Part shown: piece by piece, positions 1 to 64,000 of the stretch
Position numbering within the stretch: the stretch's first letter is position 1
How the letters are laid out: each line of letters begins with the position of its first letter
Source: Mycolicibacterium anyangense
Lineage (GTDB): Bacteria; Actinomycetota; Actinomycetes; Mycobacteriales; Mycobacteriaceae
Assembly (NCBI RefSeq): GCF_010731855.1
Contig: NZ_AP022620.1
Coordinates: 4,836,001 to 4,900,000 of the forward strand
Direction: 5' to 3'
DNA: 64,000 nt
Notes under the pieces: model-generated
The model's database searches: none
What the model was told of the DNA's origin: nothing
Seen by the model: only the letters and a program-made list of their open reading frames with translations
Made by a program: the position numbers and the translations under genes

Positions 1-94
1 TCGGGCGCATCGTCGACATCGAATCCATGCCGAGGTCGTCGAAACCGGCTGGCTGGGTGCCGACATCTTCTTCGGGGTGCTCCGGGGTGTCCAT
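1..94 (-). CDS. pknG: Serine/threonine protein kinase PknG, N-terminal fragment (runs off the window)
   Basis: Only the first 31 codons are present; the gene continues beyond position 1. The peptide begins MDTPEHPEEDVGTQ and continues with an acidic, Thr/Ser-containing tail, as in mycobacterial PknG, whose disordered N-terminus carries autophosphorylation threonines. The ATG (92-94) shares one base with the TGA of glnH (TGATG), the arrangement expected in a glnX-glnH-pknG operon. PknG is a soluble kinase controlling GarA and glutamate metabolism. The rubredoxin, kinase and TPR domains lie outside the window, so the call rests on the N-terminal peptide and gene order. Confidence 0.85.
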   Translation of the reverse strand, partial: MDTPEHPEEDVGTQPAGFDDLGMDSMSTMRP

Positions 95-1107
95 CAGTCC
101 AGATACCTCGGCGTGGGCGGAGCCGGGGCCGGCCCCAGCACGGTCAACCACTTGCGGTACAGCGTGTTCCAGGTGCCGTCACGGCGGATGCGTTCCAGGG
201 TGCCGTTGACGAAACGCACCAATCCGGTGTTCTCCAGGTTGATCCCGATCCCGTAGGGCTCCTGTGCCATGTTCGGTCCGATGATGTGCAGATACGGGTC
301 CTGGGCCACCAGGCCGGCCAGGATCGAGTCGTCGGTGCTGACCGCGTCGACTTCCCGTTGCTGCAGCGCGACAAGACAATCAGCCCATGTCACCACCGTC
401 ACGATGATCGGTGGCGGTGCGATCTCCTGCACCCGCTTGAGGGAGGTGGTGCCACGGGCCACGCACACCCGCTTACCGGACAAGTCCGAGGCTTGGGCGA
501 TCGCGGACTCGCGCGGTGCCAGGATGCGTTGGTAGGCAGTGAAATACACGGTGGAGAAGTTCACCTGCTTGCGGCGCTCACAGGTGATCGTCATCGTCTT
601 GACCACGATGTCCACCGTGTTGTTCTGCAACGCGGTGATCCGGTCGGCCGAGGACAGGATGCGGTACTCGACCTGTGACGGAGTGCCGAAGATGTCGCGC
701 GACACCTCACCGGCGATGTCCACGTCGAAGCCGGTGATCTCGCCGGTGATTGGATCGCGGAAGCTGAACAGGTTGCTGCCGATGTCCAGGCCGACGATCA
801 GCCGGCCTCTGGCCCGGATGTTGGCCACCGCGGCATCGGCGTCGGCCTTGTTCGGGAACGGCCGCAGGCTGGCGGTCCGATCACAATTGTTCTCGTCAGG
901 GTCGGGCGGTTGTGGGGGCTCCGGCGCCATTTCGGTCATCCCGGCGGGCGTCGGCGGCGCCAGGGTCGGAACCGGCGGTGCCACGGTGTACTCCGTCTTG
1001 CCGCACCCGCTGAGCGCGGTCGCCGTGATCACCGCGAGGCAGGCCAGCCAGCGCTTGGCCGCGCGAGCGCTCATCAGCGCTCGTTTGTTCTTCGCGCGAG
1101 CGCTCAT
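94..1107 (-). CDS. glnH: GlnH, aspartate/glutamate-binding lipoprotein
   Basis: This 337-residue solute-binding lipoprotein has a basic N-terminus, a hydrophobic stretch and the lipobox LSGC. A Pro-rich linker follows, then a periplasmic binding protein type 2 domain (LIVGLDIGSNLFSFRDP, GFDVDIAGEV, DIVVKTMTIT). In mycobacteria GlnH binds acidic amino acids outside the cell and signals through the membrane protein GlnX to PknG. That fits the order here: GlnX upstream, PknG downstream, all joined by one-base TGATG overlaps. Two ATGs lie 33 bases apart (1107 and 1074) inside a duplicated 16-base sequence. The inner start gives 326 residues, close to the roughly 328 I recall for the M. tuberculosis protein, so it may be the real one. 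Confidence 0.93.
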   Translation of the reverse strand: MSARAKNKRALMSARAAKRWLACLAVITATALSGCGKTEYTVAPPVPTLAPPTPAGMTEMAPEPPQPPDPDENNCDRTASLRPFPNKADADAAVANIRARGRLIVGLDIGSNLFSFRDPITGEITGFDVDIAGEVSRDIFGTPSQVEYRILSSADRITALQNNTVDIVVKTMTITCERRKQVNFSTVYFTAYQRILAPRESAIAQASDLSGKRVCVARGTTSLKRVQEIAPPPIIVTVVTWADCLVALQQREVDAVSTDDSILAGLVAQDPYLHIIGPNMAQEPYGIGINLENTGLVRFVNGTLERIRRDGTWNTLYRKWLTVLGPAPAPPTPRYLD

Positions 1108-1109
1108 CA
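1061..1109. repeat. Duplicated 16-base start-codon region of glnH
   Basis: GCGCGAGCGCTCATCA occurs at 1061-1076 and 1094-1109, 33 bases apart, each including an in-frame ATG on the minus strand. Between them CGAGCGCT and AGCGCTCG (1064-1071 and 1075-1082) form an inverted repeat around the inner start. Confidence 0.8.
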
Positions 1110-2426
1110 CCGGTACTCGCTCAGTCGCGGCCACAGCCCCAGCGCCACGGCGATCGCCGCTCCGACCGACAGCACCGCCCCACCGACCGTCGTGCCGGAC
1201 AGCACCCGACGCGCCGAGAGGATGTCGTTGCGCAACTGGTTGCGGCTCTCCCGGATACCACTGGACAACGCGGCGTCGAGCTTGTCGAATGCCGGCGTCG
1301 AATCGTCCTCGCCGGTCCCCAGCGCCACCTGGGTGGCGGCCTGGTAGTTGCCGACGGCGATGTAGGCGTTGATCCGCTCGTCGGCCTGCCGCCACTTCAT
1401 CAACAGCTGATCGGCATCGGCGAGATCGCTCTTGTCGATCGCGTCCTCGCGGGCCAGGTATTCGGTGAGCTGCTGATGCATGGTTTCGACGCGCTGGTAG
1501 TAGGACCGTTTGCGAATGTCTTCGTCACCGCGGCGGATCAGGGACAACGTCTCGTCGGCACGAGCCTGCTGTGCGGTGATCGCCAGGTTAGTCACTGTCT
1601 TGAGCGACTGGGCGGCGGTGTCCTTGGCGGCGCGGCTGCCCGCGGTGGAAATCGCCAGCGCCGAGCCCACCCAGATGATCATGATCAGGATCGCCAGCCC
1701 GCCCGCGATCAGCCCGACGTTGACCCGGCGTTTGGTGTGTTCGGCCAGCCAGCGATGGGCGAAGGCGCCGAACAACAAGGTGATGGCCACGACCACGATC
1801 ACCGGCGCGGGAATCCGGGCCGAGGCGCTGGTCTCGGCATCCACCCGCGCTGAGGTCTGCTCGTAGAGCTGCTGGGCGTCGGGCAGAATCTGCTGCTGCA
1901 TCAGCGCCGAGGCCTCCGACAGATACGACGAACCCACCGGATTGCCCATCCGGTTATTGGTGCGGGCCGTCTCGATCAGCCCGGTGTAGACGGCCAACCG
2001 TGCGTTGATCCGGCCCAGCAGTTGGATCAGCGGCTCGTCGGTCAATCCGCTGGCCGCCCGGGTGACGGCGACGGCTGCGTCGGTGATGGCCTGCTCGTAG
2101 CGCTGCCGCACCACCCGCGGTTCGGAACCAGCGATGAAGGCGGTGGCAGCGGCGGCGTCGGCCACCGAGAGTGTGGTGTAGAGCTGGCCGGCCGCGAACG
2201 CCAACGGCTCGGTGTGATTGAGCACGGTGGTGAGCTGATTCTGGCGATCGTTGATCGTCGTCGAGGTCGCGAAGGCGCTCAGCAGACCGAGGATCGCCAA
2301 GATGATGCCGATGGTGAGGATGCGCCCGGGGCTGGTCTTGAAGAACCACCACCGGGGATGGGCGGGCTCGGTCGGCGACCGCCATGCCAATGGTTCGGTC
2401 GACGGGTGCGCCACCTCAACGGTCAC
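1107..2426 (-). CDS. glnX: GlnX, membrane sensor protein linking GlnH to PknG (Rv0412c homolog)
   Basis: A 439-residue membrane protein with four predicted membrane helices: residues ~34-53, ~205-227, ~237-260 and ~409-433. The two loops outside the membrane are Ala/Gln-rich helical regions of about 150 residues, like the four-helix-bundle sensor domains of bacterial receptors. No kinase or HAMP signature is obvious. In mycobacteria this protein carries the amino-acid signal from GlnH to PknG. The start is GTG at 2426. The stop overlaps the glnH start by one base, supporting one transcript for glnX-glnH-pknG. The function is taken from the conserved neighbourhood and family; the sequence itself shows only topology. 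Confidence 0.88.
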   Translation of the reverse strand: MTVEVAHPSTEPLAWRSPTEPAHPRWWFFKTSPGRILTIGIILAILGLLSAFATSTTINDRQNQLTTVLNHTEPLAFAAGQLYTTLSVADAAAATAFIAGSEPRVVRQRYEQAITDAAVAVTRAASGLTDEPLIQLLGRINARLAVYTGLIETARTNNRMGNPVGSSYLSEASALMQQQILPDAQQLYEQTSARVDAETSASARIPAPVIVVVAITLLFGAFAHRWLAEHTKRRVNVGLIAGGLAILIMIIWVGSALAISTAGSRAAKDTAAQSLKTVTNLAITAQQARADETLSLIRRGDEDIRKRSYYQRVETMHQQLTEYLAREDAIDKSDLADADQLLMKWRQADERINAYIAVGNYQAATQVALGTGEDDSTPAFDKLDAALSSGIRESRNQLRNDILSARRVLSGTTVGGAVLSVGAAIAVALGLWPRLSEYR

Positions 2427-2542
2427 CTCGCGCGGACCTCATTTCCCTTCGCCCGGATCCCTATCGCGTTTCCTGAGTGAATTCTAAGAGCACCTGGGGC
2501 GTACCGGGCTGGATCGGCCGACGAGTACCGGCGTGGCGTGCT

Positions 2543-2548
2543 TATCCT
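2543..2548 (+). promoter_or_regulatory. -10 box for mutT3, leaderless
   Basis: TATCCT lies 6 nt before the GTG at 2555. In mycobacteria a TANNNT box at this distance usually means that transcription starts at or next to the start codon. This favours GTG 2555 over the upstream GTG at 2477. Confidence 0.6.
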
Positions 2549-2554
2549 GAACGC

Positions 2555-3136
2555 GTGCGAGGTGATGGCGACGGCTGGGTGGTGTCCGAAACCGGCACGC
2601 CGTACTGGGGCCGGCATGGCGCCGCCGGCTTGCTGCTGCGGGCGCCGCAGCCCGACGGAACTCCCGCGGTACTGCTCCAGCATCGCGCGCCGTGGAGTCA
2701 TCAGGGTGGCACCTGGGCACTGCCGGGCGGCGCCCGGGACAGCCACGAGACTGCCGAGCAGGCCGCGATCCGCGAGGCCCACGAGGAAGCCGGCCTGCCC
2801 GCTGAGCACGTACAGGTCCGCGCGACCGTCGTCACCGCGGAGATCGCCGGGCAGGGCGACACCTCCTGGACCTACACCACCGTGATCGCCGATGCCCACG
2901 AGCTGCTCACCACCATCCCCAACCGGGAGAGTTCGGAACTGCGCTGGGTCGCCGAGGACGAGGTGGCCGAGTTGCCGCTGCATCCCGGGTTCGCCGCCAG
3001 CTGGCAGCAGTTGCGTATCACCGAGGTTCGGCCGCACGCGCATGACGCGTGCCGCCTTCCGGGGCCGCACACGGTGGAGATCCAGACCGGTGTGTTCATC
3101 TGGTGCGCACCTGCCGAGGTCACTCGACCGTTCTGA
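2555..3136 (+). CDS. mutT3: MutT3, NUDIX hydrolase
   Basis: This is a 193-residue NUDIX pyrophosphohydrolase. The Nudix box is clear: [20 protein letters not shown] runs into EAGL, matching GX5EX7REUXEEXGU apart from His where the first Glu is usual. MutT3-type enzymes hydrolyse oxidised nucleotides such as 8-oxo-dGTP and related dinucleotides, keeping the pool clean. The start is set at GTG 2555 because the peptide MRGDGDGW matches the conserved beginning of the family and a -10 box lies 6 nt upstream. An upstream GTG at 2477 would add 26 residues with no conserved character. Its 3' end overlaps the convergent thiE by 17 bases. Position and sequence correspond to Rv0413. Confidence 0.9.
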
Positions 3137-3803
3137 GCGTCGCCCGCAGCCGGCCCGCCGCGGCGGCCGGGTCGGCGGCCGCCGTGATGGCGCGCACCAC
3201 CACCACCCGTCGGGCGCCGGCGGCCAGAACCTCCGGCAGGCGCTGCTCGTCGATGCCGCCGATGGCGAACCACGGCTTGTCGGAGTGCAGCCCGGCGACT
3301 TCACGCACAAGCTCGAGCCCCGGTGCCGGTCGGCCCGGCTTGGTGGGGGTGGGCCAGCACGGTCCGACGCAGAAGTAGTCGACGTCCTCCATCAGCGCGC
3401 GGCCGGCCTCGCCGCTGGCGTGAGTGGAGCGCCCGATCACCGGGTCGGGACCGACGATGTCGCGGGCCACCTCCAGGGGCAGGTCATCCTGGCCGAGGTG
3501 CAGCACGTCGGCGCCGGCGGCGCGAGCGATATCGGCGCGGTCGTTGACGGCCAGCAGCGCGCCGTGCCGTCGGGCGGCCTCAGCCAGGATCTCCAGCGCG
3601 GCAAGCTCGCCGCGGGCTTCCAGCGGGCCGAATTTCTGCTCTCCCGGTGAGCCCTTGTCGCGTAACTGAATGATGTCCACGCCACCGGCCAGCGCTGCGT
3701 CGGCGAACTCGGCGAGGTCACCGCGCTCGCGACGGGCATCGGTGCACAGATACAGCCGGGCGTCGGCGAGCCTGGACCTGAGCGTGGTTGGGCGTGGGTG
3801 CAC
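3120..3803 (-). CDS. thiE: ThiE, thiamine-phosphate synthase
   Basis: ThiE joins hydroxymethylpyrimidine diphosphate and carboxy-thiazole phosphate to give thiamine phosphate in the cytoplasm. At 227 residues it is close to the M. tuberculosis length. Family motifs in order are [46 protein letters not shown], the Pro-rich [17 protein letters not shown] loop and the phosphate-binding FAIGGI. The start is GTG 3803, preceded six bases upstream by TACCGT, so the transcript is probably leaderless. The long open frame reaching to 4910 is only read-through of high-GC DNA across thiO. The gene is divergent from thiO, and its promoter lies just outside the thiO riboswitch. Confidence 0.95.
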
Positions 3804-3809
3804 ACCGCG

Positions 3810-3815
3810 ACGGTA
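3810..3815 (-). promoter_or_regulatory. -10 box for thiE, leaderless
   Basis: TACCGT on the minus strand, six bases before the GTG at 3803. thiE therefore seems to have no room for a riboswitch, unlike the divergent thiO operon. Confidence 0.55.
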
Positions 3816-3833
3816 GCGGCTAGCGTGGAGGTT

Positions 3834-3925
3834 CGGCACGGGAGTCCCTGGAGCGGGACTGAGAGTGGAGGCCAAACCCCTCCAGACCGTCACCACCTGA
3901 TCCGGGTCATGCCGGCGAAGGGAAG
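3834..3925 (+). promoter_or_regulatory. TPP riboswitch (THI element) upstream of thiO-thiS-thiG
   Basis: The conserved parts of the thiamine pyrophosphate aptamer are visible: ACGGGAGTCC, GCGGGACTGAGAG, then ACCTGATCCGGGTCATGCCGG and CGAAGGGA. The CTGAGAG segment binds the pyrimidine and the GCCGGCGAAGG side binds the diphosphate. The thiO ribosome site (GAAAGGGA) starts immediately after the aptamer, so control is most likely by hiding the ribosome site when TPP is bound. The outer ends are approximate because they depend on stem P1. Confidence 0.93.
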
Positions 3926-3935
3926 CGAAAGGGAC

Positions 3936-4984
3936 ATGTCGGTGGAATCGCTGGCCGTCATCGGTGGCGGCGTGATCGGACTTGCTGTGGCACGTCGCGC
4001 CGCGCAGGCGGGGCTCGCGGTGCGGGTGCACCGCGAGGCTGCTCCTCCCCTGGGGCACGAGCGTAGCGAGCAGGGGGATCGATTCAAGGGGGCTTCCTGG
4101 GTGGCGGGCGGCATGCTTGCGCCCCGAAGCGAGGGCTGGCCCGGTGAGGACCAGCTGCTGACGATCGGTATCGAGTCGCTGCGGTTGTGGCACGGCGGGT
4201 TCCTCGATGGACTGCCCGACGATGTCGTGACCGCCCGCGAGACATTGGTGGTCGCCGTCGACCGGGCCGATGCCGCCGACCTGCGTACCGTCGCGGACTG
4301 GCTGGCCGCTCAGGGCCACCCGGTGGTCGCCACAACGGCCGCCCGCGACCTCGAACCGCTTCTGGCCCAAGGTATTCGGCACGGTTTCGTGGCCGGCGAC
4401 GAACTGGCCGTGGATAACCGCAAGCTGGTGGTGGCATTGGCCGCTGCCTGCGAGGAGCTCGGTGTGAGCTGGGCCGGACCGGTCGGCAGCGTCGAAGAGG
4501 CCCGTACCGGCGTGGACACCGTGGTGATCGCCAACGGGATCGACGCGCCCGCGCTGTGGCCTGGTCTGGCGGTACGGCCGGTCAAGGGTGAGGTGCTGCG
4601 GCTGCGGTGGCGGCCGGGTTGTATGCCGGTGCCGCGCCGGGTCATTCGCGCCCGGGTGCACGGCAGGCCGGTCTACCTGGTGCCGCGCGCCGACGGCGTG
4701 GTGGTGGGCGCCACCCAGTACGAGCACGGCCGGGACACCGCCCCGTCGGTCACCGGGGTGCGCGATCTGCTCGACGACGCCTGCGAGGTGCTGCCCTGCC
4801 TCGGGGAGTACGAACTGGCCGAATGCTCGGCGGGCCTGCGGCCGATGACACCGGACAACATGCCCATCGTCGGCCGCCTCGACGCGCACACCCTGGTGGC
4901 CACCGGTCACGGCCGATCGGGCTTCCTGCTGGCGCCCTGGACGGCCGAGCGGATGGCCGCCGAACTGCTGGTGGGTGCGCGGGT

Positions 4985-4988
<4 letters not shown>
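3936..4988 (+). CDS. thiO: ThiO, glycine/D-amino acid oxidase of thiazole synthesis
   Basis: ThiO is a flavoenzyme that oxidises glycine to iminoglycine for the thiazole synthase ThiG. The 350-residue protein opens with the dinucleotide fold [20 protein letters not shown]. It keeps [21 protein letters not shown] and the C-terminal FAD motif THGRSG-like sequence [15 protein letters not shown]. The ATG at 3936 follows the riboswitch and the site GAAAGGGA. Residues 34-51 ([18 protein letters not shown]) form an extra segment between the Rossmann strand and GASW that the M. tuberculosis protein, as I remember it, lacks. The DNA there looks like an inserted palindromic repeat. The stop overlaps thiS by four bases. 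Confidence 0.93.
4035..4088 (+). repeat. Palindromic repeat inserted in frame within thiO
   Basis: A 54-base stretch coding residues 34-51 of ThiO. It contains TCCCCTG and CAGGGGGA as imperfect inverted arms around CACGAGCGTAGCGAG, and ends GATCGATTCAAGG. The encoded peptide [13 protein letters not shown] is hydrophilic and unlike ThiO families. It resembles short interspersed repeats of mycobacterial genomes. No second copy was found in this window, so its repeat nature is inferred from composition and its insertion-like position. Confidence 0.55.
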
Positions 4989-5939
<951 letters not shown>

Positions 5940-5941
5940 TC

Positions 5942-6709
5942 ATGAAACGGTATGTGGCGCTGGGCAGTTCGATGGCTGCCGGGCCGGGGATCAAGCCCAG
6001 GGCGGTGGGGTCGCCGTGGGCTGCCGGACGCTCGGCGCGCAACTATGCGCACCTGACCGCCGCGCAGCTTGGCCTGGATCTGGTCGATGTCACCTACTCC
6101 GGTGCCACCACGGCCAACATCCTGCGCGAGCCCCAGCACGGGGCGCCGCCGCAGATCGGGGTCGTCGATGGCACCGAGGATCTGATCACGGTGACGATCG
6201 GCGGCAACGACGTCGGCTATGTGCCGCTGCTGTTCGCCGCGACCCTGCCGGGGCTGCTGCGCAAGCTGCCGATGGTGGGCACCGCACTGCGCGACCTGCT
6301 GGATCCGGCGGCGCGCGGGCGGGCCCTCGACGCCGCCGGCGTATCGCTGCGCGAGGTGGGGGCGGCGCTGCGAGCCCGCTCGCCCGAGGCGCGAATCCTG
6401 TTCGTGGACTACCTGACTCTGCTACCGCCCCCGGGCATACCGGCCCCGCCACTGCCCGACCACATCACCGGCCTGGGCCGGTACGTCGCCGACCGGCTGG
6501 TGCAGATCACCGCACAGGCGGCGCAGGACACCGGGTGTGAGGTGGTCGGTGCGGCAGCCGCCAGCCGCGACCACCACGCGTGGTCGGCCGACCCGTGGAC
6601 CGTCGGCGCCGGTTCCTTGCTGCCCTGGCGGCCGAAGCCGTTCCATCCCAACGCCCGTGGTATGGCCGCAGTGGCCGATCTGATTGTCGCCCGGGTCGGT
6701 CAGCCGTAG
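5942..6709 (+). CDS. SGNH/GDSL-family hydrolase
   Basis: A 255-residue SGNH hydrolase. Block I is ALGSSMAAGPG with the nucleophilic serine, block III is TIGGNDVGYV with the oxyanion Gly and Asn, and block V is FHPNARG with the catalytic His. No signal peptide is present, so the enzyme seems cytoplasmic. Such proteins are esterases or lipases; the substrate cannot be read from the sequence. The ATG starts two bases after the thiG stop, so it is probably read from the same transcript, although it has no known role in thiamine synthesis. Its last ten bases overlap the convergent gene on the other strand. Confidence 0.85.
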   Translation: MKRYVALGSSMAAGPGIKPRAVGSPWAAGRSARNYAHLTAAQLGLDLVDVTYSGATTANILREPQHGAPPQIGVVDGTEDLITVTIGGNDVGYVPLLFAATLPGLLRKLPMVGTALRDLLDPAARGRALDAAGVSLREVGAALRARSPEARILFVDYLTLLPPPGIPAPPLPDHITGLGRYVADRLVQITAQAAQDTGCEVVGAAAASRDHHAWSADPWTVGAGSLLPWRPKPFHPNARGMAAVADLIVARVGQP

Positions 6710-7398
6710 GTGTTGGCCGGCGCGTCGATCCGCACCACGCTGGACACCTCGAGGCGGGGAATCGAATCGGTTCCGGTATAGCGTTGTCCGGGCGGCACGG
6801 TGCCCTCGACCCGCAGCCAGGTGTTGTCGGGCAGCCCCGCCGCCGCAGGCAGGGCCGGACCCGACAGCTGCAGTCTGGCCAGCTGGGCGTCCGCGGCGCA
6901 GCAGAAGATCACGATCTTGGCCAGGTACACCTGGTTGCCGTCATGCAGGACGAACCCGGTGGTGGTGATCTGGTGGCCGTCCAGACCACCCACCGGGCCG
7001 ACGGCGACACGCATCAAGACCTCGGGCAGCGAGATCGTGGGGGCCGGGCCGGGTGGCAACGGCGGAAACGAGCGAGCCGCACTCACGGTGACGGTTGCCG
7101 GCGGAGTTGCCTTGGCGCTCAAAGCCGGTGGCACGACGAAGATCAGCAGTATCACCGGGAGCACCAGCAGCCAGACGATGCCGCTGCGGTGGGTGTGCCC
7201 GGAATGGTGGTGCTCGCCGCCGCCACTGATGTCGCGGGCGATCGACACCAGCGCCAACCCGATCAGGATCACCGCCGAGGCCCCCAGCCACGGCCACATT
7301 CCCGGTTTGACGTAACGGGTGTAGGCGCCGGTGACGGTGACCATCCCCACCGCGATCCCCATGATCAACAGGACCACGTTCTCGGTTTCGCGCCTCAC
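6700..7398 (-). CDS. TIGR03943-family membrane protein (partner of DUF318 permease)
   Basis: A 232-residue protein with two N-terminal membrane helices (VVLLIMGIAVGMVTVTGAY and WPWLGASAVILIGLALVSI). A short His-rich loop, GGGEHHHSGHTHRSG, follows, then a third helix (IVWLLVLPVILLIFVVPPAL). The remainder is an extracytoplasmic domain with the CCAADAQ sequence typical of the YcgQ/TIGR03943 family. The family nearly always sits beside a DUF318 permease, as here, where the GTG start overlaps the permease stop by four bases. The His-rich loop suggests a metal or other inorganic ligand, but the substrate is unknown. Confidence 0.8.
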   Translation of the reverse strand: MRRETENVVLLIMGIAVGMVTVTGAYTRYVKPGMWPWLGASAVILIGLALVSIARDISGGGEHHHSGHTHRSGIVWLLVLPVILLIFVVPPALSAKATPPATVTVSAARSFPPLPPGPAPTISLPEVLMRVAVGPVGGLDGHQITTTGFVLHDGNQVYLAKIVIFCCAADAQLARLQLSGPALPAAAGLPDNTWLRVEGTVPPGQRYTGTDSIPRLEVSSVVRIDAPANTYG

Positions 7399-8372
7399 AA
7401 CAACACCAGCCCGACCACGGTCGCCGACACGGTGGCCACCACCATCGTCAACGGGGCGAAACGCGCCGCGAACCCGCGGCCGAACAATCCTGCTTGCATG
7501 GCAACGAGTTTCACGTCCACCGCCGGACCGACCACCAGGAAGACCAGCCGCGGGATCAGCGGCAGCATGGTCAAGCTCGCGGCCACGAACGCGTCAGCCT
7601 CCGAGCACAGCGCCAGCACGAACGCGAGTAGCGCCATCGTCACCACGCCGAGCAGCAGGTGGCCGGCGACGTGCTCGAACACCCACGGCGGCACCACGAC
7701 CCGCAGGGTTGCCGCCGCGGCTGCCCCGATCACCAGGTAGGCGCCAGCCTGCAGGAAGTCATGTCGCGCGGCTTCGGTGAACACCGTCCAGCGAGAGTCA
7801 CCGTCGTCGTGGGTGCGCGGCAGCGAGCGGCTGACCCAGCCGGGCCGGCCCCACTTCGACCACAGGGCACCCATCACCACCGCGGTGGCCAGCGAGGCCA
7901 CACAGCGCGCCAGCACCATCTGCGGCTGGCCCGGGAACGCTACCGCGGTCGCGACCAGGACCACCGGGTTGATCGCCGGCGCGGACAGCATGAAGGTCAG
8001 TGCGGCAGCCCCCACCGACCCTTCGCCGTAGAGTCGGCGGGCCACCGGCACCGACCCGCATTCACAGCCGGGTAGCGCGGCGCCCGCCACACCGGCGGCC
8101 AGTACCGCGGCGGGGGCCCGCCGCGGCAGCCAGCGTGCCAACCGTTCGGTGGAGACGTAGGCGGCGATCAGTCCGCTGATCACCACACCGAGCACCAGGA
8201 ACGGCACGGCCTGCAGGAAGACCCCGCTGAACACGGTCCCTGCGGTGGCAAGCCGGTCGTTGCCTGCCACGCCGTCGCGCATCCAGGTGCCGGCCACCGC
8301 GCACACCACCAGAGCAGCCACCAGCACCTCGGTCGAGGTGACCAGGGGGCGACGGGGTGCGGCGACGGTCAT
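7395..8372 (-). CDS. DUF318/ArsP-like permease (YcgR family)
   Basis: A 325-residue integral membrane protein with about eight helices in two repeated halves. It carries the family signature GAALPGCECGSVPVARRL in the first half and ALCSEADAFVAASL in the second. Such permeases include ArsP-type exporters and the YcgR proteins that pair with TIGR03943 partners. The Cys-Glu-Cys site suggests handling of a thiol-reactive or metal(loid) compound. The start is ATG 8372; the longer open frame upstream reads across lpqL and is not coding. The gene is divergent from lpqL with a 144-base gap. I saw no clear Zur or ArsR operator there. Confidence 0.8.
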   Translation of the reverse strand: MTVAAPRRPLVTSTEVLVAALVVCAVAGTWMRDGVAGNDRLATAGTVFSGVFLQAVPFLVLGVVISGLIAAYVSTERLARWLPRRAPAAVLAAGVAGAALPGCECGSVPVARRLYGEGSVGAAALTFMLSAPAINPVVLVATAVAFPGQPQMVLARCVASLATAVVMGALWSKWGRPGWVSRSLPRTHDDGDSRWTVFTEAARHDFLQAGAYLVIGAAAAATLRVVVPPWVFEHVAGHLLLGVVTMALLAFVLALCSEADAFVAASLTMLPLIPRLVFLVVGPAVDVKLVAMQAGLFGRGFAARFAPLTMVVATVSATVVGLVLL

Positions 8373-8503
8373 CGCGGGCCATCCTGCCACTCGAACCAGG
8401 GAGTGCTCAGGGCACACAGGTCGGCGCGGCGGCGGTCCGCAGAAGATTGGCAGCGGTTTCACGGCGTCGGCCCTGACCACGGGGCCACCGTCGGGGAAGC
8501 GTC

Positions 8504-8509
8504 TACCCT
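8504..8509 (+). promoter_or_regulatory. -10 box for lpqL, leaderless
   Basis: TACCCT followed by 7 nt and the GTG at 8517, the spacing of leaderless mycobacterial transcripts. It sets the lpqL start immediately before a good lipoprotein signal peptide. Confidence 0.65.
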
Positions 8510-8516
8510 GGGCGCG

Positions 8517-10016
8517 GTGAAGCGCACCTGTTTGGCTCTGGCAATGGTGCCGGCCGCCGTCGTCGCAGTCGCCCTGGGCGGCTGCAGCAAGCCCACCGAT
8601 TCCGGCGCCCCGGTGCCTGCGGGAAAACCCGCGGCGGAGTTCGCCGACGGGTTGCGCAAGCAGGTCAGCACCGATGCGATGGTGGCGCATCTGCAGAAAC
8701 TGCAGGACATCGCCAACGCCGACAACGGCACCAGAGCGGTGGGTACCCCCGGCTTCGATGCCAGTGTCGACTATGTGGCCGGGGTGCTCCGGGAGCGCGG
8801 CTTCGACGTGTCGACCCCGGAGTTCCAGACCCGGATCTTCCAGACCGGCAAGACCGAGATGACCGTCGGCGGGGTCAGCGTGCAGGCGCGGGCCCTGGAG
8901 TTCAGCGCCGGCACCCCGCCGGCCGGCGTCAGCGGTCCACTGGTGGCGGCACCGGCCGACGAGACCCCCGGCTGTGCGGCCGCCGACTACGCCGGCCTGC
9001 CGGTGAAAGGCGCCATCGTCCTCGTCGACCGGGGCAGCTGCCCGTTCGCGGACAAGCAGGCGATCGCGGCCAAGGAGGGTGCGGTCGGCGTCGTCATCGC
9101 CAACAACGTCGACGAGGAGCACATGGGCGCCACCCTCGGCGAGGACAGCAACGTCACGATACCGGTGGTCGGGGTGACCAAGGCCGACGGTGCGCGGCTG
9201 CGGGCCAACCCCGGCCCCACCACGATCATGCTCGAGGCCACCACCAAGACCATCAACGCCCGCAACGTGATCGCCCAGACCAAGACCGGCTCCCCCCAGG
9301 ACGTCGTGGTGGTCGGCGCCCATCTGGACAGTGTCCCGGAGGGCCCCGGGATCAACGACAATGGTTCAGGTGTGGCCGCGGTGCTGGAGACGGCCAAGCA
9401 GCTCGGACCCACCCCACAGGTGAAGAACGCCGTCCGGTTCGCCTTCTGGGGTGCCGAGGAACTCGGCACGGTCGGGTCGAAGAAATACATCGAGTCGCTG
9501 AATGTCGATCAGCTCAAGGACATTGCGCTGTACTTGAACTTCGACATGATCGGCTCGCCGAACCCCGGCTACTTCACCTATGACGGCGATCAGTCGACGG
9601 CGCCGGGGCGCGGTCAGAACGTGCCCAGGGTTCCGGAGGGCTCACCGGGCATCGAACGCGCGCTGGTCGCCTACCTCAAGTCGGCCGGAAAGACCGCGCA
9701 GGACACGTCATTCGATGGCCGCTCGGATTACGACGCCTTCACCATGGCTGGCGTCCCCGCCGGCGGATTGTTCTCCGGCGCCGAGGAGAACAAGACCGAG
9801 GATCAGCAGAAGCTCTGGGGCGGAACCGCGAACGCACCGTTCGACCCGAACTACCACAAGGCCACCGACACCCTCGAGCACATCGACCGCGAGAGCCTCG
9901 GCATCCAGGGCGGTGGCGTGGCCTACGCGGTCGGGCTCTACGCCCAGGACATCTCCGGGCGCAACGGTGTCCCGGTGCGCGACGACCGCACCCGCCACCT
10001 GATCACCGAATCCTGA
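8517..10016 (+). CDS. lpqL: LpqL, lipoprotein aminopeptidase (M28 with PA domain)
   Basis: A 499-residue exported aminopeptidase. The N-terminus MKRTCLALAMVPAAVVAVALGGC is a lipoprotein signal peptide. A PA (protease-associated) insert runs roughly from residue 130 to 250. The M28 zinc peptidase core has VVGAHLDSV (His, Asp), GINDNGSG (Asp), FWGAEELG (Glu pair), LNFDMIGS (Asp) and the C-terminal HKATDTLEHID (His). It probably trims peptides at the cell surface. GTG 8517 follows a -10 box by seven bases. The neighbouring lpqM of M. tuberculosis is missing here. A 14-base tandem duplication spans the stop codon. Confidence 0.92.
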   Translation: MKRTCLALAMVPAAVVAVALGGCSKPTDSGAPVPAGKPAAEFADGLRKQVSTDAMVAHLQKLQDIANADNGTRAVGTPGFDASVDYVAGVLRERGFDVSTPEFQTRIFQTGKTEMTVGGVSVQARALEFSAGTPPAGVSGPLVAAPADETPGCAAADYAGLPVKGAIVLVDRGSCPFADKQAIAAKEGAVGVVIANNVDEEHMGATLGEDSNVTIPVVGVTKADGARLRANPGPTTIMLEATTKTINARNVIAQTKTGSPQDVVVVGAHLDSVPEGPGINDNGSGVAAVLETAKQLGPTPQVKNAVRFAFWGAEELGTVGSKKYIESLNVDQLKDIALYLNFDMIGSPNPGYFTYDGDQSTAPGRGQNVPRVPEGSPGIERALVAYLKSAGKTAQDTSFDGRSDYDAFTMAGVPAGGLFSGAEENKTEDQQKLWGGTANAPFDPNYHKATDTLEHIDRESLGIQGGGVAYAVGLYAQDISGRNGVPVRDDRTRHLITES

Positions 10017-10029
10017 TCACCGAATCCTG
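10002..10029. repeat. 14-base tandem duplication at the lpqL stop
   Basis: The unit ATCACCGAATCCTG occurs twice head to tail (10002-10015 and 10016-10029). The first copy encodes the last residues and the first bases of the TGA stop; the second follows. It looks like a recent replication slip and does not change the protein. Confidence 0.85.
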
Positions 10030-10030
10030 A

Positions 10031-10663
10031 TTACAAAGCCCACAGTTCCAGGGCCGCTTCACAATTGGCGGCCAGCAGCCGTTCACCGACGGCCGGCCGG
10101 CGTAACCATTCCCGCAGCATCGGTCGCAGAGCGGGTTCGGCCGGCTCACGGCCGGTGAGGACGTCTTGCACCAACTCCGCGAGGTGTTGCGCCGCCGCCT
10201 CGGAGTCCAGCGCCAGCCATCGGTCCAGGTGCGGCTGCAGCGGGCAGTCGCACCAATAGGTGAAATCGATCAGTGTCGGGCTGTCCGAGAAGTAGCCCAG
10301 GTCGGCGGGGAATGTGGACAGCAGTCGGTGCCAGAGATCGTCGACGAAGGCGGTGACCGCCGTGGCCTCCGGTTGGGGCCAGGACGGCATCCGCCCCTTC
10401 AGCCGGGACAGGTCGAAGGCGAAAGCCGGGGAGTGCTCGCCCCGCAGCAGCTCGATCAGGCGCGGGAAGAAGTGTCGCAAGCCGTTGTCGTCCAACGCCA
10501 TCACGTGCACCGCTTCCAGTTGCAGCAGTGACAGCGAGCGCAGCGAGGTCTTCTGCAAGTCGGTGACCGACCATTGCGGTCCGCACTGCTCGCACACGGC
10601 CAGATCGGCAGGCAGCGGGTAAGGGGCGAACGTCTCGTAGAGCCGCTCGACGGTCCCCGTCAT
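10031..10663 (-). CDS. Unrecognised 210-residue protein with Cys pairs
   Basis: I do not recognise this family. The 210-residue protein is soluble and mostly helical. It has CEQCGPQW near residues 24-27 and TYWCDCPLQP in the second half, so four cysteines could form a metal site. The ATG at 10663 overlaps the stop of the upstream NCS2 permease by one base (TGATG), so the two are translationally coupled. That suggests a role linked to nucleobase uptake or use. The annotated frame could extend to 10969, but that part overlaps the permease in another frame and is not credible as protein. Confidence 0.7.
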   Translation of the reverse strand: MTGTVERLYETFAPYPLPADLAVCEQCGPQWSVTDLQKTSLRSLSLLQLEAVHVMALDDNGLRHFFPRLIELLRGEHSPAFAFDLSRLKGRMPSWPQPEATAVTAFVDDLWHRLLSTFPADLGYFSDSPTLIDFTYWCDCPLQPHLDRWLALDSEAAAQHLAELVQDVLTGREPAEPALRPMLREWLRRPAVGERLLAANCEAALELWAL

Positions 10664-11925
10664 CACAGCGACCGCGGTGCGCCGCGCAACGCGGCCAGCG
10701 CCCGCATCCCGTGGTACACCACCAGCGCCGCGATGGAGCCCAGAGCGATGCCGGTGAAGGTGAGACTGCCAATGCGCCAGGTGAAGTCGGCGATGCCGAC
10801 GATCAGGGCGATCGCGGCCGTCATCTGGTTGACGGGCCGCCCGAAGTCCACGTGATTGGTCAGCCAGATCCGTACCCCGAGGACCCCGACCAGGCCGTAG
10901 AGCACGATCGTCGCCCCGCCGAGCACTCCGGCCGGAATCGCCGAGATCGTCGCTCCGACCTTGGGGCACAACGACAGAACGATCGCCGTCACCCCGGCCA
11001 CCCAGTAGGCGGCGGTGGAGTAGACGCGGGTGGCGGCCATCACCCCGATGTTCTCGGCGTAGGTGGTGGTGGCCGAGCCGCCGCCCAGCCCGGCCAGCAC
11101 GGTCGCCACGCCGTCGGCGGCCAGCGCACGGCCGGTCAGTGGATCGGTGTCGACTCCGGTCATCTGGCCGACCGATTTCACATGGCCGATGTTCTCGGCG
11201 ACGAGTGCGATCACGGCGGGTAGGAACATCGGCAGCACAGCCAGATTGACCGTGGGCGTCTGGAAGGTCGGCAGCCCCACCCAGCCGGCCGCGGCAATCC
11301 CGGAGGTGTCGACCTCACCGAGTGCCAGCGCCAGAACGTAACCCGCCGTGACCGCGAGGAAGATCGCCAGCCGGCCGATGATGCCGCGGAAGAACGCCAG
11401 CGCACCGACGAGCAACACCAGCGTGACGATGCCGACCAGCGGGCCCTTCTCGAAGTTCGTCTTGGCTGCCGGCGCCAGGTTGAAGCCGATGAGCGCGACG
11501 ATGGCGCCGGTGACCACCGGTGGCAGGGTCACCTCGATCCAGTGCGTACCCACCACATGGACAGTCAGCCCGATCAGGATCAGCAACACTCCGACGGCGA
11601 CCAGCCCGCCCAGCGCACTGCCGGCACCGTGCGAGGCGACCGCGGCGGTCACCGGGGCGATCACCGAGAAGCTGGACCCGAGATAGCTCGGCAGCCGGTT
11701 GCCGGTGATCACCAAGAACAGCAGCGTGCCGATGCCGGAGAACAGCAGCGTGGTGGCCGGCGGAAACCCGGTCAGGACGGGCACCAGGAATGTCGCCCCG
11801 AACATCGCCACCACGTGCTGGGCGCCGATCCCCAGGGTGCGTGGCCAGCTCAGGCGTTGGTCGGGGGCGACGACGAAGTCCTCGTCGGCGGCGGAGTCGA
11901 CGCGGGTCCAAGTCAACGGGATCAC
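10663..11925 (-). CDS. NCS2-family nucleobase permease (UraA/RutG type)
   Basis: A 420-residue transporter with about 14 membrane segments, probably importing uracil or another pyrimidine with protons. Family signatures are SWPRTLGIGAQHVVAMFGAT at the start, GSSFSVIAPV, the NCS2 motif around ALVAENIGHVKSVGQMTG (Glu for substrate binding), and GGGSATTTYAENIGVMA. The similarity is closer to uracil than to xanthine carriers, judging by FGATFLVP and AENIGHV. The start is a GTG at 11925 with a weak ribosome site. A small Cys-rich protein is coupled downstream. The gene is absent from the M. tuberculosis order at this place. Confidence 0.88.
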   Translation of the reverse strand: MIPLTWTRVDSAADEDFVVAPDQRLSWPRTLGIGAQHVVAMFGATFLVPVLTGFPPATTLLFSGIGTLLFLVITGNRLPSYLGSSFSVIAPVTAAVASHGAGSALGGLVAVGVLLILIGLTVHVVGTHWIEVTLPPVVTGAIVALIGFNLAPAAKTNFEKGPLVGIVTLVLLVGALAFFRGIIGRLAIFLAVTAGYVLALALGEVDTSGIAAAGWVGLPTFQTPTVNLAVLPMFLPAVIALVAENIGHVKSVGQMTGVDTDPLTGRALAADGVATVLAGLGGGSATTTYAENIGVMAATRVYSTAAYWVAGVTAIVLSLCPKVGATISAIPAGVLGGATIVLYGLVGVLGVRIWLTNHVDFGRPVNQMTAAIALIVGIADFTWRIGSLTFTGIALGSIAALVVYHGMRALAALRGAPRSL

Positions 11926-11971
11926 GCCTCAGCACTCAACCGCATGTGGGGGCGCGGCGCACCCCGGTTGG

Positions 11972-12427
11972 TCAGGCTGGTTCGTACTCGCAGATCGCTG
12001 CGACCTTGGCGGCCGACGCCGAGGACGGGTCGAACCGGTAGCCGAGCCATTCCCGGACCAGTCGGCGGGCCAGTTCGATGCCGATCACGCGTTCGCCGAA
12101 GCACAGCACCTGTGCGTTGTTGCTCAGGATCGCCCGTTCGACCGAGAAGCTGTCATGGGCGGTGACGGCTCGGACGCCGGTGACCTTGTTGGCGCTGATC
12201 GCGACCCCGAGCCCGGTGCCGCAGATCAGCAGCGCCCGATCGGCCGAGCCGTCGGCGATCATGCGGGCGGCGGTGACGGCGACGTGCGGGTAGGCGGTGT
12301 GCTCGTCGGGGCCGACCCCGACGTCGAGTACCGAGGCGACGCGGTCGTCCTGCTCCAGGTCGCGGCGCAGCACGTTCTTGTAGGTCAGGCCGGCGTCGTC
12401 ACAGCCGATCACGATGCGCAAGGTCAT
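11972..12427 (-). CDS. RpiB/LacAB-family sugar-phosphate isomerase
   Basis: A 151-residue aldose-ketose isomerase of the RpiB family. The active-site loop [15 protein letters not shown] contains the catalytic Cys, and [21 protein letters not shown] is the second conserved segment. In erythritol/threitol pathways (for example DerI/EryI) this type converts D-erythrulose 4-phosphate to D-erythrose 4-phosphate. It is the last of four genes, its ATG overlapping the upstream kinase stop by four bases (ATGA). Because a kinase for a short ketose and a dehydrogenase precede it, a tetrose phosphate substrate is more likely than ribose 5-phosphate; this is inference. Confidence 0.85.
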
Positions 12428-14148
12428 GAGAGTTCCTCCAGAAGTTCACAGACGGTGTGGATGCACATGGTCAACGAGATCGCGCCGGCATCCGGCGTGC
12501 CGACGCTGCGGTCGGCCAGTGGCCGGGCGCGCCCGGTCCTCGGCCGCAGTTCGGCAGTGGCGGCGGCCGCCTTGTCGGCGATCTCGGCTGACGCCGTCCA
12601 TGCTGTGCGCCAGTCATTTCCGTCGGCGACCGCCGATTCCACCGCGGCCACGAACGGCGTCAGCGCGTCGAGCATGGTCTTGTCGCCGAGCCGGGCACCG
12701 CCGAGTTGTACGAGCGCGTCGTGTCCCGCGCGAAGTGCCGCGGTGACGGCGGCGGTGTCGGGCATCCCCCAGTTGCCCAGCCGGACGGCGGCCGCGGTCA
12801 GCGCGGCACCCCAGAGCACCCCCGAGGTTCCGCCTGCCTGGGCTGCCCAGGCCTCCCCGGCGCAGGACAGCACTGCGCCCGCGCCACTACCGGCACCGGT
12901 TGCAGTGGTCGCAGCATGCGCGGCCGCTGCAGCGCCCTTCACCATGCCACGGCCGTGATCGCCGTCGCCGGCAACCGCATCGATGCGGCCGAGCTCAGCC
13001 TCGGCATGGACCATCCTGGCGGCGATCTGATCCATCGCCGACGCGATGGCGGCCCCGCACAGCTGGGACTCGGCATCGGCGTCGGTATGCGGCGCCGCGG
13101 CGGCAACGTTGTCGACGGCTTTGGTACGACGTACTGCCTTGTCGCCGTTGATAATTCGACCCTTACGATAGGCGGGGGTGTCGGTGGGGGAGGTCCACAG
13201 CCGTTCGAGCTCGGCGTCGAGCCACATCACGGTCAGCGAGCAGCCGGCCATATCCAAGCTGGTGACGAGTTCGCCGACTTCGGGGTGCACCACGGTGTGG
13301 CCGGACTCGGCCAGCAGCCCCGACACGGTGGACCACAGCACGAACAGTTCTTCGTACTTGGTTCGGCCCAGGCCGTTGAGGATGACCGTGATGCGATCAC
13401 CTGCGCCGGCCGGCTTCTCGGCGAGCACACCGGCGACCAGCTGGGTGGCCAGTTCGGCAGCAGTGGGCATCGTGCTCGTCGACACGCCGGGCTCACCGTG
13501 GATACCCAGCCCCAGATCCATGGTTCCGGGTGCGACGCGAAACAGTGGCCGGTCGGCACCCGGCAGGGTGCACCCGTCGAACGCCACGCCCAGGGTTCGG
13601 GTTGCGGCATTGGCGGACAGGGCAATTCGCTCGACCTCGTCGAGGTCGGCGCCCTCTTCGGCGGCCGCGCCCGCGCACCGGAACACGGCAAAGTCACCGG
13701 CGATGCCGCGTCGCCGGTCGACCTCTGAGGTCGGGGCGCTGGCGATGTCGTCGGTCACCGCGAGGTAGCGGGCGTCGATGCCCTCGCCGCGCAACTGTTG
13801 GGTGGCCAGGCCGAAGTTCATCACATCGCCGGCGTAGTTGCCGGTGATGAGCAGCACCCCGGCGTCCCCGTGCGCGGCCCGCGCCACTGAGGCGGCCTGT
13901 TGTGCCGACGGGGAGGTGAAGATGTTGCCCACCACCGCGCCGTCGGCGAACCCCGGGCCCACGACACCGCAGAACGCGGGGTAGTGGCCCGAGCCGCCGC
14001 CTACGACGACGGCCACTTTGCCGGGTGGGGTCTCCGCAGCGCGGACCACTCCACCGGGCACGCCGACGACGTAGGGCGAGTAGATGTCGAGGAATCCGCC
14101 CAGCATGTCCTCGGTGAAGGCGGCCGGGTCGTTGTACAGGTGTGTCAT
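12424..14148 (-). CDS. DhaK-DhaL fusion kinase, probable ketotetrose (erythrulose-type) kinase
   Basis: A 574-residue ATP-dependent dihydroxyacetone-kinase-family enzyme. Residues ~1-330 form Dha[11 protein letters not shown] binds substrate, and the His in GIHGEPG forms the hemiaminal with the ketone. Residues ~365-574 form DhaL with the ADP/Mg site [12 protein letters not shown] and GGTSGVLWG. Single-chain enzymes of this shape phosphorylate dihydroxyacetone or, in mycobacteria, D-erythrulose (DerK). The neighbours (a polyol-type dehydrogenase, RpiB, a TIM-barrel isomerase and a split transketolase) favour a four-carbon or branched five-carbon ketose. A plain glycerol/DHA pathway would not need RpiB. 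Confidence 0.85.
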
Positions 14149-14153
14149 GGCCG

Positions 14154-14921
14154 TCAGTGGATGTGGCTGCCGCCGTTGATGTCGACGGTGGTACCGGTCA
14201 GGTAACTCGCGTCGCGGCTGGACAGGAAGGTGATGACGGCAGCCACCTCGTCGGTCGTGGCGGTACGGCCGACCGGAATGTCCTTGGCCAGCTTGGCTTC
14301 CTGCTCATCGGTGGAGCCCACCCGGATGTCGGTGTCGACGGCGCCCGGTGTGACGGCATTGACGGTCACCCCGGTGTCGGCGATCTCGCGGGCCAGTGCC
14401 TTGGTGAACCCGAGGATCGCTGCTTTGGCCGACGAGTAGGGCACCTTGCCGAACACTCCACCGCCGCGTTGTGCCGATACCGACGACATGTTGACGATGC
14501 GGCCCCAGCCCCGCTCGATCATGTCCGGAAGGAACGCCTTGGTGACCAGATAGGTGCCGGTGGCGTTGACCGCCATCACCGTGTTCCAGATGTCGAGGGT
14601 GGTCTCCAGGAACGGCACCGGAGAGGTGATGCCGGCGATGTTGGCCAGCGCACCCACCGGCGGCAGATTGCCCGCGGCGACCTCGGCAGCGACGGCCCGC
14701 TGCGCCTCGAGTACCGACTCCTCCGAGGTGACGTCGGCGGTATAGCCGAAAGCCGGCACGGCGTATTGGTTTCCGATGTCGGCGGCGACCTTGGCAGATC
14801 GTTCACCGTCGAGGTCGAGGATCACCACAGCCCACCCCTCGCTGGCGTACCGGCGGGCGGTGGCGGCTCCGATGCCCCGTTCGGAGGCGGCCCCGGTGAT
14901 GACTGCAGTCAGCTCGGACAT
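14154..14921 (-). CDS. SDR dehydrogenase, probable polyol (tetritol) dehydrogenase
   Basis: A 255-residue classical short-chain dehydrogenase. The cofactor site is TGAASERGIGAATA, and the acidic residue ending VVILDLDGER predicts NAD preference. The active site is NMSSVSAQRG with Ser and YSSAKAAI with Tyr and Lys. It probably oxidises a sugar alcohol to the ketose used by the adjacent DhaK-DhaL kinase, as DthD does for D-threitol. The ATG at 14921 has a strong AGGAG site. Five codons of spacing or fewer separate it from its neighbours, so the four minus-strand genes form one operon. Confidence 0.85.
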   Translation of the reverse strand: MSELTAVITGAASERGIGAATARRYASEGWAVVILDLDGERSAKVAADIGNQYAVPAFGYTADVTSEESVLEAQRAVAAEVAAGNLPPVGALANIAGITSPVPFLETTLDIWNTVMAVNATGTYLVTKAFLPDMIERGWGRIVNMSSVSAQRGGGVFGKVPYSSAKAAILGFTKALAREIADTGVTVNAVTPGAVDTDIRVGSTDEQEAKLAKDIPVGRTATTDEVAAVITFLSSRDASYLTGTTVDINGGSHIH

Positions 14922-14932
14922 GGTGGTACTCC

Positions 14933-15763
14933 TTAGATCAGTTCGGAAATCAGGTGCGCCGCTTCTGCTGTGGCGCGCGGTCGTTGGTCGTCGGTGACGT
15001 CTCGGGTCTCGAGTTCGAGCGCGAAGTGACCGGCGTAGCCAACGTCGGCGAGCGCTTTGAGGCCGCCGCGGAAATCCACCTGGCCGCGGCCGATCGAGAG
15101 GTTGATGTTGCCGGGTGTGGCATCCCGGAGGTGGACGTGCGCGATGCGCGCAGCGAACCGCGTGACGAAGTCCGACGGGTCTCCTCCGGAGGCCACGATG
15201 TGGCTGAAATCCATCACCACGCCGATCGATGTGCCGGCAAGCCGCTCGGTGAGCAGCGCGGCCCGCTCGAGGTCGCAGCACAACCGGTGGAAATGCAGCG
15301 ACTCGGTCCAGATCTCCACACCGCACGGGCCGGCCGAGTCCTGGGCCCGGATGAGTTCGGCGGCGACCAGGTCGACGTCCTCGGATAGTGAGCGCACCGG
15401 GGTGTGGTTGGCCGCGCCGCAGGGCAGGACGACGGCCCGCGCGCCGGTGAGCTGAGCCAGCCGGACCAGCGCGTCGAGGTGTTCGTCGCGCCGGATCCTG
15501 GCCTCCGCGTCTACCGGCATGTTGAGGTCACCGATGTCACCGTTGATCGAACGCGCCGTCAGGCCGGAGCGGGTGACCACCTGGGCGACGGCGTCGACCG
15601 CGGCCTGATCCAGCTGATAGGGGACGTGGTCGCACACCCCGGGCAGGGCGCCCAGGTCGATCTCGGTGAAGCCCAGGCCGGCGATGACGTCCAGCGCCGC
15701 AGGCAGGGGCAGGTGACGAAAGCTGATCGTCGAGCAGCCGAGCCGGGTGTGGATGGAAGTCAT
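14933..15763 (-). CDS. TIM-barrel sugar (phosphate) isomerase/epimerase, AP-endonuclease 2 family
   Basis: A 276-residue xylose-isomerase-like TIM barrel. Likely metal ligands are seen in GVEIWTESLHFHRL (Glu), VVMDFSHIVASGG (Asp, His), AHVHLRDA (His, Asp) and FALELETRD (Glu). Members isomerise or epimerise free or phosphorylated sugars. It is the first gene of the minus-strand operon and sits behind the palindromic operators. In tetritol pathways an enzyme of this kind interconverts erythrulose phosphates; in apiose pathways one isomerises the free sugar. The sequence alone does not decide between these. Confidence 0.8.
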   Translation of the reverse strand: MTSIHTRLGCSTISFRHLPLPAALDVIAGLGFTEIDLGALPGVCDHVPYQLDQAAVDAVAQVVTRSGLTARSINGDIGDLNMPVDAEARIRRDEHLDALVRLAQLTGARAVVLPCGAANHTPVRSLSEDVDLVAAELIRAQDSAGPCGVEIWTESLHFHRLCCDLERAALLTERLAGTSIGVVMDFSHIVASGGDPSDFVTRFAARIAHVHLRDATPGNINLSIGRGQVDFRGGLKALADVGYAGHFALELETRDVTDDQRPRATAEAAHLISELI

Positions 15764-15808
15764 GAACGTGTCCTCGGGGCAGATGTGATCGTCACCACAG
15801 ACTAATAG

Positions 15809-15828
15809 GTTGACTGTTGACAGTCAAC
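15809..15828. promoter_or_regulatory. Operator 1 for the FCD/GntR regulator
   Basis: GTTGACTGTTGACAGTCAAC has nine-base perfect inverted arms (GTTGACTGT/ACAGTCAAC) around a two-base centre. It lies in the divergent gap between the catabolic operon and the MHS transporter. Related sequences occur before the regulator gene at 19122-19143. Confidence 0.75.
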
Positions 15829-15847
15829 TGGCGACGGTCATTTGATG

Positions 15848-15864
15848 TCGACTGTTGACATTAA
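15848..15864. promoter_or_regulatory. Half-conserved operator copy
   Basis: GTCGACTGTTGACATTA matches the same TGTTGACA core as operators 1 and 3 but is less symmetric. It could be a weaker third site in the divergent promoter region. Confidence 0.5.
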
Positions 15865-15896
15865 ATATGATGCGACTCACACTGAGTGGCCTAGGG

Positions 15897-15917
15897 CACT
15901 GTCGACCGTCGACAGTG
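15897..15917. promoter_or_regulatory. Operator 2 for the FCD/GntR regulator
   Basis: CACTGTCGAC and GTCGACAGTG are perfect ten-base inverted arms around a single C. It sits 33 bases before the MHS transporter ATG, where binding would block transcription. Confidence 0.7.
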
Positions 15918-15950
15918 ACTTTGACCTCACGGTTTGAAAGGATCAGGCTC

Positions 15951-17294
15951 ATGAGCGATGACGCTCTGATGATGCGAGGACCGGTGCACGGCACCAAGGA
16001 CGCCCGTCGGGTTGCGATCGGCTCCGGTGTCGGCGCCGTGATCGAGACCTACGACTTCATCGGTTTCGGTACGGCGGCAGCGCTCTACTTCGGCACCGCG
16101 TTCTTTCCGCATTCCAGCCCGGTGGCCGGCACGCTGGCTTCCTTCGCGACCCTCGGTGTCGGCTTCGCAGCCCGCCCACTCGGTGGCATCATCGGTGGCC
16201 ATCTCGGCGACAAGGTCGGCCGCAAGCCCGTGCTGGTCGCCTCGCTCATCATCATGGGCCTGGCCACGTTCGCGATCGGCTTGCTGCCCACCTACGCCGC
16301 GGTGGGTGTGCTCGCGCCGGTGCTGCTGGTGACCGTCCGCATCATCCAGGGCTTGGCATTCGGCGCCGAATGGGGTGGCGCCATCCTGATGAGCTACGAG
16401 CACGCGCCGTGGAAGCAGAAGGGGCGCTACACCGGCATCGTCCAGGCCGGCTTCCCGGTCGGGCTGCTGCTGGCCAACCTCGTCTTCCTGGTCAGCGTCC
16501 ACCTCGGTGGCGACTGGGCGTGGCGGGTGCCCTTCCTGGCCAGCATCGTGCTCGTCATCGTCGGCCTGATCATCCGGGCCCGCGTCCCGGAGTCCCCGGT
16601 ATTCGAGGACGTCAAGGAGCAGGGCCGCATCGTTCGTGCTCCGATCGTCGAGGTCTTCAAGACCGACTGGCGCAACATCCTGCGCGGCATCGGTCTGCGC
16701 GTTGCCGAGACCGCCGGCTACGCCGTGTCGATCACCTACATGATCTCCTACCTCAAGAACGCCCAACTGGCCACCAAGACCGAAACCCTTGTGGCGCTGT
16801 GCATCGCGTCGGCCATCGGCATCTTCGCCACCATGGGGTGGGCTCGGCTCACCGACACCATCGGCAGGCGCCCGGTGTATCTGTGGGTGTGCGCCTTCGG
16901 GATCCCGTTCGGTGTGTTGATGTTCCTTCTGGTCAACACCGGTGTCCTGATCCTCATCATCGCCACCTTCGTGGTCGCCTACGGCGTGTGTCAGAACGCG
17001 CTGGCCGGCGCGCAGGGCGCCTGGTTCCCCGAGCTGTTCGCCGCCCACACCCGCACTTCGGGCGCCTCGCTGGCCTACCAGATCTCGGCGATGGTGTCGG
17101 GCTTCACCCCGTTCATCACGACGCTGCTCTACGAGGCCTTCGGGTGGTTCGGCCCGGCGCTGCTGTTCAGCCTCTACGCCGCCATCGGTCTGGTCGCCGC
17201 CCTGCTGACCCGCGAAACATGGGGCGCGCAGGAGCGTGAACTGGCCGACCTGGCCGCCGCGAGCACCCTGGACACCCGTGCAGTCGCCGCATGA
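15951..17294 (+). CDS. MHS-family MFS transporter (metabolite:H+ symporter)
   Basis: A 447-residue transporter with 12 predicted helices. The MHS hallmarks are IETYDFIGFGTAAAL in helix 1, FATLGVGFAARPLGG with HLGDKVGRKP after helix 2, RIIQGLAFGAEWGGA and RVPESPVFEDVK after the sixth helix. It likely brings the pathway substrate, a small polyol or sugar acid, into the cell with protons. The ATG at 15951 has GAAAGGA eight bases upstream; the frame is open to 15855 but lacks a better start. It overlaps the transketolase N-subunit by four bases and is divergent from the catabolic operon. Confidence 0.88.
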   Translation: MSDDALMMRGPVHGTKDARRVAIGSGVGAVIETYDFIGFGTAAALYFGTAFFPHSSPVAGTLASFATLGVGFAARPLGGIIGGHLGDKVGRKPVLVASLIIMGLATFAIGLLPTYAAVGVLAPVLLVTVRIIQGLAFGAEWGGAILMSYEHAPWKQKGRYTGIVQAGFPVGLLLANLVFLVSVHLGGDWAWRVPFLASIVLVIVGLIIRARVPESPVFEDVKEQGRIVRAPIVEVFKTDWRNILRGIGLRVAETAGYAVSITYMISYLKNAQLATKTETLVALCIASAIGIFATMGWARLTDTIGRRPVYLWVCAFGIPFGVLMFLLVNTGVLILIIATFVVAYGVCQNALAGAQGAWFPELFAAHTRTSGASLAYQISAMVSGFTPFITTLLYEAFGWFGPALLFSLYAAIGLVAALLTRETWGAQERELADLAAASTLDTRAVAA

Positions 17295-18139
17295 ACCGGG
17301 CCCAGAAGGTGGCGCAGGCCGCCTACCGGATGCGTCATCACGTGCTCAACATGGGCGAGGCCCAGGGACAGGGCTACGTGGGGCAGGCCCTTGGTGCCGC
17401 CGACATGCTGGCCTGTGTCTACGCCGATCAGCTGCGGTTCCGGGCTGACGACCCGCACTGGCTGGGCCGGGACCGGTTCCTGCTGTCCACGGGTCACTAC
17501 GCCATCGGCCTCTACGCCGCGCTGGCCGACGCCGGCATCATCGGCGTCGATGAACTCGACACCTACGGGTGCGACGAATCACGGTTGCCGATGTCCGGAA
17601 TGGCCAGTTACACACCGGGAATGGAGATCTCGGGCGGCTCGTTGGGTCACGGACTGACGGTGGCCGTGGGCATGGCGCTCGGCCTACGCCACCTGGGCTC
17701 GCAGGCGCGGGTGTTCAATTTCCTCTCCGACGGCGAACTCGACGAAGGATCCACCTGGGAGGCGGCCATGGGCGCCAGCCATCACCAGTTGGGCAACCTC
17801 ACCGCCATGGTGGACATCAACGCCCTGCAGGCCGACGGCCCGACCGTTGGGGTGCTGCGCACCGAGCCGGTGGTCGACAAGTGGCAGGCCTGTGGCTGGT
17901 TCACCCAGCGTGTCGACGGTAATGATGTCGACGCCCTGCTGGGTGCCTTCGACGCGGCTGCCGAACACGCCCGCAGTGTCGGGGCTCCGTCAATCATCCT
18001 GTGCGACACCAGGATCGGTTGCGGTGTTCCGATGCTCGAGACCCGCGAGAAAGCGCACTTCATGCGTATCGACGCCGACGAGTGGCAGCTGTGCCGCGAC
18101 CAATTGACCCTCGGATACGAGGAAGGAGTCCCCGCGTGA
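17291..18139 (+). CDS. Transketolase, N-terminal subunit (split enzyme)
   Basis: A 282-residue protein equal to the thiamine-diphosphate PP domain of transketolase. Visible are GQGYVGQALGAADMLA, DRFLLSTGHYAIGLYAAL, the substrate loop MEISGGSLGHGL and the TPP/Mg segment LSDGELDEGSTWEAAM with VDINALQ. The partner domain is coded by the next gene. Two-gene transketolases in catabolic clusters usually act on special substrates, such as apulose 4-phosphate or other short sugars, rather than in central metabolism. The ATG overlaps the transporter stop, and the stop overlaps the partner start. Confidence 0.88.
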   Translation: MNRAQKVAQAAYRMRHHVLNMGEAQGQGYVGQALGAADMLACVYADQLRFRADDPHWLGRDRFLLSTGHYAIGLYAALADAGIIGVDELDTYGCDESRLPMSGMASYTPGMEISGGSLGHGLTVAVGMALGLRHLGSQARVFNFLSDGELDEGSTWEAAMGASHHQLGNLTAMVDINALQADGPTVGVLRTEPVVDKWQACGWFTQRVDGNDVDALLGAFDAAAEHARSVGAPSIILCDTRIGCGVPMLETREKAHFMRIDADEWQLCRDQLTLGYEEGVPA

Positions 18140-19119
18140 CTTCGGCAGCGCCCCTGCGTACCTCGGCGATGATCGCCTCGTTCGCCGACCCCGGCCAGCG
18201 CACCACAGCGGCCCCGTTCGGCCACGCCCTGGCGGCGGCGGCCGAACAGGACGGCCGCATCGTCGGCCTGACCGCAGACCTTGGCAAGTACACCGACATG
18301 CATATCTTCGCCCAGGCGTTCCCGGAGCGCTTCTTCCAGATGGGGATGGCCGAGCAGCTGCTGTTCGGCGCCGCCGCCGGGATGGCCGAAGTCGGGCTGG
18401 TGCCGTTCGCGTCCACCTATTCGGTGTTCGCGGCCCGCCGGGCCTACGACTTCATCTGTCTGGACATCGCCGAGCCGGGGCTGAACGTCAACATCGTCGG
18501 CGGTCTGCCCGGGTTGACCACCGGATACGGTCCGTCGCACCAGGCGACCGAGGACGTCGCCATTTTCCGGGGCATGCCGAACCTGACCATCGTCGACCCG
18601 TGCGACTCGGTGGACATCGACCAGGCCGTCCCGCAGCTGGCGGCGCATTCCGGCCCGACGTATCTGCGGCTGCTGCGGGGCCAGGTGCCTACGGTCCTCG
18701 ACGAGTACGACTACCGCTTCGAGCTGGGCAGGGCGGCGCTTTTGCGCAGCGGGGCCGACGTCCTGCTGATCTCCAGCGGACTGATGACCATGCGGGCGCT
18801 GCAGGCGGCCGAGCAACTGGCCGCCCACCGGGTGGACGTCGCGGTGCTGCACACCCCGACGCTCAAGCCGTTCGACACCGCTACCGCGCTGGCCGAACTC
18901 GCCGCTGACCGGCTGGTCCTGACCCTGGAGAACCACACCGTGGTCGGTGGACTCTTCGAAACGGTCGCCGGCACCGTGGTGCGCGCCGGGCTCGCTCGCA
19001 CGATCCACCCCGTCGGCCTGCCCGACGAGTTCCTGGCCGCCGGCGCGCTGCCTACGCTGCACGAACGCTACGGCTTGTCGACCTCGCGGATCATCGGCAC
19101 GGTCCTCGAACGGCTGTAA
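18136..19119 (+). CDS. Transketolase, C-terminal subunit (split enzyme)
   Basis: A 327-residue protein equal to the Pyr and C-terminal domains of transketolase. It has LTADLGKYTDMHIFAQAFPE, the cofactor-activating Glu in FFQMGMAEQLLFGAAAG, VPFASTYSVFAARRAYDF, the GYGPSHQATEDVAIFRGMP active-site loop, and a transketolase C domain from about residue 195. GTG 18136 overlaps the N-subunit TGA (GTGA) with AAGGAG upstream. It forms the active heterotetramer with the N-subunit. The likely job is to feed the pathway product into the pentose phosphate pool. Confidence 0.88.
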   Translation: MTSAAPLRTSAMIASFADPGQRTTAAPFGHALAAAAEQDGRIVGLTADLGKYTDMHIFAQAFPERFFQMGMAEQLLFGAAAGMAEVGLVPFASTYSVFAARRAYDFICLDIAEPGLNVNIVGGLPGLTTGYGPSHQATEDVAIFRGMPNLTIVDPCDSVDIDQAVPQLAAHSGPTYLRLLRGQVPTVLDEYDYRFELGRAALLRSGADVLLISSGLMTMRALQAAEQLAAHRVDVAVLHTPTLKPFDTATALAELAADRLVLTLENHTVVGGLFETVAGTVVRAGLARTIHPVGLPDEFLAAGALPTLHERYGLSTSRIIGTVLERL

Positions 19120-19121
19120 GG

Positions 19122-19143
19122 TGTTGACAGCCAGATGTCAACA
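19122..19143. promoter_or_regulatory. Operator before the FCD regulator gene
   Basis: TGTTGACA and TGTCAACA form perfect eight-base inverted arms with six bases between, 17 bases before the regulator ATG. The same core is found at 15809-15828. This indicates autoregulation. Confidence 0.7.
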
Positions 19144-19159
19144 GTCGAAGGAGCGTCGA

Positions 19160-19828
19160 ATGTCGGTGGAATCGACCTCGTTGCTGCGTCTGGAGAAGAC
19201 CAGCCTGCGTGAGCAGGCGCTGACGGCCCTGCGCCGGGCGATCACCACCGGCCAGTTGCGCCCCGGCACTCACCTGGTCGAGACCGAGCTCTCCGAGGCG
19301 CTGCAGATCAGCCGTGGGACGTTGCGTGAGGCCATGCGGCAATTGCAGCAGGAGGGACTGATCTCGGCCGGGCTGCGCGGTCGGCTCTCGGTACGGCATC
19401 TCGATGCCAAGGAGATCAGGGACATTTTCACCGTTCGCGCCGCGCTGGAATCTCTGGCCGCCCGGGAGTTGGCCAACCGCGCGGACCGCTCGGACGCGGT
19501 CGAGGCGCTGCGCCAGGCGGTTGCCGAGATGGACCGTTGGGCCGCAGCCAATCTCGAGGACCGGATCGAAGCCGACCTGAAGTTCCACCGGACCATGTGC
19601 CAGCTGTCGGGCAACGAGACGCTGCTGCATTCGTGGTCGTCACTGGAGGGCAGTATCCGGATGTCCATCATGTTCGCCGGGGTGGACCGGGCGATCAAGA
19701 ACATGGATTCCAAACGGCACCTGGTGATCGTCGACGCCATCGAGTCCGGCGAAGCCGACCAGGCTGCCGCCGCGGTCGCCGATCACATGTCCGGTGCGGC
19801 GTCCGTTCTGGTGAGCGGCGCGGCCTAG
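19160..19828 (+). CDS. GntR-family regulator with FCD domain
   Basis: A 222-residue transcription factor. Residues ~14-75 are a GntR winged helix (LREQALTALRRAITTGQLRPGTHLVETELSEALQISRGTLREAMRQLQ). Residues ~85-215 are an all-helical FCD ligand domain with metal-binding positions in RIEADLKFHRTM (Asp, His) and HLVIVDAI (His). It is probably a repressor released by a pathway intermediate. Its own gene and the divergent promoters at 15.8-15.9 kb share a TGTTGACA palindrome. The ATG has AAGGAG upstream. The stop overlaps the convergent permease stop within a single CTAG. Confidence 0.9.
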   Translation: MSVESTSLLRLEKTSLREQALTALRRAITTGQLRPGTHLVETELSEALQISRGTLREAMRQLQQEGLISAGLRGRLSVRHLDAKEIRDIFTVRAALESLAARELANRADRSDAVEALRQAVAEMDRWAAANLEDRIEADLKFHRTMCQLSGNETLLHSWSSLEGSIRMSIMFAGVDRAIKNMDSKRHLVIVDAIESGEADQAAAAVADHMSGAASVLVSGAA

Positions 19829-21078
19829 CCTGCGGTCATGGTTCGGCGCACGCCGTAGATCCCGGCGCCGAGGGCCAGTACGACCGCTCCGACGAGAACC
19901 GACTGCAGCGGCAGGGCGAACGCCAGCACCACACAGCCGAGCAGGCCGGCGGCCGGGATGACCCGGCCGGCTGGAGCGAAGCGACCCGGGGATTGATCAG
20001 GGCCCTCGAGCGTCCACGCCGAGGCATTCGCGATCGCGTAGTACACCAGCACCGCGAACGACGAAAATCCGATCACGCCGCGGACATCGGCCACCGCCGC
20101 CAATGCGGCCACCAGTACGCCGACGGCCACCTCCGCCCGATGCGGCACCCCGAACCGGGGGTGCACAGCGGCCAGGGCAGCCGGCAGGTGCCGATCGCGT
20201 GCCATCGCCAGGGTGGTCCGCGACACCCCCAGGATCAGCGACAGCAACGACCCCAGGGCCGCGATCGCCGCACCGGCGCGCACCACCGGCTCGAACCCCG
20301 GTGCACCAGCAGCGCGCACGGCGTCGGCCAATGGCGCTGCAGCACTGGCCAACCCGTCCGGGCCCAGGACGCTCAGCACGGTCACCGCGACCACGGCATA
20401 GATCACCAGCGTCAGCGCCAGGGCGATCGGGATGGCCCGCGGGATGGTCCTGGCCGGGTCGCGCACCTCCTCGCCGAGGGTTGCGATGCGGGCGTATCCG
20501 GCGAAGGCGAAGAACAACAGACCGGCGGCCTGCAGCACACCCAGCGGCCGGCTGTCACCCAGTGCGAGCCTGCCCGCATCTGCTGCGCCCGAGAAGGCAA
20601 CGGCGGCAACAACTCCGGCGAGTACGGCCAGAACCAGCGCGACGATGATCCGGGTGAGCAGGGCCGACTTCTGCACCCCGCGGTAGTTCACCGCCGTCAG
20701 CGCGGCCACGGCGGCCACCGCGATGGCGTGGGCGTAGGCGGGCCAGACATAGAGCCCGACAGTCAACGCCATCGCCGCACACGACGCGGTCTTGCCGACC
20801 ACGAAACTCCACCCTGCCAGGTAGCCCCAGAACGGTCCGAGGCGTTCGCGACCGTAGACGTAGGTACCACCGGACTGCGGATAGCGTGCGGCCAGCCGCG
20901 CCGATGACGTGGCGTTGCAATAGGCCACCACACCGGCCAGCGCCAGACCGACCAGCAGCCAGGACCCCGCCGCCACCGCCGCAGGCGTCAATGCCACGAA
21001 AATGCCGGCGCCGATCATCGAGCCCAACCCGATGACCACGGCGTCGCCCGTGCCGAGCCGACGTTGCAGAGTGCTCAC
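19825..21078 (-). CDS. APC-family amino acid/amine permease
   Basis: A 417-residue amino acid-polyamine-organocation transporter with about 12 helices. The APC signature VVIGLGSMIGAGIFVALTP begins at residue ~14, followed by ARYPQSGGTYVYGRERLG and FAFAGYARIATLGEEVRDPA. The substrate is not evident. The start is placed at GTG 21078 because TAGCAT lies seven bases upstream; ATG 21087 would be inside that box. It is convergent with the FCD regulator and shares the CTAG stop. It may not belong to the polyol pathway. Confidence 0.85.
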   Translation of the reverse strand: MSTLQRRLGTGDAVVIGLGSMIGAGIFVALTPAAVAAGSWLLVGLALAGVVAYCNATSSARLAARYPQSGGTYVYGRERLGPFWGYLAGWSFVVGKTASCAAMALTVGLYVWPAYAHAIAVAAVAALTAVNYRGVQKSALLTRIIVALVLAVLAGVVAAVAFSGAADAGRLALGDSRPLGVLQAAGLLFFAFAGYARIATLGEEVRDPARTIPRAIPIALALTLVIYAVVAVTVLSVLGPDGLASAAAPLADAVRAAGAPGFEPVVRAGAAIAALGSLLSLILGVSRTTLAMARDRHLPAALAAVHPRFGVPHRAEVAVGVLVAALAAVADVRGVIGFSSFAVLVYYAIANASAWTLEGPDQSPGRFAPAGRVIPAAGLLGCVVLAFALPLQSVLVGAVVLALGAGIYGVRRTMTAG

Positions 21079-21085
21079 GGGCGGC

Positions 21086-21091
21086 ATGCTA
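21086..21091 (-). promoter_or_regulatory. -10 box for the APC permease, leaderless
   Basis: TAGCAT on the minus strand, seven bases before GTG 21078. The 198-base gap beyond it, up to 21276, holds the inverted pairs GACCGGC/GCCGGTC (21111-21117, 21141-21147) and GGCTTA/TAAGCC (21193-21228), but no gene. Confidence 0.55.
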
Positions 21092-21276
21092 AGCGCCGAA
21101 CATGAATGCGGACCGGCCTGGGAGCGGAATCCGCCCCCATGCCGGTCCGGCACGGTCCCCCGACCCGGATCAGCGTGGCCCCAGGAGCCAGCGGCTTACG
21201 GCATCGCCGTGCCCGCTCAGGCTAAGCCAAAATTCTGACGAGGCCGTAAAAATTGTTGAAGTTGTGACCTTGGGGC

Positions 21277-21537
21277 TCAGCGGTGGCGAGCGATATTGGC
21301 GCCCAGATAGGCGCCATACGCAACCAATCCGGCCACCGCGAGCTTGCGGGTTTTCGGTGCCACCAGGGCCAGACCGATCGCCGTCTCGATACCGCCGTTG
21401 ATGTAGGTGTGCTGCAATGTGTTCTCGGGGAAGGCCTGGGCAGACACCGACTCGTAGAGCTCCGGGCGCACGAAGTGCGACAGCCCGGTAGCGGCCACGA
21501 CCGCTCCCGCCAACTTGATCAAACCCTCTGCAGCCAT
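21277..21537 (-). CDS. Small DoxX-like membrane protein
   Basis: An 86-residue protein with three predicted helices (LIKLAGAVVAATGLSHFV, TYINGGIETAIGLALVA, KLAVAGLVAYGAYLGANIA). It resembles a shortened DoxX/SURF4-type membrane protein, a group loosely linked to redox enzymes. It lies 18 bases downstream of the flavin monooxygenase and is probably in the same operon, so it could help that enzyme or its membrane substrate. The family assignment rests on topology and the GLSHFVRPELYE segment. Confidence 0.65.
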   Translation of the reverse strand: MAAEGLIKLAGAVVAATGLSHFVRPELYESVSAQAFPENTLQHTYINGGIETAIGLALVAPKTRKLAVAGLVAYGAYLGANIARHR

Positions 21538-21555
21538 CGACGTCCTCTCCTGGTT

Positions 21556-23040
21556 CTAACTGATCTGGTAATCGCTGATCGGATAGGTCGATGCCTCGCG
21601 CACAGCCGCGCGCGTGGACATCGGCCGCAACAATGCCGCCTCACCATTGGGATTGAAATAGTACGACCGCGCCGAGGTGCAGTTGCCGTTGCTGAACAAC
21701 GTGTCCCCGAGCAGTTCGGTCATCCGGTCCAGATAGCGGTTGTTGGCATCCTCGGTGATCTCGAATGTGGTTGCGCCGCGGCGCTTCACCTCTCCCAATA
21801 GCCGATCCATGTGGCGCATCTGGTACTCCATCGAGTTGAAGAAGTTCAACCCCAGGAAGGCATACGGGCTGGCCAGGCTCAGGAAGTTCGGGAAGTACGG
21901 AACCGCCACCCCCTGGTAGGCCTGGAACCTGGTCTCCCGCCACCACTTTCCGAGGTTGCGGCCGTCGCGGCCGATCACCTCGAACGCCGGGAAGTTGGCC
22001 TCCCAGATATCGAAACCGGTTGCCAGGACCAGGGTGTCGATCACGGCCTTGGTGCCGTCGTTGGCGACGATGCCGTCGGCTTCGACATGATCGATCCCGC
22101 TGGTCTGCAGATGCACGTTCGGTTTGGTGAAGGTGCGGTAGTACTTGTTGGAGAAGGTCGGCCGCTTGCAGCCGAAGTCGTAGTCCGGGGTCAGCTTGCG
22201 CCGCAGTTCGGGATCCCGGATGGTGGCGAAGCGCCACATCTTGGCCAGGTCGGCGGCGGCGATGGTGATCCGCCCGAAGTGCTTCTGGTGCAGCACACCC
22301 ACGTAGACCATCCACTCGTAGAGCGCGTCGGTGACCGCGCGGATGGCGCGCTGGGTCAACGGCACCCGGGCGAACAGCCGCTTGGCCCGCGCCGAGAACT
22401 TGATGTCCACCTTGGGTACCACATAGATCGCGGTGCGCTGGTAGACCGTGAGGTCGGCGGCGTCCTTGGCGAGCTCGGGAATGATCTGTACCGCGGTGGC
22501 GCCGGTACCGATGATGCCGATCCGCCGGCCTGCCGGGGTGTAGGCGTTGTCCCAGTCGGCGGTGTGCAGGACCGTGCCCTCGAAGCTGTGGATGCCGGGG
22601 ATCTCCGGCGTCTTCGGCTGGGACAGGAACCCGGTGGCGGTGATCAGGTAGCGGGCGGACAGGGTGTCGCCGTCGGCCAGCGTGACCCGCCACAGGTCGG
22701 CGTCGGAATCCCAGCGCGCACTCGCCACCGTCGCGTTGAACCGCATGTGCCGGCGGATGTCGTACTTGGCTGACACGTCGTCGGCGTACTGCTTGATCTC
22801 GGCCCCGGTGGAGAACAGCCGGTTCCAGTTCGGGTTCGGCTCGAAGAAGTAGGAGTACGTGGTGGTGGGGACGTCGACGGTGAGGCCGGGGTAGTGGTTG
22901 ACGTACCAGGTACCGCCCAGGTCGTCCTCCCGGTCGAGGATGACGAAGTCGGTGAAACCCAGCTTCTTGAGCTGGATCGCCGCGCCGATTCCCCCGAAAC
23001 CGGCGCCGACGATGATCGCGTCGAACTGCTGCTCGGTCAT
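21556..23040 (-). CDS. Flavin-containing monooxygenase, Baeyer-Villiger type
   Basis: A 494-residue NADPH/FAD monooxygenase. It has an FAD fold (IIVGAGFGGIGAAIQLKK), GGTWYVNHYPGLTVDVPT typical of Baeyer-Villiger enzymes, the fingerprint-like FEGTVLHTADWDNAY, a second dinucleotide fold (RIGIIGTGATAVQIIPELA) and the LVLATGFDIWEANF segment. The fingerprint normally ends HTxxW(P/D), as here. The substrate may be a ketone, steroid or lipid, which the sequence does not settle. ATG 23040 follows TACGGT by seven bases. A small membrane protein is encoded just downstream. Confidence 0.87.
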   Translation of the reverse strand: MTEQQFDAIIVGAGFGGIGAAIQLKKLGFTDFVILDREDDLGGTWYVNHYPGLTVDVPTTTYSYFFEPNPNWNRLFSTGAEIKQYADDVSAKYDIRRHMRFNATVASARWDSDADLWRVTLADGDTLSARYLITATGFLSQPKTPEIPGIHSFEGTVLHTADWDNAYTPAGRRIGIIGTGATAVQIIPELAKDAADLTVYQRTAIYVVPKVDIKFSARAKRLFARVPLTQRAIRAVTDALYEWMVYVGVLHQKHFGRITIAAADLAKMWRFATIRDPELRRKLTPDYDFGCKRPTFSNKYYRTFTKPNVHLQTSGIDHVEADGIVANDGTKAVIDTLVLATGFDIWEANFPAFEVIGRDGRNLGKWWRETRFQAYQGVAVPYFPNFLSLASPYAFLGLNFFNSMEYQMRHMDRLLGEVKRRGATTFEITEDANNRYLDRMTELLGDTLFSNGNCTSARSYYFNPNGEAALLRPMSTRAAVREASTYPISDYQIS

Positions 23041-23047
23041 GAAAAAG

Positions 23048-23053
23048 ACCGTA
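23048..23053 (-). promoter_or_regulatory. -10 box for the flavin monooxygenase, leaderless
   Basis: TACGGT on the minus strand, seven bases before ATG 23040. Confidence 0.6.
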
Positions 23054-23117
23054 CCGGACCGGCCGGTAACCACCGCAGACCCGCGCAGCCCCAGTCCATG
23101 GGACCAAGGTCCCACGC

Positions 23118-23737
23118 TTACGGCAGTGCGGACAGCGCAGCGGCCACTGCGAGGGCCGGCACGTCGAGTGTCTTGGAGCCCAGGTCATGACGGGCTCCGG
23201 TGATCTCGACGATCTGCACCGGCGCCGGGATCAGGCGCGCTGCGGTCCGCAGTTCCCCGATGGTGCCGAACGGGTCGGCACTGCCCTGGGTGAACACCGT
23301 CGGTGCGGTGATCGCCCCGAAGTGCTCGGTGCGCAGCCGGTCGGGCTTGCCGGGCGGATGCAGGGGATAGGAGAACGGTGTGAGCAACGCCACCAGACCG
23401 GGGTTGTCCGCGGCGACCATCGAGGTCTGCCTACCGCCGTAGGAGTGGCCGCCGGCGATCAGCGGTCCGTCGGCCAGAGCCCGGGCTGCCGCGAGTGCCT
23501 CGACGATGCCCTCCCGGTCGCCGGCCGCCGAACCCGACGGCGGGCCCTTCGGCCGTCGTCGCCGATACGGCAGGTTGTAGCGCACGGCCAGCCAGCCCTG
23601 TGATGCCCACTGCTCGCAGATCCGGATCAGCATCGGTGACTCGCGGCTGCCGCCGGCGCCGTGGGTGAGCACCACAACCCCGGCCGGGGTGCCGGCCGGC
23701 TCGTGGGCGATACCGCCGATGTCGTCGAGGCTCGGGC

Positions 23738-23741
<4 letters not shown>
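23118..23741 (-). CDS. Alpha/beta hydrolase (Rv0421c homolog)
   Basis: A 207-residue small hydrolase with an alpha/beta fold. LTHGAGGSRESP gives the oxyanion region, GGHSYGGRQ the nucleophile elbow with Ser, and ARHDLGSK the catalytic His. The length and shape suit a dienelactone-hydrolase-like or KANL3/Tex30-type protein. The ATG overlaps the thiD stop (ATGA), so it is the third gene of the thiC-thiD operon under the TPP riboswitch. The same order occurs in M. tuberculosis. A thiamine-related esterase role is possible but unproven. Confidence 0.82.
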
Positions 23742-26160
<2,419 letters not shown>

Positions 26161-26162
26161 TC

Positions 26163-26256
26163 ACTCCCTACGCCGGCATTACCCGGACAGGTTCATACGG
26201 TCGACGGCACCGAACAGCCGTCCTCTCAGCGCACTTGGGTGTGCACTCCCGTGTGG
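26163..26256 (-). promoter_or_regulatory. TPP riboswitch upstream of thiC
   Basis: Read on the minus strand, the aptamer shows ACGGGAGTGC, GCGCTGAGAGG, then ACCTGTCCGGGTAATGCCGG and GCGTAGGGAGTG. These are the conserved cores of the THI element. The last GGGAG doubles as the thiC ribosome site, so TPP binding should hide it directly. Confidence 0.93.
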
Positions 26257-26309
26257 TTGGTATTCCGTCGCCCACAGTAGCCCACGGCGCTGGGGGTCCG
26301 CCGAGCCGT

Positions 26310-26368
26310 GAGTTTCACGTTTTGCGGCGGTCTACTCGACCTTTCGCTGCGAAACGTGAAATTGGGCG
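26310..26368. repeat. Left palindromic repeat of nuclease cassette 1
   Basis: A 59-base imperfect palindrome. TTTCACGTTTTGCGGCG (from 26313) pairs with CGCTGCGAAACGTGAAA at 15 of 17 positions, around the loop TCTACTCGACCTTT. It is repeated directly at 27291-27349 with 47 of 59 identical bases and no gaps. It lies between the thiC riboswitch and the nuclease-like gene. Confidence 0.9.
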
Positions 26369-26417
26369 ACGGAGCCGGCAGCGGAGCGTTGTCGGTGCCC
26401 GGTGACAGGCTCCCGTC

Positions 26418-27272
26418 ATGGCCAAGCGGGAGGTGTTCATCGGACGTGCGGCGCTGACGGATGGCCGGCTCACCAGGAGTGAGCTGACCCGTTGCTACCA
26501 GCCGCTTTTCCGTGGTGTGTACATGCCCAAGGACACCGATGTCACGCTGTGGGATCGGGTGAAGGCGGCGTGGTTGGCGACGGGCTGCCAGGCCGTGGTC
26601 ACCGGCGTGGCCGCATCCGGACTGTACGGCGCGAATTGGGTCGACGCCCACACCACCATCGAGCTGATATCGCCGCGGCATGCGCGTCCCCAGCCGGGTC
26701 TGGTGGTCCGGCAGGAGGCGATTGCACCGGATGAGGTCACCACGGTCGCCGGCATCCCTGTCGTCGTGCGTGCCCGGGCCGCATTCGATCTGGGCAGGCA
26801 CCTTGGACGCGCGGAATCGATCGCTCGGCTGGACGCGCTGATGCGCAACCAGCTGTTCTCCATCGAAGACGTGTCCTTGCTGGCCAAGCGGTATCCCGGA
26901 GCGCGCGGGCTGAAGCGGTTGGCCAACGTGCTGCCCCTCGTCGACGGCGGAGCGGCCTCACCGCAGGAGACCAGGTTGCGCCTGTTGTACATCGATGCCG
27001 GCCTCCCCCGTCCGCAAACCCAGGTACCGGTGTTCGACGGCAGGCGCGCGGTGCGGATCCTCGACCTGGGGTGGGAGCGGTTCCGGGTCGGCTCGGAGTA
27101 CGACGGCGACGTGCACCGCACCGACCGCCGCTCCTACGTGAAGGACGTGCGACTGCGCCCGATCCTGGAACGTCTCGGGTGGGCGGTTGATCATGTCATC
27201 AAGGAGGACCGCGATGACGAGATCGTCGAACGTACCCGGCGACATCTGCTATCGCGGGGCTGGAGACCCTGA
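26418..27272 (+). CDS. DUF559/AbiEi-like nuclease-family protein 1, flanked by palindromes
   Basis: A 284-residue protein. The N-terminal ~90 residues look like a winged-helix AbiEi-type domain (LTRSELTRCYQPLFRGVYMP, then LYGANWVDAHTTIELI). The C-terminal ~90 residues look like a Vsr/DUF559 PD-(D/E)xK nuclease fold (ILDLGWERFRVGSEYDGD, then VRLRPILERLGWAV). Candidate catalytic residues are the Asp of LDLGW and the Glu-Tyr-Asp of SEYDG. It is a distant paralog of the protein at 59330-60157, with the same domain order. Directly repeated palindromes of 59 bases flank it, 49 bases before the ATG and 18 bases after the stop. No antitoxin or toxin partner is adjacent. Function unknown. Confidence 0.8.
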   Translation: MAKREVFIGRAALTDGRLTRSELTRCYQPLFRGVYMPKDTDVTLWDRVKAAWLATGCQAVVTGVAASGLYGANWVDAHTTIELISPRHARPQPGLVVRQEAIAPDEVTTVAGIPVVVRARAAFDLGRHLGRAESIARLDALMRNQLFSIEDVSLLAKRYPGARGLKRLANVLPLVDGGAASPQETRLRLLYIDAGLPRPQTQVPVFDGRRAVRILDLGWERFRVGSEYDGDVHRTDRRSYVKDVRLRPILERLGWAVDHVIKEDRDDEIVERTRRHLLSRGWRP

Positions 27273-27290
27273 GCCGAGCGGCCCTGCCTC

Positions 27291-27349
27291 GAGTTTCACG
27301 TTTCGCAGGGATCTACTCGTACTTTCGGGGCGAATCGTGAGTTTCGGCG
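27291..27349. repeat. Right palindromic repeat of nuclease cassette 1
   Basis: The direct repeat of 26310-26368. It keeps GAGTTTCACGTTT, TCTACTCG, CTTTCG and CGAA-CGTGA, and forms a similar but weaker hairpin. Changes fall mostly in stems and flanks, while the loop is nearly unchanged. Confidence 0.9.
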
Positions 27350-27353
27350 CGGA

Positions 27354-27383
27354 TTGGCCTGGAAAGATTTGTATAGCTAACAT
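27354..27383 (+). promoter_or_regulatory. Probable promoter of the MFS exporter
   Basis: An unusually AT-rich patch with TTGGCC (27354-27359) and TAACAT (27378-27383), 18 bases apart. The rest of the 178-base gap holds the right cassette repeat and a ~60-base leader to GTG 27451. The segment TAACATATGCGTTA has TAAC/GTTA ends and could be part of an operator. Confidence 0.45.
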
Positions 27384-27450
27384 ATGCGTTATTGCGCCGT
27401 CGGCGCCCGCTGCTGCTACTGATCGATTGCTTACGAAACGAGACGTGCCC

Positions 27451-29175
27451 GTGACCACCGAGATTGACGCTGCCGAGATCGAGACCGACCGCCGCCGGCG
27501 GCGGATGGACCATGACCACCCGCACTACAAGTGGGTCGTGCTGTCCAACACCACGCTGGGCACCCTGCTCGCCACGATCAACTCCTCCATCGTCCTGATC
27601 TCGCTGCCTGCCATCTTCCGCGGTATCGGCCTGAACCCACTGGCGCCCGGAAATGTCAGCTACCTGCTGTGGATGCTGATGGGCTACCTGGTGGTCAGTG
27701 CCGTGCTGGTAGTCCCGTTCGGCCGGCTCGGCGACATGTTCGGGCGGGTCCGCATCTACAACATCGGCTTCGTGGTGTTCACCCTGTCGGCGATCGCGCT
27801 CTCGTTCGACCCATTCCAGCTCGACGGCGGAGCCATCTGGCTGATCGCCTGGCGGGTGGTTCAGGGTGTGGGCGGTGCGATGTTGATGACATCGTCCTCG
27901 GCGATCCTGACCGACGCCTTTCCGGCCAGCCAGCGCGGCATGGCTCTCGGCGTCAACATGGTTGCGGCAGTTGCCGGTTCGTTCCTGGGCTTGTTGATCG
28001 GCGGGGTGCTCTCCGAGATTCATTGGCAAGCCATCTTCTGGGTCGGCGTTCCCATCGGCATCCTCGGCACGGTGTGGAGCGTGTGCTCGCTCAAGGAGAT
28101 CGGCACCCGCAATCCCGGCCGGATGGACTGGGCCGGGACCGTCACCTTCGGTGTAGGTCTGACCGTCCTGCTGATCGGCATCACCTATGGCATCCAGCCC
28201 TACGGTGACTCCACCACGGGCTGGCTCAACCCGTGGGTGCTCGGTGCGATCATCGCCGGCATCCTGCTGCTGGTGCTGTTCTGCATCATCGAACTGCGAG
28301 TGGCCGAACCGATGGTGGACATCCGGCTGTTCCGGTCCGCGTCGTTCGGGATGGGCAACCTGGCCGGCCTGATGTCGTCGGTCGGCCGCGGCGGACTGCA
28401 GTTCATGCTCATCATCTGGTTGCAGGGCATCTGGCTGCCCCTGCACGGCTACAGTTTCGAATCCACCCCGCTGTGGGCCGGCATCTACATGCTGCCGATG
28501 ACGTTCGGGTTCCTGGCCGCCGCACCGATCGCCGGCTCGCTCGCCGACCGGTTCGGGGCCAGGCCGTTCACCGTCGGCGGCATGGTCCTGATGGCGCTGA
28601 CCTTCGTGGCGCTGGTGATGATCCCGGTCAACTTCAACTACTGGGTGTTCGCCGTGCTGGTGTTCCTCAACGGCCTGGGTGGCGGCATCTTCACCGCGCC
28701 CAACACCGCGGCCATCATGTCCAGCGTGCCGGCCGCCCAGCGGGGTGCCGCCTCCGGTGTGCGGTCCACCTTCTTCAACGCCGGCTCGTCGCTGTCGATC
28801 GGCATCTTCTTCTCGCTGATGATCGTCGGCCTGGCCGGCACTCTTCCGGAGACGATGAGCAAAGGCCTTCAGGACCAAGGTGTTTCGGCGTCGGTGGCGC
28901 ACGACATTGCCAACCTGCCGCCGGTCGGGAGTTTGTTCGCCGCGTTCCTCGGCTACAACCCGATCGCCGAACTCCTGGCGCCCTACCACGCGCTGAATCA
29001 ACCCGGGGTCAACGTCGAAGTGCTGACCGGTAAGACGTTCTTCCCGAACCTCATCACCGAGCCGTTCCACGCCGGACTGGTGGTCGTGTTCGGTGCTGCG
29101 GCGCTGATGATGGTGATCGGCGCGATCGCCTCGCTGTTCAACCCCGGCCGCTACGCCGAGGATCTCGCGGACTAG
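27451..29175 (+). CDS. MFS drug exporter, DHA2 (EmrB/QacA) family, 14 helices
   Basis: A 574-residue transporter with about 14 membrane segments. Motif A is GRLGDMFGRVRIYNIG after helix 2, and RVVQGVGGAMLMTSSSAILTD corresponds to motifs B and C. A second LADRFGARPFTVGG occurs in the C-half. A long loop near residue 480 (LPETMSKGLQDQGVSASVAHDIANLPP) is seen in actinobacterial members. It probably exports a drug or metabolite using protons. GTG 27451 is chosen among two close GTGs (27445, 27451). The N-terminus is highly charged (DRRRRRMDHDHPHYKW). No dedicated regulator gene lies beside it. Confidence 0.88.
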   Translation: MTTEIDAAEIETDRRRRRMDHDHPHYKWVVLSNTTLGTLLATINSSIVLISLPAIFRGIGLNPLAPGNVSYLLWMLMGYLVVSAVLVVPFGRLGDMFGRVRIYNIGFVVFTLSAIALSFDPFQLDGGAIWLIAWRVVQGVGGAMLMTSSSAILTDAFPASQRGMALGVNMVAAVAGSFLGLLIGGVLSEIHWQAIFWVGVPIGILGTVWSVCSLKEIGTRNPGRMDWAGTVTFGVGLTVLLIGITYGIQPYGDSTTGWLNPWVLGAIIAGILLLVLFCIIELRVAEPMVDIRLFRSASFGMGNLAGLMSSVGRGGLQFMLIIWLQGIWLPLHGYSFESTPLWAGIYMLPMTFGFLAAAPIAGSLADRFGARPFTVGGMVLMALTFVALVMIPVNFNYWVFAVLVFLNGLGGGIFTAPNTAAIMSSVPAAQRGAASGVRSTFFNAGSSLSIGIFFSLMIVGLAGTLPETMSKGLQDQGVSASVAHDIANLPPVGSLFAAFLGYNPIAELLAPYHALNQPGVNVEVLTGKTFFPNLITEPFHAGLVVVFGAAALMMVIGAIASLFNPGRYAEDLAD

Positions 29176-29281
29176 CGCCAAGACATCGAATCACCGGTCG
29201 TGCTGGTGACGTTCGACCCTCCTGTGACTGCTGACGGCGCCATAGAGTGGCGGGGCAGTCTGGACGAGGGAGGGTGTCGCT

Positions 29282-30520
29282 GTGACCTGGCAGCAGATCC
29301 AGCCTTTCCTGGTGGCGCTGGCCGTCGGGCTGCTGCTCGGCTTCGAGCGGGAGCGCAGCCACAACCGCACCCTGCCCGCCGGTTCACGGTCGTTCGCTCT
29401 GCTGTCCCTGCTCGGTGCGGTCGCCGCCAGCATCGACATCCGGCTCGTAGTGGTCGGACTGCTCGGCATCGGAGTGCTGTTGGCGCTGGCCTACTTTCGG
29501 ACCAGCGCCGAGGATCCGGGGACCACCACCGAGATCGCCGCGATCGTCGCCTACCTTCTCGGTGCGCTGGCCTACAGCCGGCCCGGCATCGCCGTCGCCC
29601 TGGCTGTGGTGGTGGCCGCCCTCCTGGTATCCAAATCGCGGATCCACCGGTTCGCCCGGGAGATCGTCAGCGAGGTCGAACTCGAAGACGCCATCAAGTT
29701 TTTCGTCGTGGCATTCGTGGTGCTGCCCCTGCTGCCGGACCGTGGGATCGGACCGTACGGCGTGCTCAACCCCGCGAAGATCTGGCTGCTCGTCGTCCTG
29801 CTCACCGGGATCGGGTGGGTGGGGTATATCGGCGTGCGCGCACTCGGTCCACAGCGTGGGCTGCTGGTGACCGGACTGGCCGGCGGCTTCGTCTCCGCCT
29901 CGGCGACCACCGCCTCGATGGGGCGGATCAGCCGCACCGGCGCGGGCCTGCGCGCCCCGCTGGCCGGCGCCCTGCTCGCCAGTCTGGCGACATTCGTCCA
30001 ATTGCTGGTGGTGATCGCACTCGTCGACCTCGACGTGTTGCGGCGGCTGTGGATGCCGGTTGTGGCCGGACTGCTCGTGTTGCTCGGTGTCGCGGCTTTC
30101 GTGTACCGGGGCGCGATGCGTGACCAGCCGCCGACGCCCGACGAAGCGCCGCAGAGCCGCCCGTTCGCCCTGCGGCCCGCACTGATCCTGGCCGCGGTAC
30201 TCACCCTCGCTCTGCTCGTCGGGCGTTGGGGCGCAGCCATTCTGGGCCCTCAGGGGGCGGTGTTGGCGGCCTTCGCCGCCGGCCTCGCCGATGCCCACGC
30301 CGGGTCGGTCGCGGCGGCCAGTCTCGCCGCCAAGGGGGACATCACCGTCGACACCGCACTGCTGTCGGTGGGGGCCGCGCTGGGCTCCAATCTCATTGTC
30401 AAGACCGTGCTGGCGTTCACCGCGGGCGGCCGTCGCTTCGGTCTGGGCTTCGTCGCCGCGATGGCCGTGCCCGCGCTGGTGTTCGCCGCTGCGCTGACTC
30501 TCGCCGTGGTGCGGGGCTGA
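29282..30520 (+). CDS. MgtC/SapB and DUF4010 family membrane protein
   Basis: A 412-residue integral membrane protein. The N-terminal third is MgtC-like (LVALAVGLLLGFERERSHN, AGSRSFALLSLLGAVAA). The remainder is the DUF4010 domain with GLAGGFVSASATTASMGRISR and GAALGSNLIVKTVLAFTAGG. About 11 helices are expected. Such proteins are linked to Mg2+ homeostasis or unknown transport in many bacteria, without proven activity. The start is GTG 29282 behind GAGGGAGGG. A TAGAGT at 29252 could be the -10. It appears to be a single-gene unit. Confidence 0.82.
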   Translation: MTWQQIQPFLVALAVGLLLGFERERSHNRTLPAGSRSFALLSLLGAVAASIDIRLVVVGLLGIGVLLALAYFRTSAEDPGTTTEIAAIVAYLLGALAYSRPGIAVALAVVVAALLVSKSRIHRFAREIVSEVELEDAIKFFVVAFVVLPLLPDRGIGPYGVLNPAKIWLLVVLLTGIGWVGYIGVRALGPQRGLLVTGLAGGFVSASATTASMGRISRTGAGLRAPLAGALLASLATFVQLLVVIALVDLDVLRRLWMPVVAGLLVLLGVAAFVYRGAMRDQPPTPDEAPQSRPFALRPALILAAVLTLALLVGRWGAAILGPQGAVLAAFAAGLADAHAGSVAAASLAAKGDITVDTALLSVGAALGSNLIVKTVLAFTAGGRRFGLGFVAAMAVPALVFAAALTLAVVRG

Positions 30521-30528
30521 GCCGTGCG

Positions 30529-30885
30529 CTACTTCTTCGCCGCCGCCCGCGCCGGCGCCGGCGCCGGGGTTGCTTCGGTGACCCACCGATCCAGCCGCCC
30601 GGCCATGCGCCACAGCGCGGCCTGCATCTCGTCGGGGCCGACCTCGGCCTGAGCGGACGCGGTCAGCCGATCGGCGATCCGGACCAGCGTCACCGCCGCC
30701 ACCCGGGTGGTCCGATCACGAGATGCCCGCACACTCTGGGACATCACGTCCCGGAATTCGATCAGATCACCGATCGTGCGGGCCGCGGGCGCCGGCGTCT
30801 GCCGACGGTAGAACTCGATGAGCGCCTCGATACACGTCAATGTCTGATGTGCGGTGCTCTTCGGGATGAGGATGTCCGAACTCAT
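30529..30885 (-). CDS. Unrecognised 118-residue protein
   Basis: I do not recognise this small protein. It is soluble and helical, with SDILIPKSTAHQTLTCIEAL at the start, regularly spaced Arg residues (VRASRDRTTRVAAVTLVRIADRL) and an Ala/Pro/Lys tail (APAPARAAAKK). ATG 30885 has a GGGG site; a GTG at 30897 would add four residues. It ends eight bases from the convergent MgtC-like gene. Nothing around it indicates a role. Confidence 0.6.
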   Translation of the reverse strand: MSSDILIPKSTAHQTLTCIEALIEFYRRQTPAPAARTIGDLIEFRDVMSQSVRASRDRTTRVAAVTLVRIADRLTASAQAEVGPDEMQAALWRMAGRLDRWVTEATPAPAPARAAAKK

Positions 30886-30976
30886 CAAAGTCCCCACTTC
30901 GCACTGCGGCCGACCTACTCCGACAGCAGATCATCCGAGTGCGAACACGACGTGACGCCCGGGAGACGGCGCCGAC

Positions 30977-31261
30977 TCACCAATCCGAACGGCCGGCGAG
31001 GATCAGGTCGTGCAATGCGAACACCGGCACGCCGACCGCCTCGGACAAGCGTGCCGCATACGCCCGGGCGATGCGGGGGCCGTCGCGCTGTTCGTCGAAG
31101 TCGCCCGTCAGATCGACCGCCACCCGACAGCCGAAGGTGTCTCCTGCCGGCACAACTTCGGCCCGCTGGACCCCCGCGGGTAACGGCAGTTCGGCTGCAG
31201 CCGCGCTGACCTGCTCCAGGGCGGCGGCCCAATCGACATAGACGGAAACAAACGATGCCAC
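30977..31261 (-). CDS. Unrecognised 94-residue protein
   Basis: A small soluble protein of unknown family. It contains VYVDWAAALEQVSAAAAELPLPAG and a central strand-rich segment (AEVVPAGDTFGCRVAVDLTGDF). It ends VGVPVFALHDLILAGRSDW. GTG 31261 is preferred because AAGGA lies nine bases upstream; GTG/ATG-type starts up to 31297 would add 12 residues. It could correspond to one of the short unknown genes found near thiC in M. tuberculosis, but I cannot confirm that. The 138 bases to the divergent oxidoreductase hold only its promoter. Confidence 0.55.
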   Translation of the reverse strand: MASFVSVYVDWAAALEQVSAAAAELPLPAGVQRAEVVPAGDTFGCRVAVDLTGDFDEQRDGPRIARAYAARLSEAVGVPVFALHDLILAGRSDW

Positions 31262-31385
31262 CCGACAATCCTTGCGTGCCGGCCCGAAGCCGGCCATGTG
31301 ATTAGCCCAATGTTTACCTCGCGGCCACAGTTCGCGCGGCGTCTCGATGGGTGGAAACGGGCCACGACGGTGCCTTCGCCTTCGG

Positions 31386-31391
31386 TAGCTT
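31386..31391 (+). promoter_or_regulatory. -10 box for the oxidoreductase, leaderless
   Basis: TAGCTT with eight bases to GTG 31400. Confidence 0.45.
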
Positions 31392-31399
31392 CACTCAGC

Positions 31400-32416
31400 G
31401 TGCCCGCGCTGACCAATCGCCAGATCCTGCTGCGCCGCCGCCCGGACGGTCTGGTGAAGCCCGACGACGTCGAGCTGGTGAGCACCCCCGCCCCGGAACT
31501 GGCCGAGGGCGAGGCGCTGTTGCGCACCACCTACGTCGGCCTGGACGCCGCCGCGCGCACCTGGCTCAACGACCAGCCGGGCTATCTGCCGCCGGTGCAG
31601 ATCGGCGAGGTGATCCGCGCGGCAGGCATCGGTGAAGTCGTGCAGACCCGCTGCGATGCGTTCACAGTCGGTGACGTCGTCACCACCCTGACCGGTTTCC
31701 AGGACTACGTGATCATCCGCGACGACATCTTCAGCACCCCGGTGCAGGCCGGCAGCGACCAGGAGGCGGTGATGAGCATCTACGGCCCGACCGGTGCCAC
31801 CGCCTACTTCGGCATGACCGACATCGGCCGCCCGCGCGACGGCGAGACGGTCGTGGTCTCGGCGGCCGCCGGCGCCACCGGGTCGGTGGCCGGGCAGATC
31901 GCCAAGATCGCCGGCGCCCGGGTGGTCGGCATCGCCGGCGGCCCGCAGAAGTGCACGACGGTGGTCGAGGACTTCGGCTTCGACGCCTGTATCGACTACC
32001 AGAACGACGACGTGCGCGCCGCCCTGAAGCAGCACTGCCCCAAGGGGGTTGACGTCTATTTCGACAACGTCGGTGGCCCCATTCTCGACGCCGTGCTGGG
32101 CCGGCTGGCCATGCGGGCGCGCGTGGTGCTGTGCGGCGTCATCTCCAGCTATCTCACCGGTGAGCATCCCGGCCCGTCGAACTACGTGAACCTATTGGCC
32201 AAGAGCGCCTCGATGGAGGGCTTCAATGCGCTGGACATGTGGGACCGCTTCGAACAGGCCTACGCCGACCTTCGCCGCTGGGAGGCCGAGGGCAAGCTGG
32301 TACACCGCGAGACCGTCTACGACGGACTCGAACGCTGCGTCGACGCCCTCAACGGCCTCTTCACCGGGGCCAACATCGGCAAGATGCTGGTGAAGGTCCA
32401 CGAACCCCAACGTTGA
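31400..32416 (+). CDS. NADP-dependent MDR oxidoreductase (prostaglandin reductase type)
   Basis: A 338-residue zinc-free medium-chain reductase. The N-terminus NRQILLRRRPDGLVKPDDVEL is typical of the CurA/PTGR group. The active region YGPTGATAYFGMTDIGRP is followed by the cofactor fold VVSAAAGATGSVAGQIAKIAGARVVGIAGG, then VDVYFDNVGGPILDAVL and the Tyr-containing NYVNLLAKSASMEGF. It probably reduces alpha,beta-unsaturated ketones or aldehydes, a detoxifying role. GTG 31400 follows a -10 box. A hairpin separates its end from the convergent xthA. Confidence 0.86.
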   Translation: MPALTNRQILLRRRPDGLVKPDDVELVSTPAPELAEGEALLRTTYVGLDAAARTWLNDQPGYLPPVQIGEVIRAAGIGEVVQTRCDAFTVGDVVTTLTGFQDYVIIRDDIFSTPVQAGSDQEAVMSIYGPTGATAYFGMTDIGRPRDGETVVVSAAAGATGSVAGQIAKIAGARVVGIAGGPQKCTTVVEDFGFDACIDYQNDDVRAALKQHCPKGVDVYFDNVGGPILDAVLGRLAMRARVVLCGVISSYLTGEHPGPSNYVNLLAKSASMEGFNALDMWDRFEQAYADLRRWEAEGKLVHRETVYDGLERCVDALNGLFTGANIGKMLVKVHEPQR

Positions 32417-32438
32417 GTCAGACGTCACGCCGAGTTGC

Positions 32439-32461
32439 ACTCGCACAACGTGTGCGTGAGT
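32439..32461. terminator. Hairpin between convergent oxidoreductase and xthA
   Basis: ACTCGCACA (32439-32447) pairs with TGTGCGTGAGT (32451-32461) with a two-base bulge and a three-base loop. It lies in the 51-base gap between two convergent stops. There is no T-run, so it may act as a bidirectional terminator or be a solitary palindromic repeat. Confidence 0.5.
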
Positions 32462-32467
32462 TCTGAA

Positions 32468-33298
32468 TCAACGCTGCAGATCGACCAGCACCGGCGCGTG
32501 ATCGCTGGGGGCCGGGTCGCCCTTCTTGCCCGGGCGGCGCTCGTCTTTCACGATCTCGCCGTGCACCACGCGCTCGGCGAAAGCCGGTGAGCCCAAGATG
32601 AAGTCGATCCGCATGCCGCGGCGCTTCTGGAACGCCAGCTGGGTGTAGTCCCAGTAGGTGTAGACGCCGGGGCCCGGGGTGAACGGGCGAACCACGTCGG
32701 TGAACCGGGTCGCGGCGAACGCGTCGAAAGCCGTCCGTTCGGCCGCCGAGACGTGGGTGGAGTTCTCGAAGACCGAGATGTCCCACACATCCTCGTCGGT
32801 GGGCGCGATGTTCCAGTCGCCGACCAAGGCGATCTGCGCTGCCGGATCGCGCTGCAGCCATGAATCGGCCGTATTACGCAGGGCGGCAAGCCATTCCAAT
32901 TTGTATTGGTAGTGCGGATCGTCGAGGGTACGGCCATTCGGGATGTACAGGCTCCACACCTGCACCCCGGCGCAGGTGGCCGCCAACGCCCTGGCCTCGG
33001 CCTTGGCATCCACCCCGTCCTTGCTCCAGGACGGCTGGCCGTCGAAACCCACCTGCACGTCCTCCAGGCCGACGCGGGAGGCGATCGCCACCCCGTTCCA
33101 CTGGTTGAACCCGCAGTGCACCACCTCGTAGCCGGCCTCCAGGAACGGCATGGTGGGGAACTGGTCGTCAGAGCACTTGGTCTCCTGCATGGCCAGCACG
33201 TCGACGTCGCCGCGCTGGAGCCAGTCCACTACGCGGCCCACCCGGGTGCGGATGGAGTTGACGTTCCAGGTGGCGATTCGCAGGGCGTCGGCGGGCAT
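32468..33298 (-). CDS. xthA: XthA, exodeoxyribonuclease III / AP endonuclease
   Basis: XthA cuts DNA at abasic sites and trims 3' ends in base excision repair. The 276-residue protein has all metal and catalytic motifs: IATWNVNSIRTR (Asn), LAMQETKCSD (Glu), YIPNGRTLDDPHYQYKL (Tyr, Asp), VGDWNIAPTDEDVW (Asp, Asn), RMRIDFILGS-like GMRIDFILGS (Asp) and DPAPSDHAPVLVDL (Asp-His). The position matches Rv0427c. ATG 33298 has a TACGCT box seven bases upstream, inside the end of the acetyltransferase gene, giving it its own leaderless promoter. Confidence 0.95.
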   Translation of the reverse strand: MPADALRIATWNVNSIRTRVGRVVDWLQRGDVDVLAMQETKCSDDQFPTMPFLEAGYEVVHCGFNQWNGVAIASRVGLEDVQVGFDGQPSWSKDGVDAKAEARALAATCAGVQVWSLYIPNGRTLDDPHYQYKLEWLAALRNTADSWLQRDPAAQIALVGDWNIAPTDEDVWDISVFENSTHVSAAERTAFDAFAATRFTDVVRPFTPGPGVYTYWDYTQLAFQKRRGMRIDFILGSPAFAERVVHGEIVKDERRPGKKGDPAPSDHAPVLVDLQR

Positions 33299-33301
33299 GG
33301 G

Positions 33302-34204
33302 CTACAGCGTACGACCGAGCACCGACCGCGCTTCGACGTAGCGCTGATGGTGGTGCAGGACGAAGCCCAACCCGCTGTACAGCGCGGTCGCACCGGCATT
33401 GTCGTCCAGCACCTGCACGTAGCCGCGGTCCGCGCCGTGATGTGCACCCCAGCCCAGCAGCGCACGGCACAGCGCCCGGGCGTGGCCACGGCGACGGTGT
33501 GGCTCGCCGACGCGCACCGCGGAGATTCCCAGCCAGCGGGTGCCGTCCGGCGCGGACGTCACCGCTCCGCGGCCCACCGCCACACCCGCGATCGAGGCGA
33601 AGGTCACCTCGCCGTCGATGACGGCGGTCAGCACCTCCACCGGCACGTCGCGCTCATAGCGCGCCAGCCAGGACGCGTCCGGGTGGTCCTGAAAGTCCAC
33701 GGCCGCATCGGTATTCGTCTCGGTCAGGTCGCACACCATCACCCGGGTGCGCTTGATACCGGCGGTGCGCACCGGCAGGAGCCGGTCGGGCAGCGCCAGC
33801 CAGGGCTCCAGGCCGCGCTCGCCATACCAGTCGATCACCGCCCCGATGCCGGCGATGGTGGCCGAAACATCGAGTGGCACAGCAGAATTAGCCCGGCTGG
33901 TGTAGCCGCCACCAGCTCGCAGGAACCAGCCGTCGTGCCAGTGCTGTTCGGTTCCAGGCCAGGCCAGTGCAGCGGCGTGCTCCAGGGCCCGGATCTCCGA
34001 GGCGCGGACCGGGCGGTCGCTGAGCTCACGTACGGCGACGATATCGGCGGGGGTGATCGTGACGACCTCGCCGGATTTGGTCCGCAGCACCACCGGATCC
34101 AGGGACTGCACGTGGCCGATCACGTCGGTCATCGGCGGTGCGCTTCCCGCCGGCAGCCGGTAGCGGATGCTGACCCGGGCGCCGACCGGCGGAAGGCCGG
34201 CCAT
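33302..34204 (-). CDS. GNAT acetyltransferase with N-terminal SH3-like domain (Rv0428c homolog)
   Basis: A 300-residue protein. The first ~60 residues form a small barrel-like domain (VGARVSIRYRL, VIGHVQSLDPVVLRTKSGE, VTITPADIVAVREL). The last ~140 residues are a GNAT fold with acetyl-CoA motif VGEPHRRRGHARALCRALLGW and YVQVLDDNAGATALYSGLGF. The substrate is unknown. The ATG overlaps the def stop by one base (TGATG), so it is coupled to deformylase, which suggests but does not prove action on N-termini or ribosome-linked targets. The order matches M. tuberculosis. Confidence 0.85.
   Translation of the reverse strand: MAGLPPVGARVSIRYRLPAGSAPPMTDVIGHVQSLDPVVLRTKSGEVVTITPADIVAVRELSDRPVRASEIRALEHAAALAWPGTEQHWHDGWFLRAGGGYTSRANSAVPLDVSATIAGIGAVIDWYGERGLEPWLALPDRLLPVRTAGIKRTRVMVCDLTETNTDAAVDFQDHPDASWLARYERDVPVEVLTAVIDGEVTFASIAGVAVGRGAVTSAPDGTRWLGISAVRVGEPHRRRGHARALCRALLGWGAHHGADRGYVQVLDDNAGATALYSGLGFVLHHHQRYVEARSVLGRTL
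33306..33311 (-). promoter_or_regulatory. -10 box for xthA, leaderless
   Basis: TACGCT on the minus strand, seven bases before ATG 33298, inside the last codons of the upstream acetyltransferase. Confidence 0.55.
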
Positions 34205-34797
34205 CAGTGACCGAACGGGTCAGGCACCTCGCCGGGCATCCAGGACAGGCCGGGGACACCCCAGCCGTTGCGCTTGGCAGCCTTCTTGGCGGCCCTGGCG
34301 TGACGGCCGATCAGCTTGTCGACATAGAGGAAACCGTCGAGGTGTCCCGTCTCGTGTTGCAGCATCCGGGCGAACAGACCGTTGCCCTCGAGCGTGACGG
34401 GCTGGCCGTCGGCGTCCAGGCCCGTCACCCGGGCCCAGGTCGCCCGTCCGCAGGGAAAGGACTCGCCGGGAACCGACAGGCATCCTTCGTCGTCGTTGTC
34501 CGGGTCGGGCATCGTCTCGGGGATTTCCGAGGTTTCCAGCACCGGGTTGATCACCACCCCGCGCCGCCGGGTGGTCTGGCCGCGGTCATCGGCGCAGTCG
34601 TAGACGAACAGCCGTTTGCCCACGCCGATCTGGTTGGCCGCCAGACCGACACCGTTGGCCGCGTCCATCGTGTCGTACATGTCCTTGATCAGATCGGCCA
34701 GATCCGCGGGCAGAGAACCGTCGGCTCCGACCGGCACCGGGCTGGTCGGGTTGTGCAGGACGGGATCACCCAAAATCACAATTGGTCTGACTGCCAT
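34204..34797 (-). CDS. def: Def, peptide deformylase
   Basis: Def removes the formyl group from new proteins. At 197 residues it equals the M. tuberculosis length. The three metal motifs are [21 protein letters not shown] (Cys ligand) and [14 protein letters not shown] (two His ligands and catalytic Glu). The long insertion between motifs 1 and 2 ([24 protein letters not shown]) is typical of mycobacteria. ATG 34797 follows TAAGCT at eight bases. It leads the operon def-acetyltransferase, with xthA downstream on the same strand. Confidence 0.96.
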
Positions 34798-34805
34798 GAT
34801 CGGCA

Positions 34806-34811
34806 AGCTTA
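34806..34811 (-). promoter_or_regulatory. -10 box for def, near-leaderless
   Basis: TAAGCT on the minus strand with eight bases to ATG 34797. Confidence 0.5.
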
Positions 34812-34925
34812 AGTCAGCCGACGCGCGGGCTCGGCTGCCGACCCAACCGACGTCAGCGTGATTGAATGACGCCAACACACGGATGTCTCACGGTCAGAAC
34901 TTTGCGAAAGGGTCCACAGAGCGAA

Positions 34926-35234
34926 ATGGACGGCGCCATGGCACGGGCTGAGCGCTCCAACGACGACGCTGACCTGCCCGAGGGGCTGACTCGCCGTGAA
35001 TACGACATCCTGGCCTTCGAACGGCAGTGGTGGAAGTACGCCGGAGCCAAAGAAGAAGCCATCAAGGAACTGTTCTCGATGTCGGCAACCCGCTACTACC
35101 AGGTGCTCAACGCACTGGTCGATCGCCCCGAGGCGCTCGCAGCGGACCCGATGCTGGTCAAGCGTCTGCGCAGGCTTCGGGCCAGCCGTCAGAAGGCGCG
35201 TGCGGCCCGCCGGCTGGGCTTCGAGGTTCCCTGA
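34926..35234 (+). CDS. DUF3263 small regulator-like protein (Rv0430 homolog)
   Basis: A 102-residue conserved actinobacterial protein. LTRREYDILAFERQWWKYAGAKEEAIKE and FSMSATRYYQVLNALVDRPEAL form a helix-turn-helix-like unit, followed by a very basic tail (VKRLRRLRASRQKARAARRLGF). It may bind DNA. ATG 34926 matches the length known from M. tuberculosis (102 residues); the frame is open to 34866. It is divergent from def and 40 bases upstream of virR, in the order conserved in mycobacteria. Confidence 0.85.
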   Translation: MDGAMARAERSNDDADLPEGLTRREYDILAFERQWWKYAGAKEEAIKELFSMSATRYYQVLNALVDRPEALAADPMLVKRLRRLRASRQKARAARRLGFEVP

Positions 35235-35261
35235 TTTTTCGGGTTGACGGCCGTCGCTGGC

Positions 35262-35267
35262 TAAGGT
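35262..35267 (+). promoter_or_regulatory. -10 box for virR, leaderless
   Basis: TAAGGT with seven bases to ATG 35275. Confidence 0.65.
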
Positions 35268-35274
35268 GGGGCCG

Positions 35275-35739
35275 ATGAACGAGCGCGTTCCCGATTCCTC
35301 GGGCCTGCCCCTGCGGGCCATGGTGATGGTGTTGCTGTTCCTGGGCGTCATCTTCCTTCTCGTCGGCTTCCAGGCGATGGGTTCGGGTAGTGACTCCAGC
35401 GACGACACGTCGTCGGTGCGCACGGTGACCCCCACCACGAGCGCCACCAAGACCTCGACGGCGGCCGCCAAGGCCGACGTGCGGGTGTTCAACGTCGGCG
35501 GTGAGGAAGGGGGCGCAGGCCGGATCGGCGACCGGCTCAAAGAGGCCGGCTGGAATGTGACCGAGACCAGCAACCTGTCCGCACCGTCGGTGACCGCCAC
35601 TACGGTGTACTTCGGTTCCACCGATGGCGAGCAGCAGGCGGCCGAAGCGGTCGCCAAGGTGCTCAACGCACCCGTCGCGCCACGAATCCCCGAAATCGCC
35701 GAGCAGCCACCGGGCGTGATCGTTCTGGTGACGGGATAG
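35275..35739 (+). CDS. virR: VirR, LytR_C-domain membrane-anchored envelope protein (Rv0431 homolog)
   Basis: A 154-residue protein with a short cytoplasmic start, one membrane helix (AMVMVLLFLGVIFLLVGFQAM) and a Ser/Thr-rich linker. A LytR C-terminal domain follows (ADVRVFNVGGEEGGAGRIGDRL, TTVYFGSTDGEQQAAEAVA, VIVLVTG). In M. tuberculosis VirR affects envelope integrity and release of membrane vesicles. ATG 35275 is seven bases after TAAGGT. Its TAG stop lies inside the presumed -10 box of the next gene. Position and sequence match Rv0431. Confidence 0.9.
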   Translation: MNERVPDSSGLPLRAMVMVLLFLGVIFLLVGFQAMGSGSDSSDDTSSVRTVTPTTSATKTSTAAAKADVRVFNVGGEEGGAGRIGDRLKEAGWNVTETSNLSAPSVTATTVYFGSTDGEQQAAEAVAKVLNAPVAPRIPEIAEQPPGVIVLVTG

Positions 35740-35742
35740 AGT
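35737..35742 (+). promoter_or_regulatory. -10 box for the sodC-like gene, overlapping the virR stop
   Basis: TAGAGT with seven bases to ATG 35750. Its first three bases are the TAG stop of virR. Confidence 0.55.
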
Positions 35743-35749
35743 TCGGGGC

Positions 35750-36388
35750 ATGGTCACGTCCGTCAGCCAGGCGAAGATCGCCACCGCCGTCCTGTTCGTT
35801 GCTCCCGTCGCGTTGCTGACGGCCTGTTCGCCGAATGAGCCGGTTGCCACGCAGCCCGGCACCACCCCGCCGGTGTGGACCGGCTCGCCCGATCCCTCGG
35901 CCCAGGCCGAGGGCCACAGCACGGGTCCCGAGCAGGTCACCGAGGTGACCAAGACCCTCAACGCGGTCATCACCGGGGTGGACGGTTCCCAGCTCGCTGC
36001 GGCCACTGTCGAATTCACCGAGAAGTACGCCACGGTGACCGTGCAGACCACTGGCGCGGGCAAGCTGGCCCCCGGCCTGCACAACCTGCAGCTGACCTCC
36101 GTCGGCAAGTGCGAGCCCAACTCGGTGGGCCCAGCCGGCGGCAACCCCGGCGACTTCCTGTCGGCCGGCGACCCGATCGCTCCCGCGGGCCCGACCGGCC
36201 CGCTGGTGCCGCTGCAGGTGAAGGCTGACGGCACCGGAACGCTTGTCACCACAACGGACGCGTTCAAGGAAGAGCAGCTGCTCGACGGCGACAAGTCGGC
36301 CATCGTCATCTATGACAAGTCCGACACGACTGCAGCCGACCAGACCGCTGGTAAGCGGGTGGCGTGCGGTGTCCTCAGCTCCGGGTAG
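35750..36388 (+). CDS. sodC: SodC-fold lipoprotein without metal ligands (probable inactive superoxide dismutase homolog)
   Basis: A 212-residue lipoprotein (signal peptide ending LLTAC, Cys26) at the sodC locus. The SodC fold is clear from LAPGLHNLQLTSVGKCEPNS, GDFLSAGDPIAP, TLVTTTDAF and GKRVACGVLSSG. The family's copper and zinc ligands are gone. The HxH pair is Gln114 and Thr116, the GGHxHVPGHTGH-type loop reads GDPIAPAGPTGP (140-151), and the late copper His is Tyr188. The structural disulfide cysteines (121 and 206) remain. The electrostatic loop before GKRVACG is also shorter than in M. tuberculosis SodC as I recall it. It therefore cannot be a normal Cu,Zn enzyme. A binding or structural role outside the membrane is more likely. 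Confidence 0.85.
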   Translation: MVTSVSQAKIATAVLFVAPVALLTACSPNEPVATQPGTTPPVWTGSPDPSAQAEGHSTGPEQVTEVTKTLNAVITGVDGSQLAAATVEFTEKYATVTVQTTGAGKLAPGLHNLQLTSVGKCEPNSVGPAGGNPGDFLSAGDPIAPAGPTGPLVPLQVKADGTGTLVTTTDAFKEEQLLDGDKSAIVIYDKSDTTAADQTAGKRVACGVLSSG

Positions 36389-36406
36389 CCCCACCGCTGG
36401 TAAGCG
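36344..36406. repeat. 14-base direct repeat spanning the sodC-like/ligase junction
   Basis: ACCGCTGGTAAGCG occurs at 36344-36357 and 36393-36406, 49 bases apart. The copies encode part of TAGKRVAC in the sodC-like protein and TAGKRAVTR in the ligase, in different frames of adjacent genes. This points to a local duplication at the overlap. Confidence 0.7.
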
Positions 36407-37523
36407 CGCCGTTACGCGTATCGACTTCGCCGGTTCGCCTCGGCCCACCCTCGGCGTCGAGTGGGAGTTCGCGCTCGTCGACGCCAAGACCCGCGACCTG
36501 AGCAACGGGGCCGCCGCGGTGATCGCCGATCTCGGCGACAACCCGCACGTGCACAAGGAACTGCTGCGCAACACCGTCGAGATCGTCACCGGAGTGTGCG
36601 ACACCGTCGACGAGGCGATGGCAGACCTGAGTTCGACCTTGCGTGAGGTGCGCGGCGCGGTCCGGGAGCGTGGGATGGACCTGTTCTGCGCGGGAACCCA
36701 CCCGTTCGCCGAATGGTCCTCGCAGAAGCTCACCGATGCTCCCCGCTACGCCGAGCTGATCAAGCGCACCCAGTGGTGGGGACGGCAGATGCTGATCTGG
36801 GGTGTGCACGTGCACGTCGGGATCTCCTCGGCGCACAAGGTCATGCCGATCATCTCCTCGCTGCTCAACTACTACCCCCACCTGCTGGCGCTGTCGGCGT
36901 CCTCGCCGTTCTGGGTGGGGGAGGACACCGGCTACGCCAGCAACCGGGCGATGATGTTCCAGCAGTTGCCGACCGCCGGCCTGCCGTTCCAGTTCGAGAC
37001 GTGGCGGCAGTTCGAGGAGTTCGTGCACGACCAGAAGAAGACCGGCATCATCGACCACATCAACGAAGTGCGTTGGGACATCAGGCCTTCCCCGCACCTG
37101 GGCACCGTCGAGGTCCGCATCTTCGACGGGGTGTCCAATGTGCGTGAGCTCTCGGCGCTGGTGGCCCTGACGCACTGCCTGATCGTCGACCTGGACCGTC
37201 GGCTGGACGCCGGAGAACAGCTGCCCGTCATGCCGCCCTGGCACGTTCAGGAGAACAAATGGCGTGCAGCGCGCTACGGCCTGGATGCCATCATCATCCT
37301 CGACGCCGACAGCAACGAACGGCTGGTCACCGAGGATCTCGACGACCTGCTGACACGGCTGGCTCCGGTGGCCGAATCACTGCACTGCGCCGACGAACTG
37401 GCGGCGGTGGCCGAAATTCCGCGCCGCGGTGCGTCGTATCAGCGTCAGCACCGGGTAGCCGACGAGAACGGCGGCGACCTGCATGCCGTGGTCGACTCGC
37501 TGGTGGCCGAGCTCGACATCTAG
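36369..37523 (+). CDS. YbdK-type carboxylate-amine ligase (GCS2 family, Rv0433 homolog)
   Basis: A 384-residue enzyme of the glutamate-cysteine ligase 2 family. It has RPTLGVEWEFALVD, HKELLRNTVEIVTG, FCAGTHPFAEW, WGVHVHVGISSAHKVMP, SSPFWVGEDTGYASNR, EVRWDIRPSPHLGTVEVRIFD and ENKWRAARYGLDA. YbdK proteins form gamma-glutamyl or related amide bonds with ATP; the natural substrate in mycobacteria is not known to me, and a glutathione role is unlikely. GTG 36369 is the best start and overlaps the sodC-like gene by 20 bases. Confidence 0.85.
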   Translation: MSSAPGSPTAGKRAVTRIDFAGSPRPTLGVEWEFALVDAKTRDLSNGAAAVIADLGDNPHVHKELLRNTVEIVTGVCDTVDEAMADLSSTLREVRGAVRERGMDLFCAGTHPFAEWSSQKLTDAPRYAELIKRTQWWGRQMLIWGVHVHVGISSAHKVMPIISSLLNYYPHLLALSASSPFWVGEDTGYASNRAMMFQQLPTAGLPFQFETWRQFEEFVHDQKKTGIIDHINEVRWDIRPSPHLGTVEVRIFDGVSNVRELSALVALTHCLIVDLDRRLDAGEQLPVMPPWHVQENKWRAARYGLDAIIILDADSNERLVTEDLDDLLTRLAPVAESLHCADELAAVAEIPRRGASYQRQHRVADENGGDLHAVVDSLVAELDI

Positions 37524-37542
37524 CCTGATGAGGAGGCGCGGC

Positions 37543-37878
37543 ATGACACGTCAGCGGGTGGGGCTCGCAGTCCTGACGGCCGTGCTGGTGCTGGCCGGTG
37601 CGGGCTGCGCCGAGCCGATTCCCGGCGCTCCGGTCGCGGTGCCGGGTCAGGCGGGCAAGCCGCTGGCACCGGCGGATCTGTCCAGCACCACGTGCCGGCA
37701 GTACCTGGCCATGGACGACGCCACCCGCCGCGCGGTGATCAAGGCCATCGGCGAGAAGGGCAATCAGCTGATCGGCCTCAACCCCGAGGTGTGGGTTGGC
37801 GTGGCCTCCGCGCTGTGCACCTTCGTCGACCCCAGCGCCCCGGTGCGCGACATCCTGATCGGGCAGGGCCTGCGATGA
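37543..37878 (+). CDS. Small secreted lipoprotein, HdeA/DUF732-like
   Basis: A 111-residue lipoprotein with the signal peptide MTRQRVGLAVLTAVLVLAGAGC. The mature part has two cysteines (TCRQYLAM, ALCTFVDP) around a helical core, DDATRRAVIKAIGEKG, like small HdeA/DUF732-type proteins common in mycobacterial envelopes. ATG 37543 has a perfect AGGAGG six bases upstream; ATG 37528 is less likely. Its stop overlaps the next gene's ATG (GATGA). It sits between the Rv0433 and Rv0434 homologs, where M. tuberculosis has no such gene as far as I recall. Confidence 0.75.
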   Translation: MTRQRVGLAVLTAVLVLAGAGCAEPIPGAPVAVPGQAGKPLAPADLSSTTCRQYLAMDDATRRAVIKAIGEKGNQLIGLNPEVWVGVASALCTFVDPSAPVRDILIGQGLR

Positions 37879-38510
37879 ACCCGCAACCGATGTTCCCGTT
37901 GCAGTCCGCCCTGCTGCCGGGTGAGATCCTGCCGCTGCGGATCTTCGAACCGCGCTACTCGCAGCTGGTACAGGACTGCCTGGCCACCGATGATCCGGCC
38001 TTCGGCGTCGTGCTGATCACCCGTGGCCGGGAGGTCGGTGGTGGCGATGTGCGCAGCGATATCGGCGCCCTGGCCCGCATCGCCGAATACGCCGACCAGG
38101 GCATGGGTCAATATCAGCTGAATGCCGTTGTGTCGGAACGTATCCGGGTGACGCAGTGGCTATCCGACGATCCGTACCCCCGGGCTGTCATCGAGCCCTG
38201 GCCCGACGAGCCGGGTCCGCCGGTCGGTCCGGAGCGCATCGGTGAGGTGGTCGATCGTATTCTCGCGCTGTTCGAACGGATCGTGAGTGCCCGCGGGGCG
38301 CAGTTACGTCCGGATGCGCTCGCGGTCGACCCCGAGGTTGCCGACGACGCCGCCCGGCACATCTACGCCCTTGCCTCCCGGGTGCCCATGGGCCAGGCCG
38401 ACCGCTACGCGCTGCTGGCCGCACCGACGCTGGCCGAGCGGGTCGACGTGTTCGTGGATGCGCTCGAAACCGTTGCGGCGATGGTGGAATTCCAGATCGC
38501 CGAGGAGTAG
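37875..38510 (+). CDS. LON substrate-binding-domain protein (Rv0434 homolog)
   Basis: A 211-residue protein consisting only of the N-terminal domain of Lon protease. PMFPLQSALLPGEILPLRIFEPRY, GVVLITRGREVGGGD, VGTLARI-like IGALARIAEY and ALASRVPMGQADRYALL are seen. There is no ATPase or protease part. Such free-standing domains probably recognise proteins or peptides, for instance as adaptors. The ATG overlaps the lipoprotein stop, so it is translationally coupled. Convergent with the methyltransferase gene, ten bases away. Confidence 0.86.
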   Translation: MNPQPMFPLQSALLPGEILPLRIFEPRYSQLVQDCLATDDPAFGVVLITRGREVGGGDVRSDIGALARIAEYADQGMGQYQLNAVVSERIRVTQWLSDDPYPRAVIEPWPDEPGPPVGPERIGEVVDRILALFERIVSARGAQLRPDALAVDPEVADDAARHIYALASRVPMGQADRYALLAAPTLAERVDVFVDALETVAAMVEFQIAEE

Positions 38511-38520
38511 CGAGGGCCGG

Positions 38521-39453
38521 TCAGATCTTGCTGGCGGCGACGAACGTGGTGTCCGGCACTACGTCGGGGTCGGCGGGAGGACGTTGATAGTGCTCCATCA
38601 GATCCGGTGCGTCGATGGTTTCCACCTCCCAGTCGCGATCGGTGAGCCAGTCGGCCACGTCGGTCCGCGCCTCGATGTACCACAGCGCCGCGGTGTCGGG
38701 AATCTCGTCGATACCCGCGTCGGCGGCTGCCTGCCGCGCCTGAGCCATCCGCTCTCGGCGGCGTTCCATCAACTCCGGTGAGTAGAAATCGCGCCCGAAG
38801 GCTTCGACGGCCAACCGGCTGCCTTCGGCGCTCAGCTCGTCGATGCGCTCGAACAACAGGTCCTGATCGCGGGCCGACAGGTAGGGCAGCAGTCCTTCGG
38901 CGCACCACACCGTCGGGCGGGACGCATCGAAACCGCTCTGCTGCAACGCCTGCGGCCAGTCATGACGCAGGTCTACCGGCACCGAGACGTACGCCGTCGC
39001 CGGCCGCGCATTGTGCCGGCGCAGAACCTGCTCCTTGAACTCGAGCACCTTGGGTTGGTCCAGTTCGTAGATGGTGGTGCCGCTGATCCACGGCAGTCGC
39101 CAGGCCCGAGTATCCAGTCCGGCCGCCAGGATCACCACCTGGTCCAGACCGTTCGCGCCCGCGGTGGTGAAGAACTCGTCGAGGTACTTGGTGCGCGACG
39201 CGATATAGGCGGCCATGGTCTTCATCCGGGCCAGCACCTGATCGTCGGCCTTGCCGATATGGGCCAGCGTCTCCTCGGTGAACGCCGGCTGCCACCCGGA
39301 CTCGGCGGCCGCTTCGATGAAGAAGTGGGCGTAGGGATCGGTGTAGAGCGGGCAGTGCGCGTCGGACTCGGCGGCCCGCGCCCGCGCCACGGTCAGCGCG
39401 GTGGCGCCGACCCCTTCGGTGATGTCCCAGGTGTCGTCATCGTGGCGGCTCAC
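38521..39453 (-). CDS. SAM-dependent methyltransferase, TIGR00027/PPM1-like family
   Basis: A 310-residue member of the large mycobacterial family of leucine-carboxyl-methyltransferase-like enzymes. Signatures are GVGATALTVARARAAES, the SAM site VVILAAGLDTRAWRLPW, TIYELDQPKVLEFKEQVL and VWCAEGLLPYLSARDQDLLF. The acceptor is unknown. GTG 39453 overlaps the mrpG stop (GTGA), so it is co-translated with the Mrp antiporter operon, an unusual attachment. No membrane segment or signal peptide is present. Confidence 0.85.
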   Translation of the reverse strand: MSRHDDDTWDITEGVGATALTVARARAAESDAHCPLYTDPYAHFFIEAAAESGWQPAFTEETLAHIGKADDQVLARMKTMAAYIASRTKYLDEFFTTAGANGLDQVVILAAGLDTRAWRLPWISGTTIYELDQPKVLEFKEQVLRRHNARPATAYVSVPVDLRHDWPQALQQSGFDASRPTVWCAEGLLPYLSARDQDLLFERIDELSAEGSRLAVEAFGRDFYSPELMERRRERMAQARQAAADAGIDEIPDTAALWYIEARTDVADWLTDRDWEVETIDAPDLMEHYQRPPADPDVVPDTTFVAASKI

Positions 39454-39809
39454 GACTTCCTGTCTACACCGTCACCTTCGCTGTGATCCCGAATCTCGTC
39501 GGTGGTCAGCAGATCATCACGGATGTTCTGCTCGCGGTAGGCCAGCTGACCCACCCGGTGTGCCACCACGGGAGCCGTGATCAGGGTGAAGATGCCGGTC
39601 AGGATGATCATGCCGATGTCGACGTTGCCCCGCAGCCGGATCGCCGCGCCACCGAGGACCAGCAGCAGACCCAACACCTGGGGTTTGGTGGCGGCGTGCA
39701 TGCGGGTCAGTGTGTCGGGGAAGCGAACCACGCCGATGGCCGCCGTCAGCGCCAGTGCCGAACCGCCGAGCACCAGCACCGCGGTCAGGATGTCCAGGGC
39801 GGTGTTCAT
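39450..39809 (-). CDS. mrpG: MrpG, Na+/H+ antiporter subunit G
   Basis: A 119-residue subunit with three helices (AVLVLGGSALALTAAIGVV, VLGLLLVLGGAAIRL, MIILTGIFTLITAPVVAH). It carries the family segment FPDTLTRMHAATKPQ. MrpG is part of the six/seven-subunit Mrp complex exchanging Na+ for protons in the cytoplasmic membrane. The ATG overlaps mrpF, and the end overlaps the methyltransferase gene. The charged C-terminal tail (EIRDHSEGDGVDRKS) is longer than typical. Confidence 0.9.
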   Translation of the reverse strand: MNTALDILTAVLVLGGSALALTAAIGVVRFPDTLTRMHAATKPQVLGLLLVLGGAAIRLRGNVDIGMIILTGIFTLITAPVVAHRVGQLAYREQNIRDDLLTTDEIRDHSEGDGVDRKS

Positions 39810-40078
39810 TGCTCGGGCCGATCCACGTCGGGCACCCGGAAACGGGCCACGCTCACCGATCCCACGAAGCTGATCAGGGCCAGTGCGGCCAGGCTGTAGG
39901 TGACGGTGGTGTCCAGCGTGTAGGCCGCCCAGGTGCCGATCCCGCACATCGTGACCGCCACCATCGTGTCGACGGCGACCAACCGGTCCAGTGTGCTGGG
40001 CCCGGCGAGCAACCGGATCATCGTCACCGCCGCCGCCGCGATCAGCATCGTGCCGGCCAGCACCCATACGATCGTCAC
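39806..40078 (-). CDS. mrpF: MrpF, Na+/H+ antiporter subunit F
   Basis: A 90-residue subunit with three helices. It contains LLAGPSTLDRLVAVDTMVAV, the family's conserved Asp region, and TVTYSLAALALISFVGSVSVARF. GTG 40078 overlaps the mrpE stop (GTGA); the stop overlaps the mrpG ATG. It works only as part of the Mrp complex. Confidence 0.9.
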   Translation of the reverse strand: MTIVWVLAGTMLIAAAAVTMIRLLAGPSTLDRLVAVDTMVAVTMCGIGTWAAYTLDTTVTYSLAALALISFVGSVSVARFRVPDVDRPEQ

Positions 40079-40617
40079 GGCGTCACCCCCTCGGATTCGC
40101 TTGCCGCCGGTCGCCATTCGGAGTCCCGCTCGAAGGCGGCCACCAGCAGCCGCTCCAGCTTGGCGGCCTGCCGATAGAACCGGTCGACCGAGCGTTGCGA
40201 ACCCACGTCGAGCACGTGGACGTACACCAGTCGGCGGGTCTGGTCGATCTCCAGGACAATCGTGCCGGGGGTCAGGTTCATGATGTTGACGCCCAACGCC
40301 AGGACCAGATCCGACTTCAGCGCCAACCTCGCCCGCAGGACGGCGGACAGCGGGGGGCGGCCCGGCCGCAGTGCCAGCCAGGCCACCTGTGTCGAGGACT
40401 CCACCAACCACCACGCCACATTGAGCGCCAGCCACAGCAGCGACAGCGGATGCACTTTGCCTTGCACCGGGACCGCCGGCAGCGGCAACAGCAGGGTGAT
40501 CAGCAGTGCCACGGCCAACCCCGAGAGCACGTTGGCCACCGAGATCGTGCCCCACAACAGCAGCCAGACCAGGACCAGCCAGACCACGACCCAGACCTTC
40601 AGCAATAACGTCCTCAT
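40075..40617 (-). CDS. mrpE: MrpE, Na+/H+ antiporter subunit E
   Basis: A 180-residue subunit. Two or three N-terminal helices (VVVWLVLVWLLLWGTISVANVLSGLAVALLITLLLPLP and LLWLALNVAWWLVESS) precede a cytoplasmic domain with LALGVNIMNLTPGTIVLEID and LVYVHVLDVG. This is the standard shape. It overlaps mrpD by four bases and mrpF by four bases. The C-terminal tail is acidic and Ser-rich. Confidence 0.9.
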   Translation of the reverse strand: MRTLLLKVWVVVWLVLVWLLLWGTISVANVLSGLAVALLITLLLPLPAVPVQGKVHPLSLLWLALNVAWWLVESSTQVAWLALRPGRPPLSAVLRARLALKSDLVLALGVNIMNLTPGTIVLEIDQTRRLVYVHVLDVGSQRSVDRFYRQAAKLERLLVAAFERDSEWRPAASESEGVTP

Positions 40618-42215
40618 GGGCGGGCCCCCAGTACGGCGCTGATGTACTGACCGCGGTCCAGCACTTCATCGGCGGCCCGATCGCTGTAGCTGAAGAGTGG
40701 GCCCGCGGCCACCGTCAGGGCCAACCCGACGGCGATCAAACTCATTGTCGGAACTACCATTCCGATCGGCATCCGGCCGACGTCGTCGCGGTCGACGAAG
40801 GCGACGTCCTGTGAGTAGTGCTCGAGCAGAGCTGACGGTGCCGAGTCGGCCATCGCACCCTCCGGCGCGTCGACGCGGGCCCGCCAGAACGCTTTGGTCC
40901 ACACCCGAGCCACCACGTAGAGGGTCAGCAGACTGGTCACCACCGAGCCGGCGACCAGCAGCCAGGCCAGCACGGAGCCGCTCTGGGCGCCCGCCTCCAG
41001 CAGCGCGACCTTACCGATGAAGCCGGAAAACGGCGGTATGCCACCGAGATTGAGCGCAGGGACGATGAAGACGAACGCCAGCAGCGGGCTGGCGGCGGCC
41101 AACCCGCCGAGGCGGCGCAGGGTGGACGCGCCGGCCTGCCGTTCGATGAGTCCGACCACCAGGAACAGCGTGGTCTGGACCACGATGTGGTGCGCCACGT
41201 AGTAGATGGCTCCCGACATGCCCAGCCGGCTCGACAGCGCGATCCCGAACACCATGTAGCCGATGTGGCTGACGAGGGTGAACGACAGCAGACGTTTGAT
41301 GTCGCTCTGCGCGATCGCACCGAGGATGCCGACCACCATGGTCAGCAGCGCGGCGACGAGCAGGACGTTGTCCAGGCCGCCGCCGGGAAACAGCAGCGAG
41401 TGGGTGCGGATGATCGCGTACACACCGACTTTGGTGAGCAGGCCCGCGAACACCGCGGTGACCGGGGCAGGCGCGGTGGGGTAGGAGTCGGGCAGCCACG
41501 CCGACAGCGGGAACACCGCGGCCTTGATGCCGAAGGCGACCAGCAGCACCGCGAACAGGGCGCCGCGGGTACCGCTGCTGACGCTGTCCAGTCGCAGCGA
41601 CAGCTCGGCCATGTTCAGGGTCCCGGTGGCGGCGTAGATCAGCGCCAGCCCGATCAGGAAGATCAGTGACGACACCATGGAGACCATCACGTAGGAGATC
41701 CCGGCCCGCACCCGCTCCTTGCTGGCGCCGATGGTCAGCAGCACGAAGCTCGCCGACAACAGCACCTCGAAACCGACGTACAGATTGAACAGGTCGCCGG
41801 CCAGGAAAGCGGTACACACGCCGGCGGACAGCACCAGATAGGTAGGCAGGAAGATCGACACCGGCTGGCGGTCGTCGCCGTCGCGGATACCCTGCCCGAT
41901 GGCGTAGAACACCACGGCCAGCAGCACGATCGCCGACACCACGAGCATCAGGGCCGAAAGCCGGTCGGCCACCAGTGTGATTCCCAGTGGCCCCAGACCG
42001 GCGTCGGTCGGGCCCCAGCCGCCGACGTGCAGTGCCTGCGTGCCGTCCCGATCGGTGAGGTAGACCAGCACCGCGCATACAGCCAGCACCGCGCTCAGTG
42101 CGACCACCGTGAGTAGCCGCTGCAATCGTGGCCGCCGGCCGGCCACCAGCGTCAGCGCGGCCGCCAACAGGGGAATCAGTACCGGCAGCGGCATCAGCAC
42201 ACCCGAGAGGCTCAT
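40614..42215 (-). CDS. mrpD: MrpD, Na+/H+ antiporter subunit D
   Basis: A 533-residue, about 14-helix subunit related to NuoM/N of complex I. Proton-path residues include FEVLLSASF (Glu), AFGIKAAVFPLSAWLPDSYP (Lys) and LLTKVGVYAIIR (Lys). SDIKRLLSFTLVSHIGYM carries a further conserved Lys and His. It probably translocates protons within the complex. ATG 42215 overlaps the mrpC stop; the longer open frame upstream is out of context. Gene order A(B)-C-D-E-F-G is the classical Mrp order. Confidence 0.93.
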   Translation of the reverse strand: MSLSGVLMPLPVLIPLLAAALTLVAGRRPRLQRLLTVVALSAVLAVCAVLVYLTDRDGTQALHVGGWGPTDAGLGPLGITLVADRLSALMLVVSAIVLLAVVFYAIGQGIRDGDDRQPVSIFLPTYLVLSAGVCTAFLAGDLFNLYVGFEVLLSASFVLLTIGASKERVRAGISYVMVSMVSSLIFLIGLALIYAATGTLNMAELSLRLDSVSSGTRGALFAVLLVAFGIKAAVFPLSAWLPDSYPTAPAPVTAVFAGLLTKVGVYAIIRTHSLLFPGGGLDNVLLVAALLTMVVGILGAIAQSDIKRLLSFTLVSHIGYMVFGIALSSRLGMSGAIYYVAHHIVVQTTLFLVVGLIERQAGASTLRRLGGLAAASPLLAFVFIVPALNLGGIPPFSGFIGKVALLEAGAQSGSVLAWLLVAGSVVTSLLTLYVVARVWTKAFWRARVDAPEGAMADSAPSALLEHYSQDVAFVDRDDVGRMPIGMVVPTMSLIAVGLALTVAAGPLFSYSDRAADEVLDRGQYISAVLGARP

Positions 42216-42682
42216 CGTGACCCCGCATGCCCGGGTAGTGCGTCGAGTTCGTCGGGCTCGTCGGTATCGCGGGCCGCCACGGGCTCCGGTGTGTCCTCGT
42301 CGATCGAGGAGGCCTCCTCGTCGGACAGCTTGGACACCCGGGTGTCCTCGGGATCGTTCTCGACGTCCTCCTCGGTGGTCAACCGGAACGACCGGTAGGT
42401 CAGGGCGAGTACGAAGGCGGCGATGCCCATGGCGATGACGATGGCGGTCAGGATCATGCCCTGCGCCAGGGGATCGGCCGTGGTGGTCTCCGATCCGCTG
42501 GTGCGCCCGCGGACCGGTGGATTGCCCGACGGGCCCCCAACGGTCAGGATCAGCAGATTGACCGCATTGCCGACGAGCAAGAGTCCCAACAACATCCGGG
42601 TCAGGTTGCGCGACAGCAGAAGGTACACACCGCAACTGGTGAGCCCACCGATGATGATCAGCGGAACGAGGTAGGTGTTCAT
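42212..42682 (-). CDS. mrpC: MrpC, Na+/H+ antiporter subunit C
   Basis: A 156-residue NuoK-like subunit with three helices: VPLIIIGGLTSCGVYLLLS, MLLGLLLVGNAVNLLILTV and GMILTAIVIAMGIAAFVLALTY. DPLAQGMILTAIVI is the family signature. A long acidic tail (about 55 residues, with DEEASSIDEDTPEP) is an addition found in actinobacteria. It overlaps both neighbours by four bases. Confidence 0.92.
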   Translation of the reverse strand: MNTYLVPLIIIGGLTSCGVYLLLSRNLTRMLLGLLLVGNAVNLLILTVGGPSGNPPVRGRTSGSETTTADPLAQGMILTAIVIAMGIAAFVLALTYRSFRLTTEEDVENDPEDTRVSKLSDEEASSIDEDTPEPVAARDTDEPDELDALPGHAGSR

Positions 42683-45576
42683 CGGACCGCCACCTTCGCC
42701 GGTGCCTCGGCCATCTCGACGTCGATGCGGGCGCCGAGGCTGCGCAGCACGTCGAGGACCAGTCCCACCACGATCAGGTACACCCCGAGGTCGAAGAACA
42801 GGGCGGTGACGAACTTGACGGTGCCGAGCAGGGGGACGTCGAGTGTGACCACCGCCGAGGACAGCACCGGAGCGCCCAGCAGCATCGAGGCCACCGCAGT
42901 TCCCGCCGACAGCACGAGGCCGAAGCCCAGGATCTTGCCCGCGTCCAGTGGCAGCGTCTCGCCGAGTTCGTAACGGCCGCCCGCCAGATAGCGCAGCACC
43001 AGGGCCAGCCCGGCCGTCAGCCCGCCGGCGAACCCGCCGCCGGGGGTGTTGTGGCCGGTGAAGAAGAAGTACACCGACAGCACCATGATGAGCGGGAAGA
43101 TCAGGCGGGTGGCCACCTCGAGCACCAGCGAGCGGTAGCGGGGGTCACGTAGTTCGCTGCCCCGAAGCCAAGTGGTGTCGCTGACCGCCGGGCTGTACGG
43201 AAGCGGTGGCAGCTGGCCGATGTCGGGCTGACCGGCATCGGAAACCCTTGGCGCCGAACCGAATCGGCGGTTGCGGAACACCAGCGACGCGACCCCGGTC
43301 GCGGCGACCACCAGCACCGATATCTCGCCGAGGGTGTCCCAGGCGCGGATGTCGACCAGCAGCACGTTGACGGTGTTGGCGCCGTGGCCGCGGAAGTAGG
43401 CGGCGTCGGGCAGCAGCTCGGCGATTCCGGTGGTGCTGCGGGCCGCCTTGGCGAACACCGCCAATGTGGTGACCGTTGCACCCACCGCCAGGGCGATCAG
43501 CACCTTGGGCAGTCGGTACCGCTTGGCCGCCGCCTCTTCAGCTTCGGCGGGCAGGGTCCGCAGCACCAGCACGAAGATGACCAGCGTGAGGGTTTCCACC
43601 AGGAACTGGGTGAGCGCCAGGTCGGGGGCGCCGTGCAGGGCGAAGATCACGCCGCAGCCGTAGCCGGTGATGCCCACCAGCAGCACTGCCGCCAACCGGT
43701 TGCGCATCACGGTCGCCGCCACCGCGGCGGCCAGGATCAGCAGGCCGACCACGGGTTGTATGGGGGAGTCCCACAATCGGAAATTCGGGCGGTCACGGGT
43801 ACCGAAGATCAGGACCGTAATGGGAAGCAGCACCAGGGTGGCCAGGATGACCGACTGCGTGACCGGGATCGACCCGCGCTGGGTGACCGCCGTCAGACGG
43901 ACCGAGAGCACGTCGGCACCACGGATGATCGCGTCGTACACCCGGTCGGCGTTGGCCAGCGGCCGGTAGCGGCCCAGCCGGGCCCGCTGCAACCGGTCGC
44001 GTCCGAAGAATGCCAGCACACCGACGGTGAGGACAAGAGCCGACAGCGCCACCGGCAGTCCGAACCCGTGCCACAACTCCAGGGTGTATCCGCCGTCGGC
44101 GGCGCCTGCGGCGGGCAGGCTGTCGGCGTAGTCGTCGAGGGTGTGGTCCAGCGGGCTGGGCACCAGCCCGAAGAACAGACCAGCCGCGGCCAGGATGGCG
44201 GGGGAGACCAGGAAGGCCGCTGCCGGCCGGTGCAGGTTGGCCACCAGCGAACTCGGACCCTGAAAACCCTTGCGCGCGAAGGCTCCCCACAGAAAACGCA
44301 GACTGTAGACGGTGGTGAACACCGACCCCGCGACCACTCCGGCCAGCACGACCGGAGCCCACGGTCCGAGTGACTCGCTGTGGGCGAGGGTCTCGAAGTC
44401 GGCTTCTTTGGCGACGAAGCCGAGGAAGGGCGGCAGGGCCGCCATGCTCGCGGTGGCCCCGGCGGCGATGACGAACAGCACCGGCATCCGCTGACCCAGC
44501 CAGGCCAGCCGCCGGATGTCGCGGGTGCCGGTGGAGTGGTCGATGACGCCGACCACCATGAACAGCGTCGCCTTGAACAGAGCGTGGGCACACAGCATGG
44601 CCAGGCCGGCGAGCATCATGTCCTGCCCGCCGGCGCCCACCATCACCGAGATGAACCCGAGTTGACTGACGGTGCCGAAGGCCAGGATGAGTTTGAGGTC
44701 ATTCTCGCGCACGGCGCGCCAGCCGGCCAGCAGCATGGTGACAATGCCCAGGGTGATGACCGTCGGCCGCCACCCGGGTGAGTCGGCGAAGCCGGGCGTA
44801 AGCCGGGCGATCAGGTAGACGCCGGCTTTGACCATGGCGGCCGCGTGCAGGTAGGCGCTGACCGGGGTGGGTGCGGCCATGGCGCCGGGAAGCCAGAAAT
44901 GGAAGGGCACCAGGGCCGACTTGGAGACGGCGCCGACGAGCACGAGCACGACGCCGATCGCGACAGCGGTGCCGTGCGGCGGTGCGGCCACCAGTTCGGA
45001 GAGCAGGTAGGTCCCGGAGTAGTGGCCGAGGATGACGATGCCGACCAGCATCGCCAGCCCGCCCGCGGTGGTGACCAGCAGCGCCTGCATCGCGGCGCGT
45101 CGGCTGGTGGCACGCTCGGCGTAGTGGCCGACGAGCAGGAACGACAACACCGTGGTCAGTTCCCAGAACATGTAGAGCAGCAGCATGTTGTCGGCGACCA
45201 CCAGGCCGAACATGGCCCCGGAGAACCCGACCAGTTCGGCCGCGAAGCTGGGTAGCCGGTTTTCGGTGTGGCCGTCGCGGTGGTGGAAGTACTCCGCGCA
45301 GTAGAACAGCACCAGCGCACCGATGGCCAGGACCAGCACGCTCATCACCGCCGCGAGGGTGTCGAAGCGCAGCGTGATGTTCATCGACAGTTCGGGCACC
45401 CACGGGATGTCGACGGTGGGCACCGGACCGCCAGCGGGTGGCCAGTTCAGTACCACCCAGCTCAGCGATGCTGCCGGTACGAGTGCCAGAGGGTAGAAGG
45501 CCAGCCGTCCCCAGCGGTGCACGAGGACCGGCGCCACGGCGGCGGCGATCGCGTGCGCGAGCAGGATGACGAGCAT
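42679..45576 (-). CDS. mrpA: MrpA-MrpB fusion, Na+/H+ antiporter subunit
   Basis: A 965-residue subunit uniting MrpA (NuoL-like, residues ~1-790) with MrpB (residues ~810-950). Visible are AEYFHHRDGHTENRLPSFAAEL, FWELTTVLSFLLVGHY (Glu), SKSALVPFHFWLPGAMAAPTPVSAYLHAA (Lys), NDLKLILAFGTVSQLGF, APDLALTQFLVETLT and the MrpB part NTPGGGFAGGLTAGLALVLRYL. The complex exchanges Na+ or other monovalent cations for protons. It is the first gene of the operon. The 212-base gap upstream to 45788 holds its promoter region and a hairpin. Confidence 0.93.
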   Translation of the reverse strand: MLVILLAHAIAAAVAPVLVHRWGRLAFYPLALVPAASLSWVVLNWPPAGGPVPTVDIPWVPELSMNITLRFDTLAAVMSVLVLAIGALVLFYCAEYFHHRDGHTENRLPSFAAELVGFSGAMFGLVVADNMLLLYMFWELTTVLSFLLVGHYAERATSRRAAMQALLVTTAGGLAMLVGIVILGHYSGTYLLSELVAAPPHGTAVAIGVVLVLVGAVSKSALVPFHFWLPGAMAAPTPVSAYLHAAAMVKAGVYLIARLTPGFADSPGWRPTVITLGIVTMLLAGWRAVRENDLKLILAFGTVSQLGFISVMVGAGGQDMMLAGLAMLCAHALFKATLFMVVGVIDHSTGTRDIRRLAWLGQRMPVLFVIAAGATASMAALPPFLGFVAKEADFETLAHSESLGPWAPVVLAGVVAGSVFTTVYSLRFLWGAFARKGFQGPSSLVANLHRPAAAFLVSPAILAAAGLFFGLVPSPLDHTLDDYADSLPAAGAADGGYTLELWHGFGLPVALSALVLTVGVLAFFGRDRLQRARLGRYRPLANADRVYDAIIRGADVLSVRLTAVTQRGSIPVTQSVILATLVLLPITVLIFGTRDRPNFRLWDSPIQPVVGLLILAAAVAATVMRNRLAAVLLVGITGYGCGVIFALHGAPDLALTQFLVETLTLVIFVLVLRTLPAEAEEAAAKRYRLPKVLIALAVGATVTTLAVFAKAARSTTGIAELLPDAAYFRGHGANTVNVLLVDIRAWDTLGEISVLVVAATGVASLVFRNRRFGSAPRVSDAGQPDIGQLPPLPYSPAVSDTTWLRGSELRDPRYRSLVLEVATRLIFPLIMVLSVYFFFTGHNTPGGGFAGGLTAGLALVLRYLAGGRYELGETLPLDAGKILGFGLVLSAGTAVASMLLGAPVLSSAVVTLDVPLLGTVKFVTALFFDLGVYLIVVGLVLDVLRSLGARIDVEMAEAPAKVAVR

Positions 45577-45761
45577 GGCACTCCGGTTCGTTTCGGACGC
45601 GCGGGGTGCGCGTCGTGATCTGTTCGGCGCTGAGGGCGCCGGTGATCCACTGGTCGGTCGGGGTGTCAGCCAAGTTTTTCGGCTAGGTCTTGTGGTCCAG
45701 TCTACGTTGTTGACCCTGCCGCATAATCCTCGGTTGTTGGGGTGGTGTGTGAATGCTACTT

Positions 45762-45786
45762 AAAGAGCCTGTGTCGCAGCCTCTTT
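45762..45786. terminator. Hairpin after the DUF1707 gene
   Basis: AAAGAG and CTCTTT form inverted arms, with GCC/GGC-type pairing continuing inward around GTGTCG, two bases beyond the DUF1707 stop. It probably ends that transcript before the mrp promoter. The rest of 45577-45761 shows no gene. Confidence 0.5.
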
Positions 45787-45788
45787 CG

Positions 45789-46223
45789 CTATCTGGAACG
45801 GCAGTGGTTGCGGACCGGAAGGCTGTGCCCGACCAATCCGATGCCGCCACCGAGGATCGGCCAGATCGGCCAGAAGTACCAGGCGCCTGCCGTCAGGGCC
45901 ACCGCGAGCCAGACCGTCAACACGATCGCGACCATCGCGAGGTACGCCGTCAGATGAATGCGCACCGAGGCCCGGGCCGCTTTCCTGATGGCCGCCGCAC
46001 GCCGCGGATCGGTGCGGCGCAGGTGCTCGACCGGCAGGTCGGCGACGACGCGGCGCAGGTCGTCGGTGGTCTGGGCGGCGAAGGCCGACTGGAGGCGGGT
46101 GTCGTACTCGGCGAGGTCGAAGTATCCCTGGGCGAGGGCGTGTGACAGCAGGTCCGCCGTGGCGGCGCGGTCGTGGTCGCCGACGCGGGCTATCGCGGTA
46201 TTCATACCGTCCAACGTTGACAT
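45789..46223 (-). CDS. DUF1707 protein with 2TM domain
   Basis: A 144-residue actinobacterial protein. The N-terminal DUF1707 domain (VGDHDRAATADLLSHALAQGYFDLAEYDTRLQSAF, TTDDLRRVVADLP) is followed by two membrane helices (AYLAMVAIVLTVWLAVALTAG and WPIWPILGGGIGLVGH). DUF1707 domains are thought to act in regulation or protein binding at the membrane. ATG 46223 or the ATG at 46205 are both possible. Divergent from the SRPBCC gene with a gap of about 39 bases. Confidence 0.8.
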   Translation of the reverse strand: MSTLDGMNTAIARVGDHDRAATADLLSHALAQGYFDLAEYDTRLQSAFAAQTTDDLRRVVADLPVEHLRRTDPRRAAAIRKAARASVRIHLTAYLAMVAIVLTVWLAVALTAGAWYFWPIWPILGGGIGLVGHSLPVRNHCRSR

Positions 46224-46262
46224 GTCGCTACTGGACTGTCAACGGTTGTGTTGAATGAACGG

Positions 46263-46718
46263 GTGACCGAACACCGCACCGTCAGTGCCAGCCGGGAGAT
46301 CGCCGCCCCTGCCGCCCGGATCTTCGAACTCATCGCCGACCCGGCGCGCCAGCCGGAGTGGGACGGCAACGACAACCTCGGGCACGCCCCGACAGGCCAG
46401 CGGGTCCATTCCGCGGGCGAAGTCTTCACCATGACGCTCAAGCAGGGTGTCGTTCGCGAGAATCACGTGGTCGAGTTCACCGAGGGCCGGCTCATCGCCT
46501 GGCGGCCGTCCGAGGTCGGTGCGACACCGCCCGGTCACCTCTGGCGGTGGGAACTGCAGCCCATCGACGACGGCCGGACCCTGGTCACCCACACCTACGA
46601 CTGGACGAACCTCACCGATACCAAGCGGATGGAGCGGGCCTTGGCCACGACGACCGACAAGCTGCGCGCCTCGATAGACCGGCTGGCCGCGATCACCGAA
46701 GGCGACCCGTCGAGCTGA
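46263..46718 (+). CDS. SRPBCC (START-like) domain protein
   Basis: A 151-residue polyketide cyclase/START-fold protein. It shows SASREIAAPAARIFELIADPARQPEWDG at the start and WELQPIDDGRTLVTHTYDW near the end of the barrel, with a long C-terminal helix. Such folds bind hydrophobic ligands; no ligand can be assigned. GTG 46263 is preferred because the conserved domain starts just after it and TTGAAT lies six bases upstream; GTG 46248 would add five residues. Confidence 0.78.
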   Translation: MTEHRTVSASREIAAPAARIFELIADPARQPEWDGNDNLGHAPTGQRVHSAGEVFTMTLKQGVVRENHVVEFTEGRLIAWRPSEVGATPPGHLWRWELQPIDDGRTLVTHTYDWTNLTDTKRMERALATTTDKLRASIDRLAAITEGDPSS

Positions 46719-46738
46719 CCGCTGAGGGCGCCGCGCGT

Positions 46739-48949
46739 TCACCGCCCGGCGGCGAACTCCCGCAGCGACTCGACCTGGGCCGGATCGAGCGAGGGCCGTA
46801 CGGTCTGCCGGGCCTTGGCCACATCGTCGGCGGTGACATCGGCTGCATCGATGGAGCGGCGCATCGCCGTCAGCGCGGCCTCGCGCAGCAGCGCCACACA
46901 GTCCGCCGCGCTGTAGCCGTCCAACTCGCCGGCCAGCGCCTCGAGGTCCACCTCCGGCGACAGCGGCACGGACTTGCCAGCGGTCCGCAGGATCTCCTTG
47001 CGCGCCTCGGCATCCGGCGGCTCGACGAACACCAGCTTCTCCAGCCGGCCGGGTCGCAGCAATGCCGGGTCGATCAAATCGGGGCGGTTGGTCGCGCCGA
47101 GCACGACGACGTCACGCAGCGGTTCGATACCGTCCAGCTCGGTCAGCAGCGCGGCCACCACCCGGTCGGTCACGCCGGAATCGAAACTCTGACCGCGTCG
47201 CGGGGCCAGCGCGTCGATTTCGTCGAGGAACACCAGCGACGGGGCAGAATCCCTTGCCCTCCTGAACAATTCGCGGACGGCCTTCTCTGACGAGCCCACC
47301 CACTTGTCCATCAGTTCGGCACCCTTGACGGCGTGCACGCTCAACCGGCCGGAGCTGGCCAACGCGCGCACCACGAACGTCTTGCCGCAGCCGGGCGGCC
47401 CGTAGAGCAGCACACCCTTGGGCGGTTCCACGCCGAGGCGGGCGAAGGTATCCGGATGCTGCAGCGGCCACAGCACCGCCTCGGTCAGCGCCTGTTTGGT
47501 GGCAACCATGTCGCCGACGTCTTCGAGGGTCACCGATCCGACGGACACCTCCTCGGTGGCCGACCGGGACAGTGGGCGGATGACGCTCAGTGCGCCCTTG
47601 AGGTCGTCCTGAACAAGAGCCGGCGGCTTGCCGTCCTCGCTGGCCCGCGCCGCCGCGCGCAGCGCCGCCTCACGTACCAGCGCAGCCAGATCGGCGCGCA
47701 CGAAACCTGGTGTGCGGTCGGCAATCTCGTCGAGGTTGAGGTCCACGGCCGGCACGTCACGCAGCAGCACCTCCAACAGCGCCTTGCGGGTGGCGCCGTC
47801 GGGCAGGCTCAACCCGACTTCGCGGTCACACAGATCCGGTGCGCGCAGCCGGGTGTCGAGAGCGTCGGGCTGCTGAGAGGTGGCCACCAGTGCCACCCCC
47901 GGCGCAGCCACCGCCTTGCGCAACTCGGCCAGGATCATCGTCGCGACCGGCTCGGGTGGTGTGGGCAGCAGCGCGTCGATATCGGTGACCAGCAGGACAC
48001 CGCCCCCGTCGCACACCGTGGTGACCGCCTCGGCCACCGCCCGCTGCCGATCCGGGGCGGCCAGCGCCCCGGTGTCCGGGCCGTCGAGTTCGACCAGCCG
48101 GCGTCCGGCGCACACTGCCCGCACCAGGGTCGCTTTGCCCACCCCGGCCGGGCCGGTGATCAGCACACCCAGATTCGGTTTGGCGCCAAGCTTTTCCAGC
48201 AGGGCAGGCTCGTCGAGCGCCAGCTTGAGCCACTCGGTGAGCCGGCCCGCCTGCACGTGCTGGCCCTTGAGATCGTCCATCGAGACCGGTGGCGATTCCG
48301 GCCACACCATCGGTGGGCTGACCGCCGCGCCCTGGCCCGCGGGAGGCGATGACGGTGTGACGCCGTCCCCCCAGGTGACCGATGAATTCGGTTGCACACT
48401 CACCGGTCCGGCCGGATCGGTGCCGGTCACCGTCAGCAGCTCAGAGGTCCAGGTGATGCCGACCGAGGATGCCAGTGCTGAACTGGCCTCCGAGGTGGAC
48501 GTGCCCGGGCCGAGGTCGCGGGGCAGCAGGGAAACCGTGTCGCCGACCGTCATCACCTTGCCCAGCAATGCTTGGCGCAAGGTGGCCGACGACACCGACT
48601 GGGTGGCCAGCGTAGAGCCGCGCAGCGTCACCGAGCGTGCCCCATACACCGTCACCGCCGACACCAGCACGGTGGTGTTCTCGCGCAGGCCCGCGTTGGA
48701 CAGCGTGACGTCGTCGAGCAGAGCCGTCCCGGCCGGTGTGTCCGCGGGTGCGATCCCGGCGACGGCGGAGGTGGTGCGAGAACCGGTGAGCGACACCGCA
48801 TCCCATTCCCGGATGCCCAGTGCGGCAATGGCCTCGGGATGCAGCCGTACAACGCCGCGCCGGGAGTCCAGGGCCGAGGTGTTCAGCCGCGCCGTCAGCG
48901 CCAGGCTGGACGCCGGCGGCGGTGGGCCGGTGACATCGAGATCGGACAT
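46739..48949 (-). CDS. CDC48/VCP-like AAA ATPase with degenerate D1 (Rv0435c homolog)
   Basis: A 736-residue two-ring AAA+ protein. Residues ~15-180 form the N-domain. D1 starts near 255 and D2 near 500. D2 is complete: GPPGCGKT (517-524), LVFLDEIDALAP and the arginine-finger region RPDLIDPALLRPGRLEKL. D1 is altered: the Walker A reads GPAGVGKA (266-273, Ala in place of Ser/Thr), and Walker B reads VLLVTDIDA (Thr and Asp in place of Asp and Glu). D1 may bind but not hydrolyse ATP. It likely unfolds or remodels proteins. It begins three bases after pssA on the same strand, in the operon psd-pssA-ATPase. Confidence 0.88.
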   Translation of the reverse strand: MSDLDVTGPPPPASSLALTARLNTSALDSRRGVVRLHPEAIAALGIREWDAVSLTGSRTTSAVAGIAPADTPAGTALLDDVTLSNAGLRENTTVLVSAVTVYGARSVTLRGSTLATQSVSSATLRQALLGKVMTVGDTVSLLPRDLGPGTSTSEASSALASSVGITWTSELLTVTGTDPAGPVSVQPNSSVTWGDGVTPSSPPAGQGAAVSPPMVWPESPPVSMDDLKGQHVQAGRLTEWLKLALDEPALLEKLGAKPNLGVLITGPAGVGKATLVRAVCAGRRLVELDGPDTGALAAPDRQRAVAEAVTTVCDGGGVLLVTDIDALLPTPPEPVATMILAELRKAVAAPGVALVATSQQPDALDTRLRAPDLCDREVGLSLPDGATRKALLEVLLRDVPAVDLNLDEIADRTPGFVRADLAALVREAALRAAARASEDGKPPALVQDDLKGALSVIRPLSRSATEEVSVGSVTLEDVGDMVATKQALTEAVLWPLQHPDTFARLGVEPPKGVLLYGPPGCGKTFVVRALASSGRLSVHAVKGAELMDKWVGSSEKAVRELFRRARDSAPSLVFLDEIDALAPRRGQSFDSGVTDRVVAALLTELDGIEPLRDVVVLGATNRPDLIDPALLRPGRLEKLVFVEPPDAEARKEILRTAGKSVPLSPEVDLEALAGELDGYSAADCVALLREAALTAMRRSIDAADVTADDVAKARQTVRPSLDPAQVESLREFAAGR

Positions 48950-48952
48950 GGT

Positions 48953-49801
48953 TCAGTCACCCGGCCTACGCAGTCGCAGCCGTGCCATCGAGCGGCGGTT
49001 GGGCTGTTGGGCGCGGCGGATGGCGCGTCGCGCGGCGCGCTGCTGGCGCGGCCTGTCATTCCAGGCCTCGGGATGAGCGGCCACCCAGCGCTGGCTGCGG
49101 ATCGTGAACGGGATGATGCACAGATAACCCACGATGATCAGCAAGATCAGGATGTAGGGGAACAACAGCAGTGCGGCCGCGGCAGCGGCGATCAGGATCA
49201 GCAGGATCGGTGCGGCGTTCGGCGGCATGGACACCGACTTGAGCGCCAGCGTCGGCACCCGGCTGATCAGCAGCGCGGCATTGGCGGCGAACCAGAAGCA
49301 GACGAACCACGTCGAGGTCCACCAGCCGTGCCCGAACTGCAGCATCGCCGCGAGCGGGCCGATCACCCCGACCGCACCGCACGGCGCGGGCATGCCGGTG
49401 AAGTACTGACGGGTGTAGGCGGGCCGGGTGTCATCGTCGAGCAGCGCGTTGAAGCGGGCCAATCGCAACACGATGCACACCGCGTAGAGCAACGCGAAGA
49501 TCCAGCCGACCGGCGAGGTCGGCAGCAGAGTCACGTACACCACCAGCGCCGGGGCTACCCCGAAGTTCACCGCGTCGGCCAGCGAGTCGATCTCGGCACC
49601 CATCCGGGACTGGGCGTCCAGCGCGCGGGCGATACCGCCGTCGATGCCGTCGAGCACCGCCGCGGCCCCGATCAGGGCGAGGGCGATATGCGGGCGCTGA
49701 TCCAGGGCGAACTTGATGGACGTCAGCCCGGCGCAGATCGCCAGCACGGTCGTCGCGCTCGGCAGGATCCGCATCGCGGCCGGGCGCCCGGGTTTGATCA
49801 C
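48953..49801 (-). CDS. pssA: PssA, CDP-diacylglycerol-serine O-phosphatidyltransferase
   Basis: PssA makes phosphatidylserine from CDP-diacylglycerol and serine in the membrane. The 282-residue protein has the CDP-alcohol phosphatidyltransferase motif, [20 protein letters not shown] followed by IDSLAD, with all Asp residues. About eight helices follow, and the C-terminal tail is strongly basic ([22 protein letters not shown]). GTG 49801 overlaps the psd stop (GTGA). Its product is the substrate of Psd, coded just upstream in the same operon. Confidence 0.93.
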
Positions 49802-50511
49802 GGCAGCTGCGCCAATACCGTCTCGCCGGCCAGAGCCCGCTGACCGGGCTCGACCAGGATCTGCGATCCCGCGGGAAGGTAGGTGTCCAGGCGCGAGCCG
49901 AAGCGGATCAGCCCGTAGGTGTCGCCGATGGCGACCTTGTCGCCGGCTCGCACGTCACAGACGATGCGGCGCGCTATCAGGCCGGCGATCTGCACGACCA
50001 CCACGTCTTGTCCTTCCGGCGTGCGGATCAGCACACTGTTGCGTTCATTGTCCTCGCTGGCCGCCGCCAGATCGGCCGAATGGAAACTGCCGGGCCGGTA
50101 CTGCACGTCGAGCACCTCACCGCCCACCGGTGTGCGCTGGACGTGGGCGTCGAGCAGCGACAGGAAGATGCTCACCCGGGGTACCGGACCCGCGGGCAGG
50201 CCCAGCTCAACCGGCGGTTCGGCCTCCTCGACCAGGCAGATCAGCCCGTCGGCGGGGGCGACGACAACGCCGGCCCGGGTCGGTGGGGTGCGTGGGGGAT
50301 GCCGGAAGAAGCCGGCATTGGCCGCAGCGGCCGCCAAGCCCGCCCGGCGAACCCAGCGGTTCTTGCGGCCCAGGGCAGCGACCGCAAGACCGGCCGAGAT
50401 GAAGGGCATGCCGGCGGGGTGGACCGGCGGAACCGAGGAGCGCACCAGCGCGACCAGCCGTTGCGGGCCGGACTTCAGGTTGTCTTCCGCTGTGCGGGGG
50501 CGTCTGGCCAT
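49798..50511 (-). CDS. psd: Psd, phosphatidylserine decarboxylase proenzyme
   Basis: Psd converts phosphatidylserine to phosphatidylethanolamine. The 237-residue proenzyme belongs to the short form. [14 protein letters not shown] holds the Gly205-Ser206 self-cleavage site that makes the pyruvoyl group. [15 protein letters not shown] and [16 protein letters not shown] carry the Asp and His needed for it. There is one N-terminal hydrophobic region. ATG 50511 is seven bases behind TAGAAT, so the operon psd-pssA-ATPase has a leaderless start. Confidence 0.94.
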
Positions 50512-50518
50512 CGGCGTG

Positions 50519-50524
50519 ATTCTA
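50519..50524 (-). promoter_or_regulatory. -10 box for psd, leaderless
   Basis: TAGAAT on the minus strand, seven bases before ATG 50511, in the 24-base gap after moeA2. Confidence 0.6.
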
Positions 50525-50535
50525 CTGACGTCGCG

Positions 50536-51762
50536 CTACGAGAGGTCCCACAGCTGCACCTGTTCGCCGGCGGCCACCTGCGTGACATCCTCGGCGATCT
50601 CCAGCAGGCAGTTGGCCGAGGCCAGCCACCGCAGGTGATGCGAGGCCGGGGGGCCATAGGTGGTGACCGTGCCGCTGGCTGCGTCGTAGACGCCACGACG
50701 GAACTGACGCTTGCCCTTCGGGGAGCTCAGATCCTCGGTCAGCACGGCATTGCGCCGCGGGCGGTTCGGATCCGGCAGGCCCATCGCCGCGCGCAGCGCG
50801 GGACGGACGAACACTTCGAAGGACACCAGCGCGCTGACCGGATTGCCGGGCAGCGTGATGATCGGTGTCCCGTGAATGCGCCCCGCGCCCTGCGGCATAC
50901 CGGGTTGCATGGCGACCTTCACGAACTCCACCGCACTGGAGCCGCTGGGCCGGTGACCGTCGGCCGAGCCCCCGAAAGCGTCCTTGACCACCTCGTAGGC
51001 ACCGGCGCTGACGCCACCGGAGGTGATGATCAGGTCTGCCTGCCCGGCATAACCCTCCAGCACGGCGCTGAACTGGGTGACGTCGTCGCTGGATGTCGGG
51101 GTGGCCACCACCTCGCCGCCGGCTTCGCGCACGGCCGCCGCCAACATGATCGCGTTGGACTCGTAGATCTGTCCGGGCTTGAGTTCGGTTCCGGCCGAGA
51201 CCAGTTCGGAGCCGGTGGACATCACCAGCACGCGTTGCCGCGGCAGCACCGTCAGCTGCCCCAGGCCCAGCGCCGCTGCCAGTCCCAGCGCCGCCGGAGT
51301 CACCAGCTGTCCGGCGCGCAGTACCGCCGTCCCGGCGGTGACGTCCTCACCGGCCAGCCGGATGTGCTGGCCCGGCTTGGCCGAGGTCCGGATCTCGACG
51401 GTGTCGGTGCCGCCGTCTGTCAGTTCGACGGCGACGACGGCGGTGGCTCCGTGCGGCACCGGTGCACCGGTCATGATGCGGTGCGCAGTTCCCGGCGCCA
51501 ACGTCAACGGGTCCGTGCGCCCGGCCGGAATATCCTCGGCCACAGGCAGTTTCACGGGATGGTCGGCGTCGGCGCCGGCGATGTCCTCGGCATGCACCGC
51601 ATAGCCGTCCATCGCCGAGTTGTCGAATACCGGCAGGGACAGCGGCGCCGCGACGTCGGTGGCGAGCACCCGCCCCTCGGCCTCGGCCAGCCCCACGGTG
51701 ACCGGGCTCCTGGCCGCGATCAGCTCGGCGACCACCCGCTGGTGTTCTTCGACGGTGCGCAT
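50536..51762 (-). CDS. moeA2: MoeA2, molybdopterin molybdenumtransferase
   Basis: MoeA inserts molybdate into adenylated molybdopterin. The 408-residue protein has VFDNSAMDGYAVHAEDI, RIMTGAPVPHGATAVV, RVLVMSTGSELVSAG, YESNAIMLAAAVREAGG, ITSGGVSAGAYE and LPGNPVSALVSFEVFVRP. These are the complete MoeA set. ATG 51762 overlaps the SDR stop by one base (TGATG), so both are on one message. The arrangement is the same as Rv0438c-Rv0439c. Confidence 0.94.
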   Translation of the reverse strand: MRTVEEHQRVVAELIAARSPVTVGLAEAEGRVLATDVAAPLSLPVFDNSAMDGYAVHAEDIAGADADHPVKLPVAEDIPAGRTDPLTLAPGTAHRIMTGAPVPHGATAVVAVELTDGGTDTVEIRTSAKPGQHIRLAGEDVTAGTAVLRAGQLVTPAALGLAAALGLGQLTVLPRQRVLVMSTGSELVSAGTELKPGQIYESNAIMLAAAVREAGGEVVATPTSSDDVTQFSAVLEGYAGQADLIITSGGVSAGAYEVVKDAFGGSADGHRPSGSSAVEFVKVAMQPGMPQGAGRIHGTPIITLPGNPVSALVSFEVFVRPALRAAMGLPDPNRPRRNAVLTEDLSSPKGKRQFRRGVYDAASGTVTTYGPPASHHLRWLASANCLLEIAEDVTQVAAGEQVQLWDLS

Positions 51763-52682
51763 CAGATCGGAAACCTCACTTCGGTCAGCTCTTCGGACAC
51801 CGACCACAGTCGGCGCTGCAGGTCGAGATCGTGGGAGCGGGTGCTGGATTGCACGACGACGGGGTAGCCGCGACGTTCGCCGGTCCCGTCCGGGCCGTAG
51901 TACTGGCCGCCCCGGACATCCGGATCGGTGGCCGCCCGCAGCAGGGTCAGCGCACCCATCGCGGCGCTCTGCAGGATCAGCGGGCCGATGAACCGGGTGG
52001 CCGGCTGCAGGATCGACGGCAGGTTGCGGCCCAGCTCGGTGTAGGAGACGCCCGGGTGGGCCGCCACCGCGATGGTGCCCGCGGCGGCCTGGCCGAGCCG
52101 GCGCTGCAGTTCATAGGTGAACAGCAGATTGGCCAGCTTGGAGCGGGCATAGGCCGGGATGCGGCTGTAGCGGCGGGCGGACTGCAGGTCATCGAAGTCG
52201 ATGTCGGCCAGCGTGCCGTGGGCCAGGCTGGACACCGTCACGATGCGCGAACCCGGCACGGGCAGCAGGGTGTCGAGCAGCAGGCCGGTGAGCGCGAAGT
52301 GCCCCAGGTGGTTGGTGCCGAACTGCAGCTCGAAGCCGTCGCGGGTGGTCTGCTTGGACGTCCAGGCCACGCCACCGTTGTTGATCAGCAGATCGATGCG
52401 CGGATACTCCGAGCGCAGTGCCTCGGCCGCGGCCCGGATGGACTCCAGCGAGGCCAGGTCCAGCTGCTGCAGGCTCACCTTGGCAGCGGGTACGGTCGCC
52501 AAGATCTGCTCCCTGGCAGCGCGGCCCTTGTCGAGATTGCGCACCGCCATCACGACTTTCGCGCCCCGGCCGGCGAGCACGATGGCTGTCTGGAAGCCGA
52601 TCCCACTGTTGGCGCCGGTGATCACGGCGACGCGCCCGTGCTGCGGGGAAACGTCGGCCGCGGTCCACCTGCTGCCGGTCAT
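51762..52682 (-). CDS. SDR oxidoreductase, retinol-dehydrogenase-like (Rv0439c homolog)
   Basis: A 306-residue short-chain dehydrogenase. The cofactor site is VITGANSGIGFQTAIVLAGRG and the Arg in MAVRNLDKGRAA predicts NADP. LLINNGGVAW, TVSSLAHG (Ser) and YARSKLANLLF (Tyr, Lys) complete the active site. Family members resemble retinol dehydrogenases and WW-domain oxidoreductases; the substrate is probably a lipid or alcohol. A closely similar paralog lies at 55843-56742. ATG 52682 follows TATCGT at seven bases and leads the operon SDR-moeA2. Confidence 0.88.
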   Translation of the reverse strand: MTGSRWTAADVSPQHGRVAVITGANSGIGFQTAIVLAGRGAKVVMAVRNLDKGRAAREQILATVPAAKVSLQQLDLASLESIRAAAEALRSEYPRIDLLINNGGVAWTSKQTTRDGFELQFGTNHLGHFALTGLLLDTLLPVPGSRIVTVSSLAHGTLADIDFDDLQSARRYSRIPAYARSKLANLLFTYELQRRLGQAAAGTIAVAAHPGVSYTELGRNLPSILQPATRFIGPLILQSAAMGALTLLRAATDPDVRGGQYYGPDGTGERRGYPVVVQSSTRSHDLDLQRRLWSVSEELTEVRFPI

Positions 52683-52689
52683 GTGTCAG

Positions 52690-52695
52690 ACGATA
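52690..52695 (-). promoter_or_regulatory. -10 box for SDR-moeA2, leaderless
   Basis: TATCGT on the minus strand, seven bases before ATG 52682. Confidence 0.6.
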
Positions 52696-52729
52696 CGGCG
52701 GCCCAACTTGCGTCCATGCCGCGGCCGTT

Positions 52730-52735
52730 TACTGT
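52730..52735 (+). promoter_or_regulatory. -10 box for the HAD phosphatase, leaderless
   Basis: TACTGT with seven bases to ATG 52743. Confidence 0.6.
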
Positions 52736-52742
52736 TCGCGGT

Positions 52743-53558
52743 ATGGCGATCGGTGGTGTGTTGTTCGACATCGACGGCGTGCTGGTCACATCCTGGGAGC
52801 CGACCCCAGGTGCGGCCGAGACGCTGGCGGTGCTCACCGAGCACCAGATCGCGCGGTCCTTCCTGACCAACACCACCACGCGTACCCGTCAGCAGATCGC
52901 CGCGGCGCTGTGTACGGCGGGGATGAACGTGCGACCCGACGAAGTGATCACCGCGGCGGTGCTGACCGCCGACTATGTGCGGTCGAACTATCCGGACGCG
53001 CGCTGCTTCCTGGTGAACGACGGCCAGATCACCGATGACATGCCGGGCATCGAGATCGTCGACTCGGTGGTCTATGACGACGGAGCCGATCCCGGCACAC
53101 CGGATGTCATCATCCTCGGCGGAGCCGGTCCCGAATACAACCATCGCACGCTGTCGCGCGTCTACGAATGGATGACCCAGGGCGTGCCCGTGGTGGCCAT
53201 GCACCGCAGCACCGCGTGGGAGACCACCGATGGACTGCGCGTCGATACCGGGATGTATCTGATCGGGTTGGAGCAGGCGAGTGGCCGCAAGGCGATGGCG
53301 GTCGGTAAGCCGGCACCGGCCGGGTTCCTGGCGGCAGCGACGCGACTCGGAGTGGACCCCGACGAGATGTACATGGTCGGCGACGACCTCAACAACGACG
53401 TGCTGGCCGCCCAGGTGGTCGGGATGACCGGCGTGCTGGTGCGCACCGGAAAGTTCCGCCAGGTCACGTTGGATCGTTGGGCGGCAGACGAATTCGCGAT
53501 GCAGCCCAATTATGTGCTGGACTCGGTGGCGGACCTTCCCGAGCTGTTGGGTCTCTAG
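52743..53558 (+). CDS. HAD-superfamily phosphatase, NagD-like class IIA
   Basis: A 271-residue phosphatase. Motif I is VLFDIDGVLVT (two Asp), motif II is FLTNTTTRTR (Thr), motif III Lys lies in VGKPAPAGFL and motif IV is YMVGDDLNNDVLAA (Asp pair). The cap between motifs II and III is of the NagD/LHPP type. Members hydrolyse small phosphoesters such as nucleotide or sugar phosphates. ATG 52743 is seven bases from a -10 box. Its TAG stop shares the CTAG with the convergent helicase. Confidence 0.88.
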   Translation: MAIGGVLFDIDGVLVTSWEPTPGAAETLAVLTEHQIARSFLTNTTTRTRQQIAAALCTAGMNVRPDEVITAAVLTADYVRSNYPDARCFLVNDGQITDDMPGIEIVDSVVYDDGADPGTPDVIILGGAGPEYNHRTLSRVYEWMTQGVPVVAMHRSTAWETTDGLRVDTGMYLIGLEQASGRKAMAVGKPAPAGFLAAATRLGVDPDEMYMVGDDLNNDVLAAQVVGMTGVLVRTGKFRQVTLDRWAADEFAMQPNYVLDSVADLPELLGL

Positions 53559-55252
53559 CCCGGACGCGCGGTGAGGCCGCGTACAGCTTCGATGCGCGCC
53601 TTGAGCTGATCGCGGGTGGCTGCCGCTACTGGCGGCCCGCCGCAGATCTGCCGCAGTTCGTTGTGAATCTGCCCGTGCGTCTTGCCGGTTCGGTGGTGGG
53701 CCAGCGATACCAGGGTGTTGAGCTCGCGACGTAGATCTCTCAGCTGGCCGTGCGTTGACGGCCGGGGCACCTCACCGCTGGCAGTGCGCTTGGTCAGTTG
53801 TTCTTCTTGCCTGCGCCGCAACAGATCTCGCATCGACTCGGCGTCGAGCAGGCCGGGGATGCCGAGATAGTCGGCCTCCTCCTCGCTACCCGCCGGGGTC
53901 GCGGTGCCGAATGACGAGCCGTCGAAGATCACCTGATCCAGTTCGGCGTCGGCGCCGAGGTACTCGATCTTGTTCTCGTTCTCGTCGGGCTCGTCGCGCT
54001 TCTGCGCCGCCAGTTCGGCATCGAGCGGATCGCCCTCGGTCTCGCGGTGCGGTTTGCCCAACACATGGTTGCGCTGGGCTTCCATCTCGGAGGCCAGCAG
54101 CAGCAGGTTGGGCACTGAGGGCAGGAAGATGCACGCCGTCTCGCCGGGGCGCCGCGAGCGCACGAACCGGCCGATCGCCTGGGCGAAGAACAGCGGGGTC
54201 GACGCGCTGGTGGCGTAGACGCCGACCGCCAGCCGGGGCACGTCGACCCCTTCGGAGACCATGCGCACGGCCACCATCCAGCGCGACGTCGCGGCCGAGA
54301 ACTGGGAGATGCGGTCGGACGCGCCCGGGTCGTCGGAGAGCACCACGGTCGGGGCCTCACCGGTGATCTTGAGCAGCAGGTCGGCATACGCCCGGGCGGC
54401 GGTCTGATCCGAGGCGATGATCATGCCGCCGGCGTCGGGGACATGCTGCCGCAGACCGCGCAGCCGGGTGTCGGCGGCGGCGATCACCGCGGGCATCCAC
54501 TCGCCGGCCGGGTTGAGTGCCGTCTTCCAGGCCCGCGCCGTCTGCTCGGCGGTCAGCGGTTCGCCGAGGCGTGCCGCGTGTTCCTCGCCGGCGCTGTCGC
54601 GCCACCGCGCCTCGCCGGAATAGGCCATGAACATCACCGGCCGGACCACCCCGTCGGCCAGCGCCTCGGAGTAGCCGTAGACGTGGTCGGCCTGCGAGCG
54701 GGCGAACCCGTCGGGCCCGACCTCGTAGTTGACGAAGGGGATGGCGCTGTCGTCGCTGCGGAACGGCGTACCGGTCAACGCGAGCCGGCGGGTGGCGTCG
54801 TCGAACGCCTCGCGCATGGCGTCGCCCCAGCTCTTGGCATCACCGCCGTGGTGGATCTCGTCGAAGACGACGAGGGTCCTGCGGTTCTCGGTGCGCACCC
54901 GGTGCCGGGTGGGGTGGCTGGCCACCTGGGCGTAGGTGACCACGACGCCGTGGTAGTCGCTGGAGGTCTGCGAGTTGGAGTTGGAGAACTTGGGGTCCAG
55001 CGCGATGCCATGTCGCGCCGCCGCCTGCGCCCACTGGATTTTCAGGTGCTCGGTGGGCACCACGATGGTGACCGTCTCGACGGTGCCCTCGGCCAGCAGT
55101 TCGGCGACGATACGCAGGGCGAAGGTGGTTTTTCCGGCGCCCGGAGTGGCGACCGCCAGGAAGTCGCGCGGCTTGGCGGTGAGGTATTTCACCATCGCTC
55201 GCCGCTGCCAGCCCCGCAAAGCCTGGGTGCTGGGCGCATCCTCTGCCCGCAC
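53555..55252 (-). CDS. Superfamily 2 DEAD/DEAH helicase (XPB/restriction-like)
   Basis: A 565-residue SF2 helicase. Motif I is VATPGAGKTTFALR, Ia is IVVPTEHLKIQW, II is VVFDEIHHG (DEIH), III is ALTGTPFRS, V is RMVSEGVDVPRLAVGV and VI is QAIGRFVRSRRPGE. The C-terminal ~170 residues carry acidic and coiled parts (DEPDENENKIEYL, MRDLLRRRQEEQLTKR). It probably works on damaged or foreign DNA, or in transcription-linked repair. GTG 55252 is preferred because AAGGAG lies eight bases upstream and QALRGWQRRAM begins the conserved region. TAGAGT at 55281-55286 is a likely -10. Confidence 0.85.
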   Translation of the reverse strand: MRAEDAPSTQALRGWQRRAMVKYLTAKPRDFLAVATPGAGKTTFALRIVAELLAEGTVETVTIVVPTEHLKIQWAQAAARHGIALDPKFSNSNSQTSSDYHGVVVTYAQVASHPTRHRVRTENRRTLVVFDEIHHGGDAKSWGDAMREAFDDATRRLALTGTPFRSDDSAIPFVNYEVGPDGFARSQADHVYGYSEALADGVVRPVMFMAYSGEARWRDSAGEEHAARLGEPLTAEQTARAWKTALNPAGEWMPAVIAAADTRLRGLRQHVPDAGGMIIASDQTAARAYADLLLKITGEAPTVVLSDDPGASDRISQFSAATSRWMVAVRMVSEGVDVPRLAVGVYATSASTPLFFAQAIGRFVRSRRPGETACIFLPSVPNLLLLASEMEAQRNHVLGKPHRETEGDPLDAELAAQKRDEPDENENKIEYLGADAELDQVIFDGSSFGTATPAGSEEEADYLGIPGLLDAESMRDLLRRRQEEQLTKRTASGEVPRPSTHGQLRDLRRELNTLVSLAHHRTGKTHGQIHNELRQICGGPPVAAATRDQLKARIEAVRGLTARPG

Positions 55253-55280
55253 CCGTGGGACTCCTTCCTGACCGAGATGG

Positions 55281-55286
55281 ACTCTA
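55281..55286 (-). promoter_or_regulatory. -10 box for the helicase, with a short leader
   Basis: TAGAGT on the minus strand, giving a leader of about 20 bases that contains AAGGAG before GTG 55252. Confidence 0.5.
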
Positions 55287-55327
55287 GTGCAAGCGGATCC
55301 GCCCACGCACCTCGATGCGGCGTGTCG

Positions 55328-55846
55328 TCAGACGAAGAAGTTGTCGTGGCGGATGAAGAATTCGCGGCGCTCGTCGTCGGACAGTTCGCCGAGGGTGGCC
55401 AGACCCTCGAAGTAGAACTCCCGGGGTGCTCCGGGAGCAAACAACATCAGCATCGAGGCCGGCTCGTCAGCTTCGTTGCGGAAGCCGTGGATGCCGCCGG
55501 GCGGGACGTAGAGGAAGTCAGTGGCCGCACCGTCGGTCCATTCCGTCCCGTTGTACAGCGAGATGGTGCCCGACAGGACGAAGAACGCCTCGGACATCGC
55601 CCGGTGGAAGTGTGGCCCAGGGCCGCCGCCGCGGGGCGCGATCTCGACGCGGTACAGGCCGTAGTCGCCGTTGGTGGCCTGCTGGTCGGCGAGATAGTGG
55701 TATTTCACCAAGCCGAATGCGTCATAGTCCGCCGGTTCGTCGCCGCGCCGCAGCCGGGCGCTGACTTCCGGTTCCTCGGCGGTGTAGCGCGGGGGCGGGT
55801 AGGGCGGCACGATCAGCGACACCCCACCCAGTTTGCCCGCCCTCAC
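55328..55846 (-). CDS. Cupin-domain protein
   Basis: A 172-residue single cupin. Motif 1 is GPGPHFHRAMSEAFFVLSG with two His and a Glu, and motif 2 is PPGGIHGFRN with a His. These are the usual metal ligands. It might be a dioxygenase, isomerase or ligand sensor. The GTG at 55846 overlaps the stop of the upstream SDR (GTGA), so the two form an operon facing the TetR gene. This suggests a shared regulated pathway. Confidence 0.8.
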   Translation of the reverse strand: MRAGKLGGVSLIVPPYPPPRYTAEEPEVSARLRRGDEPADYDAFGLVKYHYLADQQATNGDYGLYRVEIAPRGGGPGPHFHRAMSEAFFVLSGTISLYNGTEWTDGAATDFLYVPPGGIHGFRNEADEPASMLMLFAPGAPREFYFEGLATLGELSDDERREFFIRHDNFFV

Positions 55847-56742
55847 ACTCCGAAGACCACTCCCGTCAGCTCCTCCGAGACCGACCAGAGGCGGCGTTGG
55901 GCATCGACGTCATGAGAGGCCGCGCTGGAGCCGACCACCTTCGGGTAGCCGCGTAGTTCGCCAAGCCCGTCGGGCCCGTAATACTGGCCGCCGATGACGC
56001 CGGGGTCGGTGGCTGCCCGCAGGGTCGGCAGGGCTCCCATGTCGGTGCTCTGCTCCAGGGCCCGGAACGCCGCACGGACGGCTGGTGGCACGTGGCGCGA
56101 CAACTCGGAATTGGATCCGCCGGGGTGTGCTGCGGTGGCGATGGCCTGGCTCCCCGTCAGGCGCCGCTGAAGTTCGTAGGTGAACAACAGGTTGGCCAAC
56201 TTCGACTGCCCGTAGGCGGCCACCGGGCGGTAGCTGCGGTCGGACTGCAGATCGTCGAAGTGAATGCCGCGGCGCGCGAACCGGTGCCCCTGGCTGCTGA
56301 CGGTCACGACGCGCGAGCCCGGCGTCTGGAGCAGCGTGTCGAGGAGTAGCCCGGTGAGGGCGAAGTGGCCCAGGTGGTTGGTGCCGAATTGCAGCTCGAA
56401 GCCGTCCTGGGTGGTCTGTTTCGGGGTCATCATCACCCCGGCGTTGTTGATCAGCAGGTCGATACGGTCGTAGTCGGTGCCGAGCTGCTCGGCAGCGGCG
56501 CGGACCGAGGCCAGCGAGGTCAGGTCGAGTTTTTGGACGGTGACCTCGGCGCCGGGAGTGCGCCGTCCGATCAGGTCGGCGGCGGCCTGGCCCTTGTCGA
56601 GATTGCGCACCGCGAGCACGATGCGGGCGCCGTGGGCGGCCAGGGCGCGGGCGGTCTCATAGCCCAGGCCGGTGTTGGCTCCGGTGATCACGGCGGTGCG
56701 GCCGGTCTGGTCGGGAATATCGGCGGCTGTCCACTTGCTCAT
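55843..56742 (-). CDS. SDR oxidoreductase, paralog of the moeA2-linked SDR
   Basis: A 299-residue short-chain dehydrogenase. It has VITGANTGLGYETARALAAHG, VLAVRNLDKGQAA, LLINNAGVMMTP, VTVSSQGHRFA (Ser) and YGQSKLANLLF (Tyr, Lys). It closely resembles the SDR at 51762-52682, including the C-terminal QRRLWSVSEELTG, so the two are recent paralogs 3 kb apart. ATG 56742 has AGGAG upstream; the frame extends to 56766 with a weaker start. Divergent from a TetR regulator, which probably controls it and the cupin. Confidence 0.87.
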   Translation of the reverse strand: MSKWTAADIPDQTGRTAVITGANTGLGYETARALAAHGARIVLAVRNLDKGQAAADLIGRRTPGAEVTVQKLDLTSLASVRAAAEQLGTDYDRIDLLINNAGVMMTPKQTTQDGFELQFGTNHLGHFALTGLLLDTLLQTPGSRVVTVSSQGHRFARRGIHFDDLQSDRSYRPVAAYGQSKLANLLFTYELQRRLTGSQAIATAAHPGGSNSELSRHVPPAVRAAFRALEQSTDMGALPTLRAATDPGVIGGQYYGPDGLGELRGYPKVVGSSAASHDVDAQRRLWSVSEELTGVVFGV

Positions 56743-56839
56743 GCGGTCTCCTACGATGGGGATCAAACGGGGCAGGCGCTCCGGATGCTTCAGTTATACG
56801 GAACGCGCGCCCCGGTTATCTATTCCCCGAGGTGGTGAG

Positions 56840-57394
56840 ATGTCCAAGCCGATGCGGGCCGACGCTACGCGGAATCGCGCGCGCGTGCTCGAGGTCGCCT
56901 ACGAGACGTTCGCCGCCGACGGTCTGGCGGTGCCCATCGACGAGATCGCCCGCCGCGCCGGGGTCGGCGCCGGCACCGTCTACCGGCACTTTCCCACCAA
57001 AGAGGCGCTGTACAGCGCTGTCGTCGAACACCGGATTCGCGACGTCGTCGAAGAGGGTCGCGGACTGTTGGCGGGCGGCGATCCCGGCACCGCCTTGTTC
57101 TCGTTCATCCGCTCGATGGTCTTGAGTTGGGGGGCCACCGACCGGGGCCTGAGCGAGGCGCTCTGCGGCGTGGGCATCGACATCAAGGCGGCGATACCCG
57201 AGGCCGAGGACGACTTTCTCGGCCTGCTCGCGGACCTGCTGGCGGCGGCGCAAGCGGCAGGAGTGGTCCGGCCCGACGTCGAAGTGGCTGACGTCAAGGC
57301 TCTCCTGGTGGGTTTGCAGGCCATGCAGGGCTACAACGAGGCCTCGGCCGACCGGCTCGTCGAGGTGGTCCTCGACGGCCTACGCGCAGCGTGA
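56840..57394 (+). CDS. TetR-family transcriptional regulator
   Basis: A 184-residue regulator. The HTH is IDEIARRAGVGAGTVYRHFPTKEALY, preceded by TRNRARVLEVAYETFAADGLAVP. The C-terminal ligand domain is of the TetR_C type with LSEALCGVGIDIKAAIP. It is divergent from the SDR-cupin operon, with about 97 bases between starts, and probably represses that operon in response to a small molecule. I saw no perfect palindrome in the gap, only the AT-richer TTATACGG and GGTTATCTATT segments near 56793-56823. Confidence 0.87.
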   Translation: MSKPMRADATRNRARVLEVAYETFAADGLAVPIDEIARRAGVGAGTVYRHFPTKEALYSAVVEHRIRDVVEEGRGLLAGGDPGTALFSFIRSMVLSWGATDRGLSEALCGVGIDIKAAIPEAEDDFLGLLADLLAAAQAAGVVRPDVEVADVKALLVGLQAMQGYNEASADRLVEVVLDGLRAA

Positions 57395-57400
57395 ACAACC

Positions 57401-57426
57401 TTGCACTCGCCATGGCCGAGTGCTAA
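57401..57426. promoter_or_regulatory. CIRCE operator 1 upstream of groEL2
   Basis: TTGCACTC, nine spacer bases, GAGTGCTAA. This matches the HrcA binding site TTAGCACTC-N9-GAGTGCTAA with one change and one missing base in the left arm. Confidence 0.9.
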
Positions 57427-57434
57427 GAATGACG

Positions 57435-59188
<1,754 letters not shown>

Positions 59189-59202
59189 GTCCCGGTACGA
59201 AG

Positions 59203-59236
59203 AAGCCCCGGTGCGCTCCGCGCACCGGGGCTTTTT
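59203..59236 (+). terminator. Rho-independent terminator of groEL2
   Basis: A perfect 14-base stem, AAGCCCCGGTGCGC and GCGCACCGGGGCTT, with a three-base loop, followed by T residues. It begins 14 bases after the groEL2 stop. Confidence 0.95.
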
Positions 59237-59247
59237 CGCGTGTCCCC

Positions 59248-59303
59248 ACTGTGGGCCTTATGCACAGGTTCAGGCCGAAATCCGTACACGAGGCCCACGC
59301 TCG
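59248..59303. repeat. Left palindromic repeat of nuclease cassette 2
   Basis: A 56-base imperfect palindrome. GTGGGCCTTATGCAC is mirrored by GTACACGAGGCCCAC, with the central part GGTTCAGGCCGAAATCC. It is repeated directly at 60163-60218 with 41 of 56 identical bases and the same length. It starts shortly after the groEL2 terminator. Confidence 0.88.
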
Positions 59304-59329
59304 TCGGGAGGGCTCGTCACTGTCGGCCC

Positions 59330-60157
59330 ATGGAACTCATCATTGGTAGCGCGGCGGTGCGCCGTGGCGACATCACTCGACGCGGGCTCGCCCGCCATTA
59401 CCTGCCCGTCTTTCGCGATGTGTATCTGCGGCGCGATGTCCAGATGACAGCACAACTCCGCGCACGTGCTGTGTGGCTGTCCACCGGCGCCACGGTGTGC
59501 GGTCTCACGGCCGCCGCCGCTCTGGGGACCAAGTGGCTCGATCCGTCGGTGCCGGTGGAAATCCTTCGCGCGGACCGCCATGCCGCAGCGGGCATGGTCG
59601 TCCGGTCATGGACTGTGCTGCCCGACGAAGTGTGTCTGGTCGCGAGCATCCGAGCCACCACGCCCGCTCGGACGGCATTCGATATCGGGCGGCTACTTCC
59701 GCAACCTGTACCGATCCTTGACGCACTGTTGAATGCCACCGGAGTGTCGGTAGCCGACGTCGCTGAACTCGCTCGTCGGCACCCGGGGAGCCGTGGCGTC
59801 GCGAAACTTCGGAGTGCACTTGAGCGGGTCGACGGTGGCGCCGAATCACCGCAAGAAAGCAAGCTGCGGCTCATCCTGGTCGATGGCGGACTGCCGGTAC
59901 CAGAAACGCAGATAATGTTCCGCGATCTGCGTGTTCGTGTCGATATGGGTTGGCGGGAATGGAAGGTCGCCGTCGAATACGACGGCGTACAGCATTGGAA
60001 CGACAGGCGGCAGCGGTCGTGGGATATCGAGCGGATCGCGCTACTCGAAGCGGCGGGCTGGGCGGTGGTGCGGGTCAGCGCCGAGATGATGGGACGCCCG
60101 CATGTCATCGTCGAGCGTGTTCGCGCCAAACTTCGCGCGGCAGGCTGTCCGGTCTAG
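59330..60157 (+). CDS. DUF559/AbiEi-like nuclease-family protein 2, flanked by palindromes
   Basis: A 275-residue protein with the same plan as 26418-27272. The AbiEi-like N-terminus is ITRRGLARHYLPVFRDVYLRRD, then LTAAAALGTKWLD. A middle part includes ATTPARTAFDIGRLLP. The C-terminal Vsr/DUF559-like part is VRVDMGWREWKVAVEYDGVQ, HWNDRRQRSWDIERI and LLEAAGWAVVRV. VDMGW and VEYDG carry candidate acidic residues. ATG 59330 lies 26 bases after the left palindrome, and the stop lies five bases before the right one. The gene stands alone between groEL2 and an amidohydrolase. Its biochemical role is unknown. Its codon use is less GC-biased than its neighbours. Confidence 0.8.
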   Translation: MELIIGSAAVRRGDITRRGLARHYLPVFRDVYLRRDVQMTAQLRARAVWLSTGATVCGLTAAAALGTKWLDPSVPVEILRADRHAAAGMVVRSWTVLPDEVCLVASIRATTPARTAFDIGRLLPQPVPILDALLNATGVSVADVAELARRHPGSRGVAKLRSALERVDGGAESPQESKLRLILVDGGLPVPETQIMFRDLRVRVDMGWREWKVAVEYDGVQHWNDRRQRSWDIERIALLEAAGWAVVRVSAEMMGRPHVIVERVRAKLRAAGCPV

Positions 60158-60162
60158 CGACG

Positions 60163-60218
60163 ACTGTGGGCCTCATGTACAGATCTCGGCGAATTCCCGT
60201 ACTTAAGGCCCACACTCG
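60163..60218. repeat. Right palindromic repeat of nuclease cassette 2
   Basis: The direct repeat of 59248-59303. GTGGGCCTCATGTAC pairs with GTACTTAAGGCCCAC at 13 of 15 positions around AGATCTCGGCGAATTCCC. The remaining ~100 bases to 60321 show no gene. Confidence 0.88.
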
Positions 60219-60321
60219 GGAGGCGCCCCGGGCTACAGGGGCGAAGCCCTCTTTCCCGCTGGGTGCTACTTCCGCTGCTCGCCGCTCGACAGCCTGCGCT
60301 CCAGCACGACATCTCACGACG

Positions 60322-62046
60322 TCATGACACCGGCGCGGGACGACGGCCGCGGACCAGCTTCCCCGGTCGGGCCGCCGTCGGCACCCCGTTCTCGGAGATC
60401 ACCTCGCCGGACACGATCGTCGCGACGTAGCCCTCGGCGGTCTGGTCCAGACGGCGTCCGCCCGCGGGCAGGTCATGGACCACCGTCGGCTTGTGCAAAG
60501 TCAGCGCGTCCTGGTCGATGACGTTCAGATCCGCCTTGTAGCCCACGGCAATTCGGCCACGATCGGCTAGCCCCGCCACCCGCGCCGGCACCGAGGTCAG
60601 TTCACGAACGGCGGCCGCCAGACTGATCCTGCCCGACGGCCGGTCCCGCACCCAGTGCGTCAGCAGATAGGTCGGATAGCTTGCGTCGCAGATCATCCCG
60701 TAGTGCGCGCCGCCATCGCCCAGCCCGAGGATGACGTCCTCGCGCGGTAGCAATTCGGCGACGGTATCCAGCGAGTTGTCCCGGAAGTTCGCGAGCGTGA
60801 CCAGGAGCATCGCGTGGCCGTCATCGTCGAGCAGGCGGTCGTAGGCCTCCTCCAACGGGCTCACCCCACGGGCCTGGGCGCGCTCGGCGATCGACTCCGA
60901 GGGGTCGGGCTCGTAGTTCGGCGGCTCACCCAGCGGAAAGATGTAGCTCCACGCCTGCACCGCGAACATCAGCGGATGCCCCGCTCCGGCGGGCGTGTCG
61001 CTCAAAATGCGTTGGCGCACTTCGGGTTTGTGCATCTCAGCGACTCGCTGCTCCAGCGGCAGGTCGGCGATTTCCTGATAGCTGGGATACATCACGAACG
61101 GGTTGCCGCTGAGTTCCAGACCCAGCACCAGTCCGACCGGGCGCGGGAAGATCTGTGCGGTGATGTCGCCGCCGTTGGCGTTGGCCTTCTCCACCATCGT
61201 CAACGCGTCCAGGTAGTACGGCTCGCCGGCGTTGCCGACCGCCAGGGTGAACGTGACCGGCAGCCCCACCTCGGCGGCGACCTCGAACACCGTCCGCAAC
61301 GCCGGCTCGTAATCGCCGGCAACCAGATCGGGCACGAACTGGATCAGGCCGCCACCGGCGTCGTCCACGCCCCGGGCGATCGCCTCGATCTCGGCCTGTG
61401 CCGCGTCATAGCTCGGGATCGGATTGCCGCTCTCGGTCTTGTGGATCGTCAGCCGTGACGAAGCGAACCCGAGGGCTCCCACCTGCACGGCCTCGGCGGC
61501 CAGCTTGCGCATCTGGGCGAGGTCCTCGGGGGTGGCGGGTTCGCGATCGACACCGCGCTGACCCATGACGTACACCCGAAGCGGAGAGTGCGGCAGCAGT
61601 GCTGCGACGTCGATATCACGGTGGCCGGTATCGAGGGCGTCGAGGAATTCCGGGAAGGTCTGCCAGGTCCAGGGCAGGCCGTCGGTCATCACCACGCCGG
61701 GGATGTCTTCGACCCCGGCCATCACGTCGACGAGCACCTCGTGGTCCTCGGCCCGGCACGGCGCGAAGCCCACCCCGCAGTTGCCCATCAGGGCGGTGGT
61801 GACCCCGTGTGATGACGACGGCGAGAGCCGATCCGACCAGATCGCCTGGCCGTCGTAGTGGGTATGCAGGTCGACGAAACCGGGGGTGACGAGCAGTCCG
61901 GTGGCGTCGATCTCGCGCGCGCCCTTTTCCGAGATGTCACCGACGGCGGCGATGACGCCGTCGGTGACGGCAACGTCGCCGTGGAAGGGTTCGCCGCCCA
62001 GACCGTCGACGATGAGTCCGTTGCGGATGACGAGGTCGTAAGTCAT
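60322..62046 (-). CDS. Amidohydrolase, N-acyl-D-amino-acid deacylase-like
   Basis: A 574-residue metal-dependent hydrolase of the D-aminoacylase group. LVTPGFVDLHTHYDGQAIW gives the first two His ligands, and GVTTALMGNCGVGFAP follows as in D-aminoacylases. ILGLGDGGAHYGMICDAS carries the late Asp and His. The C-terminal DLNVIDQDAL and VATIVSGEVISENG rebuild the small beta domain. It may cleave N-acyl amino acids or related amides. ATG 62046 follows TAATCT at seven bases. Divergent from the VOC protein. Confidence 0.88.
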   Translation of the reverse strand: MTYDLVIRNGLIVDGLGGEPFHGDVAVTDGVIAAVGDISEKGAREIDATGLLVTPGFVDLHTHYDGQAIWSDRLSPSSSHGVTTALMGNCGVGFAPCRAEDHEVLVDVMAGVEDIPGVVMTDGLPWTWQTFPEFLDALDTGHRDIDVAALLPHSPLRVYVMGQRGVDREPATPEDLAQMRKLAAEAVQVGALGFASSRLTIHKTESGNPIPSYDAAQAEIEAIARGVDDAGGGLIQFVPDLVAGDYEPALRTVFEVAAEVGLPVTFTLAVGNAGEPYYLDALTMVEKANANGGDITAQIFPRPVGLVLGLELSGNPFVMYPSYQEIADLPLEQRVAEMHKPEVRQRILSDTPAGAGHPLMFAVQAWSYIFPLGEPPNYEPDPSESIAERAQARGVSPLEEAYDRLLDDDGHAMLLVTLANFRDNSLDTVAELLPREDVILGLGDGGAHYGMICDASYPTYLLTHWVRDRPSGRISLAAAVRELTSVPARVAGLADRGRIAVGYKADLNVIDQDALTLHKPTVVHDLPAGGRRLDQTAEGYVATIVSGEVISENGVPTAARPGKLVRGRRPAPVS

Positions 62047-62053
62047 GGTTCCG

Positions 62054-62059
62054 AGATTA
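62054..62059 (-). promoter_or_regulatory. -10 box for the amidohydrolase, leaderless
   Basis: TAATCT on the minus strand, seven bases before ATG 62046. Confidence 0.6.
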
Positions 62060-62087
62060 CGTCGGCTCGGCCTGCATGATGGGTGCT

Positions 62088-62489
62088 GTGATCGATCACT
62101 TCGGAATCAATTGCGCGGACTACGCCGCATCGCGGAAGTTCTACGACACGGTGCTGGCGGTGCTCGGGTATCTGCCGGTGATGGACTTCGGTCCGGCGAC
62201 CGGTTACGGGCGCGACGGCCACCCGAGTTTCTGGATCTCCGACGGAGCCGGGATGGGGCCCAACCGGGAGACACACATCGCCTTCGCCGCCGCCGACGAG
62301 AATGCCGTCAACTCGTTCTACGACGCCGCGATGGGTCTTGGCGCCGAATCCCTTCATGCGCCCCGACTGTGGCCGGAGTACCACCCCGGTTACTACGGTG
62401 CGTTCGTCCGCGACCCCGACGGCAACAATGTCGAGGCCGTGTTTCACGGGGCGCAGCCCGCCGTCCAGGTTCCGACCAATTCCGCGTAG
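62088..62489 (+). CDS. VOC-family protein (glyoxalase/bleomycin resistance fold)
   Basis: A 133-residue vicinal-oxygen-chelate protein. IDHFGINCADYAASRKFYDTVL is the first module with a His. THIAFAAADENAVNSFYDAA starts the second (His), and YYGAFVRDPDGNNVEAVFH closes it with Glu. The family includes dioxygenases and resistance proteins; the substrate is unknown. GTG 62088 is preferred because VIDH is the usual beginning and CATGAT, a near -10, lies seven bases upstream; ATGs at 62076 and 62079 are alternatives. Confidence 0.83.
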   Translation: MIDHFGINCADYAASRKFYDTVLAVLGYLPVMDFGPATGYGRDGHPSFWISDGAGMGPNRETHIAFAAADENAVNSFYDAAMGLGAESLHAPRLWPEYHPGYYGAFVRDPDGNNVEAVFHGAQPAVQVPTNSA

Positions 62490-62492
62490 CGT
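62487..62492 (+). promoter_or_regulatory. -10 box for the DinB protein, overlapping the VOC stop
   Basis: TAGCGT with seven bases to ATG 62500. The first three bases are the TAG stop of the VOC gene. Confidence 0.55.
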
Positions 62493-62499
62493 CGAGGTC

Positions 62500-63024
62500 A
62501 TGGCCGACTCACCCACCGATGCCGCTGCCGCGCGCGAACTGCTGCGCGACGCATTCACCCGCATCATCGAGCATGTCGACGACCTGACCGACGACCTGAC
62601 CGACGAGGTGTCCTTCTTCCGGCCCACCGCGACGGCCAACAGCATCGCGTGGCTCATCTGGCACAGCGCGCGGATCCAGGACGCCCAGCTGGCCGCGATC
62701 ACTGGGTCTGAGCAGGTGTGGTTCAGCGGTGGATGGGTGGACCAGTTCGACCTGGACCTGCCGCGGGACGCGCACGGGTACGGTCACACTCCCGAGGAGG
62801 TCGGAAAGGTGCGCGCCCCGGCGGATCTGCTGGCCGGCTATTACCACGCCGTGCACAAGAGCGCGCTGGAATACATCGCGACCGTCGACGCCGCCGAACT
62901 GGCTCGCGTGGTGGACCGGAACTGGGACCCGCCGGTGACCGCCACTGTGCGGCTGGTCAGCATCTTCGACGATTGCATGCAGCATTTGGGCCAGGCCGCC
63001 TATATCCGGGGGATCTGGCGCTGA
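62500..63024 (+). CDS. DinB-superfamily (DUF664/MDMPI-like) protein
   Basis: A 174-residue four-helix-bundle protein. The likely metal His are in SIAWLIWHSARIQDAQ, YYHAVHKSALEYI and DDCMQHLGQAAYIRGIW, the standard DinB arrangement of three His. The group includes mycothiol-dependent enzymes, for instance thiol transferases and isomerases. A mycothiol link is plausible in a mycobacterium. ATG 62500 is seven bases from a -10 box. The stop overlaps the beginning of the PAP2 gene. Confidence 0.84.
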   Translation: MADSPTDAAAARELLRDAFTRIIEHVDDLTDDLTDEVSFFRPTATANSIAWLIWHSARIQDAQLAAITGSEQVWFSGGWVDQFDLDLPRDAHGYGHTPEEVGKVRAPADLLAGYYHAVHKSALEYIATVDAAELARVVDRNWDPPVTATVRLVSIFDDCMQHLGQAAYIRGIWR

Positions 63025-63641
63025 CGGCCGCGCGGTGGTGGCCGCTGATCGCGGTGCCGTCGATGGTGGTGCTCGGTCTGGCGGTGGGTCACGGCTCGAC
63101 GCCGATCGACGCTTGGTTCCAGCAGGCCAACGGCAGCGGGCTCGGGCGGCTGCTCTTCTTCACTGATGTGCGCACCATGGCGGTCGTCCTGCTGGTCGCG
63201 GTCTTGGCGGCGATGGCCGCCAAGCGGTGGTTCCTCGTCGTGCTGATGGTGGTCAGTCCTGTTGCGGCGGTGATGATTGCGGGCTGGCTCAAGCGACTGT
63301 TCGGCCGTGAGAAGGATGGCGCACTGGCCTATCCCAGCGGTCATACGACAGTGATGGTGATGGTGCTCGGCATGGTGATTCTGCTGGTCGGTCTGCGACT
63401 GTGGGTGATGCTCGCGGCCGGACTGTGGACGCTGCTGGGGGTGGTCGGCCAGGCGGTGTCCTACCACTACTTCACCGACGCAGTCGGTGCTGTGCTGCTG
63501 GCGTCCTCGGTGCTGTGCGTCGTCGCGCTGATCGAGCACCGGCCGTTCACTCCGTCGTCACCGTCACGTCGGCCGGAGGAGCTATTTTGCGCCGGTGACA
63601 CTGGAGATGAACGGCTTCAAGGTTTTCGACGACGACGATGA
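63021..63641 (+). CDS. PAP2-family membrane phosphatase
   Basis: A roughly 206-residue membrane phosphatase with about six helices. The acid-phosphatase motifs are [10 protein letters not shown] (Lys, Arg), YPSGHTT (Ser-Gly-His) and [14 protein letters not shown] (conserved His and Asp region). It may dephosphorylate a lipid such as undecaprenyl or polyprenyl diphosphate. The start is uncertain. No ATG or GTG precedes the first helix; CTG 63021 sits exactly where a GTGA/ATGA overlap with the DinB stop would be expected. GTG 63054 would cut the first helix. The 3' end overlaps ppk2 by 47 bases. Confidence 0.78.
63583..63588 (+). promoter_or_regulatory. -10 box for ppk2, leaderless
   Basis: TATTTT with six bases to GTG 63595, inside the end of the PAP2 gene. 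Confidence 0.5.
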
Positions 63642-64000
63642 CGACCCGGTGTTGCTGGATGCCGCCGGCCTGCCTGTCGACACCTGGCGGGAGAACTACC
63701 CGTACGACGAGCGGATGTCGCGCAGCGAGTACGAGGAGCAGAAGCGGCTGCTGCAGATCGAACTGCTGAAGCTGCAGAAGTGGAGCCAGGCGAACGGGCA
63801 CCGGCACGTGATCGTGTTCGAGGGGCGTGACGCCGCGGGCAAGGGTGGCACCATCAAGCGGTTCATGGAACATCTCAATCCGCGGGGCGCCCGGGTGGTC
63901 GCGCTGGAGAAGCCGACGGAGAAGGAAACCACCCAGTGGTACTTCCAGCGCTACGTCAACCATCTGCCGGCTGCCGGTGAGATCGTGCTGTTCGATCGGT
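63595..64000 (+). CDS. ppk2: Polyphosphate kinase 2 (PPK2), 5' part (runs off the window)
   Basis: The first 135 codons of a PPK2-family enzyme. [20 protein letters not shown] and [20 protein letters not shown] lead to the Walker A motif [42 protein letters not shown] and EIVLFDR follow up to the window edge. The [14 protein letters not shown] form is that of the PPK2 class that phosphorylates nucleotides with polyphosphate. GTG 63595 is chosen for the -10 box six bases before it; ATG 63607 is a possible inner start. It overlaps the PAP2 gene by 47 bases. Confidence 0.9.

Follow-up and report, generated by a model that had tools for sequence, protein, structure and literature searches.

REP-type repeats are the best-known example of short palindromes that are maintained and dispersed by the gene they surround, in their case a Y1 transposase. 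Every RAYT gene lies between two inverted REPs, gene and repeats co-evolve, and base pairing within the REPs is preserved (Nunvar et al. 2010, PMC2817692). RAYT genes change quickly but their orthologs stay at the same position; how many REPs there are depends on the cognate RAYT, and in some genomes the REPs gather near the gene (PMC2817692). Inverted repeats are also the operators of AbiEi antitoxins: the S. agalactiae protein binds two inverted 23-bp repeats with a 3 bp gap, and Rv2827c binds 23-bp repeat pairs with a 13 bp gap in its own promoter (PMC7319586). PafBC governs a RecA-independent DNA-damage regulon (PMC8151990, PMC6789036, PMC8223512), and its M. tuberculosis motif is TGTCGG-N10-TA-N3-T, with variants (PMC8151990).

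We analyzed a window of 64,000 nucleotides from Mycolicibacterium anyangense, in which a predicted nuclease gene lies between two similar palindromes (cassette 1, Table 1). Our main reading, given a probability of about 0.5, is that cassette 1 is one copy of a large Mycobacteriaceae gene family encoding AbiEi-nuclease fusions that act at their own sites in a REP-RAYT-like manner. The 59-base repeats reported in a preliminary description of the window do flank the gene and share 47 of 59 bases, and its placement of the unit between the thiC riboswitch and an exporter gene was confirmed. In direct orientation, the similarity continues over 69 nt at 77% identity (26300–26368 / 27281–27349). Local similarity across the cassette 1 gene scored 37, a value reached by 17 of 3000 windows of gene size drawn at random from this genome. 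The repeat pair is more than chance, and its strongest support comes from the pairs seen at other paralogs and loci. A second TPP riboswitch is present in the window at 3828–3940 on the plus strand.

Table 1. Positions of the two cassettes and neighboring features within the window.
Feature	Position	Strand	Remark
Left (upstream) palindrome, cassette 1	26310..26368	+	register from 63-row alignment
Half-sites of left palindrome, cassette 1	about 26309–26329 and 26345–26365	+	~22 nt each
Centre of left palindrome, cassette 1	ACTCG 26334–26338, CTTT 26341–26344	+	
PafBC/RecA-NDp-like promoter motif TGTCGG-N10-CAGGCT	26390..26411	+	spacing per PMC8151990
Cassette 1 gene, AbiEi-like and Vsr/EDxHD nuclease-like parts	26418..27272	+	284 aa
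Right (downstream) palindrome, cassette 1	27291..27349	+	direct orientation
Centre of right palindrome, cassette 1	ACTCG 27315–27319, CTTT 27322–27325	+	
thiC TPP riboswitch	26148–26262	-	left of cassette 1
MFS gene (PF07690)			downstream neighbor, right of cassette 1
Left palindrome, cassette 2	59248..59303	+	different site sequence
Cassette 2 gene	59330..60157	+	275-aa paralog, 44% identical (tblastn)
Right palindrome, cassette 2	60161..60218	-	best match to left copy inverted

The M. anyangense genome encodes 13 paralogs, the cassette 1 gene included. All 60 genomes drawn from the genus carried between 2 and 19 family genes, and a family gene (E<=1e-25) was found in 85 of 101 genomes drawn from the Mycobacteriaceae, in 28 of 31 genera. 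We gathered 146 loci, set aside 4 that were too short or unclear and removed 53 as redundant, keeping 89. With pairing defined as an upstream/downstream similarity score of at least 20, a similar site pair brackets the gene in 69 of the 89 non-redundant loci; the proposed unit of gene plus two repeats therefore recurs. Pairs were seen at 11/13 own loci, 10/15 from the genus search, 33/42 from named genomes and 15/19 from other genera. Besides cassette 1, this amounts to 10 of 12 other own paralogs and 58 of 76 other non-redundant loci. The same score was reached in 19/1200 and 48/3000 random gene-sized windows, and in 29/703 mismatched flanks, which include related loci. The 69 pairs were direct in 44 cases, inverted in 15 and assignable to either in 10. 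No pair was found at 20 of the 89 loci, the own paralogs L017 and L018 among them.

Site sequences differ between subfamilies, and each subfamily has its own site at its own gene. Median site similarity was 0.80 within the same gene (n = 61) and 0.42–0.51 between different genes at 20–65% protein identity. Enzyme and site diverge together. Core length is 56–67 between the 10th and 90th percentiles (median 61), and 42 of 127 sites have ACTCG at the centre on one strand or the other, vs 5.7 expected from shuffles. At four loci (L018, L020, L023 and L024) the downstream palindrome lies partly or wholly within the reading frame and encodes the C-terminal tail of the protein; the best downstream hairpin begins before the stop codon ends in 37 of 63 loci.

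Predicted fold comparisons supported the earlier assignment of an AbiEi-like N-terminal part (residues 1–176) and a Vsr/EDxHD nuclease-like C-terminal part (residues 179–283). Foldseek alone gave no match at E<=0.001 (best 1zel, 1.9e-3; 3r3p, 0.18), and by sequence the nuclease-like part matched 3r3p weakly (E 0.066). The candidate catalytic residues E184, D216, E227, D229 and D243 are invariant in the 13 paralogs, and purifying selection acts on the gene. Specificity could not usefully be mapped to single residues: one position, R163, exceeded the permutation limit (0.247 vs 0.203), which is too little to use. As a separate observation, the 13-paralog profile gives a weak match to a TAL-effector (AvrBs3) chain at residues 118–171 (E 2e-5), with no stretch passing alone; R163, the sole residue tracking site sequence, falls within this region.

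The repeats had initially been described as imperfect hairpins. An inverted repeat is clear in the left copy (17-nt arms, 88%; RNA fold z -4.1 against single-base shuffles) and weaker in the right one (z -1.9), but the hairpin did not hold up as a conserved feature. By eye the arms were suggestive (CACGTTT/AAACGTG vs CACCTTT/AAAGGTG); in a 15-row alignment, one of 13 pairs had changes on both sides. Across 63 family-1 sites, 289 cells were paired at nine variable pairs vs a shuffle mean of 287.5 (sd 7.1), so pairing at the variable arm positions is at the level of shuffled columns. These rows had been aligned to the structure of the model, a bias towards pairing, and showed no pairing excess even so. 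A hairpin or cruciform was rejected as the selected feature because the site halves vary independently. In the L025 family the 30 half-sites are 91% identical and the centres 43%, and halves within one palindrome are no more alike than halves from different palindromes. The family-1 centre keeps ACTCG and CTTT.

These data bear on a reading of the palindromes as bidirectional terminator hairpins or RNA structures that flank the gene by chance. The sites are indeed palindromic, downstream copies lie near stop codons and some solo copies sit between convergent genes. However, no terminator-like site with a T run was found in 26200–27500, pairing is unconstrained, and the sequence itself, beyond its shape, is shared and gene-specific. 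We consider this explanation highly improbable.

The site architecture instead resembles an operator. The published arrangement of 23 + 13 + 23 bp (PMC7319586) totals 59 bp, equal to the site size found here. Site similarity tracks the AbiEi-like part given the nuclease part (partial r 0.26 for residues 1–55 and 0.34 for residues 56–176); for the nuclease part given the AbiEi-like part, the values were 0.07 and -0.01. Permutations were run for the 0.26 and 0.07 values. From the operator geometry and this tracking we infer that two monomers occupy the two half-sites of ~22 bp, each binding through its AbiEi-like part. Recognition of the cognate site by this part is probable.

A promoter motif was sought with the pattern TGTCRG-N10-[TC]ANNNT, accepting T or C at the first -10 base. 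Of 70 mycobacterial loci, 35 have a PafBC-like motif immediately upstream of the start codon, cassette 1 among them, and in 28 of these 35 it lies exactly 6 nt before an in-frame start. The remaining 35 mycobacterial loci and all 19 loci of other genera gave no match. Controls yielded 8/4000 matches in random windows, 0/70 on the opposite strand and 0/70 downstream. Cassette 1 resembles the PafBC regulon in motif, placed 6 nt before its ATG, and in spacing, and differs in a -10 element starting with C (PMC8151990). Three of the 13 own paralogs carry the motif, all with C rather than the published T as the first -10 base. DUF559 is absent from the main text of PMC8151990. The only other PafBC-like match in the window is at position 44045 on the minus strand. 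No SOS box with at most one mismatch to the consensus was present at the 70 loci, and a sigma-70 consensus scan of 26200–27500 returned no promoter.

The palindrome ends 0–35 bp before the motif (median 5) in the 25 loci where both could be placed. Lying directly before the promoter (by 21 bp in cassette 1), the upstream site would serve as an autoregulatory operator. The natural reading of motif-bearing copies is a damage-induced, autoregulated, leaderless gene, and damage-inducible expression of these copies is fairly likely.

The junction at thiC was then compared between species. thiC was present in 51 of 60 genus genomes, and the best 30 of these loci were examined. Five of the 30, our own included, carry the gene with both palindromes. 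The G018 locus has one palindrome and no gene, and the G009 locus has neither; both the empty and the one-palindrome junctions that the preliminary description had proposed to look for thus exist. Eight further loci have the exporter beside thiC, and the five junctions inspected among them all lack gene and palindrome. No exporter match was found at 15 of the 30 loci. Flanks at the thiC locus are about 80% identical, too low to judge target-site duplication.

Orthologs (E<=1e-140) were found in 18 of 396 genomes, all 18 at the thiC junction and three with the gene inverted. Relative to thiC, the palindromes point the same way in all 18 (the model detected 33/36 at 1e-7; better-scoring strand taken), and the inversion is thus confined to the segment that they enclose. 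The inversion may reflect crossing over between facing half-sites, and the lone palindrome could have arisen by loss through recombination between the repeats. The cassette looks stable and vertically inherited. The suggestion that it is currently mobile was abandoned, given that 18 of 18 orthologs occupy one junction.

The same locus invites comparison with a homing-endonuclease-like selfish gene, in which a lone palindrome in a gene-less allele would be cut and repair would copy the whole cassette in. Consistent with this are the predicted EDxHD homing endonuclease fold, the fixed position, the occurrence of both solo and empty alleles there, and a patchy distribution (the 18/396 genomes above). 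The protein also diverges faster than its neighbor (82–85% identity vs 88–93% for the exporter N-terminus, at the four other gene-bearing loci in the first 60 genomes). However, the sites are intact on both sides, so that an occupied allele would be cut too. One genome holds 13 gene-less solo sites of a single family, and no confirmed relative was found in phage records or viral contigs. Homing of this kind appears improbable. Phage or plasmid carriage was considered separately and rejected: 33 pattern-matching stretches in viral contigs included none that was confirmed, phages gave 0, and plasmids gave 6 distant matches. Of the plasmid matches, H1, H3 and H4 are distant DUF559-annotated relatives on three Tsukamurella plasmids.

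Solo sites were searched for two families, family 1 and L025, and found for both, following a check suggested in the preliminary description. The M. anyangense genome holds 4 family-1 solo sites. Its L025 family comprises 15 full sites (2 at the gene and 13 elsewhere) plus 3 single half-sites; a reversed control pattern gave 1 match. Counts of L025-type half-sites across 118 genus genomes, uncorrected for kinship, ranged from 0 to 141, the maximum in one genome. The median was 25 in the 30 genomes with an ortholog at E<=1e-100 (24 with at least 8, six with fewer). It dropped to 2 in the 43 weaker-match genomes (7 with at least 8; p 0.39 vs no match) and to 1 in the 45 with no match at 1e-80 (10 with at least 8). 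Site copy number mostly follows the cognate gene, with exceptions. Repeats beside unrelated genes, initially regarded as evidence against the unit, do occur, but they are members of that same family of sites, and their abundance tracks the cognate gene, as is true of REPs.

This dependence bears on the possibility that the repeats are non-autonomous elements moved by an unrelated transposase, with the nuclease gene adjacent by chance. Dispersed copies, reaching 141 half-sites, would fit. Each subfamily's site is found at its own gene, however, and copy number follows that gene. We disfavor this explanation and give it next to no weight.

With the family-1 covariance model, 30 sites scored above 58 bits; they lay in 6 of 60 genomes, the five that carry the gene and the one that has a lone palindrome at thiC. 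The model had been built on 15 sites from those same genomes, so this result is partly circular. Weaker matches in 40 further genomes include sites of other families. Family-1 solos occupy the same places in relatives as in M. anyangense and, being at orthologous positions between species, are old. No fresh solo-site insertion was seen. Of the 30 best orthologous loci, 14 have the solo site L012, 12 of them in genomes among the 18 gene-bearers and 2 in others; the 16 loci without it include two from the gene-bearing 18. By parsimony L012 was gained inside the gene-bearing clade and then kept. At one solo location the site persists without the gene in G018 and G285.

Several further observations concern individual solo sites. 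At the L012 location in G150, G024 and G321 (L238, L241 and L242), a partial second copy of the 3' half follows, by eye. In G129 (L250) the family-1 palindrome is missing there and a palindrome-like stretch of another family seems, by eye, to occupy the gap. The L025 sites of the M. anyangense genome, at 14 locations with the gene counted once, fall within one arc covering 34% of the chromosome (chance about 1e-5 under uniform placement). A search for the origin of replication by short peptide motifs gave no match, and the clustering is stated without reference to it.

A purely regulatory role was also weighed. The product would be a nuclease for repair or defence, induced by damage, and the palindromes only operators: the upstream site would repress, the downstream site and solos would form a small regulon or serve in tethering, and solos would arise by ordinary rearrangements and be kept by selection. 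The operator geometry, the upstream site's position close before the promoter motif, the old, orthologous and retained solos, the conserved L025 half-sites with drifting centres, and the purifying selection on the gene all agree with it. Against it, most genes have a downstream copy without obvious regulatory need, and a rough ORF heuristic places 5 of 13 L025-family solos between the ends of convergent genes. Nor does it readily account for a range of 0 to 141 half-sites within one genus or for the ACTCG and CTTT kept in the family-1 centre. We regard a purely regulatory role as unlikely, though still a serious contender.

Under the preferred reading, that of a fusion protein acting at its own sites, DNA damage would lead to production of the nuclease, which would be carried to all cognate sites and would nick or cut near the conserved centre. 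Repair or copying at the cut might occasionally duplicate the site elsewhere, giving solo copies, invert the gene between its sites, or delete the gene and leave one site. The system would work much as REP-RAYT does, with another enzyme and with double-stranded operator-like sites in place of hairpins. We give even odds to nuclease action at the sites. That the nuclease causes their spread is more doubtful, falling somewhat short of an even chance. More tentatively still, the family may be an amplification system of its own kind, in which a damage-induced AbiEi-nuclease fusion multiplies its 57–60 bp sites across actinobacterial chromosomes without a transposase. The 13 co-resident genes would then have mutually distinct specificities that co-diverge with their sites. 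If so, a second, unrelated solution exists throughout a bacterial family, and gene-repeat alliances arise repeatedly. It would also offer a natural set of dozens of nuclease/site pairs of different specificities, tied to the mycobacterial DNA-damage response, in which the question of an enzyme spreading its own sites is directly testable.

Among the papers listed in searches of CC-licensed PMC full text, none described the system, none combined DUF559 with mycobacteri* and none contained any of six short site strings. Among described proteins, AbiEi antitoxins and Rv2827c, of type IV toxin-antitoxin systems, share the N-terminal fold and an upstream arrangement of inverted 23-bp repeats separated by 3 or 13 bp (PMC7319586). 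They differ in that the fold is here fused to a nuclease-like part and the sites also lie downstream and dispersed. No nucleotidyltransferase toxin gene (AbiEii) is present beside cassette 1, whose neighbors encode ThiC and an MFS protein. Vsr and the EDxHD homing endonuclease I-Bth0305I share the predicted fold of residues 179–283, whereas the sequence match is weak (3r3p, as above) and the DNA-binding domain is another. The recognition-like sites here are not interrupted by the gene, although the nuclease's actual target may be another sequence.

The likeness to REP-RAYT systems raised in the preliminary description was strengthened by the dispersed solo copies and by a copy number that depends on the cognate gene. 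Both systems have two cognate palindromes bracketing the gene, further copies scattered outside genes whose number depends on the cognate gene (here with exceptions), and co-divergence of enzyme and repeat (PMC2817692). In both, orthologs are fixed in place, the enzyme evolves faster than its neighbors and copies may cluster on the chromosome (PMC2817692). In contrast to REP-RAYT, the nuclease part is Vsr/EDxHD-like rather than a Y1 (IS200/IS605-like) tyrosine transposase, the flanking copies are mostly direct, and compensatory pairing is absent. The sites are arranged like AbiEi operators, and those of family 1 have a centre that is conserved and asymmetric. Because enzyme, orientation rule and compensatory pairing differ, the cassette is not a member of the REP-RAYT group. 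It looks, provisionally, like a previously undescribed counterpart of the REP-repeat systems, made from unrelated parts.
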